Assembly (NCBI GenBank): GCA_947589035.1
Contig: CANPYZ010000006.1
Coordinates: forward strand, 1 to 64,000
Reading direction: 5' to 3'
Source of the DNA: an uncultured Clostridia bacterium
Lineage (GTDB): Bacteria; Bacillota; Clostridia; Oscillospirales; Ruminococcaceae
DNA: 64,000 nt
In this document: positions 1 through 64,000 of the stretch, piece after piece
Position numbering within the stretch: position 1 is the stretch's first letter
How the letters are laid out: every line of letters begins with the position of its first letter
Position numbers and translations under genes: made by a program
The notes under the pieces: generated by a model
The model's input: only the letters and a program-made list of their open reading frames with translations
Told to the model about the DNA's origin: nothing
The model's database searches: none

Positions 1-170
1 TGATTTAAGTTTATTTACTTGCAACTACGCCGGAAATGCCCGTGTGACGGTGCGTTGCAATCAAATAGAAGAATAAATTTTTAGATAAATATTTCAAAAA
101 ATTCAAAAATCGGTGAAAAATATTGCAGGGATAGGATTATTAAATTTATTTTTTCACGCATAAAGTAAAA

Positions 171-195
171 AAGACCGTTTCGACGGTCTTTTTTA
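171..195 (+). terminator. Intrinsic terminator of an upstream gene outside the window
   Basis: An 8-bp stem (AAGACCGT / ACGGTCTT) closes a TTCG tetraloop and is followed by a T-run. The reverse strand also has a T-run, so it may work both ways. The 170 bases before it are AT-rich with no reading frame I can support. Confidence 0.85.
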
Positions 196-196
196 G

Positions 197-225
197 TTGA
201 CTTTTCAGCAATTATGCTGTATAAT
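197..225 (+). promoter_or_regulatory. Sigma-A type promoter for the small membrane protein
   Basis: TTGACT (197-202) and TATAAT (220-225) are separated by 17 bases, with TG placed for an extended -10. The start codon is 50 bases downstream. Confidence 0.75.
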
Positions 226-274
226 TAAGTAAATGACAACAGTCACTTAATTTTAACAGCAAAAGGGGATTATC

Positions 275-583
275 ATGATGAAGATAATACTAAAAAAAGC
301 CGGATTACTGGCATTAGGATTATTACAGGGACTTTTTGGCAGTTACTTTGCTATATTAGGATGGGCATTTGCTTTTCCTGAATCTTCCCCCGGAAGTAAA
401 GACTATGAAGAAGATTTATTTTTTGTTCCGTTAGGATTTGTCATGATATTTTCATGGATAATCATCATGATTGCCGCTATTGCATTGCTCCGCAAGAATA
501 AAGCGTATTTAGCATTATTTTTGATTTCTTGGTTAATTGGCTTGTCTGTTTTTTTCATTTTTACATTCATGATTCTGAAATAA
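275..583 (+). CDS. Small three-helix membrane protein, unknown function
   Basis: A 102-residue protein I do not recognise. Hydrophobic stretches near residues 8-33, 50-71 and 77-100 predict three membrane helices; a short acidic loop (PESSPGSKDYEEDL) joins the first two. An AAAAGGGG ribosome binding site precedes a double ATG. It is monocistronic: its own promoter lies 50 bases upstream and a hairpin terminator begins at the stop codon. Expression is supported by these signals; the role is unknown. Confidence 0.65.
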   Translation: MMKIILKKAGLLALGLLQGLFGSYFAILGWAFAFPESSPGSKDYEEDLFFVPLGFVMIFSWIIIMIAAIALLRKNKAYLALFLISWLIGLSVFFIFTFMILK

Positions 584-619
584 AAATCAGCACTAAGTTA
601 ATTTACTCCGTGCTGATTT
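584..619. terminator. Bidirectional terminator between convergent transcripts
   Basis: A 10-bp stem AAATCAGCAC / GTGCTGATTT is flanked by T-runs on both strands. It ends the small membrane gene on the plus strand and the tRNA-like transcript on the minus strand. The same ATCAGCAC stem recurs at 19245 and 20731. Confidence 0.8.
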
Positions 620-630
620 CTGAACAGTTA

Positions 631-702
631 ATCCCCTTGGCGGAGTTGGACCGCAGTCTCCAACTTAGCAGGCTGGCATCTTCACCGTTAGACGATAGGG
701 GA
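631..702 (-). tRNA. tRNA-like cloverleaf, anticodon GCU, short variable loop
   Basis: Read on the minus strand from 702, the sequence folds as a full cloverleaf. The acceptor is TCCCCTA paired with AAGGGGA (one A-A mismatch). The D-arm is GTCT/AGAT with GG in its loop, the anticodon stem is CCAGC/GTTGG with loop CTGCTAA, and the T-arm has four pairs. Conserved T8, A14, G18, G19, A21, T33, G53, T54, C56, A58 and C61 are present; position 55 is C instead of T. Anticodon GCU would read serine AGC/AGU codons, but serine tRNAs normally have a long variable arm and this one has four bases. No CCA is encoded. It has its own promoter and terminator. It may be a specialised tRNA, a tRNA-derived regulatory RNA or a decaying gene. 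Confidence 0.55.
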
Positions 703-770
703 CAGTCAGACGATAAAACCGTATCTCTTGTTATGGACAAGTGTTTTCTGTTTAAACTACCGACAATTTT

Positions 771-799
771 AGTTTAGCATATTTTTCTACATTTGTCAA
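771..799 (-). promoter_or_regulatory. Promoter of the tRNA-like transcript
   Basis: On the minus strand TTGACA (799-794) and TAAACT (776-771) are 17 bases apart, with TGC placed for an extended -10. Predicted transcription starts near 764 and would read a leader of about 60 bases, the cloverleaf, then the terminator at 619-584. Confidence 0.75.
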
Positions 800-1167
800 G
801 GAAAACTTGATTTTTAGACAGACCCTATGTATGAAAATTTATTCATTCCTGAATGCGTTTTTGTTTCATGATTTTGACTTTATAAATATCTTTTTTCGGA
901 AACGCCTTTGTAAGTGTGGATAACTATACCCATGCTTTTATTTTTTCTGTTATCGCCGTCTGTATTCTTATAGCATCGATTATGCCAACCAAGTTTTTTA
1001 TGTTAATTTTGTAAAGAAATTTTGATATTGTTGTAATTTCATTACTTTTTCATTTTCAGCTTTTCTTTCTCTTCAGGCGGGTATTCTCTCAAATGGTGCT
1101 ATATTCAGTTGAATAATGAAGATGTCACCCTATTTCTATTTGGACACAACGATTTTTTCTAAAGTTA
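800..1167. other. Gene-free AT-rich spacer
   Basis: I see no convincing reading frame, RNA fold or repeat in this stretch. It separates the tRNA-like unit from the promoter of the TerD operon. Confidence 0.5.
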
Positions 1168-1196
1168 TTGACAAATGAATAAAAATGCGGTATACT
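1168..1196 (+). promoter_or_regulatory. Promoter of the TerD-AIM24-lysozyme operon
   Basis: TTGACA (1168-1173), a 17-base spacer and TATACT (1191-1196), 68 bases before the terD-like start codon. Confidence 0.8.
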
Positions 1197-1264
1197 ATAG
1201 ATAAGCGAAAAAAGCAAGAAATTTTGATTTTATGGTTAAATTTTAAATTTAGGGGTGAAAAATA

Positions 1265-2314
1265 ATGGGTTTTGACATTCAGACGAAAGTCACATCTTGT
1301 TACGACCACAGCAACATCAGCAAACCGCCGTTAATTCGTCCAGCGTACACTTCGGGAACGATTCAGGAAGCCGGACAAATGCTGAATCCGAATGGAACGC
1401 CTTATCAGCAACTACAAAATGCTTACCAGCAACCACAAAATATTTACCAACAGCCACAGAATAATTATCAACAACCGCAAAATATTTATCAACAGCCACA
1501 AAATATTTATCAGCAGCCGCAAAATATTTATCAGCAATCGCAAAACACCTACCAACAACCGCAAAACACTTACCAGCAGCCGCAGAACACTTACCAGCAA
1601 CCGCAAAACACCTACCAACAGCCGCAGAACACCTACCAACAGCCGCAGAACACTTACCAGCAACCACAAAACACTTACCAACAACCGCAAAATAATTATC
1701 AACAGCCAGTTTCCCAACCCACTCCGCCTCCTGCTCAATTTTCCATTCCCCCACTTCCGGCGGATAGCACTTTACTGAAAAAAGGGCAGAAATTTACCGT
1801 TGCGGACAAATCCGGAAATACTCCTTTCCAGTTGAAATTGCTGTTAGATTGGGACGTGGCAGATTCTCGCTGTGATTTAGATGCTTCTGCATTTTTGCTT
1901 ACGGAAAGAGACATCGTTCCGGCAGAAGAATGGTTCGTTTTCTACGGTCAGCCAAAAAGCCCTGACCAAAGTGTCCGCTATTCCGGCAATTCCGGAAAAG
2001 GCGCACAAATGGAAATTCAACTTTCAGCAGTTAGTCCGCAAATTCAGAAAATTGCCCTTGCTGTGACAATTTATGAAGCTATGGAGCAAAATTTAAATTT
2101 TGGCATGGTGCGGAGCATTTCCGCAAGATTAGTTGACGACCGTCAACACGAACTCGCAAGATTGGATTTAACGGAACTTTCCTCAGCGGTAACGGCTTTA
2201 GTTGTCGGGGAATTGTACCGCTACAAAGGCGCATGGAAATTTAATGCTGTCGGTTCAGGCGTGAAACGGGATTTATCCGGTTTTTGCGCTATGTACGGCA
2301 TTGAAGCCGGATAA
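1265..2314 (+). CDS. TerD-family stress protein with Tyr-Gln-Gln heptad repeats
   Basis: A 349-residue cytoplasmic protein with no signal peptide. Residues about 47-150 are heptapeptide repeats of the type YQQPQNT. Residues about 170-349 form a TerD/calcium-binding-stress domain, shown by LLLDWDV and DLDASAFLLT, which correspond to the Asp-rich metal-binding motifs of TerD proteins. Family members bind calcium and are linked to tellurite, phage and envelope stress; the role here is inferred. An AGGGGTG ribosome binding site precedes ATG. It is the first gene of a five-gene run with an AIM24 protein, a GH25 lysozyme, a beta-helix protein and MnmM. The repeat tract may act as a flexible assembly region and could vary in length. 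Confidence 0.85.
   Translation: MGFDIQTKVTSCYDHSNISKPPLIRPAYTSGTIQEAGQMLNPNGTPYQQLQNAYQQPQNIYQQPQNNYQQPQNIYQQPQNIYQQPQNIYQQSQNTYQQPQNTYQQPQNTYQQPQNTYQQPQNTYQQPQNTYQQPQNTYQQPQNNYQQPVSQPTPPPAQFSIPPLPADSTLLKKGQKFTVADKSGNTPFQLKLLLDWDVADSRCDLDASAFLLTERDIVPAEEWFVFYGQPKSPDQSVRYSGNSGKGAQMEIQLSAVSPQIQKIALAVTIYEAMEQNLNFGMVRSISARLVDDRQHELARLDLTELSSAVTALVVGELYRYKGAWKFNAVGSGVKRDLSGFCAMYGIEAG
1403..1711 (+). repeat. In-frame 21-bp tandem repeat coding YQQPQN(T/I/N)
   Basis: Fourteen full 21-bp units (1403-1696) and one partial unit encode heptapeptides beginning YQQ. The seventh position is Ile early in the array and Thr later. Synonymous differences between units show the array is not newly expanded. Confidence 0.95.
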
Positions 2315-2335
2315 ACAGAAAGGATAGAATGAATT

Positions 2336-3130
2336 ATGATTAAATTTGAAACCATCAACGAATTAACGTTGAAAATTACTTCTCAGGGCGGCGGAAGAGA
2401 TTACGTCTTTTCGAAAATGGGCGCATTCATCGCCGGCGAAAGCTACCAGCAGAAAAATTTTAAATTTACCAAAGTATTATTAGGACCTGAACAGAATGTT
2501 GGAAGGGCTATACTTGGTCAAATCGGCAGACGGTTCACAGGGGAAAATTTACCTTTGATGAAAGTTGAATTTGGCGGTGATTCTGTTACATACTATGCCA
2601 ATGAAGCACAGCATGTTGTTGTTTATCGTTTACAGAACGGCGAACGGCTTTCCGTGGAAAGTGAAAATATTCTTGCCTTCACGCCGGATTGTCAATATAA
2701 TATTCGCTTTTTAGCGCAAGGTGTGATTTCTCAGAAAGGTTTAGCCACTTCCACATTAACCGGAAATGGACCTGATGCCTATGTGGCAATTTTAGTTGAC
2801 GGAAACCCGATTGTATTAGACAATTTACAAAGCCGTTCCGTTCTGGAAGCTGACCCTGATGCGGCTGTCTGCTGGATTGGCAGCGACCCCGAAATCCGCA
2901 CAGACTTATCCTGGAGAAACTTAATCGGTCAGGCTTCCGGTGAATCGTATATGTTCGAATGGAATGGTAACCGTCCGGCAATTGTGATTATTCAGCCGAA
3001 AGAACGCACTTCCGGCTTAGACCTTTCCATGGACGGAAGAAGAAGCGGAAGCGCACCTACTACACAAAGTTCCATTAGCGCACAGCAGTCATTCAGTGAT
3101 GTGAATGATATTCTGCGCCGTTTACGCTAA
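2336..3130 (+). CDS. AIM24/DUF124 family protein
   Basis: A 264-residue protein resembling the AIM24 (TIGR00266) family: a beta-rich fold with Gly-rich turns, e.g. LTGNGPDAYVAIL and an SYMFEWNGNRPAIVII segment late in the domain. Bacterial members are cytosolic trimers of unknown biochemical function that often sit beside TerD-type stress proteins, as here. The C-terminal 40 residues are a Ser/Gly/Gln-rich tail ending in Arg residues. AGAAAGGAT lies upstream of ATG and the gene follows the TerD gene by 21 bases, so both are almost certainly co-transcribed. Function remains inference from context. Confidence 0.8.
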   Translation: MIKFETINELTLKITSQGGGRDYVFSKMGAFIAGESYQQKNFKFTKVLLGPEQNVGRAILGQIGRRFTGENLPLMKVEFGGDSVTYYANEAQHVVVYRLQNGERLSVESENILAFTPDCQYNIRFLAQGVISQKGLATSTLTGNGPDAYVAILVDGNPIVLDNLQSRSVLEADPDAAVCWIGSDPEIRTDLSWRNLIGQASGESYMFEWNGNRPAIVIIQPKERTSGLDLSMDGRRSGSAPTTQSSISAQQSFSDVNDILRRLR

Positions 3131-3163
3131 AATTTAAACTATCAAGAAATGAGGATTTTATCA

Positions 3164-4573
3164 TTGAAATGGAAAAATTATCTGGCAATTCCGCTGTGTA
3201 TTTTCCTGACTGGGTGTGCAGCAGAACCAGAAGAACCACAACCGAAAATTGAAATTGCAGAAATTAAAGAACCTCCCTCCGAAGTGGAAACTTTACCGGA
3301 AGAATCCATGACCGAACCGGAAACACTCCCCCCTGCGCCGGAAGAAGTTTATATTAGCTGTATGCCCGTTGTGGAAGCGAACAGCACACTAAGATTAGAA
3401 GATTTTGTTTCTTTCGCTAATGTTACGCTGAAAGACCCCTATATGCAAATTGAAACAGGAAGTCTCGGAACATTTGAAGTTTCCGTGCCATATTATTATG
3501 GTGCGGAAACTCGTGAAGAAGTTGTCAGCTATGAAGTCAAAGACACAAAAGCCCCCGTCATTCTGAATGACGGCGATAGTGCCTATATTCCCGTAGGGGA
3601 AGAATTTGACTTACGGAATTTAATTGGCTATGGCGACCATTTCGACGACGATTTAACATTGACTTACGACGGAGATGTGGACACTTCCGTCCCTGGTAGT
3701 TATATGCTTTCGGCATATTTAACCGACAGTTCCGGAAATCAGTCTTCTTGCCGTTTGAATGTCGTTGTTGGTGACGAAGAACCAATGGAAGCCGCCGGTG
3801 AGCCTGTTCGTTTTCAGGAATTTAAAGCTAAATACGAAAGTAAAAAAAATACTCTTGTTGGCGTGGATATTTCTTCATGGCAAGGGGAAGTGGATTTTTC
3901 TGCTTTGAAAAATGCCGGTTGTGAATTTGTTATGCTTCGTGTGGGAACGAGTCAAGGCTATCCTGAACAAGATTCACATTTTGAAAGTAATTTCGCCGCC
4001 GCAAAAAAAGCCGGTCTGAAAGTCGGGGTATATTTCTACACCAGCGACACCAGCGAAGAACAAATTCGTGCAGATGCGGATTGGATTGTGAAACAGATTG
4101 ACAATGAAAAATTAGATTTTCCGATTGCATTTGACTGGGAAGATTTTACTAATTTTCAACAGTATGAAATCAATTTGCATGATTTAAATTTGCTGTATCA
4201 GGCATTTTCCGACCAGATGCAGACGAACGGCTATTCCACAATGCTGTATTCCAGTAAATATTTCTTAGAAAATGTCTGGGAAAATCCTGACAAAGAAACT
4301 ATTTGGCTTGCGCATTACGCAGCGGAAACGGATTACACTGGAAAATATGCTATGTGGCAGAGATGTAACACGGGAAATATTGATGGCATTGACGGAAATG
4401 CAGATTTTGATGTCTATACAAGTGAACTTTTAGACATGGAAACCGAAACTGAAACGTTATTTCCGGAACTGAACGAAACGAAAACGTCTGAATTACCTTC
4501 TGAAGATGAAAATCAGGAAGAAACCAGTGAAGAAGAGGAGGATTTATCCGATGCAGAAGTTGAAGATTACTGA
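3164..4573 (+). CDS. GH25 lysozyme lipoprotein with Ig-like domain
   Basis: A putative cell-surface muramidase cleaving peptidoglycan. I place the start at TTG 3164 because GAGGA (3151-3155) sits 8 bases before it, giving MKWKNYLAIPLCIFLTGC, a lipoprotein signal with lipobox LTGC; an in-frame ATG at 3149 has no good ribosome binding site. An acidic Pro/Glu linker and a bacterial Ig-like domain (about residues 65-205) precede the GH25 barrel (about 225-435). The barrel has the catalytic VDISSWQG start and the FDWED acidic pair. The tail is strongly acidic. The lipid anchor would hold it on the outer membrane face. The gene overlaps the next start by 23 bases. Confidence 0.88.
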   Translation: MKWKNYLAIPLCIFLTGCAAEPEEPQPKIEIAEIKEPPSEVETLPEESMTEPETLPPAPEEVYISCMPVVEANSTLRLEDFVSFANVTLKDPYMQIETGSLGTFEVSVPYYYGAETREEVVSYEVKDTKAPVILNDGDSAYIPVGEEFDLRNLIGYGDHFDDDLTLTYDGDVDTSVPGSYMLSAYLTDSSGNQSSCRLNVVVGDEEPMEAAGEPVRFQEFKAKYESKKNTLVGVDISSWQGEVDFSALKNAGCEFVMLRVGTSQGYPEQDSHFESNFAAAKKAGLKVGVYFYTSDTSEEQIRADADWIVKQIDNEKLDFPIAFDWEDFTNFQQYEINLHDLNLLYQAFSDQMQTNGYSTMLYSSKYFLENVWENPDKETIWLAHYAAETDYTGKYAMWQRCNTGNIDGIDGNADFDVYTSELLDMETETETLFPELNETKTSELPSEDENQEETSEEEEDLSDAEVEDY

Positions 4574-5213
4574 TTTGTATGATTTGCAATATACCCTTGC
4601 CGGAGAGTATCTGAAACAATTTGACTATCCGTGGGAAGCATTAGAGGGAATCAGCAAAATGATTATCACGCTTGGCGGAATGTTAGATTTTGAAGAATAT
4701 CATTATATTTCAGAAAATGTCTGGGTTCACAAGACTGCAAAAATTTTCCCAAGTGCCTATATTGGTGCGCCTTGCATTATTGGAGCAAATACGGAAGTCC
4801 GGCATTGTGCATTCATTCGGGGAAGTGCGTTAATTGGGGAAAATTGCGTTATTGGCAATTCTGTTGAACTGAAGAATGTAATTTTATTCGACCATGTGCA
4901 GACACCGCATTATAATTATGTCGGTGATAGTATTTTGGGCTATTATGCGCATATGGGCGCAGGGTCGATTACGTCAAATGTCAAATCGGATAAAACTTTA
5001 GTTGTAATTAAAGCGGAAGAAGCATTAGAAACCGGCTTGAAAAAAGTTGGTGCAATGTTGGGCGATTTCGTGGAAGTCGGCTGTAACAGTGTTTTAAACC
5101 CCGGAACGATTGTCGGACAAAATACAAGCATTTACCCGACGAGTTGCGTTCGTGGTGTTGTTCCGGAAAACAGTATCTGGAAAAATGACGGAACAATCAT
5201 CAGCAAAACTTAA
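4551..5213 (+). CDS. Left-handed beta-helix (hexapeptide repeat) nucleotidyl/acyltransferase-like protein
   Basis: A 220-residue protein starting at ATG 4551, preceded by AGGAGGA (4535-4541), inside the end of the lysozyme gene. From about residue 60 it shows hexapeptide-repeat rungs (IGAPCIIGANTEV, IRGSALIGENCVIGN) resembling the C-terminal acetyltransferase half of GlmU. No nucleotide-binding pyrophosphorylase domain is present, so calling it a UDP-GlcNAc pyrophosphorylase would overstate it. A sugar-nucleotide or cell-wall acyltransferase role fits its place next to a muramidase, but the substrate is unknown. Confidence 0.75.
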   Translation: MQKLKITDLYDLQYTLAGEYLKQFDYPWEALEGISKMIITLGGMLDFEEYHYISENVWVHKTAKIFPSAYIGAPCIIGANTEVRHCAFIRGSALIGENCVIGNSVELKNVILFDHVQTPHYNYVGDSILGYYAHMGAGSITSNVKSDKTLVVIKAEEALETGLKKVGAMLGDFVEVGCNSVLNPGTIVGQNTSIYPTSCVRGVVPENSIWKNDGTIISKT

Positions 5214-5240
5214 TATTTACTATTAAAATCAATTTAAAAA

Positions 5241-5795
5241 ATGAACGCTTTACAAATTATTCACGAGGCAGTCAGAAAACATGTACAGAACGGGGATTTC
5301 TGCATTGATGCGACAGCCGGAAGAGGAAACGACACATTATTTCTTTCGAATTTAGTGGGAAATTCCGGTCATGTGGCAGCATTTGACATTCAGCCGGAAG
5401 CCATTGCCAGCACGGAAAATTTATTACGCCAGCACGAGAAAAATAATTTTACTTTATATTGTGAAAGTCACGCCAAGATGAAGAATTATTTTCCGGAAGA
5501 AACGATTTCCTGCATTATGTTCAATTTCGGTTGGTTGCCGAAAGGACGGCATGACATTTTCACGAAAGCGGAAACAAGTCTTTCCGCCGTGGAACAAGGC
5601 TTGCATTTACTGCGTTCAGGCGGTTTAATGACGTTAATTCTGTATTACGGCAGGGAGAACGGTTTTTCAGAACGAGATGCACTGCTGGAGTATTTGCCCA
5701 CACTGGACAGTAATTGTTATACTGTTTTAGAAATGCCTTTCGTCAACCGGAAAAATTGTCCGCCAATTCCTATTTTAATCTGGAAAGAAAAATAA
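5241..5795 (+). CDS. mnmM: tRNA (mnm5s2U34) methyltransferase, MnmM/YtqB family
   Basis: A 184-residue class I SAM-dependent methyltransferase of the rRNA_methylase/YtqB family. The SAM-binding loop is DATAGRGNDTLFL, with a FDIQPEA acidic strand, and FNFGWLPKG carries the family signature. B. subtilis YtqB (MnmM) makes the last methylation of 5-methylaminomethyl-2-thiouridine at tRNA wobble position 34. The length matches the family. No clear ribosome binding site precedes ATG 5241, so translation may be coupled to the upstream gene, 27 bases away. It ends the operon, followed at once by a terminator. Confidence 0.85.
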   Translation: MNALQIIHEAVRKHVQNGDFCIDATAGRGNDTLFLSNLVGNSGHVAAFDIQPEAIASTENLLRQHEKNNFTLYCESHAKMKNYFPEETISCIMFNFGWLPKGRHDIFTKAETSLSAVEQGLHLLRSGGLMTLILYYGRENGFSERDALLEYLPTLDSNCYTVLEMPFVNRKNCPPIPILIWKEK

Positions 5796-5825
5796 CAGGC
5801 ACTTTTTAAGTGTCTGTTTTTATTT
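5795..5825 (+). terminator. Terminator of the TerD operon
   Basis: A 9-bp stem ACAGGCACT / AGTGTCTGT (one G-U pair) followed by a T-rich tract, starting at the mnmM stop codon. Confidence 0.85.
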
Positions 5826-5935
5826 GTTCAACTAAAATTTACAGAAAATTCACAATTTCCACTAAGAAATAATTCCCTTTTCTCCCGTCAAATAAGTGAA
5901 AACAAAATCAAAATTTACTTAAGGAGATTTTTAAC

Positions 5936-6982
5936 ATGAGAAAAATATTTATTAGTTTGTTCACTTCCTGCTTGCTGGGTGTTTCCTTTCTGGAAAACAT
6001 TGCTGTTAAAGCCAATTCATTGTCAGATACTGCAACGGCAAATTATGCATTGAATTTGCAATGCAGCGAAAAAACGTATTTCGACGATGAGGACACGCTG
6101 ACCTACTTTTATGTAGACACTGATTATGAAGGGGAAACCATTACCCTTGTCAATGCGGACAATATGACGGAATACACAATGGTTGATGATGGGAAATTTT
6201 CCGTTAGCGGGGACGATTTGCCCTATGACGGAGTTTATTCTCTGAAAATGGAATTAGACACTTCCGGCGTAACTTATGAAAATGCGAAAAAGCTTTCCTT
6301 TTATGCCGTAACAGAGGACGGTTCAACATCAAATACTGTTACCATTACCATTGCGAAACGATTCACAGATATTCAATTTCAGGAAATGAATGCCGTTGAC
6401 AGTGAAATTGAACAGCTCTGTTCATCTGAAAATTATCTTTCCGCAAGCAATGCGGAAAAAATTTCTATGATGTATGAATTATTAACAGAACTCGCATTGA
6501 ACGGCACAGAAAAATTTCCCTATAGTTTAATTCAGGCAGATTCCATAACGCTTTCAGATAATGGGGAATTTTATGAATTTCGCTATTATTTCGGATTTTC
6601 GGGTAATGTCATGATTTCCGGATTAGAACAAGAGCAAGAACCTACCGAAACAACGCCGGAAACCACAACTGAAACAACTACTACAACACCAACAACAACC
6701 ACAACCACCACTACAACATCAACAACAACCACAATTTCTGAAACAAGCACAGAAACAGAAACATTCACAGAAACAACCACTACACCGGAAGAAATTTTTT
6801 ACGGTGACTGTAATCAAGACGGTGCATTTAATCTTGTTGACGTTGTGCTGTTTCAAAAATGGCTGTTAGCCGTTCCGGATACGAATTTGAACAATTGGAA
6901 AGCAGCTGACTTCTGCAAAGATGATGTGTTGAATATATTTGATTTATCTTTAATGAAGAAAGCCCTGTTTGAATCTAATTAA
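5936..6982 (+). CDS. Secreted dockerin type I protein with Thr-rich linker
   Basis: A 348-residue exported protein. The Sec signal peptide covers residues 1-26 (MRKIFISLFTSCLLGVSFL... ending VKA). A unique domain of about 200 residues with no recognised family is followed by a linker made almost only of Thr, Glu and Pro (about 235-285). A C-terminal dockerin follows, with two calcium-binding loops, DCNQDGAFNLVDVV and DFCKDDVLNIFDLS. Dockerins bind cohesins on scaffoldins, so this protein is probably a cellulosome-like or surface-attached component. AAGGAGA lies 9 bases before ATG. The unique domain shows no catalytic motif I can name. Confidence 0.85.
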   Translation: MRKIFISLFTSCLLGVSFLENIAVKANSLSDTATANYALNLQCSEKTYFDDEDTLTYFYVDTDYEGETITLVNADNMTEYTMVDDGKFSVSGDDLPYDGVYSLKMELDTSGVTYENAKKLSFYAVTEDGSTSNTVTITIAKRFTDIQFQEMNAVDSEIEQLCSSENYLSASNAEKISMMYELLTELALNGTEKFPYSLIQADSITLSDNGEFYEFRYYFGFSGNVMISGLEQEQEPTETTPETTTETTTTTPTTTTTTTTTSTTTTISETSTETETFTETTTTPEEIFYGDCNQDGAFNLVDVVLFQKWLLAVPDTNLNNWKAADFCKDDVLNIFDLSLMKKALFESN

Positions 6983-7067
6983 AACAGAAATAATTTATAA
7001 ATTTATATTATATCAATCCTGTTTTGTCCAGTTCTGAAAAATTTCAATGCTTTTCGTCAAGAATAAC

Positions 7068-7096
7068 TTGACAAATTTGCATAGTTATGCTAAAAT
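7068..7096 (+). promoter_or_regulatory. Promoter for the carboxypeptidase-like gene and tyrS
   Basis: TTGACA (7068-7073), 17 bases, TAAAAT (7091-7096), with TG at 7088-7089 for an extended -10. Confidence 0.8.
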
Positions 7097-7138
7097 AGAA
7101 GATAATAAACCTAATAAACAGAACAGGAGGATTTTTTC

Positions 7139-8563
7139 ATGAAAATGAAATTACTTTGTTTATTTCAAGCAGTGATTTTTTTGTGCAGTTTCTGCACGTC
7201 ATTAACAGGAAAAGCCATTTCATTTACGCCTAATTTTGAAATTAACAGTGAAGCTTGCTTGTTAATTAACACAGATACTAATGAAGTGCTTTATGAAAAA
7301 AATGCAGATACCCAATATATGCCCGGGGCATTAGTGCAAATTATGGAAGCAGCGTTAATTCTGGAAAATCACGAAACAGAACTCGATAAAATGATTTCTT
7401 GTGACGGCGAAATGGTGCAGCGTTATCAGACTGCCGAAAATCCAGATGATTTGCGTTATGGAGATATTCGCAACGGAGATGTATTCACGATTGATGAATT
7501 ATTATATGCTTTATTGTTGACTTCTTCCTGTGAAGCCGCCGTGATGTTGGCAAATGAATTTGGAAACGGGAGCGTTGCCGGATTCGTGGACATGATGAAC
7601 GCTAAAGCACAAGAATTAGGCTGTACACAAACAGTTTTCAAGAATGTGACAGGTATTCCGGAAGCCGGTCAGGTTACAACCGCACGGGAAATGACGAAAA
7701 TTACACAATATGCACTTTCTGTGAATAAATTTTTAGCTTATTCTTCTGCGGTAAGCTATACTACTAAAACAGATAACAGTGACCGCCATAAAGAACCTTT
7801 AACATGGACACATTCTAATGTGATGTTACAGACAACTTCCGGTTATTATATGCCAGAGGCGAAAGGCATTAAAACGGCGAATTTAACCAATCAGGGCAGA
7901 AGTATTATCTGCCAGGGAACAAAAGACGGTAACACGTTTTTAGTTGTACTGTTAGCCGCTCCGTTTAATAATAGCAGTGGGGAATTAGGCTATTTGCATA
8001 TAGAAGATGCACAGCAGCTTTTGGAATGGGTATTCACACATTTCAATTATCAGACCATTTTAAGCGATAACACGGAACTCGGACAAATTAACGTTCAGAA
8101 CGGCGAAGGAATAGATTATGTACTTGTCAAACCGGAAAAACCTTTCATGACGCTTTGGTATGATGAAGCGGATTTCAATTCCGTTGTGCAGGAAGTCAAA
8201 CTGGAAGATAACGTTTCCGCCCCAATAGAAGCAGGCGAAAAACTCGGAACAGTGACATTGAAATTTTCCGGTCAGGAATTAACAACTATTGACTTAGTTG
8301 CTACGAATGCCGTAGAACTATCTAAAAGCAAATATTATTTAGCTTTAGCAAAACATTTCCCGAAAACAGAATGGCTGAACCGGGCAATTTTCCTGAGTGT
8401 CATTCTTTGCGCTGTATATTTAGTATTATGCATTTATGCGCATGTGTTATACACGCAAAAGCCGAAAACCCCCGAACCCGTACACCTGAAACCTAAGGCT
8501 TCCGCCGTAAAAAAAGAGGCACAGAAGTCTGTTAAAGTCAAAAAGAAAAATAAATCAGAATGA
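7139..8563 (+). CDS. D-alanyl-D-alanine carboxypeptidase homologue lacking catalytic residues
   Basis: A 474-residue peptidase S11 (DacA/PBP5-like) protein with a signal peptide (1-25), an S11 domain (about 35-290), a C-terminal PBP5-type beta domain, a membrane helix (about 420-445) and a Lys-rich cytoplasmic tail. All three active-site motifs are altered. The SxxK region reads PGALVQIM where the family has PASxTKIM (Ser to Ala, Lys to Gln), the SxN motif is SSC, and KTG is KTA (GIKTANLT). Established S11 chemistry needs Ser and Lys, so this should be inactive. It may bind or sense peptidoglycan. Start: AGGAGG 9 bases before ATG. tyrS follows without a visible promoter. Confidence 0.85.
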   Translation: MKMKLLCLFQAVIFLCSFCTSLTGKAISFTPNFEINSEACLLINTDTNEVLYEKNADTQYMPGALVQIMEAALILENHETELDKMISCDGEMVQRYQTAENPDDLRYGDIRNGDVFTIDELLYALLLTSSCEAAVMLANEFGNGSVAGFVDMMNAKAQELGCTQTVFKNVTGIPEAGQVTTAREMTKITQYALSVNKFLAYSSAVSYTTKTDNSDRHKEPLTWTHSNVMLQTTSGYYMPEAKGIKTANLTNQGRSIICQGTKDGNTFLVVLLAAPFNNSSGELGYLHIEDAQQLLEWVFTHFNYQTILSDNTELGQINVQNGEGIDYVLVKPEKPFMTLWYDEADFNSVVQEVKLEDNVSAPIEAGEKLGTVTLKFSGQELTTIDLVATNAVELSKSKYYLALAKHFPKTEWLNRAIFLSVILCAVYLVLCIYAHVLYTQKPKTPEPVHLKPKASAVKKEAQKSVKVKKKNKSE

Positions 8564-8615
8564 TTTGATTTTAATTTGTAAATTTTTAATTTTTTTAAGT
8601 TAAGGAGAAACTTTC

Positions 8616-9836
8616 ATGACCGTATTTGAAGAATTGGAACGCCGTGGATTATTAGCACAACTCACGGACAAAGAAGAAATTGAAGAACTGATTAACACCG
8701 GAAAAGCAACGTTTTATATTGGATTTGACCCGACAGCGGATTCTTTACATGTGGGGCATTTCATGGCATTATGTTTAATGAAACGCTTGCAAATGGCAGG
8801 AAATAAGCCGATAGTGCTTTTAGGCGGCGGAACGGGTATGATTGGCGACCCGTCCGGAAAAACCGACATGCGGAAAATGTTGACGAAAGAAGACATTGCC
8901 CATAATATTGACTGTTTCAAACGTCAGATGAGCCGGTTCATTGATTTTTCTGACGGGAAAGCGTTAGCTGTGAATAATGCGGACTGGCTGATGAAATTGA
9001 ATTACGTGGATTTATTGCGGGAAGTAGGCGCACAGTTCACAGTGAACCGAATGCTTGCGGCGGAATGCTACAAACAAAGATGGGAAAAAGGCTTGACTTT
9101 CTTAGAATTTAATTATATGATTATGCAAAGTTATGATTTCTACCGGCTGTTTCAGGATTACGGCTGTAATATGCAATTCGGCGGAGATGACCAATGGTCG
9201 AACATGCTCGGCGGAACGGAACTCATTCGCCGGAAACTTGGCAAAAATGCCTATGCGATGACAATTACATTATTATTGAACAGTGAAGGGAAAAAAATGG
9301 GCAAAACGGAAAAAGGTGCCGTTTGGTTAGATGCCGAAAAAACAAGCCCTTACGAATTTTTCCAGTATTGGCGGAATGTGGCAGATGCTGACGTGGTAAA
9401 ATGCCTGAAAATGCTGACATTTGAACCAATTGAAAAAATTGAAGAACTCGAAAAACATTTAGACAGCGGAAAAGCTTTCAATGAAGCGAAAGAATTACTC
9501 GCTTACAGTCTGACGGAATTAGTTCACGGAAAAGAAGAAGCTGAAAAAGCCCTTTCCGCTGCGAAAGCGATTTTCGGCGGAAATGGAAATACAGAAAATA
9601 TGCCTTCTACAGAAATTTCTCCGGAAAAATTAACAGACGGCAAAATGGGAATTTTAGATTTATTGGTAGAATGCAAACTTGTTCCTTCAAAATCAGAAGG
9701 CAGGCGGAACGTTCAGCAGGGCGGAATCAGCATTAACGGCGAAAAAATTACTGACCCCATGACCATGATTTCCCTTGAAACAGAAGTCGTGATTAAAAAA
9801 GGCAAAAAAGTTTTCCACAAGGCTTTCATGAAATAA
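8616..9836 (+). CDS. tyrS: Tyrosyl-tRNA synthetase
   Basis: A 406-residue class I synthetase charging tRNA-Tyr. It shows the HIGH-type motif HVGHF after FDPTADSL, the tyrosine-binding GGDDQWSNM loop, the KMSKS-type loop KKMGKT and a C-terminal S4 RNA-binding domain (SEGRRNVQQGGISING). TAAGGAGA precedes ATG 8616. The gap from the upstream gene is 52 bases, so there is no space for a T-box leader, which controls many Firmicute tyrS genes; expression seems tied to the carboxypeptidase-like gene. Confidence 0.97.
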   Translation: MTVFEELERRGLLAQLTDKEEIEELINTGKATFYIGFDPTADSLHVGHFMALCLMKRLQMAGNKPIVLLGGGTGMIGDPSGKTDMRKMLTKEDIAHNIDCFKRQMSRFIDFSDGKALAVNNADWLMKLNYVDLLREVGAQFTVNRMLAAECYKQRWEKGLTFLEFNYMIMQSYDFYRLFQDYGCNMQFGGDDQWSNMLGGTELIRRKLGKNAYAMTITLLLNSEGKKMGKTEKGAVWLDAEKTSPYEFFQYWRNVADADVVKCLKMLTFEPIEKIEELEKHLDSGKAFNEAKELLAYSLTELVHGKEEAEKALSAAKAIFGGNGNTENMPSTEISPEKLTDGKMGILDLLVECKLVPSKSEGRRNVQQGGISINGEKITDPMTMISLETEVVIKKGKKVFHKAFMK

Positions 9837-9841
9837 AAAAT

Positions 9842-9872
9842 TTCAGCCCTCGTCAAGAGGGCTGAATTTTTA
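9842..9872. terminator. Bidirectional terminator between tyrS and the DUF2798 gene
   Basis: A 10-bp stem TTCAGCCCTC / GAGGGCTGAA with T-runs on both sides, lying between the two convergent stop codons. Confidence 0.9.
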
Positions 9873-10433
9873 TGCAGTCTGTAAAGACATTTCTTTCCGG
9901 CGGAATAATACTTTGAATACTGTCCGGATTAATGGCTGAATGAAAAATAACTGACTGAAAAAGGCAAACGGGAAATTATAGCAAATTAATTTTAACCAGT
10001 TCGCCAGCAGGGTAAGCACATGAAAATCCATGTAGGCATATGGATAATATAATACAGCAGCAAGAAAACTCATTACCGGACACATTAAGCCGACTGTGGC
10101 GCAAATTATTGCCGTTTCAAATAATACAGGGTGTGTTTCCTGTGGGTTGAATACTTTGCAGGCTAATTTGAATGAACACGGGCTGCCAAGAATAATTTCC
10201 AGCAGGTACGCAAGGAAAAATTCTATTAAAACAACTCCCCAAATCGGAACAGAACGCCCTAAAACAAAAATTCCGCCCATTTTGCGTATTGCTTCCGAAA
10301 CGTACAGTTCCCCCGTTGCGGCGGTGAACGTTTCCCCGTTAATCACGTACAAACTGTAAAATACATAGGCGTGAACGGTGACGAATACTGTCAGTAATGC
10401 GAATATCATTCGTTCAAATTGGTTTTTTGGCAT
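9870..10433 (-). CDS. DUF2798 membrane protein
   Basis: A 187-residue integral membrane protein. I start it at ATG 10433 because GGGAGAA precedes it and the protein then begins MPKNQFERMIFALLTV, the usual start of DUF2798 proteins; the longer frame to 10466 would run into the leader terminator. Four hydrophobic helices are visible (about 10-30, 60-80, 100-130, 140-170), giving two DUF2798-like halves. The biochemical role of the family is not established. The gene has its own promoter and a transcribed leader with a strong hairpin, suggesting attenuation. Confidence 0.8.
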   Translation of the reverse strand: MPKNQFERMIFALLTVFVTVHAYVFYSLYVINGETFTAATGELYVSEAIRKMGGIFVLGRSVPIWGVVLIEFFLAYLLEIILGSPCSFKLACKVFNPQETHPVLFETAIICATVGLMCPVMSFLAAVLYYPYAYMDFHVLTLLANWLKLICYNFPFAFFSQLFFIQPLIRTVFKVLFRRKEMSLQTA

Positions 10434-10457
10434 GTGTAATTTCTCCCTTCCGACAAC

Positions 10458-10520
10458 AAAAAACACATGCAGTTCCCGTTCCGTAATCAGGCTTACGCAC
10501 GGGAAAGTGCTGCATGTGTC
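10458..10520 (-). promoter_or_regulatory. Structured leader with three-tier hairpin and terminator, candidate attenuator
   Basis: On the minus strand the leader folds into a long hairpin of stacked helices ACACATGCAG/CTGCATGTGT, TCCCGT/ACGGGA and CGTAA/TTACG, followed directly by six Ts. This is a rho-independent terminator about 35 bases downstream of the predicted transcript start and about 25 bases before the start codon. The internal bulges are more elaborate than a plain terminator. I could not match it to a riboswitch class I know. Confidence 0.65.
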
Positions 10521-10559
10521 GCTGTCAGTGAAATATTTTGATTTTGAAAATCTGTATTT

Positions 10560-10588
10560 AGTATAACATATTCTGGAAAATTTGTCAA
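10560..10588 (-). promoter_or_regulatory. Promoter of the DUF2798 gene
   Basis: Minus strand TTGACA (10588-10583), 17-base spacer ending in ATATGT, and TATACT (10565-10560). Transcription should start near 10553. Confidence 0.85.
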
Positions 10589-10632
10589 GAGATAGACTGC
10601 ACAGAAATTTTTCCTGAAATTAACCGGAAAAT

Positions 10633-12102
10633 TTATTCAAAATAACAATCAAAAGCTAATTCTAACAGGCGAACTTCTCCATTTCCGGTGTAAATTAAAT
10701 ATAAACTATGAATGCCTTGTATGTTTTTCAGTGGGACAATGACATTTTTCCATTCCTGACAAGGGGAAACGGGCATTTCCGCAAGTTTTTCCGTTTCGGT
10801 ATGAACGGAAAATTTCCCTGAACCGGTGGACTGATAGCACAAACGGAATAATTTTTGTTTTTGGTCAAATGCGAAAAACTTATAGCCTATCAGCGTATGA
10901 TTTTCAATTTCAGCAATAAAGCGTTCATTTCCGGCGTGCGTGACATGGGGAAAATGTTCAGTGAAAATTTTATTTGACCCGTGGGGCATATGTCCGTTCG
11001 TGATATTGCAGGCAATTCCGGCAGGATAAACACCAGAAGTAACTAACGGCGCATTATTCAATCCGCAGGAAGTCATTTGCACTTGCGAAATAGACCCGTC
11101 CGGAAGAAGTTCAATTCTTTCTGCACAAGCCTGACGGCTGTAATCAGATTTATGTGTCAAACGATGATAGAAAACATACCATTGATTTTGAATCTGAATG
11201 ATACTGCCATGTGTCGTTCCGGTCATGTTTAAACGGTTTTCCGGTGTTCTGCCCTGATAGCCTATATCACCATTGGAAATTATTGTTCCCCCGAAATGAA
11301 ATTCTTTATCTGGAAAATCACTAATTGCATAACATAATTCATGATTTTGCCATGATGAATAAATGAAATAATATTTCTTTCCGACTTTCCGCATGGAAGC
11401 CGCCTCAAAAAAGGGGTGTTCTGCAAATTCCGTTCCCTGAACAGAATAGGGAAGAAGATGTTTCGGAGCAGTTTTAATAGTAAGCATATTATTTTCTAAT
11501 GTGCAGGAAATTGCCCCCATAATATTATCCGGAGTGTGCTGAATTTCTTCAGCGGTTTTACCGAACATCTGCATTTGTTCCTGTAAAGTGAGTTCGCCTT
11601 CCGGGTAAGCCGTGCCATAATATAACCGAATTACGCCGTTATCATTCATGACTGCCGGGTCGAAACAAATATATTTTTTCATGGGGGAGCCGTCCGGATT
11701 CCGAACAAAGCCGAGATATTGATATTTTCCGGCTGGTGTGTCGCAAACAGCGACGCTAATCACTCCACGATAACCGCCGTCACCGAATTTCCCCGAAAGA
11801 CAGTAATATAAATAATACTTTCCGTCATTGCCCTGCACCACGTCCGGCGCATACATGTAAGACATTTCCGGAGAAAATAACGGGTCTTGTTCCGCACGGT
11901 AAATTTCCCCGTCACAACGCCAATTTTTCAAATTATTCAACTCCACTGACCAAACTGTATAATTCAGCATACAGAACGTTTCTCCGCCTTCTTTGTCATG
12001 CGAACCGAATAAATATACCCGATTGCCGAAAATATGCGGTTCTCCGTCGGGGATATATTCCCACAAGGGCAAAAATGGATTGAAAATTTGTTCTTGTTCC
12101 AT
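10633..12102 (-). CDS. Glycoside hydrolase family 43 protein
   Basis: A 489-residue protein without a signal peptide, hence probably intracellular. The five-bladed propeller (about 1-345) carries the GH43 triad in expected contexts: an Asp near the start in WEYIPDGEPHIFG, APDV for the pKa-tuning Asp, CFDPAV, and FFEAASM for the acid Glu. A beta-sandwich of about 140 residues follows. GH43 enzymes are beta-xylosidases, arabinofuranosidases or related; the substrate cannot be read from sequence. It lies 28 bases after the transpeptidase gene in the same orientation and appears to be the tail of that cell-wall operon. AGAAAGGAA precedes ATG. Confidence 0.85.
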   Translation of the reverse strand: MEQEQIFNPFLPLWEYIPDGEPHIFGNRVYLFGSHDKEGGETFCMLNYTVWSVELNNLKNWRCDGEIYRAEQDPLFSPEMSYMYAPDVVQGNDGKYYLYYCLSGKFGDGGYRGVISVAVCDTPAGKYQYLGFVRNPDGSPMKKYICFDPAVMNDNGVIRLYYGTAYPEGELTLQEQMQMFGKTAEEIQHTPDNIMGAISCTLENNMLTIKTAPKHLLPYSVQGTEFAEHPFFEAASMRKVGKKYYFIYSSWQNHELCYAISDFPDKEFHFGGTIISNGDIGYQGRTPENRLNMTGTTHGSIIQIQNQWYVFYHRLTHKSDYSRQACAERIELLPDGSISQVQMTSCGLNNAPLVTSGVYPAGIACNITNGHMPHGSNKIFTEHFPHVTHAGNERFIAEIENHTLIGYKFFAFDQKQKLFRLCYQSTGSGKFSVHTETEKLAEMPVSPCQEWKNVIVPLKNIQGIHSLYLIYTGNGEVRLLELAFDCYFE

Positions 12103-12130
12103 AAAATAAAATTCCTTTCTGTTTAATGTT

Positions 12131-13501
12131 TTAATTTTGTAAATCAGCTTTTAAATTCTGGAGTAGAACAGAAGCAATATCAGAAGTACTGACTTCTCCG
12201 GTTTTCCGGTCATCAATCTGAATGCAGAATGCAATTGGAAAATTCACGTCATCAACAAATCCAGTCAATAAAGAATTTTCTTTCGTGCCGTTTTCCACTT
12301 GTGCCGTACCGGATTTCACGCCGACAATTGCATCGGGAAGTAATTCAGCATAATGATTTTTTCCGTTTTCGAGCATAATTTCCCGAATGTGTAAAGCGGA
12401 TTCCGCCGAAAATAACTGCTGACTGAATTTTGTTTCCGCCTGTGCGGTAATATTTCCATTAACTTTCGTGGCATAGCGAATAAAATACGGATAAGTCATT
12501 ATTCCGTTCTGATTGGCAATAGCACTTTGCCAGAGCATCATTTGTAAAGGACTGACTAACGTTTCTCCTTGTCCCATGCAGCTCCATTGCGTGCTGAAAT
12601 CGGTTTTTTCCAGTAGGGAAGTAGAAGCCGTGAATGCCTGAATCCCGTTAATATCAATATATTCCTGTTCTCCGTCTTCGTTGACTAAATAGCCCATTCT
12701 TTCATAAGTTTTCTGAATTTCACGCAAAGGGAAATCTACATCTTCTACTAATTGCGCAAAAAATGGATTACAACTGTTCGCAAAGGCTTCAATAATGTTT
12801 TGCGTACCGTGACCAGAAGCTAAATGGCATTTAATTTCTTTTCCGCCTAAATTGGTATAACTTCCGGAACAGGAATAACTTTTACTAATTAAATTATCAT
12901 AGCCCATGCATTCCAAAGCGGCAATTGTCGTAGAAATTTTTTGCGTAGACCCCGGAACAACCGGATAAAATGCTTTACACAGTAAACTTCCGGATTCTAA
13001 AGTTTCCAAATCTTCATAATGATGTAAAATATTCACGCTGGGTTTACTAAAGCAAATATAAATTTCTCCGGTTAAATAATTATAAGCAATGGCACAGCCA
13101 TTTTTCCCGCCGAAAGCGTCATAAACCTGACGATTGATTTTATGGTCAAGCGTGCAGTAAATTGCTGCTTTTCCGTCTTCCTGTTCACCAAGCATGAAAC
13201 TAAAATTGGCAAGCATTCCCATATTTTGAGAAACAAGCGTGTTTGTCATTTGCCGTGAATCGTCTCCAATAAAATTTCCAATGTCAATAAAATGGTCTTC
13301 TCCGTAAATTTGCGCATCTGCTTTCGGGTCGAATAATACGTCGCCGTTTCGGTCATAAACAAAACCGAGTGAAACGCTTGAGGCGTTCGAAATATAAAAC
13401 CCTGCTTCTGTTTGCAATCGATACAGCAAAAAACCGAACGCTCCCAGAAACGCTAACAGCATTAAACTAATTAAATGTTGTACTCGTCGGATACTTTTCA
13501 T
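12131..13501 (-). CDS. Penicillin-binding transpeptidase (PbpA/FtsI type)
   Basis: A 456-residue class B-like penicillin-binding protein with one N-terminal membrane helix (about 9-28) and an extracytoplasmic transpeptidase domain. The catalytic motifs are intact: SxxK is STQK in VVPGSTQKIS, SxN is SCN in FANSCNPFF, and KTG is KSGT in GVKSGTAQ. It crosslinks peptidoglycan with the SEDS polymerase encoded just upstream; their genes overlap by 4 bases, which implies translational coupling. It is shorter than FtsI and PBP2 because the pedestal domain is small, matching the PbpA group found in FHA-RodA-PbpA clusters. Confidence 0.9.
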   Translation of the reverse strand: MKSIRRVQHLISLMLLAFLGAFGFLLYRLQTEAGFYISNASSVSLGFVYDRNGDVLFDPKADAQIYGEDHFIDIGNFIGDDSRQMTNTLVSQNMGMLANFSFMLGEQEDGKAAIYCTLDHKINRQVYDAFGGKNGCAIAYNYLTGEIYICFSKPSVNILHHYEDLETLESGSLLCKAFYPVVPGSTQKISTTIAALECMGYDNLISKSYSCSGSYTNLGGKEIKCHLASGHGTQNIIEAFANSCNPFFAQLVEDVDFPLREIQKTYERMGYLVNEDGEQEYIDINGIQAFTASTSLLEKTDFSTQWSCMGQGETLVSPLQMMLWQSAIANQNGIMTYPYFIRYATKVNGNITAQAETKFSQQLFSAESALHIREIMLENGKNHYAELLPDAIVGVKSGTAQVENGTKENSLLTGFVDDVNFPIAFCIQIDDRKTGEVSTSDIASVLLQNLKADLQN

Positions 13502-14802
13502 GAACTGGTCACGCCCTTTCTGGTTGGTTGTTTTTGTTTTTTCTTTTTGCGTTTCATGAGTTCATGCCGGAAAAGGGGAGATTGACCGGCTTTCAGCATT
13601 CCCACGAGAAACCCGCAGGAAATCATAGAACTTCCCCCAGTGGAAACGAACGGCAATGTTACGCCCGTAAAAGGAATTAAATTGCACGAACCGAAAATGT
13701 TTAATGACATTTGCGCAAGAAGACAAGCCGTTACTCCGGCAGTCATCATGGCGTGATAATAACTTTTCGGGGGATTCATGAGAACAGTCATTAACATGAT
13801 TAAAATTAACATAATCAGTAACACTGCCATCAGCAAGCCCCATTCTTCACAGATTGTAGCGAAAACAATATCTGAATCATGAGCGAAAATTTCATGTAAA
13901 GAGCCATTTCCGGCACCCACACCGAGCCAGCCACCACGGGCAATGCCAATTAAGGCTTCACATTGCTGATAGCCGTCCCCGTAACGGTCAGCCCATATAT
14001 CCACATGTAAACGTTTCTGCACGTAATCCGGCGCAAAATTCCATGCCATTATTAGCACTAATACGCCAATACAGCAAGTAATTGCCACAGAACGTTTTGA
14101 AATTTTCGCTTTCGGATAGCAAAACCGGCACACCAGCGAACACAGGAAAATTAACCCGAATGTCGGTAAACTTCCTAAATCCCTACACCACCATTGCAAA
14201 GCAAAAATAAATACTGCCACTAAGCAAAGAATTAACGAATCTTTCGAAATATAAAAAAACGTGATTTTCATTTTTTCGTGCAATTCCATGATAGAAGCCG
14301 CACAAACCAGAATGAAACAAGGCTTGATAAATTCCGAAGGCTGTAGTGAAAAACTTCCTAAAGTAATCCATTTTTTCTGATTATCCGTGAAAAAGATAAT
14401 CGAAACAAACAGCAAGCCAATTAACAAATAAATCCATTTTTTATTTTTCCGGATTCGTTCGTGGTTTCTTGTCAGGAGAAAACCCATTTCACAGGAAAAC
14501 AGGCACAGCACACAAGAAAGTAAATGCTTTACTGAAAGTTGAATTTCCCCGAAACACGACTGGAAAATTAAACTCATGTTTAATATGCATAATAACATAA
14601 AATCTAACGTATACGTCATTTGCGTATAACACAGCGTAATTAACAAATATCCAACATCTAACCCCACAACAGCGGCAGCAAGTTTAATTAGTTCCAGCGG
14701 GGAAACGATACTTCCCCGAATAAATACCAGTGCTAACATGGATAAATGTGTTAAGAATAACAAAACGACCACACTGGAATAAGATAATCTATTTTTGTAC
14801 AT
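13498..14802 (-). CDS. SEDS-family peptidoglycan polymerase (FtsW/RodA/SpoVE)
   Basis: A 434-residue integral membrane protein with about ten helices. The family signatures appear as LGSFSLQPSEFIKP and, near the end, LIPFTGVTLPFVSTGGSSM. SEDS proteins polymerise glycan strands from lipid II and pair with a class B PBP, here the overlapping downstream gene. The C-terminal tail is Lys/Arg rich. Whether it serves elongation, division or sporulation cannot be told from the sequence. FtsW is possible, but the FHA-SEDS-PBP order resembles fha-rodA-pbpA loci. Confidence 0.92.
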   Translation of the reverse strand: MYKNRLSYSSVVVLLFLTHLSMLALVFIRGSIVSPLELIKLAAAVVGLDVGYLLITLCYTQMTYTLDFMLLCILNMSLIFQSCFGEIQLSVKHLLSCVLCLFSCEMGFLLTRNHERIRKNKKWIYLLIGLLFVSIIFFTDNQKKWITLGSFSLQPSEFIKPCFILVCAASIMELHEKMKITFFYISKDSLILCLVAVFIFALQWWCRDLGSLPTFGLIFLCSLVCRFCYPKAKISKRSVAITCCIGVLVLIMAWNFAPDYVQKRLHVDIWADRYGDGYQQCEALIGIARGGWLGVGAGNGSLHEIFAHDSDIVFATICEEWGLLMAVLLIMLILIMLMTVLMNPPKSYYHAMMTAGVTACLLAQMSLNIFGSCNLIPFTGVTLPFVSTGGSSMISCGFLVGMLKAGQSPLFRHELMKRKKKKQKQPTRKGVTSS

Positions 14803-14807
14803 GAAAA

Positions 14808-15326
14808 TTATCTCCCTTCTTCCGGAAATGGGCGTTCTGTTAAATACAGATGAGTATTTCCAAGGCGAATGCAGTCACCAACGGCAAGTTTCTTCTGCTG
14901 AATTTTCTGTTCATTCACGAATGTTCCGGTTTTGGCGTGTAAATTGGTAATGTACCACGTTCCGCCCGTCACGGTCATCACAGCATGGTAACGGGAAACA
15001 GAAGAATCTTTAATCTGAATGTCTGCGCTGCTATGCCTGCCTAATAGAATTTCATCTGCTTCCAATGGATAATGATATTCATTCTGGGCAATTCGGCATT
15101 GCAATTCAAGGTCATTGCTGACCCTGTGCCAACGTTTCTGGCATAGTCGGCTTTCCCGTCTTGCGGCGAAAATAATCGCTATTGCAAATAAATCTAAAAT
15201 CAGCACAGCGGCGGCACTTAACACTAAATCCGGCACCTGCAAAGAAGTAATCAATGTCCAAAGTTCCGACAGCGTTTCTTTCAGCCATTCCCACAATCGC
15301 TGAAGTTCAGGCAATAAATCCTGCAT
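14808..15326 (-). CDS. Membrane-anchored FHA domain protein
   Basis: A 172-residue protein with one helix (about 32-54) and a C-terminal forkhead-associated domain (about 85-160). Phosphothreonine-binding signatures are LLGRHSSADIQI, SSVSRYHA and TGTFVNE. FHA proteins recruit Thr-phosphorylated partners. First in an operon with a SEDS polymerase and a transpeptidase, it probably couples a Ser/Thr kinase such as PrkC/PknB to cell-wall synthesis, as in actinobacterial fha-rodA-pbpA loci. No kinase gene lies in this window. The gap to the SEDS gene is 5 bases. Confidence 0.9.
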   Translation of the reverse strand: MQDLLPELQRLWEWLKETLSELWTLITSLQVPDLVLSAAAVLILDLFAIAIIFAARRESRLCQKRWHRVSNDLELQCRIAQNEYHYPLEADEILLGRHSSADIQIKDSSVSRYHAVMTVTGGTWYITNLHAKTGTFVNEQKIQQKKLAVGDCIRLGNTHLYLTERPFPEEGR

Positions 15327-15362
15327 ACTATCACTTCTTTCTATTTTGTTTGTGTTATTTCT

Positions 15363-15391
15363 ATTATAGCATTTCTGAACGAAAACTGCAA
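15363..15391 (-). promoter_or_regulatory. Promoter of the FHA-SEDS-PBP-GH43 operon
   Basis: Minus strand TTGCAG (15391-15386), 17 bases ending TGC (extended -10), TATAAT (15368-15363). Confidence 0.8.
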
Positions 15392-15439
15392 CTGAATTTT
15401 CTGTTGTTTTACAGATTTTTGAAATTTTTTAAAAAACAC

Positions 15440-15468
15440 TTGACTTTTTTTAGTGAATATGATATAAT
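15440..15468 (+). promoter_or_regulatory. Promoter of the raiA-type RNA and hpf
   Basis: TTGACT (15440-15445), 17-base spacer, TATAAT (15463-15468). It is divergent from the FHA operon promoter, 49 bases away. Confidence 0.85.
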
Positions 15469-15474
15469 AAAAGT

Positions 15475-15715
15475 GTCAGAAGCCTGAAAAGGCAAATCCG
15501 AAATTATTTGGCAAATCCGTAAGAAAGGGAATGTTACTGGCACGATTTTATTTATATTTAATTTAATTTTTTTAAATTTTCTGAATCGTGTGTACCCGTG
15601 AACGTTAGCGGGGAATTTACGCCTTCGGAGTGTCACGCCAACATGAATAGGCTTTCCGCCGAAAATGGACACGTTGAACAAGGAATGAAACAAAAATTTT
15701 ACAAATAATTTTAAG
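15475..15715 (+). ncRNA. raiA-motif structured RNA upstream of hpf (candidate)
   Basis: About 240 transcribed bases separate the promoter from hpf. They hold no reading frame but many local complementarities (AGCCTGAAAAGGC, GGCACGATT with AATCGTG, GCGGGGAATTTACGCC, CGGAGTGTC with GACACG). The raiA motif is a known Firmicute/actinobacterial ncRNA of similar length found directly upstream of raiA/hpf genes. Position, size and structural density match it; the assignment rests on context and memory of the motif rather than a covariance search. Boundaries are approximate. Confidence 0.75.
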
Positions 15716-15737
15716 TTTTCAGTAACAGATATGTTTT

Positions 15738-16256
15738 ATGAACATGACAGTTAATGCAAAAAAAATGCAGGTATCACAGGCATTTACCGACTATGCACAG
15801 AAACGCCTCACCAAATTGGACAAGTTTTTTGATTCTGATGCCGATGCGAAAATTATGCTTTCTGAACAAAAAGGGCGAATCGTTCTGGAATTGACCGTCC
15901 GGTATAATCAAATGCTTTATCGGGCTGAACAGACCGCAGCAGATAAAACCGTTGCCCTCGATGCGGCAGTGGATAAAATTATTCGTCAAATCCGGAAAAA
16001 TAAAACTCGCCTTGAAAAACGGCTTAAAACCGGAGCATTCAAGCAGGAATTTGAAGACAACGTGGAAGAAACTGACATTAGCGTTGTTCGCTATAAAACA
16101 TTTGACGTTCGTCCAATGACCACAGAAGAAGCAATTTTACAAATGAACATGTTAGGACATAATTTCTTCATGTTTAAGAATGCGGAAGACGGCAAAATTA
16201 ACGTCGTTTACCAGAGAGCCGATGAAGGCTATGCTGTATTACAGCCGAAAGATTAA
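15738..16256 (+). CDS. hpf: Ribosome hibernation promoting factor, long form
   Basis: A 172-residue long-form HPF. The N-terminal S30AE domain (1-100) binds the decoding region of the 30S subunit, and the C-terminal dimerisation domain (about 118-172; VRYKTFDVRPMTTEEAILQM) joins two ribosomes into 100S particles. Both parts are present at the usual lengths. No strong ribosome binding site is visible before ATG 15738, so translation may depend on the structured leader. A terminator follows. Confidence 0.95.
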   Translation: MNMTVNAKKMQVSQAFTDYAQKRLTKLDKFFDSDADAKIMLSEQKGRIVLELTVRYNQMLYRAEQTAADKTVALDAAVDKIIRQIRKNKTRLEKRLKTGAFKQEFEDNVEETDISVVRYKTFDVRPMTTEEAILQMNMLGHNFFMFKNAEDGKINVVYQRADEGYAVLQPKD

Positions 16257-16271
16257 CGAAAATTTTTCTTT

Positions 16272-16303
16272 CCCACCGTTTTTTGCGGTGGGTCAGATTT
16301 TTT
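16272..16303 (+). terminator. Terminator of hpf
   Basis: A 7-bp GC-rich stem CCCACCG / CGGTGGG, then a T-run after a 4-base gap. It sits before the ribosome binding site of the next gene. Confidence 0.8.
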
Positions 16304-16318
16304 ACAGGGAGAAACAGA

Positions 16319-16999
16319 ATGATTTATATTACAGGAGACATGCACGGAGAATGGGAAAGATTTAAAGATAAATCCATTCGAAAACTGAAAAAAGGCGATA
16401 CACTGATGATTTGCGGAGATTTTGGCTTTATCTGGGATGGGAGCAGGAAAGAAAACCAAATTCTAAAAAAAATGTCAGAATTGCCATTTACGATAGCGTT
16501 TTTAGACGGCTGTCATGAAAATTTCGATTTATTGGAAGCCTACCCGAAAGAAAAATGGAACGGCGGAAAAATTCACCGGATTGCACCGAATATTGTTCAT
16601 TTACGGAGAGGGCAAATTTTCGAATTGGAACACCGAACGTTTTTCGTTTTTGGGGGAGGGCATAGTCAAGATTATGAATACAGAACAACGGAAACATGGT
16701 GGAAACAGGAACGCCCCACGCATAAAGAAGTAACCATTGCCGTTGCGAATTTACAAAAATATCATAATCGTGTAGATTATGTTTTAACGCATGAACCACC
16801 AGGTTCATTGAAAGATTGTTTAGGCGTGGACACGGCGCAAAGGCTGGAAATTCATACTTTTTTTGAAGATATGGTAAAGGCTTGCCAATATCGGAAATGG
16901 TTTTTCGGGAAATGTCACACAGACAAATATATTCCCATGAAATTTTTTGCGGTATTTTCGCAGGTGCTTCCGGTTACTGTTAAAGATACAGATTTATAA
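16319..16999 (+). CDS. Calcineurin-like metallophosphoesterase
   Basis: A 226-residue cytoplasmic protein. I start it at ATG 16319 because GGGAG lies about 8 bases before it; an upstream in-frame start would overlap the terminator. Two-metal motifs appear in order: GDMHG, GDFG, DGCHEN (the usual GNHE has Cys in place of Asn), LTHEPPG and a final GKCHTD. The Asn-to-Cys change affects a metal ligand, so activity could be altered. The substrate is unknown. It is followed by a terminator shared with the convergent gene. Confidence 0.8.
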   Translation: MIYITGDMHGEWERFKDKSIRKLKKGDTLMICGDFGFIWDGSRKENQILKKMSELPFTIAFLDGCHENFDLLEAYPKEKWNGGKIHRIAPNIVHLRRGQIFELEHRTFFVFGGGHSQDYEYRTTETWWKQERPTHKEVTIAVANLQKYHNRVDYVLTHEPPGSLKDCLGVDTAQRLEIHTFFEDMVKACQYRKWFFGKCHTDKYIPMKFFAVFSQVLPVTVKDTDL

Positions 17000-17020
17000 T
17001 ATTTTTATTATATTTAAAAA

Positions 17021-17056
17021 ATCAATCCTGAAAGCGTAAGTTTTCAGGATTGTTTG
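17021..17056. terminator. Terminator between convergent genes
   Basis: A stem of about 11 bp, CAATCCTGAAA / TTTCAGGATTG, around a 7-8 base loop, with flanking A/T runs. Confidence 0.75.
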
Positions 17057-17072
17057 CATTCAGGGGAAATTT

Positions 17073-17480
17073 TCACTTGTAAGGCAAAGGCTTTACATGC
17101 CACAAAAGCGCATCATTCGGAATAGCATCTGTATTGATAAATCGAATAAATTCTTTAGAAATATATTTTCCAAAATTTTTCCAGACAGTTTCATCATCTG
17201 AAAGTATTTCTAAAATGGATACAACCAGAATATTTTGTACGTCTTCGTCGCCGTCAGTGTACATTTTTTCGAGAAAATCGCAATATCGCCGAATCCAGTC
17301 TTTTTGCTGATTCGTTTTCAGTAAATTCCGCAAATCCGGCGTATTTTCCGAATAAAACAGCAATTCCGGAAAAATGACATGCCCCAGAATTTCACCATAA
17401 AATTCCCGTTCTTCCTCTGCCTGTTGTGCCGATTCCGGAAAAGCATTTTTCCATAAAGCAAAACATTCTGTTAAATTCAT
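17073..17480 (-). CDS. Uncharacterised acidic protein
   Basis: A 135-residue, Glu-rich, mostly helical soluble protein with no signal peptide or motif that I recognise. Its start overlaps the stop of the SDR gene by 4 bases, so the two are translationally coupled. The composition and small size resemble immunity-type or DUF families, but I will not assign one. Coupling to the oxidoreductase is the only functional clue. Confidence 0.65.
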   Translation of the reverse strand: MNLTECFALWKNAFPESAQQAEEEREFYGEILGHVIFPELLFYSENTPDLRNLLKTNQQKDWIRRYCDFLEKMYTDGDEDVQNILVVSILEILSDDETVWKNFGKYISKEFIRFINTDAIPNDALLWHVKPLPYK

Positions 17481-18232
17481 GATAATTTCTTCTTTTGCAA
17501 ATCGTAAATGAACATTCCGGCAATTTCTTCAGGAACAAGCCTTGCTGCCATAATGCCGAGTTTCATGGTGAAAGTCGGAATGATAATTCCTTTTCCGGCG
17601 AAAGATTGTTTCACGGCATATTCTGCGACATATGCTGCACTTACCGGCTGAACGGAAAAATTCACGCCTGCCCGTGCATTAAAATTCGTGGCTACCGGAC
17701 CGGGGCATAATACCCCAATCTGCACATGAGAACCCCTCCGGCGTAATTCTTCCCGAATTGCCGTGGTTAAACGAACGACATAATTTTTAGAAGCGTAATA
17801 ACTCGCCATCATTCCGCCAGACAAAAAACCCGCACTGGAGGCAACATTCAAAATAATGCCTTTGTCTTTTTTCACGAAATCCTGTAAAAATAATTTCGTT
17901 AAAATATGCACAGCACGGATATTCACGTCAATTAAAGCAAGTTCTTCTGTTAAATTCGTTTCCGTAAATTCGCCGAAAATTCCGAAACCAGCATTATTGA
18001 CCAGAAATGCAATATTTAAATTTTTACAGAAATTGTATAATTTTTCCGGTGCATCTCGTTCCGCTAAATCTAACGCAATATATTTAGTTCCTGTGCTGAA
18101 TTTTTTCGCCATACGGGCAAGCATGTTCTGATTTCTGCCGGTAAGCACTAACTGCCAGCCTTTCCGATGAAGATATTTTGCAATTTCCTTTCCGATTCCT
18201 GAAGTTGCGCCTGTAATTAAAGCACGTTTCAT
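17477..18232 (-). CDS. Short-chain dehydrogenase/reductase
   Basis: A 251-residue classical SDR. It has the Rossmann motif TGATSGIG with following Arg/Asn residues that favour NADP, NNAG (LVNNAGFG), a catalytic Ser in VASSAG and YxxxK as YYASK. SDRs reduce or oxidise small carbonyl or hydroxyl compounds; the substrate is unknown. The closest-looking relatives are the DltE/YqjQ-like NADP reductases. It is the first gene of a two-gene unit. Confidence 0.9.
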   Translation of the reverse strand: MKRALITGATSGIGKEIAKYLHRKGWQLVLTGRNQNMLARMAKKFSTGTKYIALDLAERDAPEKLYNFCKNLNIAFLVNNAGFGIFGEFTETNLTEELALIDVNIRAVHILTKLFLQDFVKKDKGIILNVASSAGFLSGGMMASYYASKNYVVRLTTAIREELRRRGSHVQIGVLCPGPVATNFNARAGVNFSVQPVSAAYVAEYAVKQSFAGKGIIIPTFTMKLGIMAARLVPEEIAGMFIYDLQKKKLS

Positions 18233-18295
18233 GAAATAACCGCCTTCCCTGATAATTTAATTATTTTATTAACTAATATTCAAATCAATTAAAAT

Positions 18296-18583
18296 TTAGC
18301 CTTGTGTTTTCTTAAATTCATCCATTTCCATGTTAATGAAACTTGAAATCATCTCTCTGTAAAGCGTTTCGACCATGTCCGGATTTGCGCCATAAGCTGA
18401 AGCCTTTTCTCTTACTTTTTGAATGACAGTTTCCACACGGTTCGGGGCTTTTACTCCATTTTCGCTTTTTTTGAAAGTGGAAGCCTGTTTAACATAGTCT
18501 GTTCTTTCTGCAATCAATTTAATGATTTCATCATCAATTCTATCAATATTTGAACGAACTTCCTCTAAACTTGAACAAATCAT
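18296..18583 (-). CDS. Chorismate mutase (AroQ/PchB-like)
   Basis: A 95-residue all-helical protein of the monofunctional AroQ fold. Conserved segments are VRSNIDRIDDEIIKLIAERTDYV, split over positions 9-31, with Arg and Asp at the substrate site, then KAPNRVETVIQKVR and a final helix with ISSFINMEMDEF. It would convert chorismate to prephenate; PchB-type isochorismate-pyruvate lyase is an alternative that short AroQ proteins cannot exclude. The gene stands alone. GGAGG precedes ATG. Confidence 0.85.
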   Translation of the reverse strand: MICSSLEEVRSNIDRIDDEIIKLIAERTDYVKQASTFKKSENGVKAPNRVETVIQKVREKASAYGANPDMVETLYREMISSFINMEMDEFKKTQG

Positions 18584-18622
18584 AAAATAACCTCCGTAAA
18601 TTTAAATGCAATAATTAAAAAA

Positions 18623-19093
18623 TTAACATGACCTTGATTTTATTTTTTCGATTTCTTTTTTTATTTTTTCTGCCCAGTCATCATCTTGCTGCCCGACAAG
18701 GAAAACACGAAAACCGTAAATTTTCCCATTTTGCAGAACAGATAAATCATCATCAATATGTAAATCTATGCGGTACTTGCTTGGATATTTGGAAGGCATC
18801 CCGTCCGCATGATTGGCTTGTACTTCTTTTTCATGTTTTTCACCGTTAATTACATAATCAAGTTTAATTCCATAACATTGAAACAATCCCCGAATATATC
18901 GTTCTGAACGGTATGAAGTGGTATATATCCACAGTTTTATCTTTTGTTGACGAATATATTTCATGAGTGCAACTGTTCCTAACCGGAGTTTCTCATGATA
19001 AATCATGCACATAGGAAATTTTAACGGTGGCTCTGTTTTGAAATTTTTATCCGAAACAAATAAAGTATCATCTAAATCAAATGAAACAATCAT
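18623..19093 (-). CDS. HAD-superfamily hydrolase-like protein
   Basis: A 156-residue protein. I choose ATG 19093 because GGAAGG lies 7 bases upstream and the protein then begins MIVSFDLDDTLF, the HAD motif I at its proper place; the frame is open to 19252. Motif I is DLDDT, motif II is the Thr/Ser in IYTTSYRS, and the final acidic motif is HIDDD. No cap domain is present. The substrate is unknown; small HADs of this form act on nucleotides or sugar phosphates. Confidence 0.75.
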   Translation of the reverse strand: MIVSFDLDDTLFVSDKNFKTEPPLKFPMCMIYHEKLRLGTVALMKYIRQQKIKLWIYTTSYRSERYIRGLFQCYGIKLDYVINGEKHEKEVQANHADGMPSKYPSKYRIDLHIDDDLSVLQNGKIYGFRVFLVGQQDDDWAEKIKKEIEKIKSRSC

Positions 19094-19237
19094 AAATTTT
19101 CCTTCCGCAGTTACTGATTCGGAATTTATTTTCTGTACATAGTCGCACAATGAGAAAAATATATACATGACAGGTATATTTTTTCTATCAGAAAACACAA
19201 AGTAAAATTTTCTGATGATGTCAATATAACCAAATTT

Positions 19238-19281
19238 TGAAAAAATCAGCACTAAACAAGATAATTCAGTTCAGTGCTGAT
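19238..19281 (-). terminator. Terminator of pnuC
   Basis: Stem ATCAGCACT / AGTGCTGAT extended by weaker pairs, with a T-run on the minus strand. It shares its stem with the hairpins at 584 and 20731. Confidence 0.8.
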
Positions 19282-19302
19282 ATTGTAAGATTATTCAGTA
19301 AA

Positions 19303-20004
19303 TCAGAATTTATTGATGATTTGCTGCGACTGTTTTAATTCCCTTTTTCTCCAACTGACAAATCCGTACAAATCATTAAAAAAGAATATCATGAAGTTTA
19401 CGACAACAGGAATGTAAACGGGATTTTCTATTGATGCTGAAATCCAAAGCACAATCAACACAAGGTCATTCAAGGCATATCCCAATGCATAATAAGATGA
19501 ACGCAGCATTGTCAGCGAAGCAGCGAAAAAACTCGTTGTAATGGAAATTGTACTGAATAAAATATTCGGCGTGTTCAGCACTTGCAAAATAAAATAAAAC
19601 CCTATTGTAACAACAATACCGAAAAATACAAGCAAAATTAAATGTTTCCGGTTCAGTTTCTGAATTGCCACTTCATTTCCATTTTCTTTTGAAGGATTTT
19701 TTAGCCAGGTGATTGTTGACCAGACCGCCATAGGGAAAGTCATTCCTAAATAAGTAATCATTTCGCCCCAGTAACGAAAACGAAAAGAAATTACACCGTA
19801 CAGAATACTGAACACAATCATTAAAATTTGCGCCCATACATTGCCTTTTGCGGCGAAAATTAAAGAAGTCACACCAATCATTGCCGCTGCTAATGTCAGC
19901 CAGTCAACATCACTGAACAGAATATTTGAAATGAAAACAATACTCAACGACCCAATCCAAATCAGCCATTCTTTTTTGGATAAATTTTTAATGGGATTAT
20001 TCAT
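19303..20004 (-). CDS. pnuC: Nicotinamide riboside transporter PnuC
   Basis: A 233-residue inner-membrane protein with seven or so helices and the PnuC hallmarks: NVWAQ and FRFRYWGEMITYLGMTFPMAVWS, split over residues 74-95, and a late YALGYALNDLVLIVLW segment plus the FFFNDLYGFVSWRKRE end. It imports nicotinamide riboside for NAD synthesis by facilitated diffusion, with trapping by a kinase. Its ribosome binding site AAGGAG lies in one arm of a perfect 12-bp inverted repeat, so translation is probably controlled. Confidence 0.9.
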   Translation of the reverse strand: MNNPIKNLSKKEWLIWIGSLSIVFISNILFSDVDWLTLAAAMIGVTSLIFAAKGNVWAQILMIVFSILYGVISFRFRYWGEMITYLGMTFPMAVWSTITWLKNPSKENGNEVAIQKLNRKHLILLVFFGIVVTIGFYFILQVLNTPNILFSTISITTSFFAASLTMLRSSYYALGYALNDLVLIVLWISASIENPVYIPVVVNFMIFFFNDLYGFVSWRKRELKQSQQIINKF

Positions 20005-20012
20005 TTAAACTT

Positions 20013-20049
20013 CTCCTTAAATCTATAGGTATTGATTAGATTTAAGGAG
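20013..20049 (-). promoter_or_regulatory. Hairpin sequestering the pnuC ribosome binding site
   Basis: Perfect 12-bp inverted repeat CTCCTTAAATCT (20013-20024) / AGATTTAAGGAG (20038-20049) around a 13-base loop. In the minus-strand mRNA the downstream arm contains AAGGAG, 8 bases from the pnuC ATG. There is no T-run, so this is a translational rather than a transcriptional device. An NAD- or NMN-responsive switch is conceivable, since pnuC genes elsewhere carry the NAD-II riboswitch, but I cannot match the consensus. Confidence 0.65.
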
Positions 20050-20077
20050 GATACACGGGTCTGATATTGGCATATTC

Positions 20078-20605
20078 TTATTTATCTAAGAATAAGCCGC
20101 ATATGTCTATGTACTCATCAAGCAGCGGTGAAGAGGGATTCAAGCGATAAGCTCTCTCTAATTCTGCCTGACGGAAAGGACTTGGTTCAACGTTAATAAC
20201 AACTTCTTTCCGCTGATCTCCAACACCGAAAAAGCTTGCCTGATCAAGCCGGCGTAATGCTTCTTCCATTGAGAACGCTATTTTGTCCTGTTCTTCATGC
20301 CGTTCAGCCTCTGACAGCTTGCTTGTCCGTTCACTGATGGTGCTGCTTGCTTTACTAAAATTATCATAACCATATTTATCATATGGTGAATCATAGTATG
20401 CCCATTTAGTAAAATCTTCTACTTCATTCAAGCCTTTTCCGTCTCTTTCAAGTGATTCATACGACCAGGCGGACATGTACGGGTGCATTTCTTCATCCAG
20501 AACAAAAGCGAAATAATAAAAATTTTCAGGATGATCTTTCCGCAGGGCTTCTACACTGTTTTGAAATGCTTCTTGTAACAACACAACAAGTTCTTCATCA
20601 AACAT
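20078..20605 (-). CDS. DUF4303 family protein
   Basis: A 175-residue soluble, acidic protein whose start (FDEELVVLLQEAFQNSVEALRK, then FYYFAFVLDEEMHPYMSAWSYESL in pieces) fits DUF4303, a family linked to polymorphic-toxin immunity proteins. No toxin gene is adjacent, so if it is an immunity protein it is an orphan. It has its own promoter and may be co-transcribed with pnuC 73 bases downstream. The function is inferred only from family. Confidence 0.7.
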   Translation of the reverse strand: MFDEELVVLLQEAFQNSVEALRKDHPENFYYFAFVLDEEMHPYMSAWSYESLERDGKGLNEVEDFTKWAYYDSPYDKYGYDNFSKASSTISERTSKLSEAERHEEQDKIAFSMEEALRRLDQASFFGVGDQRKEVVINVEPSPFRQAELERAYRLNPSSPLLDEYIDICGLFLDK

Positions 20606-20673
20606 AAAAACTTTCCTCCATAAGGTAAATTTAATTTAGCAGAATAAGTCAAAAACTTTTCCTCTAATTATTG

Positions 20674-20702
20674 ATTATACACCATTTTTTCGAAAAAGTC
20701 AA
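20674..20702 (-). promoter_or_regulatory. Promoter of the DUF4303 gene
   Basis: Minus strand TTGACT (20702-20697), 17 bases, TATAAT (20679-20674). It is 25/29 identical to the promoter at 21639. Confidence 0.85.
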
Positions 20703-20725
20703 TACTCTAATGCAAATTTTATTCT

Positions 20726-20762
20726 AAAAAATCAGCACAAAACAAAATGCTTTTGTGCTGAT
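20726..20762 (-). terminator. Terminator of the CPBP protease gene
   Basis: Stem ATCAGCACAAAA / TTTTGTGCTGAT (12 bp, perfect) followed by a T-run on the minus strand. Confidence 0.9.
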
Positions 20763-20780
20763 AGTATTATTTTGATAAAT

Positions 20781-21578
20781 TTATTGCTTTGTTTTATTCT
20801 TGCTAAGAAGAACCAGAAAAAAAGCAATCAGTATCATATTCATCAATAAAACAAAAATGCTTCCTTCAATTTTACAAATTCCACCAGATAGAAATTTATT
20901 TCCATTAAATTTAGTAATCAGTAAATTTGGATAATCATCAGCAAGAGACACCCCACCCAAAACTAATGCACCAATTCCGTTCCACATAAAATGCATAACA
21001 GTTGGGGCAATCATAGAACCACTATATTCAAGGACTACGGTCATGAGCAAACTCATTGTGAATACATTCAGCACAGGAATTACACCAGCTTCAAATGCTC
21101 CGCCATGTGATGCTGTGAAAAGTGCCGTTGTGACTATCGTAGCGGCAATGATATTATGCTTTTGTTTAATCAGCTGATATAAATAGCCCCGAACAAGAAG
21201 TTCCTGCATGACTACATTCAGGAATGCTGCCAATATCCAGACAGGAAACAATTTAATTGTATTCACGCCGCTGAACTGTATAATTCCCATGATACACATG
21301 ATGAAAACAGGAATGGCAAGCCACACCAATCCGGCAGCTACACCTAATGCAATTCCTTTAACCGGATAATTGAATAAATGTAATTTTATATTTTTTCTTT
21401 CAATTAGCCAAAAAATGAAAGTAAAAACAACAATTGCCAGAAGTGGCATAATTTCCGCCCATAACCTCCAGAAAGCAGGTTCTTCTTCTAAAGGTAGCAG
21501 TGGTAAGATAGAAGCCAATATTGCCCAGCCAAGAAAGAAAGTAATAGTCTTAAATATTGTTATTCCAATTTTTTTCAA
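20781..21578 (-). CDS. CPBP-family intramembrane metalloprotease
   Basis: A 265-residue membrane protein with about eight helices and the CAAX/Abi (CPBP) motifs. EExxxR reads QELLVR (the first Glu is Gln), FxxxH is FTASH in LFTASHGG, and the last metal-binding site is VMHFMWN. Members are Rce1-like proteases, many tied to bacteriocin self-immunity or unknown processing. The missing first Glu is seen in some members and may reduce activity. Start: AGGTAATAA precedes ATG 21578. It has its own promoter and terminator. Confidence 0.85.
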   Translation of the reverse strand: MKKIGITIFKTITFFLGWAILASILPLLPLEEEPAFWRLWAEIMPLLAIVVFTFIFWLIERKNIKLHLFNYPVKGIALGVAAGLVWLAIPVFIMCIMGIIQFSGVNTIKLFPVWILAAFLNVVMQELLVRGYLYQLIKQKHNIIAATIVTTALFTASHGGAFEAGVIPVLNVFTMSLLMTVVLEYSGSMIAPTVMHFMWNGIGALVLGGVSLADDYPNLLITKFNGNKFLSGGICKIEGSIFVLLMNMILIAFFLVLLSKNKTKQ

Positions 21579-21638
21579 ATTATTACCTCCAAAAATTTTA
21601 ATTTACATAGAGTAAGCCAAAGACTTCCCCCAACATTT

Positions 21639-21667
21639 ATTATACACTATCTATCCGAAAAAGTCAA
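21639..21667 (-). promoter_or_regulatory. Promoter of the CPBP protease gene
   Basis: Minus strand TTGACT (21667-21662), 17 bases, TATAAT (21644-21639). Confidence 0.85.
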
Positions 21668-21671
21668 TCCT

Positions 21672-21702
21672 TAAAAAAGACTGCAAGATTGATTACTTAC
21701 AG
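21672..21702 (-). terminator. Terminator that closes the OFF-state transcript from the invertible segment
   Basis: On the minus strand CTGTAAG / CTTGCAG (7 bp, one G-U) around an 8-base loop is followed by TCTTTTTT. It lies 8 bases outside the left inverted repeat, directly in the path of the outward promoter at 21756-21784, and so stops that transcript after roughly 75 bases. Confidence 0.8.
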
Positions 21703-21709
21703 CCGGATT

Positions 21710-21736
21710 TTTCGTAAAGTTCTGCCTTTTGTGAAA
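21710..21736 (+). repeat. Left inverted repeat of the invertible segment
   Basis: The reverse complement begins TTTCACAAAAGGCAGAAC and matches 23027-23053 at 26 of 27 positions; the first 22 positions are identical, then one C/T mismatch, then GAAA. It is the presumed crossover site for the tyrosine recombinase encoded between the repeats. Confidence 0.9.
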
Positions 21737-21755
21737 TAGTTTTTTAGTTAATTTC

Positions 21756-21784
21756 ATTATAGCACCTACTTGCCAAAATGTCAA
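21756..21784 (-). promoter_or_regulatory. Outward (switchable) promoter
   Basis: Minus strand TTGACA (21784-21779), 17 bases ending TGC, TATAAT (21761-21756): a full consensus match with extended -10. The start is predicted near 21749, 12-13 bases inside the left repeat. It has no gene to drive in this orientation. Confidence 0.85.
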
Positions 21785-21798
21785 TAGTTTTTTATAAT
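21770..21798 (+). promoter_or_regulatory. Promoter of the recombinase gene
   Basis: TTGCCA (21770-21775), 17 bases, TATAAT (21793-21798). Its -35 region interlocks with that of the outward promoter, so the two polymerases should exclude each other. Confidence 0.75.
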
Positions 21799-21875
21799 AA
21801 AATTAGATTTTGTGAAAAATGCACAAATTGATTTTCCCTAATTTATTCAAATTTTCAGTATGGAGGTACAAGAAA

Positions 21876-22952
21876 ATGACAGGTAAAAATATTTATCTCA
21901 GGAAAGACGGGCGTTTTGAAGGGCGTATCCGTGACGGTTACAAGGAAAACGGCAAGCCGAAATATCATTCCGTGTATGGCTATTCTCGGGAGGAAGTCAG
22001 CCGGAAAATGGCTGAATTACAGGAAAAACCAATGGAAAAAACTGGTTTGACGGTGCAATCTCTCTTTTCAGAATGGGTACAGGCAATTTCTGCCCGTGTG
22101 AAAGAGTCCACAATTGCCAATTACCGCATGAAAGCGGAAAAGCATTTGTTTCCGGCATTCGGGGAATTAGATTGTTCGGAAATTACTGTTCCTATGGTGC
22201 AGAAATTCATTGCCGAAAAGCTGAAAAATGGCTTGTCTGCGAGATATGTTTCAGATATTGTGGTATTATTAAAATCTTTGTTTAAATACGCTAATCGAAT
22301 TTATCAAATTTTTAACCGCATTGCTGACGTTGTTATGCCGAAAAAGAAAAAGCCCGAAATTCAGGTATTAAATAATCAGGAACAGAAAAAATTGCAGGCT
22401 TATCTTGTCAAACACCCGAATAGAACAAGTCTCGGCGTGATGATTTCCATGTATACAGGCATCAGAATTGGCGAACTTTGCGCCCTGAAATGGAGCGACA
22501 TTGATTTCGAAAAACGAATTTTGACCGTCAGACATACAATTCAGCGGATTCAAGTTGAAAACAGTGCTAAGAAAACAAAGTTGATCATTACCGAGCCGAA
22601 AAGCGCAAGTTCTAAGCGTGAAATTCCCATTCCGGAATGCTTGCTGGAAATGCTGAAAAAGTTCAGAAATTCGGGAAATTTTTACGTTTTATCAGGTAGT
22701 CGAAAACCAATTGAATCCCGTACAATGCAGTATCGCTTTGCAAGAATCCTGAAAAACGTGAATTTGCCGTCAGTGCATTTTCATTCTCTCCGTCACTTAT
22801 TCGCTTCAAATTGTGTTGCTATGGGATTTGATGTAAAGGCTTTGTCGGAAATTTTAGGGCATTCTTCTGTTGAACTCACTCTGAATAGATATGTGCATTC
22901 ATCGATGGAACAGAAACGGAAATATATGGAAAAATTTTCCTTTGCCGTCTGA
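21876..22952 (+). CDS. Tyrosine recombinase, presumed DNA invertase of the phase switch
   Basis: A 358-residue phage-integrase-family recombinase. ATG 21876 is chosen because GGAGG (21862-21866) lies 9 bases upstream; the frame is open to 21819. Residues 1-50 resemble an arm-binding AP2-like domain, 60-140 the SAM-like core-binding domain, and 160-355 the catalytic domain. All catalytic residues are visible: Arg in YTGIRIGEL, HxLRH as HSLRH, His in LGHSS and the Tyr nucleophile in NRYVHS. No excisionase, phage or conjugation gene is nearby and the gene lies between 27-bp inverted repeats, so inversion is a better reading than prophage integration. Its own promoter overlaps the switchable promoter. 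Confidence 0.92.
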   Translation: MTGKNIYLRKDGRFEGRIRDGYKENGKPKYHSVYGYSREEVSRKMAELQEKPMEKTGLTVQSLFSEWVQAISARVKESTIANYRMKAEKHLFPAFGELDCSEITVPMVQKFIAEKLKNGLSARYVSDIVVLLKSLFKYANRIYQIFNRIADVVMPKKKKPEIQVLNNQEQKKLQAYLVKHPNRTSLGVMISMYTGIRIGELCALKWSDIDFEKRILTVRHTIQRIQVENSAKKTKLIITEPKSASSKREIPIPECLLEMLKKFRNSGNFYVLSGSRKPIESRTMQYRFARILKNVNLPSVHFHSLRHLFASNCVAMGFDVKALSEILGHSSVELTLNRYVHSSMEQKRKYMEKFSFAV

Positions 22953-23026
22953 TGTGGTATTTTCCCGTCAGAATTTACCGTCATTTCCGCAAAAATAAGC
23001 TGATTTTCTTTGATTTCTGAATATTT

Positions 23027-23053
23027 TTTCACAAAAGGCAGAACTTTATGAAA
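23027..23053 (+). repeat. Right inverted repeat of the invertible segment
   Basis: Partner of 21710-21736 in opposite orientation, 26/27 identical. Its final GAAA runs into the ribosome binding site AAAGGAAG (23051-23058) of the first operon gene, so that site stays in place whichever way the segment lies. Confidence 0.9.
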
Positions 23054-23066
23054 GGAAGTGGCAGTC

Positions 23067-23756
23067 ATGGACGGCAACAAGATAAACCCAAAAAAGAAAA
23101 AATTTTTGACAGTAACAGCAGTATCTGCTTTGACAGTTCTGGTGGCTGTGACCGGAGCAGTTGTCGCATTTATGACGAAAACGGTTGAAAGCCGTGCCAA
23201 TAATTTTACATTTGTGACGGCAGATGTTGAATTGAAAGAACCGAAATGGGATCCGGAAAATCCTCCCGTTGTCACTCCCGGTCAGACTGTTGACAAAGAC
23301 CCGACTGTCACAAATACCGGAGAAACACCGCTCTATGTATTTTTAGAAGTGAAAATTCCCTGTGCGGAAGTGCAGACTGTTAAAGAAGATAAAACGCTTG
23401 GTGAGAAAAAATTGACAAACTTGCTGAGTTTTACAAAAAATGAAAATTGGATAAAAGTTTCTCCCGAAGATGGTACATCTGTCTATGAAAACGATAAGGA
23501 CGGAAAAGAAAAATATTCAATTGAAGTTTACGCATATTCAGAAGAACTCGCTCCAAAAAGTGAAACCAATTCAACATCTTCTGCACTTTTTGACAATGTT
23601 ACTTACGCCAATGTTGTTGAGGGCGAGCCGAACGACAGGTTAAATTTCGATATGCCTATAGCCGTGTATGCGATTCAGTCGGAGAATGTCGCTGAAATTT
23701 CCGGAACAACAGATGCAGAAAAATTGAAAAAAGCATATCAACTATATCTTAAATAA
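23067..23756 (+). CDS. SipW-type signal peptide protein 1 (TasA/camelysin-like)
   Basis: A 229-residue exported protein. ATG 23067 is chosen (AAAGGAAG 8 bases upstream); an in-frame GTG at 23058 lacks spacing. A Lys-rich start, a hydrophobic stretch (15-35), then AFMTKTVESRANNFTF fits the SipW-dependent signal pattern, where cleavage comes before a conserved TxT..N.F segment. The rest is a beta-rich domain with PTVTNTGETPLYVFLEV, typical of TasA/CalY fibre subunits. TasA proteins assemble as extracellular amyloid-like or donor-strand fibres in biofilms. It is the first gene after the right inverted repeat and thus the direct target of the switch. It is paralogous to the gene at 31954 (shared RANNFTF and EPKWD). 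Confidence 0.82.
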   Translation: MDGNKINPKKKKFLTVTAVSALTVLVAVTGAVVAFMTKTVESRANNFTFVTADVELKEPKWDPENPPVVTPGQTVDKDPTVTNTGETPLYVFLEVKIPCAEVQTVKEDKTLGEKKLTNLLSFTKNENWIKVSPEDGTSVYENDKDGKEKYSIEVYAYSEELAPKSETNSTSSALFDNVTYANVVEGEPNDRLNFDMPIAVYAIQSENVAEISGTTDAEKLKKAYQLYLK

Positions 23757-23768
23757 GGAGGCAGTCAT

Positions 23769-24350
23769 ATGAAGAAAAAGAAAATTGTTCTGATTCTTGC
23801 CGGCTGTCTGTTGATTGCCGGTGTGTCATTCGGGGCGACGTATTCCTACATGAAGGCAAGCGATGAAGTTGTGAATAATTTTGAAATCGGCAGAAACGAA
23901 ATTGAAGTCACGGAAGAATATGAACCGCCGGAAAAATTAACTCCTGGCGTTGCGTTCACGAAAAAGCCTTGTGTCAAAAATACGGGAAATATTGCTTGTT
24001 GGGTACGCATGAGGGCTGATTTTTCGGACAGCGAAATGGAGAAATTTTGTAATTTTACAATAAATAAAACTGTTGATTCCAATGGTGGTTCGTGGACAGA
24101 AAAACAACCTGACGGATACTATTACTATACCCAGAAACTTGCTCCAAATGCTACAACTTCCTCACTTTTTGCTGAAACGGAATATACAAATAGTTCAGGA
24201 GAAACAGGAAATATGCAGATAAAAGAAACACTTGCTGGAGGAGAAAAAGTAGATGAAAGCAAACTTGTCAATTTCGACATTCTGATTTATGCGGAGTCCT
24301 GCGGTGCTAAAGAGGGCGAAACCTACGAAAAAGCATGGGGACTTTCTTAA
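23769..24350 (+). CDS. SipW-type signal peptide protein 2
   Basis: A 193-residue exported protein. Signal segment MKKKKIVLILAGCLLIAGVSFG is followed by TYSYMKASDEVVNNFEIG, the SipW cargo pattern. The mature part is beta-rich with an isolated pair of Cys (CVKNTGNIACWVRM) that could form a disulphide. It starts 12 bases after gene 1 with TAAGGAGG before ATG and is clearly co-transcribed. It is probably a minor subunit or initiator of the fibre, like TapA in Bacillus, though no sequence identity to TapA is claimed. Confidence 0.78.
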   Translation: MKKKKIVLILAGCLLIAGVSFGATYSYMKASDEVVNNFEIGRNEIEVTEEYEPPEKLTPGVAFTKKPCVKNTGNIACWVRMRADFSDSEMEKFCNFTINKTVDSNGGSWTEKQPDGYYYYTQKLAPNATTSSLFAETEYTNSSGETGNMQIKETLAGGEKVDESKLVNFDILIYAESCGAKEGETYEKAWGLS

Positions 24351-24365
24351 GGAGGTGTTTAAGTC

Positions 24366-27300
24366 ATGAATACTGTAAAAACAGAACATTGTTTTTCTGA
24401 AAGAGTGCTTGCTTTTATTCTTGTGTTGATGATGTTTTTCACGTCAATTCCTGAATCTTTGTTCAGCGTGTCCGCTGAGGACGATGAATTTCAGATTTCC
24501 ATTAAATGGAATCATGATGACCCAAATAATTACATATATGAAAGTAGTTCACCTGAAATCAGAGATGTTCATTTGGAGGTGTCTTTTTCCAATAAGAAGG
24601 TTTCAGAGGCTTACGCCCCCGGGGAACTGATTATCACCGTGCCAGGCATTAAAGATGCCGTTCGTTCGGGAAATTCTTACATTGCTTCAAGTGTTGCAGC
24701 CGACAAAGAAGGCAGCGGAAGTAAAATTTACAACTGGAGTTATTCCTACACAGAAGCAACAGATACTTATACGTTCACAAATAATTTTACTGTGGAAAAG
24801 CAATCTGTATTTGAGGGAACATTTGAAATTGTCTGGAGTTTGCCGTCAAGAGAAACAATAGATAAACTTAAAAATTTGGAAATTCAGGCAGAAATGTTTA
24901 TTCCCGGAAAAGGTGAAAACAGCAGTCCGAAAACAATTCAGAGTAATACAATTAACTATTCTCAGACACGTAAGAAAGATGAGTACAAACTCAACATAAC
25001 GCACACAAGCTTGACAGGAATAAAGAAAAGTGAAACAGAAAAAGATTTGAAAGTGGTCTATGATATTGGCTGTTCAGATGATTACAAGTCAAAGGACGTT
25101 TTCACAGATGAACTTTTTGAATTTTGGTTTTTGGAAGATGCAACTGTCAGTGGCGGCGGTCTTGTGGAAACTGATGAAACAAAAAATGATTTCGCCGACG
25201 ACGAAAATACCTATAAAAAATATACTTATGTAAAAAATATCACCAATACAAACCCGCTCAGCCTGAAAGACATTGTTGTTGTCTATCCCGGCAAATATAA
25301 CGGGGAGACAGTCACTGTTTATGGTTACGCTTACGGCAAATATTATGAAGAAGACTATCTTCCTGAGAATACAATAGGAGAAAAACTCACTGATGCAAAA
25401 TATCCACTTGCCTTGAATGTTTATGATTATGAGGATATTCCTGGTGATGTGTACGACGTGACAAAAGAATCTTACGGCATTCACAATATGACAATCGACC
25501 AGGAATATGCAGATACAGGTGCGATTGATTCCGCAAATCTGACTGACGGAAAAGGCGATTACTATTCTGATTTGAAAATTCGCCTGAAATTCCACAGTGA
25601 TAGAGGGTATACTTCACACGACCTTGAATTTGTAGATGATATTCTTGACGTTCAGATGAAAGACGGAAATATTTATCAGCTTACAGATGATGAATATCAT
25701 TTTACAAAAATCAGGATTCCTCCGAAATCTGAAATTTTGGATGATAAAAATAAGCCCATAACAGGAAATTATTCTATAGTAATCAAAGGCAGAAAAGTGA
25801 ATACTAAAGAGGGCGAATTTAATGTACCATTGGGAGAATATACACTTTCCGATAAAGAACAGATTATTGAAATTAAAGACAATGATATTGTTGGTATAAG
25901 CGTTTGTTTCAAAAGTGTTACTGAAAACATCGGCTATCTTTACAATCCGAATACTTCCCAAACTATGGTACGCTGCTATTATGCATTCCACATGAAAAAA
26001 GAAACTGTGGAAAATATCCCAATACCTGGTGGTCATGTTATCAACAATATGTTCTTTAAGCGGTATGATAATTATGATAATGGAGATCGCAAATGGGCAA
26101 ATACGGGCTATACTTATGAAAACGGCGAATACTCTACCGACAGAGAATATCAAAGAGATTTTAAGATATACGGTGAAGGCGTTGACCGTGAAAAAGACGA
26201 CACACCAATTATAGAAATCCCGAATGAATTTTCTATCAGACAGGTTAAATTAGAATCTTTGGCTAACACAGATTCGTCCGCTTACAAATTCAATGGACTT
26301 ATTGAGGGAAGTTTCAATTTAGGAGAAGGAACGTCACTTGAAAATTTCTCCATGTATATGATTGTTCCTGAGGGATTGAGGATTGAAGAGATGTACAACA
26401 ATCCGGATAATTTGCTGAGTAAATTGAACTTCAGTGCTTCAAACGGCATGACTTCTGCATATATTGCTTCCCATGTGGAAATTGAAATTCTGCAAGGCGA
26501 AAAATACAACGGAAGACAGTATATTCAATTCCATTTTGATTTCAGTGACAATCCAATTCAAACGAAAACGCTGATGATCAATGGCATTCCCATGTATGCC
26601 GACAAGAGCGAATTTGAACAAGACAAATCGTATAATTACACTTTGCACGGGGCATTACTGGTGAATCAAGGCGGAAAATGGAACTCCCGCCACACTGACA
26701 GTTACGCCATAAACGGCAATAACGATATTGACGATGACGGAGACATTGAAGAACCGGCAGACTTTGCAAGCCACAATATCCGGTTTACTTTCGCTGTGGA
26801 AACATACGTCGCACTGAAAAAGTATGTAAAAACTCCTCTGACAAACGGTTTAGTTAGTCCAGAGGAAAACGAACCTACTCCGAAAACATATGTCGGCGGT
26901 GACTATTCCTACATTCTGAAAGCAAGTGTCAGCACAAAGAACGCTACAGAAAGCGGTGGTGCGACGAATATTATTTTCGCCGATGTAATTGAAAGCAAAA
27001 CTCAAGATAATTCTGAATGGCAAGGTGAATTTGTAGGCATAGACTATTCAAAAGCATTAGCACAATTGACGTATTCAGGCGGAACAAAGCCTGAGCCGAC
27101 AATTTACTATTCCACTGAAGAATTTGCTTTTGCCAAAGAAGAAGGCGTTGGCGGTGCAGAACATAATAAATTTGATCGTGATACGTTTACTGAATCGGAC
27201 AAATGGACAAAGACAAAGCCGACTGACGCAAAACAAATTCGTGCTGTAGCTGTAGATTTTGGCGAGGGATTAGCAGCCCCCGGGACAACATTGCAGATTG

Positions 27301-30300
27301 AAATTAAAATGAAAGCTCCTGAAAGTTCTGAAAATTTCAATAAAATTGCAAGAAACAAATGCTCTATAAGCTATGAAAAAATTGATGCAAGTGGTAAACA
27401 AACAGAAGAACATTTAGATTCTAACATTGTTCCCGTGACTTACGTGGCAAAAGGCAAAATTGTTTTAACAAAGAAAGATGAAAAAGACAAATCCGTCATT
27501 ACAGGCGCAACATTCAAATTATATAAATCTTCCGGCAGTGCAGAAGAAGATAAAGAAATTGGCGAATATACCGTTGACCAGAACGGCAGATTAGTCATCA
27601 ATGATTTGGAATACGGAGACTATTATTTCAAAGAAATAACTGCCCCGAAAGGTTATGAATTGGACGCAACAAAAAAATATGAAGTTAAAGTCGGTGAAGG
27701 AGTTACCAATATTATTGTAGAAAATAAACGTAAACCAGGCACATTTTCAATTCAAAAAGTTTCCGACAGACAGCCGAAAGTTACATTGCAGGGTGCGGAA
27801 TTTTCACTCTACAAATCGAATGGCGAACTTGTCAAGGGCGGATATATAACAGGTGCAGACGGCAAATTGAAATTAGAAAATCTGGAATGGGGCAGTTACT
27901 ACCTGAAAGAAACAAAAGCCCCCGACGGTTATAAAATTTCCGATGAAAAGATTGAATTTACAATCAATGCGGACAATAATGCCGGAAGTGAATTAGGAAT
28001 TGTTACTGTTAAAAATGAACAAATTCCCGCAAAGGCAAAACTTGTTAAATATGAGCTGGCAAAACCCTATGACAAGGTGACTTCCGATGCTGAACTGAAT
28101 ACAAAAAAGCCCTTGAAAGGTGCGGTTTATGCACTGTATAAAGAAGATGAACCTGACAACCCGATTACCAGAAAAGTAACCGATAAAGACGGTGCAATTT
28201 ACGTAGAGGATTTGACATTCGGAAAATATTATTTTCAAGAAATTTCAGCTCCGGCAGGCTATAAACTCTATGAGAAAAAAATTTCATTTGAAGTGACTGC
28301 CGAACACACCAAAGCATTTAAAACCGTGCAAACAGCAGATTCCCGAAAGACCGGAACGGTGTCTTTAACCAAAACAGCAACCGGTACAGGCGATGCTATT
28401 CACGCTGCCACAAAAGTCGGAAATGCCGTTTACCGATTGTACTTGTCCACAGATACGGCGTTTGCAAATCCGTTAAAATTGCGTATTGAAAGTGGAAAAT
28501 ATCATTATGACAAATCCGGCGAAACGACAGATATGTTGACGGACGAAACAGAGGGTTTCATTGAAATTTTCGATTTGCCGTGGAACAGTGAAACAGATTT
28601 GACTGAAAAATATGTTCTTAAAGAGTACAAAGCCCCGAAAGGTTATTCAATCAGCAATGAAAAATTTGAATTTAGGATTGATGCAAGCACCGTTTCTAAA
28701 CCGTTTATTTATGAAGATGAAGATGAACAGAAAACAGGTACTGTCAAATTAGTGAAGACAGATTCGACAGGAAAGTTAATGGAAGACGTAAAATTTACGC
28801 TTTATCGTGAGGACGGAAGTATTTATTTAGACGACATCACAACGAAAGCTGACGGAACAGCTGAAGTGGAAAAAATCCCGTGGGGAAGTTACTATTTCCT
28901 TGAAAAGAAAGCAACCACTGCGGGCTTGAATGACAAAAAATTCCGGTTTGTTGTCAATCAGGATAACGCCGGAAGGACACAGGAAATTCAGATAGAAGAC
29001 CCCGTAACGAGTTTTCAGTTTACCGTGACAAAGAAAATTAAAAAATCAGATATTATTTTCGAACACGGCAACCCGACATTCATTTTTGAAGCGAAAAATA
29101 CAGAAGATGACCACATTTACCGCAAGGCAGTTGCCTTTAATGAGGACAGTTTGAATATAGTTGGCGATTATGTGACAGCTTCCGTGATTTTTGTTGTACC
29201 GACAGGAAAGTATGAAGTTTCGGAAGTTTCCGTAAATCGTTATCAATTCAAAGGAATTACTGTTGAACCGGCAGGCAAAACAGGCGTGACGGTAGATAAT
29301 TCAAATAAAAAAGTAGAATTTACACTGAACAACGAAACAAAAGATATTGAATTTATTTTCGAGAATGAAAAAATTGACCAGTCCGGCACATCTGACAGCG
29401 ATTTAGTGACCAATACACTGAATAAGGACAGAACGCTGATTTCCATTGCAGCCGAGTATACCGGCGGAATTTTGATGGACGATGTTGTTTCACCGGCAGA
29501 TGTCACCGTGTATGCATTCTACGACAACGGTACGCAGGAAGAACTGAAACCCACAGACGGCAACTATCCCTATACGATAGGTCCGGTAGATGCCGGAATG
29601 CCGAATGAAGACCAGTTGGTTGAAGTTTCCTACACGGAGGGATCGATAACCCGCACGGACTTCATCTCGGTGAAAACAGACATTCTGAATTTATTTAAAT
29701 ATACTGTCATGGAAGATGAATCCGCAGCCGGATACGACGGTGTAATCTCAATCTATCAGTATACAGGCAAGGCAAGCATAGTAAAATTCCCTGCATCACT
29801 TACTGTGACAACAGAAGGCGGAGAAGAAAAAACTTACAAAGTAAAAGCGGTCGCTGCTGAACTTGATGAGTTTGGTTACCCATACCCAAATAATATATTT
29901 ACTAAACCTAATGATGTTACTTCAATAATTTTTGCAGAGGGTATAGAGGAAATTGGAACAGGTACGTTTAGATATGCTTATGGTTTGAAAAATGTAGAAC
30001 TTTCCGCAAGTATCAAAAAAATAGGAGATAATGTATTTAATCAACGGAATAGTTTAGAATCTCTAACAATTCCGGAAGACAGCCAATTGGAAGAAATCGG
30101 TGAAAGTGCATTTTATAATGTAAAAATGAGTGGTGAGTTAAAACTTCCGGCAACTTTGAAAAAAATTGGAAATAGTGCTTTTCAGCAATGTTCTTCCTTG
30201 ACTTCTTTAGTATTTGCACCGAACAGCAAATTGGAAACAATTGGTGACAGTGCATTCAGCAGTAGCGGATTAAGCGGAGATTTGACAATTCCAAAGAGTG

Positions 30301-31400
30301 TAAAAACAATCGGAGAGAGTGCATTTTCAGGTGTATACAACGACCGTGACGGCACTTTGAATTTGACTTTGAAATTTGAAGACGATAGTGCATTGACCAA
30401 AATTGGTGATTATGCATTCAATTTTTGTGGATTTACTACTATTGATTTCGGAAAACAGGGTACTCAAGAGCTTACTATCGGACGTTGTGCGTTCCAAAAC
30501 TGCAAAGTAAAAAATTTGATGTTATCTGACAATGTAACATCTATCGGAAATTTAGCATTCCAAAAATGTACTAAGCTCGATAACTTGAACATTCCTAATA
30601 GTGTAAAAACTATCGGTGAAAATGCATTTGAGGGTTGTACTGTTCTTAAAAATCTTACTTTTGAAGATTCACCCGAAAAACCAAGTCAATTGACTTCAAT
30701 TGGAAACAGTACTTTCAAAAATAAGGATGATTGGGGTACAAAAAATCCAGACTTCCTTAATTGTGAGCTTAATTTGCCATCATCTTTGCAAAAGATAGGA
30801 AATGACGCATTCAAAGGTTCGCATATTACCAGTCTCACATTTAATGGAAACAAGCTAATTGAAATTGGTAGTGGTGCATTTGGTTGGTGTAAAAATCTTG
30901 CAGGTAGTTTGACAATACCGGATTCAGTTGAAAAAATTGGTAATAGAGCATTTGCTGAATGTAATAATCTTAATGGAACTTTGAAATTGCCGAATAATAG
31001 TAATTTCAAATCCATTGACATGAACACGTTCTTCCACTGTCCATTTACCGGAACACTTGAAATTCCTGAAAGCGTTGAAAAAATTGGATACGGTGTATTC
31101 AGCGGAGGCAAGTATACACAACTTATTCTGCATGACGGACTTAAAGAAATTTCTGTAACGACAGAGGGAACCTATGCAAGTGGTGCTGAGGGTAATGGTT
31201 CATTCACTAGTTGTAGCAGTATAACGGGAAATATCATCATTCCTAAGACAGTTACAACTATTGGTGAGCTTGCATTCTCTGGTTGCAATAATGTTACAAA
31301 AATTTATTACCCAAGCAGTGTAACTCCTGCTGAAAATGCCTTTGCCAACATAGATAGTGGTAAAATTACAACCTATACCGGAGAAACACCAACCACGTAA
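24366..31400 (+). CDS. Giant secreted SpaA/Cna-B and leucine-rich-repeat adhesin
   Basis: A 2,344-residue surface protein. A Sec signal (1-38, ending SVSA) leads into about 980 residues of beta-rich adhesin-like sequence. Five SpaA/Cna-B prealbumin domains follow (about 1035-1540), each with a (K/E)xGAxFxLY-type strand and a late ITAPKGY or similar segment; such domains usually form Lys-Asn isopeptide bonds. Ig-like segments come next (about 1545-1780), then BspA-type leucine-rich repeats of the LTIPxSVxxIGxxAF form (about 1845-2325). The protein ends TTYTGETPTT with no LPXTG or membrane helix, so retention must rely on partners. AAGGAGGT precedes ATG. SipW fibre genes lie on both sides, suggesting that the adhesin decorates or tips the fibre. 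Confidence 0.88.
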   Translation: MNTVKTEHCFSERVLAFILVLMMFFTSIPESLFSVSAEDDEFQISIKWNHDDPNNYIYESSSPEIRDVHLEVSFSNKKVSEAYAPGELIITVPGIKDAVRSGNSYIASSVAADKEGSGSKIYNWSYSYTEATDTYTFTNNFTVEKQSVFEGTFEIVWSLPSRETIDKLKNLEIQAEMFIPGKGENSSPKTIQSNTINYSQTRKKDEYKLNITHTSLTGIKKSETEKDLKVVYDIGCSDDYKSKDVFTDELFEFWFLEDATVSGGGLVETDETKNDFADDENTYKKYTYVKNITNTNPLSLKDIVVVYPGKYNGETVTVYGYAYGKYYEEDYLPENTIGEKLTDAKYPLALNVYDYEDIPGDVYDVTKESYGIHNMTIDQEYADTGAIDSANLTDGKGDYYSDLKIRLKFHSDRGYTSHDLEFVDDILDVQMKDGNIYQLTDDEYHFTKIRIPPKSEILDDKNKPITGNYSIVIKGRKVNTKEGEFNVPLGEYTLSDKEQIIEIKDNDIVGISVCFKSVTENIGYLYNPNTSQTMVRCYYAFHMKKETVENIPIPGGHVINNMFFKRYDNYDNGDRKWANTGYTYENGEYSTDREYQRDFKIYGEGVDREKDDTPIIEIPNEFSIRQVKLESLANTDSSAYKFNGLIEGSFNLGEGTSLENFSMYMIVPEGLRIEEMYNNPDNLLSKLNFSASNGMTSAYIASHVEIEILQGEKYNGRQYIQFHFDFSDNPIQTKTLMINGIPMYADKSEFEQDKSYNYTLHGALLVNQGGKWNSRHTDSYAINGNNDIDDDGDIEEPADFASHNIRFTFAVETYVALKKYVKTPLTNGLVSPEENEPTPKTYVGGDYSYILKASVSTKNATESGGATNIIFADVIESKTQDNSEWQGEFVGIDYSKALAQLTYSGGTKPEPTIYYSTEEFAFAKEEGVGGAEHNKFDRDTFTESDKWTKTKPTDAKQIRAVAVDFGEGLAAPGTTLQIEIKMKAPESSENFNKIARNKCSISYEKIDASGKQTEEHLDSNIVPVTYVAKGKIVLTKKDEKDKSVITGATFKLYKSSGSAEEDKEIGEYTVDQNGRLVINDLEYGDYYFKEITAPKGYELDATKKYEVKVGEGVTNIIVENKRKPGTFSIQKVSDRQPKVTLQGAEFSLYKSNGELVKGGYITGADGKLKLENLEWGSYYLKETKAPDGYKISDEKIEFTINADNNAGSELGIVTVKNEQIPAKAKLVKYELAKPYDKVTSDAELNTKKPLKGAVYALYKEDEPDNPITRKVTDKDGAIYVEDLTFGKYYFQEISAPAGYKLYEKKISFEVTAEHTKAFKTVQTADSRKTGTVSLTKTATGTGDAIHAATKVGNAVYRLYLSTDTAFANPLKLRIESGKYHYDKSGETTDMLTDETEGFIEIFDLPWNSETDLTEKYVLKEYKAPKGYSISNEKFEFRIDASTVSKPFIYEDEDEQKTGTVKLVKTDSTGKLMEDVKFTLYREDGSIYLDDITTKADGTAEVEKIPWGSYYFLEKKATTAGLNDKKFRFVVNQDNAGRTQEIQIEDPVTSFQFTVTKKIKKSDIIFEHGNPTFIFEAKNTEDDHIYRKAVAFNEDSLNIVGDYVTASVIFVVPTGKYEVSEVSVNRYQFKGITVEPAGKTGVTVDNSNKKVEFTLNNETKDIEFIFENEKIDQSGTSDSDLVTNTLNKDRTLISIAAEYTGGILMDDVVSPADVTVYAFYDNGTQEELKPTDGNYPYTIGPVDAGMPNEDQLVEVSYTEGSITRTDFISVKTDILNLFKYTVMEDESAAGYDGVISIYQYTGKASIVKFPASLTVTTEGGEEKTYKVKAVAAELDEFGYPYPNNIFTKPNDVTSIIFAEGIEEIGTGTFRYAYGLKNVELSASIKKIGDNVFNQRNSLESLTIPEDSQLEEIGESAFYNVKMSGELKLPATLKKIGNSAFQQCSSLTSLVFAPNSKLETIGDSAFSSSGLSGDLTIPKSVKTIGESAFSGVYNDRDGTLNLTLKFEDDSALTKIGDYAFNFCGFTTIDFGKQGTQELTIGRCAFQNCKVKNLMLSDNVTSIGNLAFQKCTKLDNLNIPNSVKTIGENAFEGCTVLKNLTFEDSPEKPSQLTSIGNSTFKNKDDWGTKNPDFLNCELNLPSSLQKIGNDAFKGSHITSLTFNGNKLIEIGSGAFGWCKNLAGSLTIPDSVEKIGNRAFAECNNLNGTLKLPNNSNFKSIDMNTFFHCPFTGTLEIPESVEKIGYGVFSGGKYTQLILHDGLKEISVTTEGTYASGAEGNGSFTSCSSITGNIIIPKTVTTIGELAFSGCNNVTKIYYPSSVTPAENAFANIDSGKITTYTGETPTT

Positions 31401-31436
31401 ACAAAATATGATTCCTATAGAAAGAAGGTCTGATAA

Positions 31437-31970
31437 GTGAAGAAACTGGCGAATATCGTGACAGATTTGCTGATACTGGTGCTGTTTGCCGCACTGGCAG
31501 GGATACTGATTCTGAAACTGGTTTACGGCATGGAGATGAAAGTCGTGCTGACGGGTTCAATGGAACCGGAACTGCCGGTAGGAAGTCTGCTGATGATTTC
31601 GCCCGTTTCTTACGAAGAAATACAAATCGGCGATGACATTACATTCGTCCGGGACGAAAGTCTCACATTGGTGACTCACAGAGTCATCAAAAAAGATGAT
31701 GAAACACGGCACATCACCACGCAGGGCATAGCCAACAACACGCCCGACAATCCGACGAGATATGAAAATATTGTGGGGAAAGTCGTGTATCACATACCAT
31801 ATCTGGGGTATCTTGCCATTTGGACATCAACGCTACAGGGTAAGATTATCGCAGGAATAATCATTGCTGCACTGGTGGCGTTCTCCTTGCTGTTTTCCGA
31901 TGAGGACAAAAAGAACGCACCAGACAGCCCAACTATTAAAGGAGGAAATCATAATGAACGCAAAAACTAA
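31437..31970 (+). CDS. sipW: Signal peptidase I, SipW (ER) type
   Basis: A 177-residue membrane signal peptidase. The nucleophile Ser is in LTGSMEPEL and the general base position is His in LVTHRVI, not Lys, which marks the ER/SipW class. The domain-D segment GIANNTPDNP is present. One N-terminal helix (about 7-30) and one C-terminal helix (about 133-153) bracket the catalytic domain. SipW-class enzymes mature TasA-family proteins, five of which flank this gene. The start is GTG 31437, with AGAAAGAAGG upstream; the end overlaps the next gene by 17 bases. Confidence 0.92.
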   Translation: MKKLANIVTDLLILVLFAALAGILILKLVYGMEMKVVLTGSMEPELPVGSLLMISPVSYEEIQIGDDITFVRDESLTLVTHRVIKKDDETRHITTQGIANNTPDNPTRYENIVGKVVYHIPYLGYLAIWTSTLQGKIIAGIIIAALVAFSLLFSDEDKKNAPDSPTIKGGNHNERKN

Positions 31971-32940
31971 AAAAATCTTGACCGGTGTAGGCGCACTGGC
32001 ACTGACCGCAGCCATTTCCATTACCGGAACAGTGGCTTATCTGACACACATTACAGAACAAAGAGCAAATAACTTCACGTTTGAAACTGAAGGACTTGAC
32101 GCAATGCTCACCGAGCCGAAATGGGACGGCGTTGTCGGCTATAAATATGTAGGTAATAAAATTTATCCTACATATGGCAAAAAAGACGGTAAAATTATTT
32201 GGGGCTATACAGATGGAGATCCCAATAAACCAGTAACTAATGATGAAGAAGGAAAAGGTGAAGAACCGCCTGCTAATGTCGATGAACTTCTTCCACCAAA
32301 AACGTATAAAGACGAATCTGTAGGTTATCTCGAAGCAAAGAAAATGGTTCCCGGACGTGTTGCAAACAAAGACCCGATGATTACAAATACAGGCAAAATG
32401 GATGAATGGGTTGCCGCTAAAGTTACCTTTGTTTATGGTGAAGATTCGAAAGATGCTGGAAAGCCGATTCCTTCAGAGACTGTTAAAAAGGATATTATGC
32501 CCGTTATTGAAATTGACTGGGGAACAACAACTGCTGATACTACTTCTGTTGCAGACGGTGGAAAAAAGTGGTATCTTAAAGAAGGCGCACCAGAGGGTAC
32601 TTTTGATGGAAACAATTATACAGACCAAATGACTTTCTACTATGACACGGCTTTGGATACTACAACTGGCAAAGAGTCAACATCTATCTTTAATAGTATT
32701 AAGTTAGCAGATTCTGCAACAACAGAACAGGTTAAAAAGTTAGAAGATATGGGCGGTTTCGCAATCTGGATTGAAGGCTATGCAGTACAGAAGAGTGAAT
32801 TTGAAAATGGTACTGCATGGGTAGGTAATACAGATGATAATAAAAAAGCTGTATTTAACAATACACCTGATGATGATCATCCTGCAACTGTTAAATTCCC
32901 AGGCATTACCGGTTCTCCCGATAAACTTACTACTGAATAA
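31954..32940 (+). CDS. SipW-type signal peptide protein 3 (TasA-like)
   Basis: A 328-residue exported protein. ATG 31954 is chosen (AAAGGAGG 7-8 bases upstream, inside the end of sipW). The signal is MNAKTKKILTGVGALALTAA, then TGTVAYLTHITEQRANNFTF, the canonical SipW cargo motif. It shares RANNFTF and TEPKWDG with the gene at 23067, so the two are paralogues; this one has a longer domain with Gly/Lys/Tyr-rich inserts. It is the best candidate for the major fibre subunit by length and motif quality, but that is inference. Confidence 0.82.
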   Translation: MNAKTKKILTGVGALALTAAISITGTVAYLTHITEQRANNFTFETEGLDAMLTEPKWDGVVGYKYVGNKIYPTYGKKDGKIIWGYTDGDPNKPVTNDEEGKGEEPPANVDELLPPKTYKDESVGYLEAKKMVPGRVANKDPMITNTGKMDEWVAAKVTFVYGEDSKDAGKPIPSETVKKDIMPVIEIDWGTTTADTTSVADGGKKWYLKEGAPEGTFDGNNYTDQMTFYYDTALDTTTGKESTSIFNSIKLADSATTEQVKKLEDMGGFAIWIEGYAVQKSEFENGTAWVGNTDDNKKAVFNNTPDDDHPATVKFPGITGSPDKLTTE

Positions 32941-32962
32941 TCCATAACAGGAGGAAAAAGCG

Positions 32963-33778
32963 ATGAAACGCAGCAAAAAAATACTTGTCGGAACACTGGC
33001 AATCTGTACCGTGGCTGCACTCGGTATCGGCGGAACGCTGGCGTTTCTGACGGATTCCGAACAGGTCACGAACCATTTCAGCATGGGAGACTTAGATATT
33101 ACCATTGACGAATCGCAATGGGACGATGACGGCACGCCCGACGATGACGGCGGAACGCCTGGAGACCCTGGAGACGATACTCCAGGCACGCCAGGCGACG
33201 GTGAAAACCTTACCCCAGGGGATACAAGAGACAAAGACCCGACTGTTTCCGCTATTGAGGGCGACAGCTATATGCGAGTTGTCATGATGGTGGAAGATGC
33301 GGACGGAAATGTTATCACGGACGAAAACCGCCTGAACCTGATTTTACAGACAATCCGCTATGCTGAAGATGATGCCCTGAAAGAAGGTACGGGCTATTCC
33401 CTTGACGAACTTTCTAAATACAAGACCGTCAATGAAACGCTGTACACACTGGACACGAAAAAATCTACTGCTGGAATTTATTACTACAATTACAACGGCA
33501 TTTTCAAGCAGGGCAGTGAAGCGGAATTGTTCAGCGATGCGGTAATTCCTACTGACTGGAATCACGCAGAAGTGACAACATTAGGCAAATATCAGATTGT
33601 TTTGCAGGCACAGGCAATTCAGTCCGCAGGATTTTCAAGTTCAGCCGCTGCATTTGCCGCAATGGACGAGGAAATTTCCGCTATGCCGGAATCCACTGTT
33701 GACCAGAATTACAAGACCGTTGACGAAGATTCGGATTCCATATTCACCATTGCCGGAAGAACAGTTTCTCCGGAATAA
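32963..33778 (+). CDS. SipW-type signal peptide protein 4, acidic insert
   Basis: A 271-residue exported protein. The signal MKRSKKILVGTLAICTVAAL is followed by GGTLAFLTDSEQVTNHFSMG, a close match to the SipW cargo pattern. A low-complexity Asp/Gly/Pro/Thr tract (about residues 55-90) comes before the main beta-rich domain. ACAGGAGG precedes ATG, 22 bases after the previous stop. It is probably another fibre or matrix subunit. Confidence 0.8.
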   Translation: MKRSKKILVGTLAICTVAALGIGGTLAFLTDSEQVTNHFSMGDLDITIDESQWDDDGTPDDDGGTPGDPGDDTPGTPGDGENLTPGDTRDKDPTVSAIEGDSYMRVVMMVEDADGNVITDENRLNLILQTIRYAEDDALKEGTGYSLDELSKYKTVNETLYTLDTKKSTAGIYYYNYNGIFKQGSEAELFSDAVIPTDWNHAEVTTLGKYQIVLQAQAIQSAGFSSSAAAFAAMDEEISAMPESTVDQNYKTVDEDSDSIFTIAGRTVSPE

Positions 33779-33810
33779 ATGATAAAATATTTGTATGAGG
33801 AGGTGTGCTG

Positions 33811-35343
33811 ATGAAAAAATCTGCTGTGTATTCTTTTCTGTGTGCGGTTTCCGCCTGTACGTTTCTGTTCTCCACGGGAATGACATACGCTTCGTGGAAA
33901 GTGCAGGACGACACCATTAACAAAATTACAATGGGCAGTGTCCGTGGACAGATTATGGAAGAATTTGCACAAGATACTGTTGTTTATCCCGATGCGGACG
34001 TGACGAAAATTGTTCAGGTGAAAAATACCGGAACGATTGATGCCATTCCGAGGGTGAAAATTGAAAAAGTCTGGGGCGACAGCAGAGATGAAAACGGCAA
34101 TCTCCTTGTCAACCCTACACTGAGTACGGAAAATATTGAAATTACTTACAACACGAAAGACTGGACGTATAATCCGAAAGACGGCTATTTTTACTACAAC
34201 GGCATACTCTCACCGGAAGAAGTGACCAATTCCCTGTTTGACAGTTTCCGGATTAACGGCGAAAAATCCGGCAAGGAATACCGGAATAAATTTGCAGATA
34301 TTATTGTTACAATGGAAATCATTCAGGCGACAAACGATTCGCTTTCTTACTGGGATATGTCCTATGATGACCTCGGAATTTCCTATAAGCAGGAAGAACA
34401 GCCAGAAATTACCACTTCTGTCACGTTCCAGAATCCTGAAAATGGGTTTACATTCGATGTCAACGGCGGTGATTTGTTTGCCAATTTCAAAAATTTAATT
34501 CCAGGTGAATCAAGAAGTCAGATTTTAGAAATTACTAATATTTGGGATTATGATGTGGAAATTTATTTCTGGGCGGATTACGTCGACCAAGAAAACGCTG
34601 ACCCAAAAACAATGGAACTTGTCAATCAGCTTCTGCGCCAATATGCAAATATTATTATTACAGATGAAAACGGTGTTGTCATTTATGACGGACCGATATG
34701 GGGCAATGTCGACAAGGATATTTACGGCACAGGTTCAATGAAATTTCCCTATTCTTTGGGAAAATTCAGCAGTGGCGAAACGAAAAATGTCAACATCAGC
34801 CTGTATCTTTCACCAGAAATGGACAATGAATATCTTGATTTGCTGGGCTTAATTAAATGGGTGTTCAGTGCTGAAGGCGAACCTGCACCAACAGAAACCA
34901 CAACAGAAAACATGCAGACTTCTCCGACAGAAACAACTTCTGAACCAATTCAAACAAGTACAGAAAATAGCAATGTTGGCGGTGGAGAAGAAACCCATAC
35001 TTCAACAACTGCCATGATATCCAGTGGAGAAACAATGCAGACAGCAATAACAACCATTGTTTCCGTTGATGGTACAACACAGACAAATTCCTCAACAAAA
35101 ACAATCCAGACAAATACAGAAACATTAGGTTCATCTTTTTCAACGGAAAAAAAGAAAACTTCAGCAACCAGCAAATCTGTTTCCACAAATACAACAGTGC
35201 GTAAATCGTCCAGAACGATGACAAACACAGAATATGCTTCTCCGAAAACAGGCGATAATTTTAACTTAAAATTCTATTTCTCATTAATGGTTGGCTCGTT
35301 AATCCTGTTACCAATTACATTCAAAAAATCCAAAGAAAAATAA
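33811..35343 (+). CDS. SipW-type protein 5 with SPKTG cell-wall anchor
   Basis: A 510-residue protein. ATG 33811 follows GAGGAGGT by 6 bases. After a signal helix (to about 27) the motif TYASWKVQDDTINKITMG matches a divergent SipW cargo site. A beta-rich region (about 30-345) gives way to a Thr/Ser-rich stalk (about 350-475), then SPKTGDN, a hydrophobic helix and KKSKEK, the layout of a sortase substrate with a variant LPXTG signal. This would fix the fibre to peptidoglycan, making the protein the likely basal subunit. No sortase gene lies in the window. A hairpin terminator follows the gene. Confidence 0.82.
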   Translation: MKKSAVYSFLCAVSACTFLFSTGMTYASWKVQDDTINKITMGSVRGQIMEEFAQDTVVYPDADVTKIVQVKNTGTIDAIPRVKIEKVWGDSRDENGNLLVNPTLSTENIEITYNTKDWTYNPKDGYFYYNGILSPEEVTNSLFDSFRINGEKSGKEYRNKFADIIVTMEIIQATNDSLSYWDMSYDDLGISYKQEEQPEITTSVTFQNPENGFTFDVNGGDLFANFKNLIPGESRSQILEITNIWDYDVEIYFWADYVDQENADPKTMELVNQLLRQYANIIITDENGVVIYDGPIWGNVDKDIYGTGSMKFPYSLGKFSSGETKNVNISLYLSPEMDNEYLDLLGLIKWVFSAEGEPAPTETTTENMQTSPTETTSEPIQTSTENSNVGGGEETHTSTTAMISSGETMQTAITTIVSVDGTTQTNSSTKTIQTNTETLGSSFSTEKKKTSATSKSVSTNTTVRKSSRTMTNTEYASPKTGDNFNLKFYFSLMVGSLILLPITFKKSKEK

Positions 35344-35406
35344 TTAAAAAACTCTCCCATGGATATAATTAAACGGAACATTGCCAAGTTTGAGAAAATA
35401 TGTGAA

Positions 35407-35448
35407 AACCTCTCCATGCAGTTGAATTGAATTTCCTGTGGAGAGGTT
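35407..35448 (+). terminator. Probable terminator of the surface-fibre operon
   Basis: A perfect 10-bp stem AACCTCTCCA / TGGAGAGGTT with a 22-base loop, followed by a T-rich stretch. The loop is long and the T-run imperfect, so efficiency is uncertain. Confidence 0.6.
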
Positions 35449-35508
35449 TATTCTCTTTGCCATTTTCATATCAATTTGAAATTTATTACAAATTTTTTTG
35501 AAAATTTA

Positions 35509-35537
35509 TTGACAATGCCATAAAAATCTGATATAAT
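35509..35537 (+). promoter_or_regulatory. Promoter of the gene at 35602
   Basis: TTGACA (35509-35514), 17 bases, TATAAT (35532-35537): a perfect consensus. Confidence 0.85.
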
Positions 35538-35601
35538 ATTGTTGTAAAAAATCTGAATTTTTTGCTTTAATCACTTCAAAAAAAATATTCTGGAGGTTAT
35601 G

Positions 35602-36192
35602 ATGAAAGTTTTAACAGAATTTCAAACGCCCTGCGGGATTCTCAGATGTTTTGATTCAAATAAAAATAGTATTCCGTTTGAAGTCAAGCCAATAGACAAA
35701 ATTCATAAAACTGCTGTATATGATGAAATACAGTCCGACTGGGTAGAAGTCGCTAATATATGTCAAACTATTTGCGTTCCTGCAAATTCGCTTAACGTTG
35801 GTGAAACTTACACTTGCTGTCTTTGTGGAAATAATCAATATTGTTTTGGGGCAAGTGATGAAAATGCAATTGCAAATGTCGTTACAAGTAATGGCTTTTC
35901 GCTTAGCCTTGGCGCATATGATCCGAATGATAATGGAAAAGACAGACAATATATTCCCATTTATGATGGTAACGTAAAAATTGGATGGCAACCACCGGAA
36001 TATTATGATATATCTGAATTTCGTGGTTACTTGTTATCTGTTTTGCCGGATTGGTCGGGCTTTTCATTCAACATGCTTGATTACTCCCTGCCGGAAATTA
36101 TTTTCAGAATTGCCTGGATAAAGCACAACGAAAATCTTATCACTGAAATATCCGATTACGAAAATGCAGTAACATGTATAACAATATTTTAA
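35602..36192 (+). CDS. Uncharacterised protein
   Basis: A 196-residue soluble protein I do not recognise. ATG 35602 is preferred to the adjacent ATG 35599 because GGAGG ends 5 bases before it. Visible features are a CCLCG Cys cluster (about residue 70), several Trp residues and an acidic character. It lies immediately downstream of the fibre operon with its own consensus promoter and may be an orphan immunity-type or accessory protein. Confidence 0.6.
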   Translation: MKVLTEFQTPCGILRCFDSNKNSIPFEVKPIDKIHKTAVYDEIQSDWVEVANICQTICVPANSLNVGETYTCCLCGNNQYCFGASDENAIANVVTSNGFSLSLGAYDPNDNGKDRQYIPIYDGNVKIGWQPPEYYDISEFRGYLLSVLPDWSGFSFNMLDYSLPEIIFRIAWIKHNENLITEISDYENAVTCITIF

Positions 36193-36294
36193 TTTGTATC
36201 AAAATAAATTATTTATGCACGTCAGCAAAGGGTGAAAGTGATAAAATCAAGGTTTATGCTCAGGAACATGATATGACATTCAAAGGGAATAATT

Positions 36295-36525
36295 ATGGGT
36301 AAATGCAGACAGGTTATATGTCCATATTGCAAACATCAGTACATGACACATATCGAAAGCGATGATTACGATATAAAAATAAATCATAATGGAAAATTAT
36401 TGCAGGGTTGGGTTGATAAATGCCCCATGTGTAGTTGTTTCTTGTATGCTTTTGACAATGTTCTTTTAGGTGCATCTGAAAAAGAATATCCGGAAAATGA
36501 AATTATATCCTTTACACTAAGATAA
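36295..36525 (+). CDS. Small zinc-ribbon protein
   Basis: A 76-residue protein with two Cys pairs, CPYC near residue 9 and CPMC near residue 48, the spacing of a zinc ribbon. AAAGGGA precedes ATG. No family is recognised. Neighbours are unknown or broken genes, so the region looks like accessory DNA. Confidence 0.55.
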   Translation: MGKCRQVICPYCKHQYMTHIESDDYDIKINHNGKLLQGWVDKCPMCSCFLYAFDNVLLGASEKEYPENEIISFTLR

Positions 36526-36621
36526 CATTGCTTCAGATTTCCATTTTCTGATGCTTGCGGTTTTATTCCTGTATGATTTTATTTTAATGTTTTAATATAA
36601 TCGATTTTATAGGGAAGTGAT

Positions 36622-37052
36622 ATGATGACAGATGCATGGATAATTGAATTAGGTGAATCTGCTTATGAAGGATTAAATTCATATTTGATATGGTACAAGA
36701 ATTGTATACTCATAATCATAAAATAGTCTGTTTTGGTCGTAAACAGTCTGCTATGGATACAATCATCAAATTGGGTTTTTGCTATAAAAATACTGAACTA
36801 TATGACTTAGAAAGGCTCAACTATTGGGTAGTGACTGGCAGCCGTTCACAAATTCAGAAAGCCTTTATTCCCACAGAGATTGATTGTGAGTTTCTGATTG
36901 ATTTTTGGAACTTGTTTGATGATATTTGTAATTCATGTCATTCTGAATTTGAGTCTATCATCACAAAATATTCCAGAAGATGCTATAATAAATTATTTTA
37001 TGGTTTACATCTTCCTGTAATCATTTATTATCAAATATTTATACGAAAATAA
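36622..37052 (+). pseudogene. Frameshifted small gene, unknown function
   Basis: An ATG at 36622 behind AGGGAAGTG opens a frame coding MMTDAWIIELGESAYEGLN and stopping near 36724. A second frame, open from 36669 to 37052, codes a 120-residue segment (GRKQSAMDTIIKLGF, RLNYWVVTGSRSQIQKAF) without its own ribosome binding site. Joining the two with one frameshift between 36669 and 36723 gives a plausible single protein of about 142 residues. It could be true decay or a sequencing error. A terminator follows at 37142. Confidence 0.5.
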
Positions 37053-37141
37053 ATTAAATTTATTCGAACGTTGCTGAAACAAGAAATTGATTTTCTGAAT
37101 AATCATTCAGAATATTTAGACTGATTTTAGCAATTCTGCTG

Positions 37142-37182
37142 AAAGCTGTGTGAGTGTTTCCGCTCCACAGCTTTTTATTTTC
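37142..37182 (+). terminator. Terminator downstream of the broken gene
   Basis: Perfect 9-bp stem AAAGCTGTG / CACAGCTTT followed by a T-rich tract. The rest of 37053-37344 shows nothing else I can support. Confidence 0.75.
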
Positions 37183-37344
37183 TTTCTGCTGTAAGCGATT
37201 TCGTATGCAGTACGAACAGACAAATTGCACTATTACTTTCATTTGGACATATAACTTACATTATGAAAGTGATAGAAAAAATAAAAGCAATACACCTTAG
37301 TTACAACATTTGTTGAAATAGAAAAAAGTTTTCATCAAATGTCA

Positions 37345-37373
37345 TTGACTTTGTTTCAATTTTGTGCTATACT
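37345..37373 (+). promoter_or_regulatory. Promoter of hflX-tatD
   Basis: TTGACT (37345-37350), 17 bases ending TGC, TATACT (37368-37373). Confidence 0.8.
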
Positions 37374-37409
37374 AAAAATAGAGTTTAGCCACAGAAAGCG
37401 GGAAGAACA

Positions 37410-38681
37410 TTGATACACGAACTACAACAGGAAAAACAGCAAGACAGAGTGATGTTAATTGGCATTAACACCAGAGAATATGATGCTGAATTTTCTATGC
37501 TGGAACTGAACGAATTAGCGAAAACAGCCAATTGTCAGGTCGTTTCCACTTACATACAAAACCGCCACGCTCCAGAGGCAGCAACTTGCATTGGAACAGG
37601 AAAATTACAGGAAATTGCCCAGTTGGTGAAAACAGAAAAAATCAATTGCTTAATTTTCGATACAGAACTTAGCGGAATGCAAATGCGCAATATTTCGGAA
37701 ATTGCCGACTGTAAAGTCATTGACCGAACAATGTTAATTTTAGATATTTTCGCCTCACGGGCAAGAACGGCAGAAGGGAAAATTCAAGTTTCTTTGGCAC
37801 AATATCAGGACAGAATGACACGCCTAACCGGAATGGGAAAAGCCCTTTCCCGCTTAGGCGGCGGAATTGGCACAAGAGGACCCGGGGAAACTCGCTTAGA
37901 AACAGACAAACGCCACATTCGCAATAGAATTGCTTTCCTGAAAAAAGCACTTGCTGAAATCGAACAACATCGGAAATTTTTAACCAAATGCCGGCAGAAA
38001 AATGATTTCTTAACCGTTGCCATTGTCGGCTATACGAACGCCGGAAAATCAACGTTATTTAATGCTTTAACGAACGCAGGCGTTTTAGAAGAAAATCAAT
38101 TATTCGCTACATTGGACGTGACCGCAAGGAGATTATTACTGCCGGACGGCAGAACGGTCATTCTTTCAGATACCGTGGGTTTCATTCGGAGACTTCCTCA
38201 TCATTTAGTGGAAGCATTCCGTTCCACGCTGGAAGAAACGGCACAGGCGGATTTAATTTTGCACGTGTTGGACGCCTCCGAACCGGATTTACAAGAACGA
38301 ATGAATTTAACAGGGCAACTTCTGAATGACTTAGGCTGTGCGGAAATTCCACAAATTCACGTGTTAAACAAATCCGATTTAGTGGAAAATATCGAAAAGA
38401 AAAATCATTCGCAAACTGTTTGGATTAGTGCGAAACGTAATGCAGGCATTCCGGAATTATTAAATGCAATCATGCAGAATCTTCCCCAGACGGCTGAACG
38501 CTTAACATTATGCATTCCTTATCAGAACGGCGGTTTTGCGGAACGAATCCGGCAGGAAGGAAAAATTTTCACAGAAGAGTACACTTCAGAAGGCATTATT
38601 GTTAATGCCTTAATTGATCAAAAACTTCTTGCCGAGGCAAGGCAATTTATAATTAAATTAGAACAGGAGAATGATTCATGA
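37410..38681 (+). CDS. hflX: GTPase HflX
   Basis: A 423-residue ribosome-associated GTPase that splits stalled or heat-damaged 70S ribosomes. The N-terminal HflX domain (about 15-185) includes the Gly-rich GGGIGTRGPGET nucleotide-sensing loop. The G domain has G1 GYTNAGKST, G3 DTVGF and G4 NKSD, followed by a short C-terminal domain. The start is TTG 37410, with GGGAAG upstream; no in-frame ATG fits. The stop overlaps the tatD start by 4 bases. Confidence 0.95.
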   Translation: MIHELQQEKQQDRVMLIGINTREYDAEFSMLELNELAKTANCQVVSTYIQNRHAPEAATCIGTGKLQEIAQLVKTEKINCLIFDTELSGMQMRNISEIADCKVIDRTMLILDIFASRARTAEGKIQVSLAQYQDRMTRLTGMGKALSRLGGGIGTRGPGETRLETDKRHIRNRIAFLKKALAEIEQHRKFLTKCRQKNDFLTVAIVGYTNAGKSTLFNALTNAGVLEENQLFATLDVTARRLLLPDGRTVILSDTVGFIRRLPHHLVEAFRSTLEETAQADLILHVLDASEPDLQERMNLTGQLLNDLGCAEIPQIHVLNKSDLVENIEKKNHSQTVWISAKRNAGIPELLNAIMQNLPQTAERLTLCIPYQNGGFAERIRQEGKIFTEEYTSEGIIVNALIDQKLLAEARQFIIKLEQENDS

Positions 38682-39463
38682 TGGAAATAAACTATTATGA
38701 TATAGGCGTGAACTTATTCAGCAGGCAGTTTTCTAAGCCGGAAAAAATTTTAGAACAAGCCAATTCCGCCGGCGTAGCGTGCATTTTAACCGGTTCGAAC
38801 CGGAAAGAAAGTGAACGCCTTCACGATTTCGTACAAACGCATTCCGCATGGGCGACAGTGGGCATTCACCCGCATAATGCCGATTCGGCGAGTAGTGCAG
38901 ACTTTCAGGTAATGGAAGAATTATTATTCCGTAATCCGAAATTAGTTGCCGTTGGGGAATGCGGTTTAGATTTCGACAGAATGTTTTCCACAAGAGAAAA
39001 TCAAATTCGCTGTTTAGAAAAGCATATCGAACTGGCGGAACATACCGGAAAGCCGTTATTTCTACATGAACGGGAGGCGGCAAAAGAATTTGTGAACGTC
39101 TTCCGGCAACATCAAAACCTTTGTTCACGGGCGGTTGTGCATTGCTTTACGGGAGACCGGAACACGCTGGAAATTTATTTAGACATGGGCTTTTACATTG
39201 GGATTACTGGCTGGATTTGCGACGAACGGAGAGCGGAAAATTTACGGAAAGCCGTGGAAATTTTGCCCTTAGAACGAGTGATGTTAGAAACAGATTCGCC
39301 CTATTTAATTCCCCGCAACGTGAAAGGCATTGGAAGAATTAACGTTCCGGAAAATATTCAATATGTGGCTGCCACGCTGGCGGAATATATGCACGTTCCA
39401 GAAGAAGAACTCATTGCCCATGCGAAACAAAATACAGAACAATTTTTTCAAATTCATGCATAA
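38678..39463 (+). CDS. tatD: TatD family metal-dependent DNase
   Basis: A 261-residue TIM-barrel hydrolase. It begins YDIGVNLFSRQF, as E. coli TatD does, instead of the DxHxH form of the YcfH/YabD branch. Metal and catalytic residues appear in GIHPHNA, GECGLDFDR, FLHERE, VHCFTG and ETDSPYL. TatD acts as a 3'-5' exonuclease on damaged DNA. AGGAG precedes the double ATG; translation is coupled to hflX. Confidence 0.92.
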   Translation: MMEINYYDIGVNLFSRQFSKPEKILEQANSAGVACILTGSNRKESERLHDFVQTHSAWATVGIHPHNADSASSADFQVMEELLFRNPKLVAVGECGLDFDRMFSTRENQIRCLEKHIELAEHTGKPLFLHEREAAKEFVNVFRQHQNLCSRAVVHCFTGDRNTLEIYLDMGFYIGITGWICDERRAENLRKAVEILPLERVMLETDSPYLIPRNVKGIGRINVPENIQYVAATLAEYMHVPEEELIAHAKQNTEQFFQIHA

Positions 39464-39467
39464 GAAA

Positions 39468-39500
39468 AACCCTGTTCGTTAAGAGAACAGGGAATTTTTT
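39468..39500 (+). terminator. Terminator of hflX-tatD
   Basis: 8-bp stem CCCTGTTC / GAACAGGG followed by TTTTTTA. Confidence 0.9.
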
Positions 39501-39511
39501 ATTTTTATTTT

Positions 39512-40870
39512 TTAATTTTTAATGCTGTGCATCGGTGCGGGGATTCTTCCGCCACGAGAAATGAATTGGGCAGAAGATTTCTGGTTATAGGGCATGACAG
39601 GACCTGAACCGAGTAAACCGCCAAATTCTAACATTTCGCCGACTTGCTTTCCAATTGCCGGAATTAACCGGACGGCAGTGGTTTTATGATTGACCATGCC
39701 AATAGCGGCTTCATCGGCAATCATGGCGGAAATTGTTTCTTCCGGAATGTCTCCCGGAACAACAATCATGTCCAAACCAACGGAACATACTGCCGTCATT
39801 GCCTCTAATTTTTCTAAGGAAAGCGTGCCATTCACGGCGGCATCAATCATTCCGGCATCTTCCGAAACGGGAATGAATGCTCCAGATAAGCCCCCCACGC
39901 TGGAAGACGCCATAACACCGCCTTTTTTTACAGCGTCATTCAGTAATGCTAACGCTGCCGTTGTGCCATGTGTGCCACAGCATTCTAAACCCATTCCTTC
40001 CAGAATGTGTGCGACACTGTCACCCACTGCCGGAGTGGGCGCAAGGGATAAATCCACGATTCCGAACGGAACATTCAGCATTTTGGAAGCCCTCGTTCCG
40101 ACAAGCTGACCCATGCGAGTAATTTTAAAAGCGGTTTTCTTAATCACGTCCGCAAGCTTGTCAATGCTTGCGTCAGGGTATTTTTCAATTGCCGCACGAA
40201 CGACCCCGGGACCGGAAACGCCGACGTGAATTTCACAATCCGGTTCGCCGATTCCGTGAAATGCGCCTGCCATGAACGGATTATCTTCAACGGCATTGCA
40301 GAAAACAACTAATTTCGCTGCACCAATGCATTGCTGGTCGGCGGTTTGTTCAGCGGATTGCCGAACGATTTTCCCCATTAACGCCACAGCGTCCATATTG
40401 ATTCCACTTCTTGTTGAACCAATATTCACGGAAGAACAAACATTTGTTGTTTTCGCTAACGCCTCCGGAATGGATTCAATCAACGCTAAATCCCCTGCGC
40501 TGAATCCTTTATGCACGAGTGCGGAATATCCGCCGAGAAAATTCACTCCGCAAGTATCGGCGGCTTTCTGCAACGTCTCCGCAAATTTTACAGGAGAATC
40601 ATTCGGGCATACGGCTGCTAATAACGAAATTGGCGTAACAGAAATTCTCTTGTTCACAATCGGAATGCCGTATTCTTTTTCGATTTGTTCGCCGACTTCT
40701 ACTAAATGTTCTGCTTTAGCGGTGATTTTGTCGTAAACTTTCCGGCAAGCCTGTTGAATATCCGTGTCAATGCAATCTAACAGCGAAATGCCCATGGTAA
40801 TTGTCCGTATGTCTAAGCATTGCTCTTGAATCATACGAATTGTTTCTAAAATATTAAACGTATTTAGCAT
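39512..40870 (-). CDS. PFL-family protein (UPF0210/DUF711)
   Basis: A 452-residue cytoplasmic protein of the UPF0210 family, distantly related in fold to glycyl-radical enzymes. It is recognised by its start ([24 protein letters not shown]) and by [13 protein letters not shown]. The C-terminus lacks a convincing glycyl-radical loop, so radical chemistry is doubtful. The function is unknown, but the gene is almost always paired with a small ACT-domain gene, as here (14 bases upstream), which suggests amino-acid-responsive control. Confidence 0.9.
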
Positions 40871-40884
40871 AAATTTCCTCCGGA

Positions 40885-41154
40885 TTAGATTTCATGCATG
40901 GAATTAAACACATCTTCATGCATACAATGAATGTCTAAGTGTTCAGATTTTCCTAATGTTGTCATGTCGTCCGCCAAAGAAGAAAAATCAGAAGTCATTC
41001 CGGAAATGTCTATCATCATAATCATCGCAAACATATCTTGCATAACACTTTGTGTCACTTCAATGACGTTTGCGTGGTGTGCGGCACAAATTCCGCTGAC
41101 TTTATGAAGAATCCCGACAGTATCTTTTCCAATGACTGTAATGACTGCTCTCAT
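40885..41154 (-). CDS. ACT domain protein (UPF0237)
   Basis: An 89-residue single ACT domain ([19 protein letters not shown]), a small-molecule-binding fold related to GcvR regulators. AAGGAGGC precedes ATG. On the minus strand TATACT at 41195-41190 could be its -10, but the -35 is poor. It is the first gene of the pair with the UPF0210 protein and probably acts as its ligand-sensing partner. Confidence 0.9.
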
Positions 41155-41279
41155 GTAAAAAAGCCTCCTTGAATTTCAAACTTAGTTATAGTATAACATA
41201 TTTCCCAGAAAAAAGAAAGTCTTTTTTTAAAAATTTTTGAAAAAATGATGAAATTCACAAAAAATTTTCAAATGTGATA

Positions 41280-41308
41280 TTGACTTTAGTGAAAATAAAT
41301 GTTACAAT
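41280..41308 (+). promoter_or_regulatory. Promoter of the CAP-dockerin gene
   Basis: TTGACT (41280-41285), 17 bases, TACAAT (41303-41308). Confidence 0.75.
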
Positions 41309-41371
41309 GAAACTATAGGGATTAGGGATAAATTGACAAATTTATAAATTTTCAGAAAGGATGTTGGTCTT

Positions 41372-42178
41372 ATGATTAGACACAGAATTAGCGCAATATT
41401 TTCTGCGTGTTGTTTAGCGGTGAGTGCGCTTGCCATGCCAATGAACACTTCTGCCATTATGTTGGACCCGAACAAGTCGATGACAGCAGAAGAACAGGAA
41501 ATTAAAGAGAAAATCGACATTGCCATTAACGCATTAAATAACGAAAGATTCAAAAACGGTCTGAACGAAATGTATACTTTTCCGTTACTAAATGAATTAA
41601 GTTGCATTCGTGCGGAAGAAACAGAACAAGTATTCGGTCATAGCCGTCCTGACGGTAGTTCTTGCTTTACTCTTCTCAAAGAAAATAATATTCCTTACGG
41701 CGGTACTTCTGAAAATATCGCTGCCGGAAATGCTTCTCCTGTAGGCACAGTGGAACAGTGGATGAACTCCCCAGGGCATAGAGCAAACGTGCTGAATGAA
41801 ACCAATACCCATATTGGCGTAGGGTATTTCTTTAAACAAGGTTCTACATATTCTTATTATTGGAGCATGTTTGCGATTAACTCCAAAGAATCACAAACCG
41901 AAATTCGGAAATTTGAAGGGCAGTACATTCCGGAACGTTCATTCGGTGACCCCGACGGTTCACATGAAATCAATGCCAGCGATGCACAGATTATTTTATA
42001 TTATGCGGCAAGCCTTGCAGCAGGTATGGCGAATGAACCGCCGACAGGCTTTAAAGAAGCCGGAGATGTGAACAAAGACGGAAATGTTGATGCCATAGAT
42101 GCATCAATTATTTTGGAATATTCCGCCGCAAGAGGCGCACAGGGCGACAGTGTGCAAATTACTGATTTTGTTTGGTAA
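41372..42178 (+). CDS. Secreted CAP-domain protein with C-terminal dockerin
   Basis: A 268-residue exported protein: signal peptide (1-28), CAP/SCP domain (about 45-170) and type I dockerin (about 190-268). The CAP signatures are the His and Glu in FGHSRPDG and TSENIAAG, with the closing PGHRANVLN. The dockerin loops are DPDGSHEINASDAQ and DVNKDGNVDAIDAS. CAP proteins act in envelope or host interaction with poorly defined chemistry; the dockerin implies display on a cohesin scaffold. GAAAGGAT precedes ATG. It has its own promoter. Confidence 0.9.
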   Translation: MIRHRISAIFSACCLAVSALAMPMNTSAIMLDPNKSMTAEEQEIKEKIDIAINALNNERFKNGLNEMYTFPLLNELSCIRAEETEQVFGHSRPDGSSCFTLLKENNIPYGGTSENIAAGNASPVGTVEQWMNSPGHRANVLNETNTHIGVGYFFKQGSTYSYYWSMFAINSKESQTEIRKFEGQYIPERSFGDPDGSHEINASDAQIILYYAASLAAGMANEPPTGFKEAGDVNKDGNVDAIDASIILEYSAARGAQGDSVQITDFVW

Positions 42179-42228
42179 TTTAATTTTTAACTTTTAATTT
42201 TAATTTAAAAAAATAGAAAGAAGATGTC

Positions 42229-43425
42229 ATGTTAATGGATATTATGCAGTCTTCCCTGAAACGCCATGAAGAATGGAAAGGGAAAATTGAAGTCATTTCC
42301 CGTGTACCCATTCAGGACAGAGACGCTCTTTCCCATGCGTACACGCCAGGCGTTGCACAGCCTTGCTTAGAAATTGCCAAAAATCCGGCATTGTCTTACA
42401 CTTTGACAAGAAGACATAATTTAGTCGCCGTCATTACCGACGGAACAGCCGTTTTAGGCTTAGGCGATATTGGACCACTTGCGGCAATGCCCGTTATGGA
42501 GGGGAAATGCGCCTTATTTAAAGAATTTGCCGGCGTTGATGCGTTTCCGATTTGTGTCAATACGAAAAATGTTGACGAAATTGTGGAAACCATTGCCAAT
42601 ATTGGCTTAAGTTTCGGCGGAATTAACTTAGAAGATATTTCTGCGCCGAGATGTTTCGAAGTAGAAAAGAAACTCAAAGAAAAATTAGACATTCCTGTTT
42701 TCCACGACGACCAGCACGGAACGGCAATTGTTGTTGGTGCAGCATTATTAAACGCTTGCAAAATCGCCGGAAAATCATTAGAACATTTACAGATTGTCAT
42801 TAACGGGGCAGGTTCGGCAGGCATTGCCATTGCGAAACATTTAATGGCGTTAGGCGTGAAACATATTTTAATGGTCGGCAGAAAGGGCATTATTTCTTCT
42901 GATGAAGAATATCCGAATCCGGCGCATAATGCAATTGCGCTTTTGACGAATCCGGAAAAACGGCACGGAAGTCTTGCCGATGCGGTCAACGGTGCAGATG
43001 TGTTCATTGGCGTTTCTTTCCCGAAATTACTCACGGGCGAAATGGTGCGCACTATGAACGAAAAAGCAATCGTTTTCGCTATGGCAAACCCCACGCCGGA
43101 AATTATGCCCGATGAGGCAAAACAAGCCGGAGCGTTCATTATTGGCACAGGAAGAAGTGATTTCCCGAATCAAATTAATAACGTTGTCGCTTTCCCGGGC
43201 GTGTTCAAAGGGGCTTTAGCCGTTCAGGCGAAAGACATTAACCAGGAAATGAAACTCGCCGCAACGAAAGCCATTGCGAATTGCGTTCCGGAACATCAGC
43301 TTAAGCCGGAATTTATTTTGCCGGATGCATTCGACCGGAGTGTTGCCGTAGCCGTGGCGAAAGCCGTTGCACAGGCGGCAATTGATTCAGGTGTTGCCAG
43401 ACTGACGGCGAACCCTTTGGAATAA
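42229..43425 (+). CDS. Malic enzyme (oxaloacetate-decarboxylating malate dehydrogenase)
   Basis: A 398-residue short-form bacterial malic enzyme converting malate to pyruvate and CO2 with reduction of NAD(P). Conserved segments are the Tyr-containing AYTPGVAQP, the metal-binding FEVEKKLKEKLDIPVFHDDQ (Glu and Asp; two parts) and the Rossmann INGAGSAGIAI; VAFPGVFKGAL is typical of the small-subunit group. Cofactor preference cannot be settled. The short ME lacks the phosphotransacetylase-like extension. AGAAAGAAG precedes ATG. Confidence 0.93.
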   Translation: MLMDIMQSSLKRHEEWKGKIEVISRVPIQDRDALSHAYTPGVAQPCLEIAKNPALSYTLTRRHNLVAVITDGTAVLGLGDIGPLAAMPVMEGKCALFKEFAGVDAFPICVNTKNVDEIVETIANIGLSFGGINLEDISAPRCFEVEKKLKEKLDIPVFHDDQHGTAIVVGAALLNACKIAGKSLEHLQIVINGAGSAGIAIAKHLMALGVKHILMVGRKGIISSDEEYPNPAHNAIALLTNPEKRHGSLADAVNGADVFIGVSFPKLLTGEMVRTMNEKAIVFAMANPTPEIMPDEAKQAGAFIIGTGRSDFPNQINNVVAFPGVFKGALAVQAKDINQEMKLAATKAIANCVPEHQLKPEFILPDAFDRSVAVAVAKAVAQAAIDSGVARLTANPLE

Positions 43426-43430
43426 TATTT

Positions 43431-44219
43431 ATGGATAAACCAATATTTTTCATTTCTGCATTGTGGCTGAAAATTGCAGGCGTTGCCTTATTCAGCATAG
43501 CGTTAATTTTCTTCGTGATTCCGTTATTTTTGGGGATTCATCATTCAGGCTGTATCACGGGAATGATTGTTTCGATTTTAGGAATAATATTTTTTGGCTT
43601 GAATGCGCCGGTTTCGGCATTACTGCAAAAAATTTGGGAAAATGGAACAGGGCATATTATTTTGTGCGTGGTGATAGGCATTTTGGGAACGGGGGTAATA
43701 TTAAGTTTACTATTTAGCATATTTATGTTGAAAGCCTCCGTGCATTCTCCGAAAAATGAAAATACTGTTGTTATTCTGGGCTGTCAAGTAAAAAACGGAA
43801 AACCAAGCTTAATGCTAAAAAAACGCTTAGATGCGGCATTTTCTTATTTAGCACAGCATGAACAAGTTCCCGTCATCGTTTGCGGCGGTCAGGGGAAAGA
43901 CGAAAGTATTAGCGAATCCGAGTGCATGAAAACGTATTTAATCAATAAAGGCATTGCCGAAAATAGAATTATTGAAGAAAATTCTTCCGTTTCCACAATG
44001 GAAAATTTACAAAACGCCAAAGAAATTCTCACCCGTGAGGACTGGCTTTCCGAAATTACCATTGTCACTGACGGTTTTCATCAGTTACGGGCGGCGAACA
44101 TTGCGAAAAGCATTGGCTTAAAGCCTTACGCCATTTCAGCGAAAACTTCATGGTATTTAGTGCCGTCCTACTGGGTAAGGGAATGGCTTGGCATTTGTTA
44201 TCAATTTGTGTTCGGTTAA
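43431..44219 (+). CDS. YdcF/SanA/ElyC family membrane protein (DUF218)
   Basis: A 262-residue protein with about four N-terminal membrane helices (to about residue 105) and a C-terminal DUF218 domain with the usual VVILGCQVKNGKPS and CGGQGKDESISES segments, plus a late DGFHQLRA. Family members (ElyC, SanA) influence envelope integrity and peptidoglycan or undecaprenyl metabolism; the reaction is unknown. It follows the malic enzyme by 5 bases with no good ribosome binding site, so translation is probably coupled. Confidence 0.85.
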   Translation: MDKPIFFISALWLKIAGVALFSIALIFFVIPLFLGIHHSGCITGMIVSILGIIFFGLNAPVSALLQKIWENGTGHIILCVVIGILGTGVILSLLFSIFMLKASVHSPKNENTVVILGCQVKNGKPSLMLKKRLDAAFSYLAQHEQVPVIVCGGQGKDESISESECMKTYLINKGIAENRIIEENSSVSTMENLQNAKEILTREDWLSEITIVTDGFHQLRAANIAKSIGLKPYAISAKTSWYLVPSYWVREWLGICYQFVFG

Positions 44220-44388
44220 TGAACCGGACACAAGTTCTTGCTGAATAGTTAGCAAGGGGTGACTGTGAAAATTTTTATGTTTTTATTGCATATTCACGGC
44301 AAGTTTAACACAAACTATTTCCGGCAGAATGCATAAAACTTTTCAAAAAATCATCACAAAATTATGAAATGAAATTAGCGGGAATCCA

Positions 44389-44417
44389 TTGACAAAAAAA
44401 TAACAATGTGCTAAAAT
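44389..44417 (+). promoter_or_regulatory. Promoter of adhE
   Basis: TTGACA (44389-44394), 17 bases, TAAAAT (44412-44417). The preceding 44220-44388 holds no gene; I find no convincing Rex operator there. Confidence 0.8.
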
Positions 44418-44474
44418 AGTAGTTGTAAGAATGTTTTATTTTTGAACAATTTTTTCAGAACAGGAGACGATTTC

Positions 44475-47093
44475 ATGAACAATGAAATGCTGGTGGACAA
44501 TGTCGACACGCTAAGGACGAAAATTCAACAAGTCCGAAAGGCTCAGGAGCAATTTTCTACCTATACACAAGAACAAGTGGATCAGATTTTCAAGGCGGCG
44601 GCATTAGCAGCCAATCATGCCCGCATTCCGCTTGCGAAAATGGCAGTAGAAGAAACGGGTATGGGCATTATGGAAGACAAAGTCATTAAAAATAATTATG
44701 CCTCAGAGCATATTTATAACGCTTATAAACACGTGAAAACTTGCGGCGTAATTGAAGAAGACAGAACTTTCGGCGTAACCAAAATCGCTGAACCAATTGG
44801 GTTAATTGCGGCAGTCATTCCGACAACGAACCCGACTTCTACGGCAATTTTCAAATCTTTGCTTGCGCTGAAAACTCGGAACGGAATTATTTTTTCCCCG
44901 CACCCGAGAGCGAAAAACTGCACAATTGCAGCAGCGAAAATCATTTTAGAGGCGGCAGTGAAAGCAGGCGCACCGGAAGGCATTATTGGCTGGATTGACG
45001 TGCCGTCGTTAGAATTAACAAATATGATTATGAAAGAATCGGACATTATTTTAGCGACTGGCGGTCCCGGCATGGTGAAAGCAGCATATTCTTCCGGAAC
45101 TCCGGCGTTAGGTGTGGGAGCCGGAAACGCCTCAGCAGTCATTGACAGTTCAGCGGATATTCTGAACGCAGTCAATTCCATTATGCATTCCAAAACGTTC
45201 GATAATGGCATGATTTGCGCAACGGAACAAACCATTATTGCGCATAAAGACGTTTACGAAGCCGTCAAAACGGAACTCATTCGCCGTGGAGCGTATTTTC
45301 TGAATGAAGAAGAAAAAAATAAACTCCGGAATACAATGTTAATTAACGGCGCATTAAATGCGAAAATTGTCGGTCAACGTCCCTACAGAATCGCACAATT
45401 AGCCGGTTTAACCATTCCGGAAGATGTCAAGGTGCTTGTCGGTGAGGCAGAAGACACCAGCGTTGACGAGGCTTTCGCACATGAAAAATTAACGACAATT
45501 TTAGGCATGTACAAAGCGGAAAGTTTCGAAGATGCTACCGAAAAAGCCGAACAACTTTTAGTGAATGCGGGCGGTTTAGGGCATACTTCTTCACTTTGGA
45601 TTGATAACGAAAGCCCCGCCGGAAGAGAAAAATTAACTGCTTTCGCTGAACGAATGAAAACTTGCCGGATTTTAGTGAATACGCCGTCTTCTTTAGGCGG
45701 AATTGGGGACTTGTATAATTTCAAATTTGCGCCGTCTTTGACGTTGGGTTGCGGTTCATGGGGCGGAAATTCTGTTTCTGAAAACGTTGGCGTGAAACAT
45801 TTACTGAACGTGAAAACCGTTGCGGAACGCCGTGAAAATATGTTATGGTTCAGAACGCCTCAGAAAGTTTATTTCAAAAGAGGTTGCCTGCCGGTTGCCT
45901 TAGACGAATTGAAAAACGTCATGGGCAAGAAAAGAGCCTTTTTAGTGACAGATGAATTTTTATACAAGAATCATTTTACCGAATGCATTACGAACAAATT
46001 AACTGAAATGAATATTGCCTACACGGTTTTTGCCGATGTACAGCCTGACCCGACTTTAGAATCAGCCCAAAAAGGCGCAGAGGCTATGCGGAAATTCGAA
46101 CCGGATTGTATTATTGCCCTCGGCGGTGGTTCAGCAATGGACGCAGCGAAAATTATGTGGGTATTATACGAACACCCCGATGCTGATTTCTTAGATATGG
46201 CAATGCGGTTCATTGACATTCGGAAAAGAGTGTACACTTTCCCGAACATGGGCGAAAAAGCCTATTTCATTGCCGTTCCGACTTCTTCCGGAACAGGTTC
46301 AGAAGTTACGCCGTTTGCGGTAATTACTGACCAGACAACCGGACAGAAATATCCGTTAGCGGATTATTCCTTATTGCCGAATATGGCAATCGTGGACACG
46401 GATTTAATGATGACCGCCCCGAAAGGCTTAACCGCAGCTTCCGGAATTGATGCCATGACACACGCTTTAGAGGCTTACGCCTCTGTTATGGCAACAGATT
46501 ACACGGACGGGCTTGCGATTCGGGCAATGCAGTTAATTTTTGAATATTTGCCGAAAGCTTACCAGGACGGAACAGACGTTGTTGCACGGGAAAAAATGGC
46601 GACAGCCTCCACAATGGCAGGAATGGCTTTTGCGAATGCCTTTTTAGGGGTTTGTCATTCTATGGCGCATAAATTAGGCGCATATCATCACTTGCCACAC
46701 GGCATTGCAAACGCTTTGTTAATTACTGACGTGATGCGTTACAACGCCTGCGAAAAGCCAACCAAAATGGGAACGTTTTCACAATATCAATACCCGCACA
46801 CTTTGGAACGCTATTGCGAATGTGCGAAAGCTTGCGGTGTAACTGGAAACAGCAATGAAGAAATTTTCGAAAAATTTATTGCGAAATTAGAAAAATTAAA
46901 AGACGCTATCGGCGTAAAGCATTCCATTCAGGAATACGGCGTAGATGAAAAAGACTTCCTGGAACGCCTTGACCAAATGGCAGAAGATGCTTTCGACGAC
47001 CAATGCACAGGCGCAAACCCGAGATACCCGTTAATTTCCGAAATTAAAGAACTGTATTTACGCAATTACTACGGAAAGAAAGAAAAATCATGA
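44475..47093 (+). CDS. adhE: Bifunctional aldehyde/alcohol dehydrogenase AdhE
   Basis: An 872-residue fermentative enzyme reducing acetyl-CoA to acetaldehyde and then ethanol with NADH; homologues form spirosome filaments. ATG 44475 follows CAGGAGA. The N-terminal aldehyde dehydrogenase half carries the catalytic Cys in NGMICATEQ. A linker with the NVGVKHLLNVKTVAERREN segment (two parts) leads to the iron-containing alcohol dehydrogenase half, with GGGSAMD for NAD and metal ligands in GIDAMTHALEAY, VCHSMAHKLGA and LPHGIAN. The full family length is intact. The stop overlaps the following decayed paralogue. Confidence 0.97.
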   Translation: MNNEMLVDNVDTLRTKIQQVRKAQEQFSTYTQEQVDQIFKAAALAANHARIPLAKMAVEETGMGIMEDKVIKNNYASEHIYNAYKHVKTCGVIEEDRTFGVTKIAEPIGLIAAVIPTTNPTSTAIFKSLLALKTRNGIIFSPHPRAKNCTIAAAKIILEAAVKAGAPEGIIGWIDVPSLELTNMIMKESDIILATGGPGMVKAAYSSGTPALGVGAGNASAVIDSSADILNAVNSIMHSKTFDNGMICATEQTIIAHKDVYEAVKTELIRRGAYFLNEEEKNKLRNTMLINGALNAKIVGQRPYRIAQLAGLTIPEDVKVLVGEAEDTSVDEAFAHEKLTTILGMYKAESFEDATEKAEQLLVNAGGLGHTSSLWIDNESPAGREKLTAFAERMKTCRILVNTPSSLGGIGDLYNFKFAPSLTLGCGSWGGNSVSENVGVKHLLNVKTVAERRENMLWFRTPQKVYFKRGCLPVALDELKNVMGKKRAFLVTDEFLYKNHFTECITNKLTEMNIAYTVFADVQPDPTLESAQKGAEAMRKFEPDCIIALGGGSAMDAAKIMWVLYEHPDADFLDMAMRFIDIRKRVYTFPNMGEKAYFIAVPTSSGTGSEVTPFAVITDQTTGQKYPLADYSLLPNMAIVDTDLMMTAPKGLTAASGIDAMTHALEAYASVMATDYTDGLAIRAMQLIFEYLPKAYQDGTDVVAREKMATASTMAGMAFANAFLGVCHSMAHKLGAYHHLPHGIANALLITDVMRYNACEKPTKMGTFSQYQYPHTLERYCECAKACGVTGNSNEEIFEKFIAKLEKLKDAIGVKHSIQEYGVDEKDFLERLDQMAEDAFDDQCTGANPRYPLISEIKELYLRNYYGKKEKS

Positions 47094-48019
47094 TGCAGGA
47101 AAATTTAGAAAAAAATTTAGCATGGTTCAGAGTTCCGCAGAAAATTTATTTCCGGAGAGGCGCATTGCCGATTGCCTTACGGGAACTGCAAAATTTCCGG
47201 AAAAATGTGTTAATTTTGACAGATACAGAACATTTCCGAAAGGGAAGTACCCGCCCGATTGAACAGGAATTATTTCATTCGAAAATTCGGTATAGCGTTT
47301 TCCCCGTGGAAGAAACTTTGCAGTCGGTTTCAGACGGCGTGGATTTTTGCCGGAAAAATGCAATTGATTGCTTACTTGCTGTTGGAAATATCGCCGTCAC
47401 TGCCGGAAAGTTAATTCGCATTTTAGCGGAAAATCCTGAATTACCATTTTCGGAACTTTCCGAACGAGTGAATTTGCGTGACCGTTCGCTGAATGTTCTG
47501 CACACGGGGAAAATTTACTTCATTGCGGTAGCGGCAGGGGATTTCGTCGGCGATGAAGTCAGCCCGTTTTCGATGAAAGTTCCGCTTTCGGAACTCGGCG
47601 TGCAGGATTATGCCTTATTGCCGGACATGAGTGTAATTGATATTGATTTGATTCAGAAACAAGACGTGAAAGCCGTTGCTTTCACAAGTATGATTGCCTT
47701 AAGAAGTGCGGCGTATGTCTTTCTTTCTAAAGAAACTTCCGATTATGCGAAAGGGCTTGCTGTTCATGCGGTAAGAGTTATTTCTGAACAGTTTCCGGAA
47801 TATTGCCGGAATCCGGAAAATTTATCTGCTTTAGAACGCTTGTCTTGTGCGGCAGAAATGGCAAGCATGGCATTTTCGAACGTGTACGACGGAAACGAAC
47901 AGCAGCTTTCTGAAGTCATTAACTGGAATGTTCTGGCGGAAGAATTGCAAATTCCCGCTGAACAATTAGAAAAACAATTTCATGACATGAGCGAAACGGC
48001 TAATTTCGCATTAAGCTAA
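47090..48019 (+). CDS. Degenerate Fe-alcohol-dehydrogenase paralogue of AdhE C-terminal half
   Basis: A 309-residue protein whose start (NLAWFRVPQKIYFRRGALPI) closely mirrors the AdhE C-terminal half (NMLWFRTPQKVYFKRGCLPV). Key sites are lost: the NAD motif GGGSAMD is replaced by VGNIAVTA, the metal-binding DAMTH region reads SMIAL, and the His-rich VCHSMAHKLGA and HLPHG segments are absent together with most of the C-terminal helices (family length about 380-420). It should not bind iron or act as a dehydrogenase. It overlaps adhE by 4 bases, hence is produced with it, and the frame is intact, suggesting a retained role, perhaps regulating AdhE assembly. Confidence 0.82.
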   Translation: MMQENLEKNLAWFRVPQKIYFRRGALPIALRELQNFRKNVLILTDTEHFRKGSTRPIEQELFHSKIRYSVFPVEETLQSVSDGVDFCRKNAIDCLLAVGNIAVTAGKLIRILAENPELPFSELSERVNLRDRSLNVLHTGKIYFIAVAAGDFVGDEVSPFSMKVPLSELGVQDYALLPDMSVIDIDLIQKQDVKAVAFTSMIALRSAAYVFLSKETSDYAKGLAVHAVRVISEQFPEYCRNPENLSALERLSCAAEMASMAFSNVYDGNEQQLSEVINWNVLAEELQIPAEQLEKQFHDMSETANFALS

Positions 48020-48061
48020 AATTTAAATTTAAAATTTAAAATTTATGAAAGGAGGATTTTT

Positions 48062-48805
48062 ATGGAAATCCTTGAAAAACGTCCGAAAAAAGTCATTTAC
48101 CGTGAGGGTGACTATGCGGTGAAAAGTTTCGACGCTGATTATTCCAAATCAGACGTACTCAATGAAGCCGTGAATCAGGCAAGAGTGGAAGAAACAGGCT
48201 TGCCCATTCCAAAACTCGTGGAAGTCCGGAAAAAAGAAGGCAGATGGGAAATTTTAATGGAATACATTGCCGGAAAAACCATGAAACAGCTGCTTTTGGA
48301 ACAACCGGAACGGGAAGAAGAATTACTAAATCAATTCGTGGATATTCAGATTAACATTCACAAAACGCCTGCTCCGGTTACGTTGAACAAACTCCACGAC
48401 AAAATGCGCCGGAAAATTTCCGAAACGAAACTTGACGCTACAACCCGCTATGACTTAGACATTCGCCTGAACGGAATGCCAAAACATCATAAAGTTTGTC
48501 ACGGCGATTTAGGGTTAGGAGATGTCATTCTGACGGCTGACGGGAAATATTTCATTATTGACTGGGCGCACGCCACGCAAGGGAACGCCTCCGCAGATGC
48601 CGCAAGGACATTCTTAAAATTTAGTTTAACTTACGGAGCAGAACGGGCGGAGAAATATTTAAATTTATTCTGCCGGAAAAGCGACACCGCAAAACAATAT
48701 GTTCAAAGCTGGCTCCCCATTGTTGCGGCTTCCCAATCCGTAAAAGGTCACGAAGAAGAACGGGATTTATTGCTGAAATGGGTCGATGTCGTAGAATATG
48801 ACTAA
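48062..48805 (+). CDS. Aminoglycoside-phosphotransferase-like kinase
   Basis: A 247-residue protein of the APH/choline-kinase superfamily. The N-lobe Lys is in DYAVKSF; the catalytic loop is CHGDLGLGDVI, where the family HGDxxxxN has Asp in place of Asn; the metal-binding Asp is in FIIDWAHA. It phosphorylates an unknown small molecule; antibiotic resistance should not be assumed. GAAAGGAGG precedes ATG. A palindromic terminator follows. Confidence 0.82.
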   Translation: MEILEKRPKKVIYREGDYAVKSFDADYSKSDVLNEAVNQARVEETGLPIPKLVEVRKKEGRWEILMEYIAGKTMKQLLLEQPEREEELLNQFVDIQINIHKTPAPVTLNKLHDKMRRKISETKLDATTRYDLDIRLNGMPKHHKVCHGDLGLGDVILTADGKYFIIDWAHATQGNASADAARTFLKFSLTYGAERAEKYLNLFCRKSDTAKQYVQSWLPIVAASQSVKGHEEERDLLLKWVDVVEYD

Positions 48806-48838
48806 AAAAATTCCCCCTGTACAGGGGGAAATTTTTAT
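48804..48838. terminator. Bidirectional terminator between the kinase gene and thiC
   Basis: Perfect 10-bp palindrome TTCCCCCTGT / ACAGGGGGAA flanked by an A-run and a T-run, so it works for both convergent genes. Confidence 0.93.
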
Positions 48839-48841
48839 TTT

Positions 48842-50155
48842 TTATTTTTCAGTGCAAAATTCGACTGTTTCGCCGTTTAAAATTTTATTCGTTGTCCGAA
48901 CGGCGCACATTTTTCCACACATTGAGCAAGTATGCCGTTCAGCAATGGGGGTGCTTTCGTAGTAAGTTCTTGCTTTTTCGGGGTCAATGCAAATCTGGAA
49001 CATTTTTTCCCAGTCTAACGCATGACGAGCTTCTGCCATAGCGTTATCTTTTTCACGGGCGTGGGGAACGCCTTTCGCAATGTCCGCAGCGTGGGCGGCA
49101 ATTTTACTTGCCATGATACCCTCTTTCACGTCCTGCACGTCCGGTAAGCGGAGATGTTCGGCGGGTGTCACGTAACAAAGAAAATCCGCTCCATTTGCGG
49201 CAGCAATCGCTCCGCCAATAGCAGAAGTAATATGATCATACCCGGGCGCAATGTCTGTCACTAATGGACCTAAAACGTAAAACGGCGCATGATGACAAAT
49301 GCGTTTCTGTAATTTCATGTTAGCGGCAATTTCATTCATTGCCATGTGTCCAGGACCTTCTACCATGACTTGCACATTTTTTTCCCATGCTCGTTCAGTT
49401 AATGCGCCGAGTTCAATTAGTTCAGCGATTTGTCCGGCATCAGTCGCATCATCAATGCAACCCGGGCGGAGTGCATCGCCGAGACTGATTGTCACATCAT
49501 ATTCATGCAGAATGTCCAACACTTCATCATAATATTCATAAAAGGGATTTTCATTTCCGGTCATCATCATCCACGCAAACAGCAAAGACCCCCCACGGGA
49601 AACAATATTCATTTTCCGCTTGTCTCTCCGGAAAGCTTCCACCGCCCGACGGTTAATTCCGGCGTGAATCGTCATGAAGTCAACGCCTTCTTCTGCATGG
49701 GCGAGAACAACTTTTAAGAAATCTTTTGCGGAAATTTCCAGTAAATCTTTCTCTAAGTAACCGATTGCGTCATACATAGGAACAGTCCCAATCATTGCCG
49801 GAGAACGTTCAATCAGTTTCTGGCGGAAATGATTCGTTTTCCCGTAATTGCTTAAATCCATAATGGCTTCAGCACCGAATTGAATTGCCATGTCAACTTT
49901 TTGCATTTCTACATCATAATCTTTCACATCGCCGGAAATGCCTAAATTCACGTTAATTTTCGTGCGCAGATGATTTCCGATTCCCTCCGGAGAAATGGAC
50001 GTGTGGCGAACGTTGCAGGGAATGGCAACTTCACCTTTTGCGACGAGTTCCCTAAGCATTTCAGGGGAAATAAATTCTTTTTCAGCGACAATCTGCATTT
50101 CTGGCGTAATGATACCGGCTTTAGCGGCTTCCATTTGTGTGTGATATTGCTTCAT
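48842..50155 (-). CDS. thiC: Phosphomethylpyrimidine synthase ThiC
   Basis: A 437-residue radical-SAM enzyme that rearranges aminoimidazole ribotide into the HMP-P pyrimidine of thiamine. The C-terminal iron-sulphur site is [11 protein letters not shown], the CxxCxxxxC form of ThiC. The substrate-binding HGPGHM-like segment is [23 protein letters not shown] lies upstream of ATG. The promoter at 50198 leaves only about 35 leader bases, too few for the TPP riboswitch that usually controls thiC. Confidence 0.97.
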
Positions 50156-50197
50156 GAGTAAATTATCCTTTCCTTAATGTGAATCAAACTATTTCAA

Positions 50198-50226
50198 GTA
50201 TAGCATATTTTTCCGAATTTGTCAAG
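50198..50226 (-). promoter_or_regulatory. Promoter of thiC
   Basis: Minus strand TTGACA (50226-50221), 17-base spacer ending ATATGC (extended -10), TATACT (50203-50198). Confidence 0.85.
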
Positions 50227-50237
50227 GAAAAGAACAT

Positions 50238-50492
50238 TCAAGCTTGTTCCTCATACGCTTTTCTAACGGCTTTCGCTAACTGGTCGGCGCAGGAAGTATT
50301 TTTCATTCCGCAGAGATTTCCGGAAAGTTTTTCTTCAATCTGTTCAACCGTCCAGCCGTCTAAAACTTTAGATAAAGCCTTTAAATTTCCGTTGCAGCCG
50401 CCTAAAAAAGCAATATTCCGAATGACGTTGCCGTCAATGTCGAAAGTAATTTGTCTTGCGCAAACGCCTTGTGTTTGATACGTGTATTTCAT
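50238..50492 (-). CDS. TSCPD domain protein (TIGR03905 type)
   Basis: An 84-residue protein of the TSCPD family, the domain also found at the C-terminus of class II ribonucleotide reductases. Conserved Cys appear in GGCNGN, LCGMKNTSCADQ and VCARQ, consistent with zinc binding. The exact role is unknown. AGGAGT precedes ATG. It stands alone between thiC and mutS2. Confidence 0.88.
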   Translation of the reverse strand: MKYTYQTQGVCARQITFDIDGNVIRNIAFLGGCNGNLKALSKVLDGWTVEQIEEKLSGNLCGMKNTSCADQLAKAVRKAYEEQA

Positions 50493-50549
50493 GATTAAAA
50501 ACTCCTTTATTAATATTAATAATTATTTCTAAAATTAAAAATTAAAATT

Positions 50550-52937
50550 TTATTTTAACGTAACAATTGTTACGCCGTTTTCGCCCTCACCGTAAACGCC
50601 GTTGCGGTAGTCTTTCACGCATTTCATAGATTTTAATTTCTGCTGAACGGCATTCCGGAGTAAACCCGTTCCTTTTCCGTGAATGATTGTGACTGTTCCG
50701 ATATGGGCAAGCATGGCATGGGAAAGAAACTGTTCCACTTCATGAACGCCTTCGTCACAGGAATATCCACGAATATCTAATTCCATAGTGCCTTTTCGTT
50801 CGACTTTAGCGGAAACTTGATTCGTGCGCTTTTTCTTCTGTTTAGGTTGAGTTTTTCGGGAAGTGTCCAGTAAACGCAGGCGGGAAAGCTGAATTTTCAT
50901 TTTCATGATACCCATTTGCACGAAAACAGAATCAGCATGTTCATTCGGTTCAGAAACAATGACGGCTTCCTGCTGTAAATCCGCAATTAACACAGTATCG
51001 CCCTTTTTCAGCGGACGGGGGAGAACATATTCTCCGTTTTCGTTCATGCTGCCAATGACGGGGTTAGCGGTTTTATACATTTCCCGCAATTGCTGTGTGC
51101 TGGAAGATTTCAACGAAGAAACACGGCTGGAAAAATCTGCCTTTTCTTTTTCTTTGCGGAGCTGGTCGAGTTCATCAAGTAAGGCGTTCGATTGTGCTTT
51201 CGTGTGTTCCACAATTAGGCTTGCCTGTGCGGCGGCACGGTCGAGTGTTTCTTTTTCCTGCTGGTGTAATAAATGATTTTTCTGTTCCCATTCTGATTTT
51301 AAATTTTCCGCATCACGGCGGAAATTTTCCGCAAGGGTTTTTTCTTTTTCGAGTTCTTTTCGGGCTTGTTCGAATTGTTCAATGACGTGTTCGAAACGCT
51401 GATTTTCTTCACTGACGAGAGATTTCGCATGTTGTAAAATGACTTCCGGCATACCGAGATGACCGGAAATGGCGAAAGCGTTCGATTTCCCGGGAGAACC
51501 GAGAATTAAGCGGTAAGTGGGCTGTAATGTTTCTGTGTTAAATTCGCAAGAGGCGTTAATCACGTCCGGCGTATCAGCGGCGTAGAGTTTCAATTCCTGA
51601 TAATGCGTAGTGACCATTAATTCTGCGCCGAGTTGCTTTAAATAATCAATAATCGCAATCGCTAAGGCTGCGCCTTCTACAGGGTCAGTGCCTGAACCGA
51701 GTTCGTCCATTAAAATTAATGATTTGTCATCAGCAGTACTTAAAATTTCAATCACGTTCAGCGTGTGGGCGGAAAAAGTAGACAAATTCTGTTCAATGCT
51801 CTGGCTGTCGCCAATGTCGGCAAGAATATGCTGAAAAATGGAAATTCGGCTGTTTTCTGCCACAGGAATTAACAATCCGCACATCGTCATTGCCGTTAAT
51901 AAACCAACTGTTTTTAAGGCAACTGTTTTTCCGCCTGTATTGGGTCCAGTAATCATTAACACTCTGTGTTGTTCGCCGAGGGAAATATCCACAGGCACGG
52001 CTTTTTCCGGGTCAAGAAGAGGGTGACGGGCTTTTTTCAAGTCAATGATGCCGTCGTCGCTAATCACGGGCTTTACGGCGTTTAACGAAAGAGCGTAATT
52101 CGCTTTGGCAAAATAAAAATTTAATTCTGCGCAAGTCTGGTGTAAGCGTTTCAGCGAATTAGCCTTTGCGCCAACGGCGTTGCAAAGTTTCTGCATAATG
52201 CGGTCAATTTCTTCCAGTTCCCGACTTTCGAGAAGACGAATGTCATTATTCGCCTCGACAATTTGGAGCGGTTCAATGAAAATCGTCTGTCCGCTGGCAG
52301 AAGTATCGTGAATTAAACCGGAAACGTTACTTCTATATTCGGCTTTTACCGGAAGAACGAAACGCCCGTCACGGAGCGTGACTGTGTTTTCCTGCAAATA
52401 TTTCTGCATGGTTTTATTTTTAATCATCTGGTTTAACGTCTCCCGCAAATGCGAACGGGAACGGAGTAATTTTTTCCGAATTTCGGAAAGGGCAGGGCTT
52501 GCGCTGTCGGCAATTTCTTCTTCAGAAATAATGGAACGCTCTAATAAATGCAATAATTCATCATCGGGAATAATTAGACAAAATAAATCATCTAATGATG
52601 TTGCTGTTTCACTGCAATGCCCGTACCATTGATAAAGATTCTGCACTTGCCGGAGCAAGTCCGCAACATCAAGCAAATCTTTTAAAGAAAGCCTCGCTCC
52701 AGAAGATACCCTCGTCACCATATTGCAAATATCGTGAAAATCAGAAAACGGCGGTGTTCCGAATTGTAATGCAAGCTGTAACGCATCGTCAGTTTTCTGA
52801 ATTTCTTTTCGAATTTCGGAAAGGTCATACATGGGCTGACAGGCTAAAAGCATTTGACGGGTAGCGTCATTCGAGGCGAATTGCTCCGCCTGATGTAAAA
52901 TTTTATCTAATTCCAGAACTTGTTCAAATTGTTTCAT
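50550..52937 (-). CDS. mutS2: Endonuclease MutS2 (RqcU)
   Basis: A 795-residue MutS2 protein. It lacks the mismatch-reading MutS I domain; a core/clamp region (1-300) leads to an ABC ATPase with Walker A GPNTGGKT and Walker B LMDELGSGTDP, then a coiled coil (about 515-630) and a C-terminal Smr nuclease domain (LDIRGYSCDEG, HGKGTGLLR). MutS2 suppresses recombination and, in Firmicutes, splits collided ribosomes for quality control. Length and domains are complete. The start overlaps recO by 14 bases. Confidence 0.96.
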   Translation of the reverse strand: MKQFEQVLELDKILHQAEQFASNDATRQMLLACQPMYDLSEIRKEIQKTDDALQLALQFGTPPFSDFHDICNMVTRVSSGARLSLKDLLDVADLLRQVQNLYQWYGHCSETATSLDDLFCLIIPDDELLHLLERSIISEEEIADSASPALSEIRKKLLRSRSHLRETLNQMIKNKTMQKYLQENTVTLRDGRFVLPVKAEYRSNVSGLIHDTSASGQTIFIEPLQIVEANNDIRLLESRELEEIDRIMQKLCNAVGAKANSLKRLHQTCAELNFYFAKANYALSLNAVKPVISDDGIIDLKKARHPLLDPEKAVPVDISLGEQHRVLMITGPNTGGKTVALKTVGLLTAMTMCGLLIPVAENSRISIFQHILADIGDSQSIEQNLSTFSAHTLNVIEILSTADDKSLILMDELGSGTDPVEGAALAIAIIDYLKQLGAELMVTTHYQELKLYAADTPDVINASCEFNTETLQPTYRLILGSPGKSNAFAISGHLGMPEVILQHAKSLVSEENQRFEHVIEQFEQARKELEKEKTLAENFRRDAENLKSEWEQKNHLLHQQEKETLDRAAAQASLIVEHTKAQSNALLDELDQLRKEKEKADFSSRVSSLKSSSTQQLREMYKTANPVIGSMNENGEYVLPRPLKKGDTVLIADLQQEAVIVSEPNEHADSVFVQMGIMKMKIQLSRLRLLDTSRKTQPKQKKKRTNQVSAKVERKGTMELDIRGYSCDEGVHEVEQFLSHAMLAHIGTVTIIHGKGTGLLRNAVQQKLKSMKCVKDYRNGVYGEGENGVTIVTLK

Positions 52938-53691
52938 GAAATTCTCCTTGAGTGATGTTCAGTTTTTTGTAATAGTCTAAAGCAGGAAATTTCCGGTTAA
53001 GGTGATATTGCAGAAACTGTTCCGCAAAATCCGCAAGAGGTTTCCGGCAATGTTCCGCAAGCCGGAAGAAGAAAATTTTTTCAAAATCTTGTAAAATAAT
53101 ATACCGGATTGCCTGCAATGCGCCGGAAGGCATGAGTATGCCTTCCGCATGGCAGGATTCACAGAAGAAACAGCCTTCTTCAACAGGGAAACGCACCGAA
53201 GAGGGCAAATAATTCCCACATTTCCGGCACATCACCACATCAGGCTGAAATCCGTAAAGTGCAGCAATGCGCAATTCAAAAATTGCCTTCAGAAGAAGTT
53301 CATCCGGTTCCGGTTCGGAAAGAAAATGCAGTGTATTCAGAAATAAACGCAACGCTTCCGGTGTAGTGGATTCCGGTAAGGCGGAATATAACACAATTTG
53401 CGAAAAATAAGACGCTAATGCCACGGCGGAAAGATTTTTCCGCAAGTCGTAAAAAATGCAAATCGGGCGGACACCGGTTAAAATTTGCGGACGATTTCGG
53501 GAAGAACGTTCGGAAAATTCAAATTCCGAATAAGCGAATAATTGAGAGGCAGAAGAAGTTTTCGACATGCGGGAAGAGGTTTTAGAACCTTTCACCAAAA
53601 TTTCCACAATGCCCTGTTCCGTGAGAATGTCAATGAATTTGCTATTTTCGCCGAAATTTTTCTGAGAAAGCACAAGCCCTTTAATGGTCAT
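52924..53691 (-). CDS. recO: DNA repair protein RecO
   Basis: A 255-residue RecF-pathway mediator that anneals ssDNA and loads RecA with RecR. I start at ATG 53691 (an adjacent ATG is at 53694), preceded by GAAAGGAA; the open frame continues to 53847 but yqzL occupies that region. The N-terminal OB fold (MTIKGLVLSQKNFGENSKF, one residue short of the start) is followed by a helical domain with a zinc finger CRKCG ... CESC. It overlaps yqzL upstream and mutS2 downstream. Confidence 0.93.
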   Translation of the reverse strand: MTIKGLVLSQKNFGENSKFIDILTEQGIVEILVKGSKTSSRMSKTSSASQLFAYSEFEFSERSSRNRPQILTGVRPICIFYDLRKNLSAVALASYFSQIVLYSALPESTTPEALRLFLNTLHFLSEPEPDELLLKAIFELRIAALYGFQPDVVMCRKCGNYLPSSVRFPVEEGCFFCESCHAEGILMPSGALQAIRYIILQDFEKIFFFRLAEHCRKPLADFAEQFLQYHLNRKFPALDYYKKLNITQGEFHETI

Positions 53692-53776
53692 CATTTCCTT
53701 TCTGTCGGGTATATTGGAGATAATCGGCAATTTTTCCGGATTTTTCGAATTGTTCCCATAACTGGTCAAGTAACAT
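53681..53776 (-). CDS. yqzL: YqzL-like small protein
   Basis: A 31-residue ORF, MLLDQLWEQFEKSGKIADYL then QYTRQKGNDDH, with GAGGTG 8 bases before ATG. The pattern W..F...G.I..YL and its place between era and recO match YqzL, the small protein encoded there in Bacillus; this copy is shorter than the 40-50 residue relatives. It overlaps the start of recO by 11 bases, suggesting translational coupling. The function of YqzL is unknown. Confidence 0.75.
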   Translation of the reverse strand: MLLDQLWEQFEKSGKIADYLQYTRQKGNDDH

Positions 53777-53881
53777 TTCAAATTCACCTCATCAAAAAAT
53801 TTTAATATTATTTTTAATATTATTTTTTTAATATTAGGATTCGCCACGGGGGAAAAAATATTTAAAGAAAATATTTCTGGA

Positions 53882-54778
53882 TTATTCTGATAAACCGAAA
53901 CTGCGGATTAAACTTTCTTTATTGCGCCAGTCTTCCTTGACTTTCACGAAACAGCGGAGATTGACTTGAATTTGGAAGAATTTTTCTAATTCCTGACGGG
54001 CAGAAATGGAAATTTTCTTCAGCATTGCGCCGTTTTTGCCAATGATAATGCCTTTGTGGGATTCCCGTTCACAGTAGATAATGGCGAAAATATCGAGTAA
54101 CTCTTTATCCTGCCGTTCCTTCATGGTTTCAATTGTCACGGCAACGCCGTGAGGGACTTCTTCATTGAGTAAGCGAAGTAATTTTTCCCGAATCATTTCC
54201 GCAGCGAGAACTTGTTCCGGCTGGTCAGTGAATTTCTCATCGGGAAAGAAATGCACAGAAGGTTGTGCAAGCTCTCCAGCAGTGGAGAGAATTTCTGCTA
54301 AACCGTCTTTCTGTTCCGCACTAACCGGAATAATGGCGTAAGGGTGATAGGCGTTTTCTAATCTAAGCATGAACGGCATAAGGGCAGACTTATCCTGAAG
54401 TAAATCAATTTTATTTAAGATAATTATACAGGAATGTTTCTGCTGGGTAATCGTCCGAAGCATGGATTCATCTTGTGCATGTAAGGGCTTTGTCGCATCA
54501 AGAACGTAAAGCACAGCATCGGCATCTTTAGCGGAATTTTCCGCCGTCTGGAGCATGTGGGAACTAAGTTTATTTTTCGGGCGGTGTAAACCTGGCGTGT
54601 CAATGAACACGAATTGCGTTTCTTCCCGGGTAAGAATGCCCGTAATTCTGGTGCGTGTGGTTTGCGGTTTACTGCTCACAGAGGCAATTTTTTCCCCGAC
54701 AAGGGCATTGAGCAGCGTTGATTTTCCGGCGTTCGTTCTGCCGGAAAGCGTGAGAAAAATCGATTTTGTTTGCATCAT
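53882..54778 (-). CDS. era: GTPase Era
   Basis: A 298-residue Ras-like GTPase binding the 3' end of 16S rRNA during 30S assembly. G1 is GRTNAGKST (usually GRPNVGKS), G3 DTPG and G4 NKID, with a C-terminal KH domain (about 215-298) containing the GKNGAMLKKI type GxxG loop. GGGAG lies 10 bases before ATG 54778, inside the end of ybeY, which is 3 bases upstream. Confidence 0.96.
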   Translation of the reverse strand: MMQTKSIFLTLSGRTNAGKSTLLNALVGEKIASVSSKPQTTRTRITGILTREETQFVFIDTPGLHRPKNKLSSHMLQTAENSAKDADAVLYVLDATKPLHAQDESMLRTITQQKHSCIIILNKIDLLQDKSALMPFMLRLENAYHPYAIIPVSAEQKDGLAEILSTAGELAQPSVHFFPDEKFTDQPEQVLAAEMIREKLLRLLNEEVPHGVAVTIETMKERQDKELLDIFAIIYCERESHKGIIIGKNGAMLKKISISARQELEKFFQIQVNLRCFVKVKEDWRNKESLIRSFGLSE

Positions 54779-54781
54779 GAA

Positions 54782-55300
54782 TTAATTACTCCCTGAATTG
54801 GTATAAGTCAGTTCTCTGGAAATCCCGAGTTTTTCGAGAACGGCTTCTTCTTTTTCACGCATAATGCGTTCATCGAGTGGGCTTTTTTCGTGGTCGTACC
54901 CTAAAAGATGTAACATAGAATGCACCGTTAAAAAACCAATTTCCCGACTAAGTGAATGCCCGTAAATATTCGCCTGCTTCACAGCCGTTTCAATCGAAAT
55001 CACAATATCCCCCAACAGAACAAAACCTGTTTCAGCGTTAATTTCCACTGTGCCGTCTTCACTGGTCAGCGGAAAAGATAACACATCTGTCGGAGCGTCT
55101 TTCTGGCGGTAAGTTTTATTCAGCGTTCGAATTTCCGCATTGGAAACGAATGAAACACTGACTTCTGCATTTTGCGCAAAGCCTTCCGAAATCAGCACGG
55201 CATGGCAGCAGCGGCGAATCAGCATACGAATGCCGGAAGGAATTTTCACGGCGTTTTGATTGTTTTTAATGCTGACTTTCAGTTTACCTGGTTTCTGCAT
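54782..55300 (-). CDS. ybeY: Endoribonuclease YbeY
   Basis: A 172-residue zinc-dependent RNase for 16S rRNA maturation and ribosome quality control. The metal site HSMLHLLGYDH has the three His of the HxxxHxxGYDH signature, and FVSNAEIRTLNKTYR is the conserved upstream strand. AAAGGAAA precedes ATG. It is directly upstream of era, the common Firmicute order. Confidence 0.95.
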   Translation of the reverse strand: MQKPGKLKVSIKNNQNAVKIPSGIRMLIRRCCHAVLISEGFAQNAEVSVSFVSNAEIRTLNKTYRQKDAPTDVLSFPLTSEDGTVEINAETGFVLLGDIVISIETAVKQANIYGHSLSREIGFLTVHSMLHLLGYDHEKSPLDERIMREKEEAVLEKLGISRELTYTNSGSN

Positions 55301-55325
55301 AACTATTTTCCTTTCTTAATGAAAA

Positions 55326-56294
55326 TCACGAACGGGATTGATAAAATTTTTCATACGCCCGAATAATCTCCTGCACAAGTTTATGCCGGACAACGTCTTT
55401 TTCATTCAGGCGCATAATGGCAATATCTTCAATATTTTTCAGAATTTTCATGGCTTCGGTTAAACCGGAACGGCGTTTTTCGGCAAGGTCAATTTGCGTA
55501 ATGTCTCCTGTAATCACCATTTTGCTGTGATTGCCGAGACGGGTTAAAAACATTTTAATTTGTTCAGAAGTCGTGTTCTGGGCTTCATCTAAAATAATAA
55601 ATGCGTCGTCTAACGTTCTGCCCCGCATATAGGCTAAAGGCGCAACTTCAATGGAATTTCGTTCCATTAGACGGGAAAATGTTTCCCCGCCGAACATGTC
55701 CAGCAAGGCATCATATAACGGTCTTAAATAAGGGTCAACTTTATTTTGCAAGTCTCCCGGGAGAAAACCGAGTTTTTCGCCGGCTTCCACGGCTGGACGA
55801 GTAAGAATAATTTTCTGGACTTCATGCGCCTTGAATGCCGTCACTGCCATTGCTACAGCAAGGTAAGTTTTCCCTGTTCCGGCAGGACCAACGCCGAGAA
55901 CAATGGTATTTTTCCGGATTGCCTCAACGTAATTTTTCTGTCCAACGGTTTTCGGGCGGACAACTTTTCCGCTAACAGTTAAACAAATGCCGTCATGCGT
56001 TAGCGTTTTCATGGCTTCGGCTTCACCATCAGAAAGCATGGTCATCACATACCGAACGGTCTGTTCAGAAATTTGCTGTCCCTGGTCGGCGAGTTCTCCG
56101 AGCATTCGCAAAGCCTGAACCGCTCTTGCAGTGCCTTCCGGTTCACCCGTCACGAAAATTTCCGCCCCTCTTCCGGCAATCATGACATGATATTCTTTTT
56201 GCAAAGTCAGTAAATTTTGGTCATAGCTGCCGAACACGGTTTGAATGCTGGCAGGATTCTGAAAATGAATTTGTTCTTCAGTCAAACTATTCAC
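55326..56294 (-). CDS. phoH: PhoH family ATPase
   Basis: A 322-residue PhoH-like protein with an N-terminal KH-like part (1-100) and a P-loop ATPase: Walker A GPAGTGKTYLA and Walker B FIILDEAQN. It works with YbeY in RNA metabolism. The start is GTG 56294 or, better spaced from AGGTGA, TTG 56285; no ATG fits. First gene of the phoH-ybeY-era-yqzL-recO-mutS2 block. Confidence 0.93.
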   Translation of the reverse strand: MNSLTEEQIHFQNPASIQTVFGSYDQNLLTLQKEYHVMIAGRGAEIFVTGEPEGTARAVQALRMLGELADQGQQISEQTVRYVMTMLSDGEAEAMKTLTHDGICLTVSGKVVRPKTVGQKNYVEAIRKNTIVLGVGPAGTGKTYLAVAMAVTAFKAHEVQKIILTRPAVEAGEKLGFLPGDLQNKVDPYLRPLYDALLDMFGGETFSRLMERNSIEVAPLAYMRGRTLDDAFIILDEAQNTTSEQIKMFLTRLGNHSKMVITGDITQIDLAEKRRSGLTEAMKILKNIEDIAIMRLNEKDVVRHKLVQEIIRAYEKFYQSRS

Positions 56295-56321
56295 CTATTC
56301 TTTCATAGCGTTCTGTTTTCT

Positions 56322-56350
56322 ATTATACAATATTTTCACAGAAAAATCAA
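56322..56350 (-). promoter_or_regulatory. Promoter of the phoH-era-recO block
   Basis: Minus strand TTGATT (56350-56345), 17 bases, TATAAT (56327-56322). Confidence 0.8.
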
Positions 56351-56419
56351 GTCTTTTGCAAAAATTTTTGTGAAAATAATCCTGTGGAAAAATTTTTTCA
56401 GAAAATTTCAAAAAAACAC

Positions 56420-56448
56420 TTGACAAAATTTTTCCGATGTGGTATAAT
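56420..56448 (+). promoter_or_regulatory. Promoter of infC-rpmI-rplT
   Basis: TTGACA (56420-56425), 17 bases, TATAAT (56443-56448): a perfect consensus. Confidence 0.88.
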
Positions 56449-56454
56449 AAATTC

Positions 56455-56590
56455 CGGAACAAAGCAGATGCCTTCCGTGTCTCACCGTTTGACTGAAACA
56501 TGCCGAAACGGTTTTCGTGAACAAATTGCCCTTTTCGTGAGGGCTTGTGCAGGAGTACGGACGGAATATCTGTACTCTATTTTTTGTTTT
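56455..56590 (+). promoter_or_regulatory. L20-type leader with attenuator terminator
   Basis: About 150 untranslated bases precede infC. They contain helices such as ACCGTTT / AAACGGT and GCCCTTTTCGTGAGGGC, then a terminator with stem GAGTACGG / CTGTACTC (56553-56577, one G-U) and TATTTTTTGTTTT. Firmicute infC operons are controlled by L20 binding to such a leader and causing premature termination; the assignment is by context plus the terminator. Confidence 0.75.
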
Positions 56591-56616
56591 GAAAAATTTA
56601 TGCTTGGGGGTGCTTG

Positions 56617-57147
56617 ATTATAAGCAGCAAGGAAAACAAGGACATGCAAGTCAATGAAATGATTCGAGATAAAGAAATTCTGGTCATTGACGTGGACGGA
56701 ACGAAACTCGGCGTAATGTCTGCCCGTGATGCGCAGTTGCTCGCCTATGAAAAAGATTTAGATTTGGTGAAAATTGCTCCGCAGGCGAAACCGCCTGTTT
56801 GCCGAATTTTAGATTATGGCAAGTTCTGTTTTGAACAGCAGAAACGGGAAAAAGAAGCCAGAAAAAACCAGAAAGTCATGTCAATTAAAGAAATTCGCAT
56901 GTTTTCAACGATTGATACGAACGATTTCAACACAAAAGTCAATCAGGCAATTAAATTCCTGAAAGGCGGAGATAAATTAAAAGTTTCCGTTCGTTTCCGT
57001 AAGCGTGCCATTGCACATCCGCAGTTCGGAGAAGAACTGCTCGAACGCTTTAAAGAGGCTTGCAGTGAATATGGCGTTGTGGATAAGCCCGCTAAAGCAG
57101 AGGGCAGAAGCATTGTGATGTTCATTTCCCCGAAAGCATCCAAGTAA
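56617..57147 (+). CDS. infC: Translation initiation factor IF-3
   Basis: A 176-residue IF3 that checks start codons on the 30S subunit. The N-terminal domain (VNEMIRDKEILVIDVDGTKL in two parts) and C-terminal domain (MSIKEIRMFSTIDTNDFNTK) are both complete. The first codons are TTG-ATT-ATA with no ATG until 56644. GGGGGTG (56606-56612) fits best to ATT at 56617; AUU starts are known for infC and allow IF3 to repress its own synthesis. TTG 56614 is the alternative. Confidence 0.92.
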   Translation: MISSKENKDMQVNEMIRDKEILVIDVDGTKLGVMSARDAQLLAYEKDLDLVKIAPQAKPPVCRILDYGKFCFEQQKREKEARKNQKVMSIKEIRMFSTIDTNDFNTKVNQAIKFLKGGDKLKVSVRFRKRAIAHPQFGEELLERFKEACSEYGVVDKPAKAEGRSIVMFISPKASK

Positions 57148-57168
57148 TTTAAGGAGGAATTTTTGATT

Positions 57169-57375
57169 ATGGCAAAGAAAGTTAAAGTTAAGACACATTC
57201 CGGAGCAAAAAAACGGTTTAAATTAACCGCTTCCGGCAAGCTGAAATATCAGCACACCAACAAACGTCACAGACTGACACAGAAAGACACCAAGAGAAAA
57301 AGAATTGCCAGAAATGCTGGTGTTGCAGATGTTTCCAATGCACCAACACTGAAAAAACTGGTTCCGTATCTGTAA
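57169..57375 (+). CDS. rpmI: Ribosomal protein bL35
   Basis: A 68-residue, strongly basic protein. [19 protein letters not shown] is the bL35 signature. ATG 57169 follows AAGGAGGA. It sits between infC and rplT as usual. Confidence 0.97.
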
Positions 57376-57422
57376 TTTGAAGTAATTTAAATTAATTTGA
57401 AGTAAATGGAGGGATTTGCCCT

Positions 57423-57776
57423 ATGGCAAGAATTAAAGGTGCGTTAGCCACACGCAAAAGAAGAAATAAGACACTGAAACTCGCTAAAGGCTATTTTGGC
57501 GCAAAGAGTAAACATTTCAAAATGGCAAAACAGGCTGTGATGAAGTCTGGGCAGTATGCTTACATTGGCAGAAAACAGAAGAAGAGAAATTTCCGTCAGT
57601 TATGGATTACCAGAATTTCCGCTGCCGCAAAACTGAACGGAATGAATTATTCCACTTTTATGAACGGCTGCAAAAAAGCCGGTATCACACTCAATAGAAA
57701 AATGCTCTCTGAAATTGCGATTCATGATGCTGAGGGCTTTGCAGTAATCGCTGCACAAGCAAAAGCTGCTCTTTGA
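57423..57776 (+). CDS. rplT: Ribosomal protein bL20
   Basis: A 117-residue large-subunit assembly protein. [20 protein letters not shown] and [20 protein letters not shown] are typical bL20. It is also the likely repressor acting on the leader before infC. GGAGGG precedes ATG. Confidence 0.97.
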
Positions 57777-57793
57777 TGAGAAAGAAAACCATT

Positions 57794-57826
57794 CACGCTC
57801 TTGACCAATAAAGAGCGTGTTTTGTT
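57794..57826 (+). terminator. Terminator of infC-rpmI-rplT
   Basis: 9-bp stem CACGCTCTT / AAGAGCGTG followed by TTTTGTTAT. Confidence 0.85.
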
Positions 57827-57854
57827 ATATCGCCGCATGAGAAAGGAATTTGCC

Positions 57855-58625
57855 ATGCCTGCCAAAAACATTATTTCTAAAGAAAATAGTTTCATTCGGA
57901 AGTATTTGCAATTAAGGGATAAGAAAAAATTCCGTCAGGAAGAACAGGCTTTCGTGATTGAGGGCTTACGCATTGTACAGGACGCTTTGCAAAAGCCGGA
58001 ACAGGTACAGCAAATATTCTGCACAGAAACTGCCCTGAAAAAATATTCTGAATTATTATTATTTCAGCAACAGAAAATCATTCAAGTTTCTGATGCGTTA
58101 GGAAAACTCATGAGCGACACGGAACACACACAAGGCGTTTTCGCTGTGTGCCGTATGCCGGAACAACAAGCGGAAATTTCCCCTTCCGGAAAATATTTAG
58201 TCTTATGCCAACTGCAAGACCCCGGAAATATGGGCATGATTTTAAGAACTTGCGATGCGTTAGGCATAGAAGGCGTTTTATTCACAGAATGCTGTGATGT
58301 CTATAACCCGAAAACCATTCGGGCAACAATGGGGTCAATTTTTCGAGTGCCAATGTTTTTCGGAAATACTCCAGAAGAATTACTGCATATGCTGAATCAG
58401 CTAAAAATTATTTCTTATGCCTCTGTTCCGGACAAAAATGCCTTGCCTTTGACTTCATGTGCGTTCAATTCTGGTTGTGCTGTGTGGATTGGCAATGAGG
58501 GCAACGGCTTGCCGGAAGAAATTATTTCTTCTTGCCAGAAAATCACTATTCCTATGCGTGGCGGTGCGGAATCGCTGAATGCAGCAATGGCAGCAGGAAT
58601 TTTACTTTGGGAAATTTTACGCTGA
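57855..58625 (+). CDS. TrmH/SpoU family RNA 2'-O-methyltransferase
   Basis: A 256-residue SPOUT methyltransferase. ATG 57855 follows GAAAGGAA; the longer frame runs into the rplT terminator. The N-terminal substrate-binding domain (EGLRIVQDAL) precedes the knotted SAM site with motifs LQDPGNMGMILRTCDALG, GNEGNGLPEEI and MRGGAESLNAAMAAG. It modifies rRNA or tRNA; the exact site is unknown. dprA starts 14 bases after it. Confidence 0.9.
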   Translation: MPAKNIISKENSFIRKYLQLRDKKKFRQEEQAFVIEGLRIVQDALQKPEQVQQIFCTETALKKYSELLLFQQQKIIQVSDALGKLMSDTEHTQGVFAVCRMPEQQAEISPSGKYLVLCQLQDPGNMGMILRTCDALGIEGVLFTECCDVYNPKTIRATMGSIFRVPMFFGNTPEELLHMLNQLKIISYASVPDKNALPLTSCAFNSGCAVWIGNEGNGLPEEIISSCQKITIPMRGGAESLNAAMAAGILLWEILR

Positions 58626-58639
58626 AAGAAGGGAAAATC

Positions 58640-59821
58640 ATGCCGGAAGAAGTCTATTGGATTTGGATTGTGATTGTGATGGGAATCGGTCATAAAGAAA
58701 CCGTTCCGCAAATCGAAAATTTTTCTTCCATACAGGAAATGTATCATCACATGCTTGATTCAAGCTGTACGTTCATGAATGCAAAACAGAAAAAACGTGC
58801 GTTAGAAACGCCGTTGGAAAAAGCAGAAAAAATTTGGGAAAAATGCTGCCAGAAAGAAATTAACATGCTCACATGCAATGATGCATATTATCCGGAAATT
58901 CTGAAAAGAATTTACTATCCGCCAGCAATATTATTTTACAAAGGAAATCCGGAAGTTTTACAGGGAGAAAATTTAATTGCTGCTGTGGGAACACGTTCCC
59001 CTTCGGAATATAGTTTGCAGGTAGCAAGACATTTATATCAGGAATTAGTTGATGCGAATTGCACTTTAGTCAGCGGCTGTGCAGTAGGACTTGACACAAT
59101 CGCACATAAAACTTCTGTGGAAAACGGTAAACCAACAATTGCTGTTCTCGGTTGCGGCGTGGATTATCCTTATCCGAAAGGAAGCCAGGAACTAAAAGAA
59201 CAAATTATTAATAATGGTCTTCTTCTATCAGAATTTTTTCCGGAAACGCCGCCCTACAGAGGGAATTTTCCGGTTCGTAACAGGTTAATGACCGGAATTA
59301 GTAAAAAGCTTTTAATTATTGAAGCAGGAAGTAGCAGCGGTTGTTTAGTGACAGCAAGTCATGCCCTTGAACAGTCTAAGCCAATTTATTGCATTCCGCC
59401 GACGGATATTTATTCCCCGAGGTACGCCGGACAGCGCAGTCTTCTTCGAGATGGCGCAACGCCTATATACGGAGTAGAAGACATTTTAGAAGATAAAGAC
59501 TTTTTTGCAGAAAAAAAGCCTGAAATCAAAAAAACAAAAATTAAAAAAACAGAGAAAAAAATTTCTCCGAAAATTCCAGAAAAAGAACAAATTTCCCCGT
59601 CTGTTTCAGAAAATCCGGTTCAGCAAGATGAATTTCCTGATGAAATCAGTCAAGAACAGCAAGCCATTCTTCATCTTCTTGAAGATGGTTCGAAAACAGT
59701 CAATATGCTTTGCTGTGATACGAACATGACATTTGAAAATATATCCGTTTGTTTATTGGAAATGGAAATGAACGGCTGGATTACTAACACGGACGGTTTT
59801 TACAAGCTTGCAAATCAGTAA
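58640..59821 (+). CDS. dprA: DNA processing protein DprA
   Basis: A 393-residue DprA/Smf protein that loads RecA on incoming ssDNA in transformation. ATG 58640 follows GAAGGGA. The Rossmann-like core has AVGTRSPSEYS, VSGCAVGLDTIAHK and PVRNRLMTG, with a C-terminal winged helix (about 325-393) after a Lys-rich linker. Its presence suggests capacity for DNA uptake or at least recombination of incoming DNA. It stands before topA and trmFO, the standard Firmicute order. Confidence 0.95.
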   Translation: MPEEVYWIWIVIVMGIGHKETVPQIENFSSIQEMYHHMLDSSCTFMNAKQKKRALETPLEKAEKIWEKCCQKEINMLTCNDAYYPEILKRIYYPPAILFYKGNPEVLQGENLIAAVGTRSPSEYSLQVARHLYQELVDANCTLVSGCAVGLDTIAHKTSVENGKPTIAVLGCGVDYPYPKGSQELKEQIINNGLLLSEFFPETPPYRGNFPVRNRLMTGISKKLLIIEAGSSSGCLVTASHALEQSKPIYCIPPTDIYSPRYAGQRSLLRDGATPIYGVEDILEDKDFFAEKKPEIKKTKIKKTEKKISPKIPEKEQISPSVSENPVQQDEFPDEISQEQQAILHLLEDGSKTVNMLCCDTNMTFENISVCLLEMEMNGWITNTDGFYKLANQ

Positions 59822-59871
59822 AACAGCACATGAAACATGAAAGGAGTGTGTGCCGGTTATCCGGCAGAGCT

Positions 59872-61944
59872 ATGTCAAATTTGGTGATTGTAGAGTCCCC
59901 AGCGAAAGCGAAGACAATTCAAAAATATTTAGGTGAAAATTATGAAGTCGTTGCGTCAATGGGACATGTGCGGGATTTGCCTAAATCTAAACTCGGTGTA
60001 GATGTGGACAACGGATTCACGCCCGAATACACGGACATGAAAGATAAGGCAGATGTCATTAAAGACCTGAAAAAACGGGCAAAAAAAAGTGAATTGATTT
60101 ATTTAGCAACTGACCCTGACCGAGAAGGAGAAGCCATTTCATGGCATTTAGCACAGATGCTGAATTTAGATTTACAAGCCAATAACCGTGTTGCGTTTAA
60201 TGAAATTACCAAAACAGGAATACAAAACGGAATGGCAAATCCACATCAAATTGATTTGGATTTAGTCAACGCCCAACAGGCAAGAAGAATTTTAGACAGA
60301 TTAGTTGGTTACAAATTAAGTCCGTTTCTTTGGCGAAAAGTCAAACGGGGACTTTCTGCCGGAAGGGTGCAGTCTGTGGCGGTGCGGTTAATTGTTGACC
60401 GTGAAGAAGAAATTAATCAATTCGTTTCCAAAGAATATTGGAGCATTGATGCTCTGCTTAGTGCGAATGAGAAACAATTTGCAGCGAAACTCGCTTATGT
60501 GAACGGCGAAAAAGCCGAACTCGAGAATAAAGCACAGACAGATGAAATTTTAGCAAAATTAAAAACTGCTGAATTTGTTGTCAAGTCAATCAAAAAACGC
60601 TTGACGAAAAAACAACCCGCTCCGCCATTTATTACTTCTACTTTACAGCAGGAAGCCTCTAAACGCTTAGGATTCCAGGCGAAACGCACCATGAAGGCGG
60701 CACAGGAATTATATGAAGGCATTGACGTGAACGGTTTAGGGGCTGTTGGGTTAATTACTTACATGAGAACGGACAGTTTACGAATTTCCGCCGATGCGCA
60801 GAAAGCCGCTGAAGATTTCATTCGGCAGAATTACGGCACGCAATATCTTCCCGACAAGCCGAGAGTGTTTAAAAGTAAAAAAAATGCGCAAGATGCACAT
60901 GAAGCCATTCGTCCGACAATGCCCGACGTCACGCCGGACAGCATTAAAGATAGTTTAACCAGTGACCAGTATAAATTATATAAATTAATTTGGGAAAGAT
61001 TTATCGCCAGTCAAATGGCGAACGCTTTATTAGATACCATTTCTGTGGAAATTACTGCAGGAGACTGCTTATTTAAAGCCTCCGGTTATACCGTGAAATT
61101 CGACGGCTTTACCATTCTTTACGACGAAAAGCAGGAAACGGAAGACGACAGCCCGAAAGCCCTTCCGCCATTGAAAGAGCAGGATAAACTTCAGGTGATT
61201 AACATTGCCGGAAATCAGCATTTCACGCAGCCGCCGGCGAGATTTTCCGAGGCGACGTTAATTAAAGTCTTAGAAGAAAACGGCATCGGCAGACCAAGCA
61301 CTTACGCCCCGACGATTACGACTATTTTAGCGAGAATGTACGTTGAACGGGAAGGAAAACAATTGCGCCCAACGGCATTAGGAACGGTTACCACGCAATT
61401 AATGCGGGAGCATTTTCAACATATTGTTGACCCGGATTTCACTGCTAAAATGGAATCTGAACTTGACAACATCGAACAAGGCAAGGGCGATTGGGTGAGC
61501 ATGTTAGAAGATTTCTACAAAGATTTTTCCGAAACATTAAGTGCTGCGGAAGTCGCCATGGACGGAAAACATATGAAAATTCCAGAAGAAAAAACAGATG
61601 TCATTTGCGAACAGTGCGGTAAGCCTATGGTCATTAAAATTGGGCGTTTCGGGAAATTCATGGCGTGTACAGGTTACCCTGAATGCAAAAATACGAAAAA
61701 AGTCATGCAGGAAACAAGCGGTTTCTGCCCGCAATGCGGCAAAAAAATGGTTCTCATGAAATCCAAAAAAGGAAGAAATTTCTACGGTTGTTCCGGTTAT
61801 CCGGATTGCCATTTCATGACGTGGAATATTCCTGTAGAAGATGTTTGTCCGAAATGCAATCATGCCTTATTCCAGAAAGGGAAAAAGCCCGGGAAATTAG
61901 TTTGTGAATTTGAGGGCTGCGGTTACGAAAGGGATTTGAAATAA
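59872..61944 (+). CDS. topA: DNA topoisomerase I
   Basis: A 690-residue type IA topoisomerase relaxing negative supercoils. The Toprim motif is VIVESPAKAKTIQKYLG with DPDREGE, and the nucleophile is Tyr in ITYMRTDS. Three zinc ribbons close the protein (CEQCGKPM..., CPQCGKKM..., CPKCNHAL...). ATG 59872 matches the family start, but the only good ribosome binding site, AAAGGAG (59840-59846), is 25 bases away; a TGCCGG-TTAT-CCGGCA hairpin between them may bring the two together. Confidence 0.96.
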   Translation: MSNLVIVESPAKAKTIQKYLGENYEVVASMGHVRDLPKSKLGVDVDNGFTPEYTDMKDKADVIKDLKKRAKKSELIYLATDPDREGEAISWHLAQMLNLDLQANNRVAFNEITKTGIQNGMANPHQIDLDLVNAQQARRILDRLVGYKLSPFLWRKVKRGLSAGRVQSVAVRLIVDREEEINQFVSKEYWSIDALLSANEKQFAAKLAYVNGEKAELENKAQTDEILAKLKTAEFVVKSIKKRLTKKQPAPPFITSTLQQEASKRLGFQAKRTMKAAQELYEGIDVNGLGAVGLITYMRTDSLRISADAQKAAEDFIRQNYGTQYLPDKPRVFKSKKNAQDAHEAIRPTMPDVTPDSIKDSLTSDQYKLYKLIWERFIASQMANALLDTISVEITAGDCLFKASGYTVKFDGFTILYDEKQETEDDSPKALPPLKEQDKLQVINIAGNQHFTQPPARFSEATLIKVLEENGIGRPSTYAPTITTILARMYVEREGKQLRPTALGTVTTQLMREHFQHIVDPDFTAKMESELDNIEQGKGDWVSMLEDFYKDFSETLSAAEVAMDGKHMKIPEEKTDVICEQCGKPMVIKIGRFGKFMACTGYPECKNTKKVMQETSGFCPQCGKKMVLMKSKKGRNFYGCSGYPDCHFMTWNIPVEDVCPKCNHALFQKGKKPGKLVCEFEGCGYERDLK

Positions 61945-63257
61945 TGCAAGCGTTTGCAAACGTCATCGGCGGAGGGCTTGCCGGCTGTGAGGCGGCGTGG
62001 CAGCTTGCGGAATCTGGCATTCCCGTGAAATTATACGAAATGAAACCCGTTCGTTATAGTCCGGCACATCATCAGGAAAATTTAGCGGAATTAGTTTGTT
62101 CTAATTCGCTGAAAGCGTTTAGAATTAATTCTGCTGGCGGCTTATTAAAAGCGGAAATGAAATTGCAAGGCAGTTTACTCATGCAATGCGCTGAACGCTG
62201 TGCCGTTCCTGCCGGAGGGGCTTTAGCTGTAGACCGAGAACAATTTTCCGCATTAGTCACCGAACGCATTCAGCAACATGAACATATTCAGTTAATCCGT
62301 GAAGAAGTCAGGAAAATTCCTAAAGCGAATACGATTATTGCGACGGGTCCTTTAACTTCTGATGCCTTAAGTGCCGAAATTGAAACACTTTGCGGAAGTC
62401 GGTTAAGCTTTTTTGATGCGGCTGCGCCGATTGTTTCAGCGGAAAGCTTAGACAGAACGAAAATTTTTCAGCAGTCACGTTATGACCGTGGCGAACCGGA
62501 TTATTTAAATTGCCCCATGACCCGTGAAGAATATGCGCATTTCTGGGAAGAATTAACTCACGCTGAACAAGCCCCTTTGCATGACCATGACCGGGAATTT
62601 TTCCGAGTGTATGAGGGTTGTATGCCTGTGGAAGTGTTAGCCTCCCGAGGGGCGGAAACGCTGCGTTATGCTTGTTTAAAGCCCGTCGGACTTTGTGACC
62701 CGAAAACAGGAAAACGCCCATATGCCGTTGTTCAGCTCCGGAAAGAAAACCGTGACGGCACAATGTATAATTTAGTGGGTTTTCAAACAAATTTGAAATT
62801 TTCCGAACAAAAACGAGTATTTCGCATGATTACCGGATTAGAACAGGCTGAATTTTTACGTTATGGCGTCATGCATAGAAATTTTTTTCTGAATAGTCCG
62901 GAATTATTAAATGCGGATTATTCTTTGCGGAAAGCAGAAACTATTTTTTTCGCCGGACAGATGACCGGCGTGGAGGGCTACATGGAATCAGCCTCAAGCG
63001 GAATCATTGCCGGAAAAAGTTTAGCCCGAAAAATGAAAAATCAATCTGCTTACCTTCTTCCGGAAAATACCATGATGGGCGCATTAGCGCATTATGTCAG
63101 CCACGGCGGAACGGCAGAATTTCAGCCAATGGGGGCGAATATGGGACTTCTTCCGCCACTCACCGAACGAATCCGGGGAAAACAAGAACGCTATCAGCGA
63201 ATTGCTGAACAGGCAATAAACAGTCTGACGGAATTTTTACAAAATATGGAGGGATAA
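61944..63257 (+). CDS. trmFO: Methylenetetrahydrofolate-tRNA (uracil-54-C5)-methyltransferase TrmFO
   Basis: A 437-residue FAD- and folate-dependent enzyme forming m5U54 in the tRNA T-loop. It has FAD-binding GGGLAGCEAAWQLA, the Cys segments ELVCSNSLKAFR and YEGCMPVEV, and FAGQMTGVEGYMESA. Its ATG overlaps the topA stop (ATAATG), implying coupled translation. Confidence 0.96.
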   Translation: MQAFANVIGGGLAGCEAAWQLAESGIPVKLYEMKPVRYSPAHHQENLAELVCSNSLKAFRINSAGGLLKAEMKLQGSLLMQCAERCAVPAGGALAVDREQFSALVTERIQQHEHIQLIREEVRKIPKANTIIATGPLTSDALSAEIETLCGSRLSFFDAAAPIVSAESLDRTKIFQQSRYDRGEPDYLNCPMTREEYAHFWEELTHAEQAPLHDHDREFFRVYEGCMPVEVLASRGAETLRYACLKPVGLCDPKTGKRPYAVVQLRKENRDGTMYNLVGFQTNLKFSEQKRVFRMITGLEQAEFLRYGVMHRNFFLNSPELLNADYSLRKAETIFFAGQMTGVEGYMESASSGIIAGKSLARKMKNQSAYLLPENTMMGALAHYVSHGGTAEFQPMGANMGLLPPLTERIRGKQERYQRIAEQAINSLTEFLQNMEG

Positions 63258-63258
63258 A

Positions 63259-64000
63259 ATGAAAATTATTGTTGACGCTTTCGGAGGAGACCACGCTCCG
63301 GCAGAAGTGCTGAAAGGCTGCGCACTCGCACAAAAAGAATTACAAGTCGATATTGTATTAACTGGACATGAACAGAAAATTAAACAAGCCATTCAGCAGG
63401 AAAATTTATCACTTCCTAATGTAGAAATTATTCATACAGAAGAAGTATTCGACATTCACGCCCAACCGCAAAGCATTCTGAAAGAGGGGAAAAATACTTC
63501 TTTAGCGTTAGGCTTGCGGGCATTGCGTGAGGGAAAAGGCGATGCTTTCGTGAGTGCAGGCAGTACTGGCGGATTAGTCACGGGGGCAACGTTACTCACG
63601 AAACGCATTAAAGGCGTGAAACGTGCCGCTCTTGCGCCAATGCTCCCCACGGTACAGGGCAGGAAAATGTTACTTGATGCCGGAGCAAATTTAGAATGCC
63701 GTCCGGAAATGTTAGCCCAATTCGCCGTCATGGGTTCTGCTTATATGAAATGCGTGAAAGAAATTCCTAATCCGAAAGTCGCTTTATTAAATGTCGGGGC
63801 AGAAGATACCAAAGGCAGAGAATTAGAATTAGAAGCTTATGCTTTATTACAGAATGCGCCGATTAACTTTTGCGGAAATATTGAGGCAAGAGAAATTCCC
63901 AGCGGAAATATAGACGTTGTCGTTTCTGAAGGCTTTACCGGAAACGCAACGCTGAAATGCTATGAGGGCATGGGCGCAATGTTCCGTGACCAAATTAAAA
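63259..64000 (+). CDS. plsX: Phosphate acyltransferase PlsX (partial, runs off the window)
   Basis: The first 247 residues of PlsX, which converts acyl-ACP to acyl-phosphate for phospholipid synthesis. It begins MKIIVDAFGGDHAPAEVLKG; SAGSTGGLVTGA, the LLDAGAN segment and VSEGFTGNATLKC are conserved PlsX motifs. GGAGGG before ATG overlaps the end of trmFO. The 3' end lies beyond position 64000. Confidence 0.95.
   Translation, partial: MKIIVDAFGGDHAPAEVLKGCALAQKELQVDIVLTGHEQKIKQAIQQENLSLPNVEIIHTEEVFDIHAQPQSILKEGKNTSLALGLRALREGKGDAFVSAGSTGGLVTGATLLTKRIKGVKRAALAPMLPTVQGRKMLLDAGANLECRPEMLAQFAVMGSAYMKCVKEIPNPKVALLNVGAEDTKGRELELEAYALLQNAPINFCGNIEAREIPSGNIDVVVSEGFTGNATLKCYEGMGAMFRDQIK

Follow-up and report, generated by a model that had tools for sequence, protein, structure and literature searches.

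A double-cloverleaf RNA family in gut bacteria with a conserved mini-cloverleaf leader and a tRNA-like body

Introduction

To our knowledge, only a few scattered cases of tRNA mimics with non-translational roles have come to light. The tRNA-Other of Bacillus cereus, a pseudo-tRNA, is a non-translational tRNA-like element inside a longer regulatory RNA that extends it at both its 5' and 3' ends (PMC3399842). Three tRNA-Gly isoacceptors of Staphylococcus aureus, in which G18G19 is replaced, bind EF-Tu weakly and are argued to be kept out of translation (PMC4052509). Lastly, the Y RNA YrlA carries a tRNA-like domain and is encoded beside rsr in Salmonella (PMC7790460).

The locus reported here resembles each of these systems in part. 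Similar to tRNA-Other, it sets a tRNA-like element, probably outside translation, in a larger RNA; however, tRNA-Other has a Trp anticodon, is found in some Bacilli, and is not reported to have a cloverleaf leader or arrays (PMC3399842), as far as a comparison by description only can tell. Some members of the family, though not the copy at this locus, share with the non-proteinogenic tRNA-Gly of Staphylococcus the loss of D-loop G18G19 from otherwise cloverleaf tRNAs, but the Staphylococcus tRNA-Gly serves one amino acid with a normal Gly identity and has no leader cloverleaf, and in our genomes FemAB is not linked to the leader. The likeness to YrlA and Ro60/Rsr lies in a non-coding RNA with a tRNA-like domain and in a TROVE protein of the clade that carries arrays; unlike the rsr-adjacent YrlA, our RNA does not lie by the TROVE gene, and its body is a complete cloverleaf with an anticodon. 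Bacterial and phage tRNA arrays also comprise consecutive tRNA genes with mixed anticodons, whereas here every unit has its own cloverleaf leader, solitary units occur, and GCU units lack a serine arm. Canonical tRNA-Ser(GCU) has the same anticodon and A37, but possesses the long variable arm that the family's GCU units lack, and is encoded by a separate gene. The tandem architecture is not described for tRNA-Other, the non-proteinogenic tRNA-Gly or Y RNAs in the papers cited, and a search of an open-access literature subset found no paper on a family of leader plus tRNA. The RNA family, which is conserved in gut bacteria, is apparently undescribed.

Results

A promoter, two cloverleaves and a terminator on the minus strand

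The window, that is, the whole 64,000-nt stretch of DNA analyzed, belongs to an uncultured Clostridia bacterium of the Ruminococcaceae (hereafter, the source genome). A first-pass annotation had assigned to positions 584–799 of the minus strand a strong promoter, a leader of about 60 bases, a cloverleaf and a terminator, and all four are present (Table 1). The leader, however, is a conserved cloverleaf instead of a featureless 5' extension, and is the most diagnostic part of the element, which that annotation had overlooked. We took the terminator straight from the sequence letters; an automatic scan misses this hairpin because its loop limit is 8 nt. The hairpin may double as the terminator of a plus-strand ORF that ends at 583.

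Table 1. Features of the double-cloverleaf locus, in window positions.
Feature	Position	Strand	Details or basis
Sigma-70 promoter	771..799	-	TTGACA (799-794), 17-nt spacer with extended TG, TAAACT (776-771), 10/12
Predicted transcription start (+/-1)	764	-	First base of leader acceptor stem, inferred from -10 spacing
Leader mini-cloverleaf	705..764	-	R1/R2 covariance models, compensatory pairs
Leader P1 (acceptor-like)	764-760/709-705	-	5 bp
Leader UA (= U8 A9)	759-758	-	
Leader D-like arm	757-754/746-743	-	GUUU/AAAC, A14 at 753
Leader P2 (anticodon-like arm)	741-737/731-727	-	Loop CCAUA
Leader AGAU	726-723	-	
Leader P3 (T-stem-like)	722-718/714-710	-	UUU loop
UG spacer, leader cloverleaf to tRNA-like body	703..704	-	Arm parse
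tRNA-like body, nt 1-73	631..702	-	Rfam RF00005 match, arm parse, covariation among GCU orthologues
Anticodon GCU	667..669	-	In loop CUGCUAA (671-665), arm parse
C at tRNA position 55	649	-	T in both paralogues
T655.C639 (pair 49.65)	655, 639	-	Private T-arm change of window copy
Terminator hairpin	578..619	-	Perfect 10-bp stem 619-610/593-584, 16-nt loop, tail TTATTT

The covariance search proposed in that annotation was run, and the body (702..631, minus strand) scored 41.8 bits against the Rfam tRNA model RF00005 (gathering threshold 29, E = 8.7e-7), a match at tRNA level; ARAGORN, run on the window, did not call this cloverleaf. The arm parse confirmed the anticodon GCU, a four-base variable loop (AGAC), the T55C change (T54 C55 C56 A57 A58) and two stem mismatches, A7.A66 and T49.C65, and there is no encoded CCA. 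Only T49.C65 and C55 are oddities of the window copy; A7.A66 is common to all three copies in the source genome. The earlier view that this is not an ordinary tRNA-Ser holds, given that the long arm is missing and that the genome has a separate, real long-arm tRNA-Ser(GCU) together with a full canonical tRNA set. By contrast, the likeness of the 5' part to tRNA-Glu proved generic: the genome's own tRNA-Glu genes are, by eye, not notably closer.

We also noted two features elsewhere in the source genome. Window positions 1265–2314 encode a protein in which a long YQQPQN-type repeat tract precedes a domain that resembles, by eye, TerD-like stress proteins. Separately, a second, unusual tRNA-Cys(GCA) (L060:3584-3656, C24:12583-12652; a low tRNA score of 47.9 bits) without a leader stands besides the normal one and is possibly a specialized tRNA.

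The leader is a mini-cloverleaf of tRNA layout

The leader is a conserved mini-cloverleaf whose tRNA layout is strongly backed by covariation. Its elements come in tRNA order: P1, UA, the D-like arm, a nearly invariant A14, one base and the anticodon-like arm, followed in the 3' half by four bases, a T-stem-like P3 that lacks a T-loop, and a flush return to P1. The signature UAGUUU(A) is invariant in 15 aligned leaders. In a three-helix model of these 15 leaders, 89.7% of cells were paired and 11 of 15 pairs showed compensatory change, while none of 500 shuffles reached the observed pairing or covariation score. A four-helix model with GUUU/AAAC added, on 71 leaders, had 92.5% of cells paired and compensatory change in 16 of 19 pairs, again with no shuffle as high (0/500). 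The fourth helix is supported less strongly, as it hardly varies: U-A became C-G once, and G-C became G-U 18 times.

Genuine tRNAs turned up as false matches of the leader model: phage tRNA-Trp and tRNA-Arg among the best viral matches, on contigs picked by pattern, and chromosomal tRNA-Arg at the class level. The tRNA layout of the leader is therefore independently confirmed. Against Rfam 15, leaders had no match either in the window (E ≤ 1) or in the G024 array (E ≤ 5). A known Rfam RNA (riboswitch, ribozyme, T-box or Y RNA) was rejected as the identity of the leader, as no model matched even at relaxed thresholds. That the leader might be a cis-acting ribozyme or a sensor for its own tRNA we consider scarcely credible.

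TTGAC(A/T) and a TATAAT-like -10 element stand ahead of 25 of 26 first units, and the -10 lies 6–7 nt from P1, also in 25 of 26; this constant distance predicts that transcription starts at the first base of the leader. Leader and body are separated by 0–3 nt in parsed units, mostly by 1–2 nt.

Distribution and arrays

A search of related genomes, likewise proposed in the first-pass annotation, showed that the element recurs within the genus, in other genera and in a single genome outside the family. The leader covariance model detected leaders in 16 of the 38 genus genomes, among them 8 of the 12 best assemblies. A genome has at most nine leaders, and some genomes carry arrays that reach nine leader+tRNA units. 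Strong matches were also present in other genera of the same family (G165, G345, G416 and G433; weaker in G288) and, from another family of the order, in G677. Named relatives found by pattern were mostly Ruminococcus and Oscillospiraceae metagenome assemblies. The G023 assembly may be contaminated, because its copy hardly differs from the one in G345, a genome of another genus.

The description of the element as stand-alone is true of the source genome but not of the family. The arrays of G017 and G024 comprise six and eight tRNA-like genes, respectively, with the same leader before each, and their anticodons include GCU, CUC, CCA, GUC, CGC, GCC and ACG. Neighboring genes were not conserved past local synteny (a divergent SDR gene near the unit in G017 and G012; trpB beside it in G009 and G002), and no conserved biosynthetic neighbor was found.

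A class-level sample yielded no convincing additional carrier. Three matches in one genus were rejected as normal tRNA-Arg (one of the three checked); the fourth, a 32-bit match in G1086, was also set aside (ARAGORN finds no tRNA there). Separately, a match in G331 (L098, 32–33 bits) was rejected, as promoter and downstream tRNA are both absent. In viral and plasmid collections, the patterns used retrieved only ordinary tRNAs or chance matches and no leader+tRNA units, and the sole match in a phage and plasmid BLAST was an Erwinia phage tRNA-Trp. The CCA unit of the G024 array (L024:3250-3313) is 83% identical over 64 nt to this tRNA-Trp of Erwinia jumbo phages, a hint either of phage ancestry for some array bodies or of convergence.

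Two individual units are unusual. One beside trpB in G002 (L076:1501-1640, C12) has an intact promoter and leader, and a degenerate anticodon loop and T-loop. In a solitary unit of G416 (L204, C16, past position 1565), the T-arm region is enlarged by several near-identical repeats (AACGCATTACTGCGGTGCC).

The tRNA-like body keeps GCU without a serine arm

SerRS recognizes tRNA-Ser via its long arm. The variable loop is 4–6 nt in all GCU-type units, with no SerRS-type long arm, hence recognition by SerRS through that arm is not expected. Nevertheless, all 15 GCU-type units, which come from two families, share C32, GCU and A37 without exception, and compensatory changes occur in every one of the five anticodon-stem pairs and in three pairs each of the D-stem and the T-stem. 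As the origin of the whole family, neutral decay of a tRNA array would fit damaged units such as the G002 anticodon loop and the internal T-arm repeats of G416b; however, it is contradicted by the compensatory changes in leader and body and by the invariant GCU loop across genera, and we regard it as extremely improbable.

Other tRNA hallmarks are kept unevenly. G416 and G677 have C33 in place of U33 in their GCU units. Of 14 solitary or short-array units, 8 have no D-loop G18G19; solitary members often lack G18G19, T55 or U33, and UGC T-loops are seen among family units. Of the 50 array units whose loops have 7 nt, 18 do without U33, and C33 occurs in CGC, UGC and many CUC units. D-loop GG and TTC are both kept in 47 of 56 array units, and many array units have G18G19, TTC and U33 and score 50–67 bits as tRNAs. 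In 70 parsed units, 96–99% of stem cells were paired, a value that leans upward because the parser maximizes pairing. Encoded CCA was present in 3 of 70 units versus 23 of 45 canonical genes, and was rejected as a class marker since it does not separate the classes cleanly.

The units might instead be supplementary translating tRNAs, with the mini-cloverleaf as a signal for processing, in which RNase P and 3' trimming would set ordinary tRNAs free. The high pairing of array units, their frequent GG and TTC and the strong promoters are in keeping with this, as is the discriminator-like overhang that cleavage at tRNA nt 1 would leave on the leader. Against it, in no genome does the GCU unit carry a serine arm, C33 recurs in the CGC, UGC and many CUC units, the elbow is lost in solitary units, and the source genome, with its complete canonical set, would have no need of the units. 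The acceptor stem UGCGGAC is shared by seven different anticodons. Several aminoacyl-tRNA synthetases read anticodons, so that charging could still occur even though a single acceptor goes with many anticodons. Overall, we judge supplementary translating tRNAs to be unlikely as an account of the family; a mixed population in which some units decode is nonetheless conceivable, since many array units look sound.

The window copy among its paralogues

We searched 41 genomes with a 201-nt stretch of the locus. Two further copies were found in the source genome, C27:1878-2048 and C12:15447-15617, which are 91% and 86% identical, respectively, to the window copy over promoter, leader and body, and both carry the same promoter and leader; full-length but diverged matches were found in G017 and G024. 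The leader model scored 58–63 bits on all three source-genome copies. The element is thus beyond chance, because promoter, leader and body recur at two other sites and the leader model matches all three.

None of the three copies has the complete G18G19/T55 C56 elbow: the window copy has C55, C27 has AACGCUGA and C12 has AAUGUGA; the D-loop GG is absent from C27 and C12 and kept in the window copy. The suggestion of a recent pseudogene under a surviving promoter, rejected for the family, is possible for the window copy, although we consider it somewhat unlikely that this copy is a decaying pseudogene. C55 and T49.C65 are private to it, its predicted fold does not stand out from shuffles (z = -0.24, versus -2.81 for the C27 paralogue), and its tRNA score is the lowest among 50 matches in the genome. 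Nevertheless, its promoter is intact, its terminator is present, its two private leader stem changes (C to U) turn G-C into G.U and keep the pairing, and single structural defects are also found in other copies and genomes. The window copy may be a weakened member of a functional family.

A proposed role outside translation

The double-cloverleaf structure of the family is near certain. On balance, we think that the locus is probably a member of a family of ~140-nt double-cloverleaf tRNA mimics that act mainly outside translation, a role suggested by the missing serine arm, the losses of elbow and U33, and the redundancy with the canonical set. Of the options raised in the first-pass annotation, a tRNA mimic or moonlighting tRNA is favored, given the homologues in relatives, the compensatory cloverleaf and the retention of GCU without a serine arm.

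In the proposed mechanism, the RNA would be highly transcribed from the first base of its leader, with a stripped tRNA shape as the 5' domain and a tRNA-like body with the conserved GCU as the 3' domain. The leader helix, 1–2 nt from the tRNA 5' end, might control or delay maturation by RNase P, or might stay attached. The body would serve mainly as a mimic with a non-translational role, its anticodon arm being read by a protein to which it is presented; the putative reader could be a synthetase, an enzyme that modifies or cleaves tRNA, or an RNA-binding protein. Arrays in relatives would be expansions of the unit with diversified anticodon arms. More tentatively, the functional molecule could be the intact dimer, in which a loop-stripped first cloverleaf, retained ahead of a non-decoding tRNA, controls the maturation, charging or protein binding of the second; this would constitute a new class of bacterial RNA.

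A lineage-wide family with a sharp signature (the UAGUUUA mini-cloverleaf), conserved anticodons that seemingly do not serve decoding, and expansion into arrays offers a covariance model and many homologues for study. It also matters for annotation: gene finders list such units as tRNA-Ser, -Glu, -Ala or -Gly, which would distort both the number of tRNA genes counted and any codon analysis for this group.

Candidate protein partners

We considered two hand-picked candidate partners, FemAB and TROVE/Ro60. By analogy with the tRNA-Gly of Staphylococcus, the RNAs could be amino acid donors to a non-ribosomal pathway that modifies the cell wall, lipids or peptides. The shared elbow change, with GG loss and UGC T-loops in our units, would be consistent with such a role (PMC4052509). 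However, FemAB (PF02388, the only transferase type searched) was absent from the source genome and all array genomes tested, and was present in leader-positive G433 as well as in leader-negative G020, G115 and G164, hence it does not follow the leader; no conserved biosynthetic neighbor was found either, and we consider amino acid donation quite improbable.

Alternatively, the RNAs could act together with the TROVE/Ro60-like protein that the array clade encodes, in the manner of Y RNAs such as YrlA, which carries a tRNA-like domain (PMC7790460). A TROVE protein of ~550 aa was present in 8 of 16 leader-positive versus 0 of 22 leader-negative genomes of the genus (hypergeometric ~3e-4 on the assumption of independent genomes, which does not hold here), and G043 encodes a Ro60-type protein with a vWA domain. 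The source genome has a divergent TROVE protein (29.9 bits, versus a cut-off of 23 bits), but so does leader-negative G041; the protein is absent from leader carriers outside the genus, and no leader RNA was found in the fetched flanks of TROVE genes. Furthermore, the carriers may form one clade, in which case ancestry alone could give the pattern. Because we chose the candidate families ourselves, the association with TROVE is a lead, not a result, and such a partnership seems to us of low probability.

Lastly, about 1.2 kb upstream of the gene for the Ro60-type TROVE protein with the vWA domain in G043 (C31), we noted an ORF (L325:32-505) built from recurring RITPAHAGKS / HPRSCGEK motifs, as though a CRISPR repeat array had been translated.
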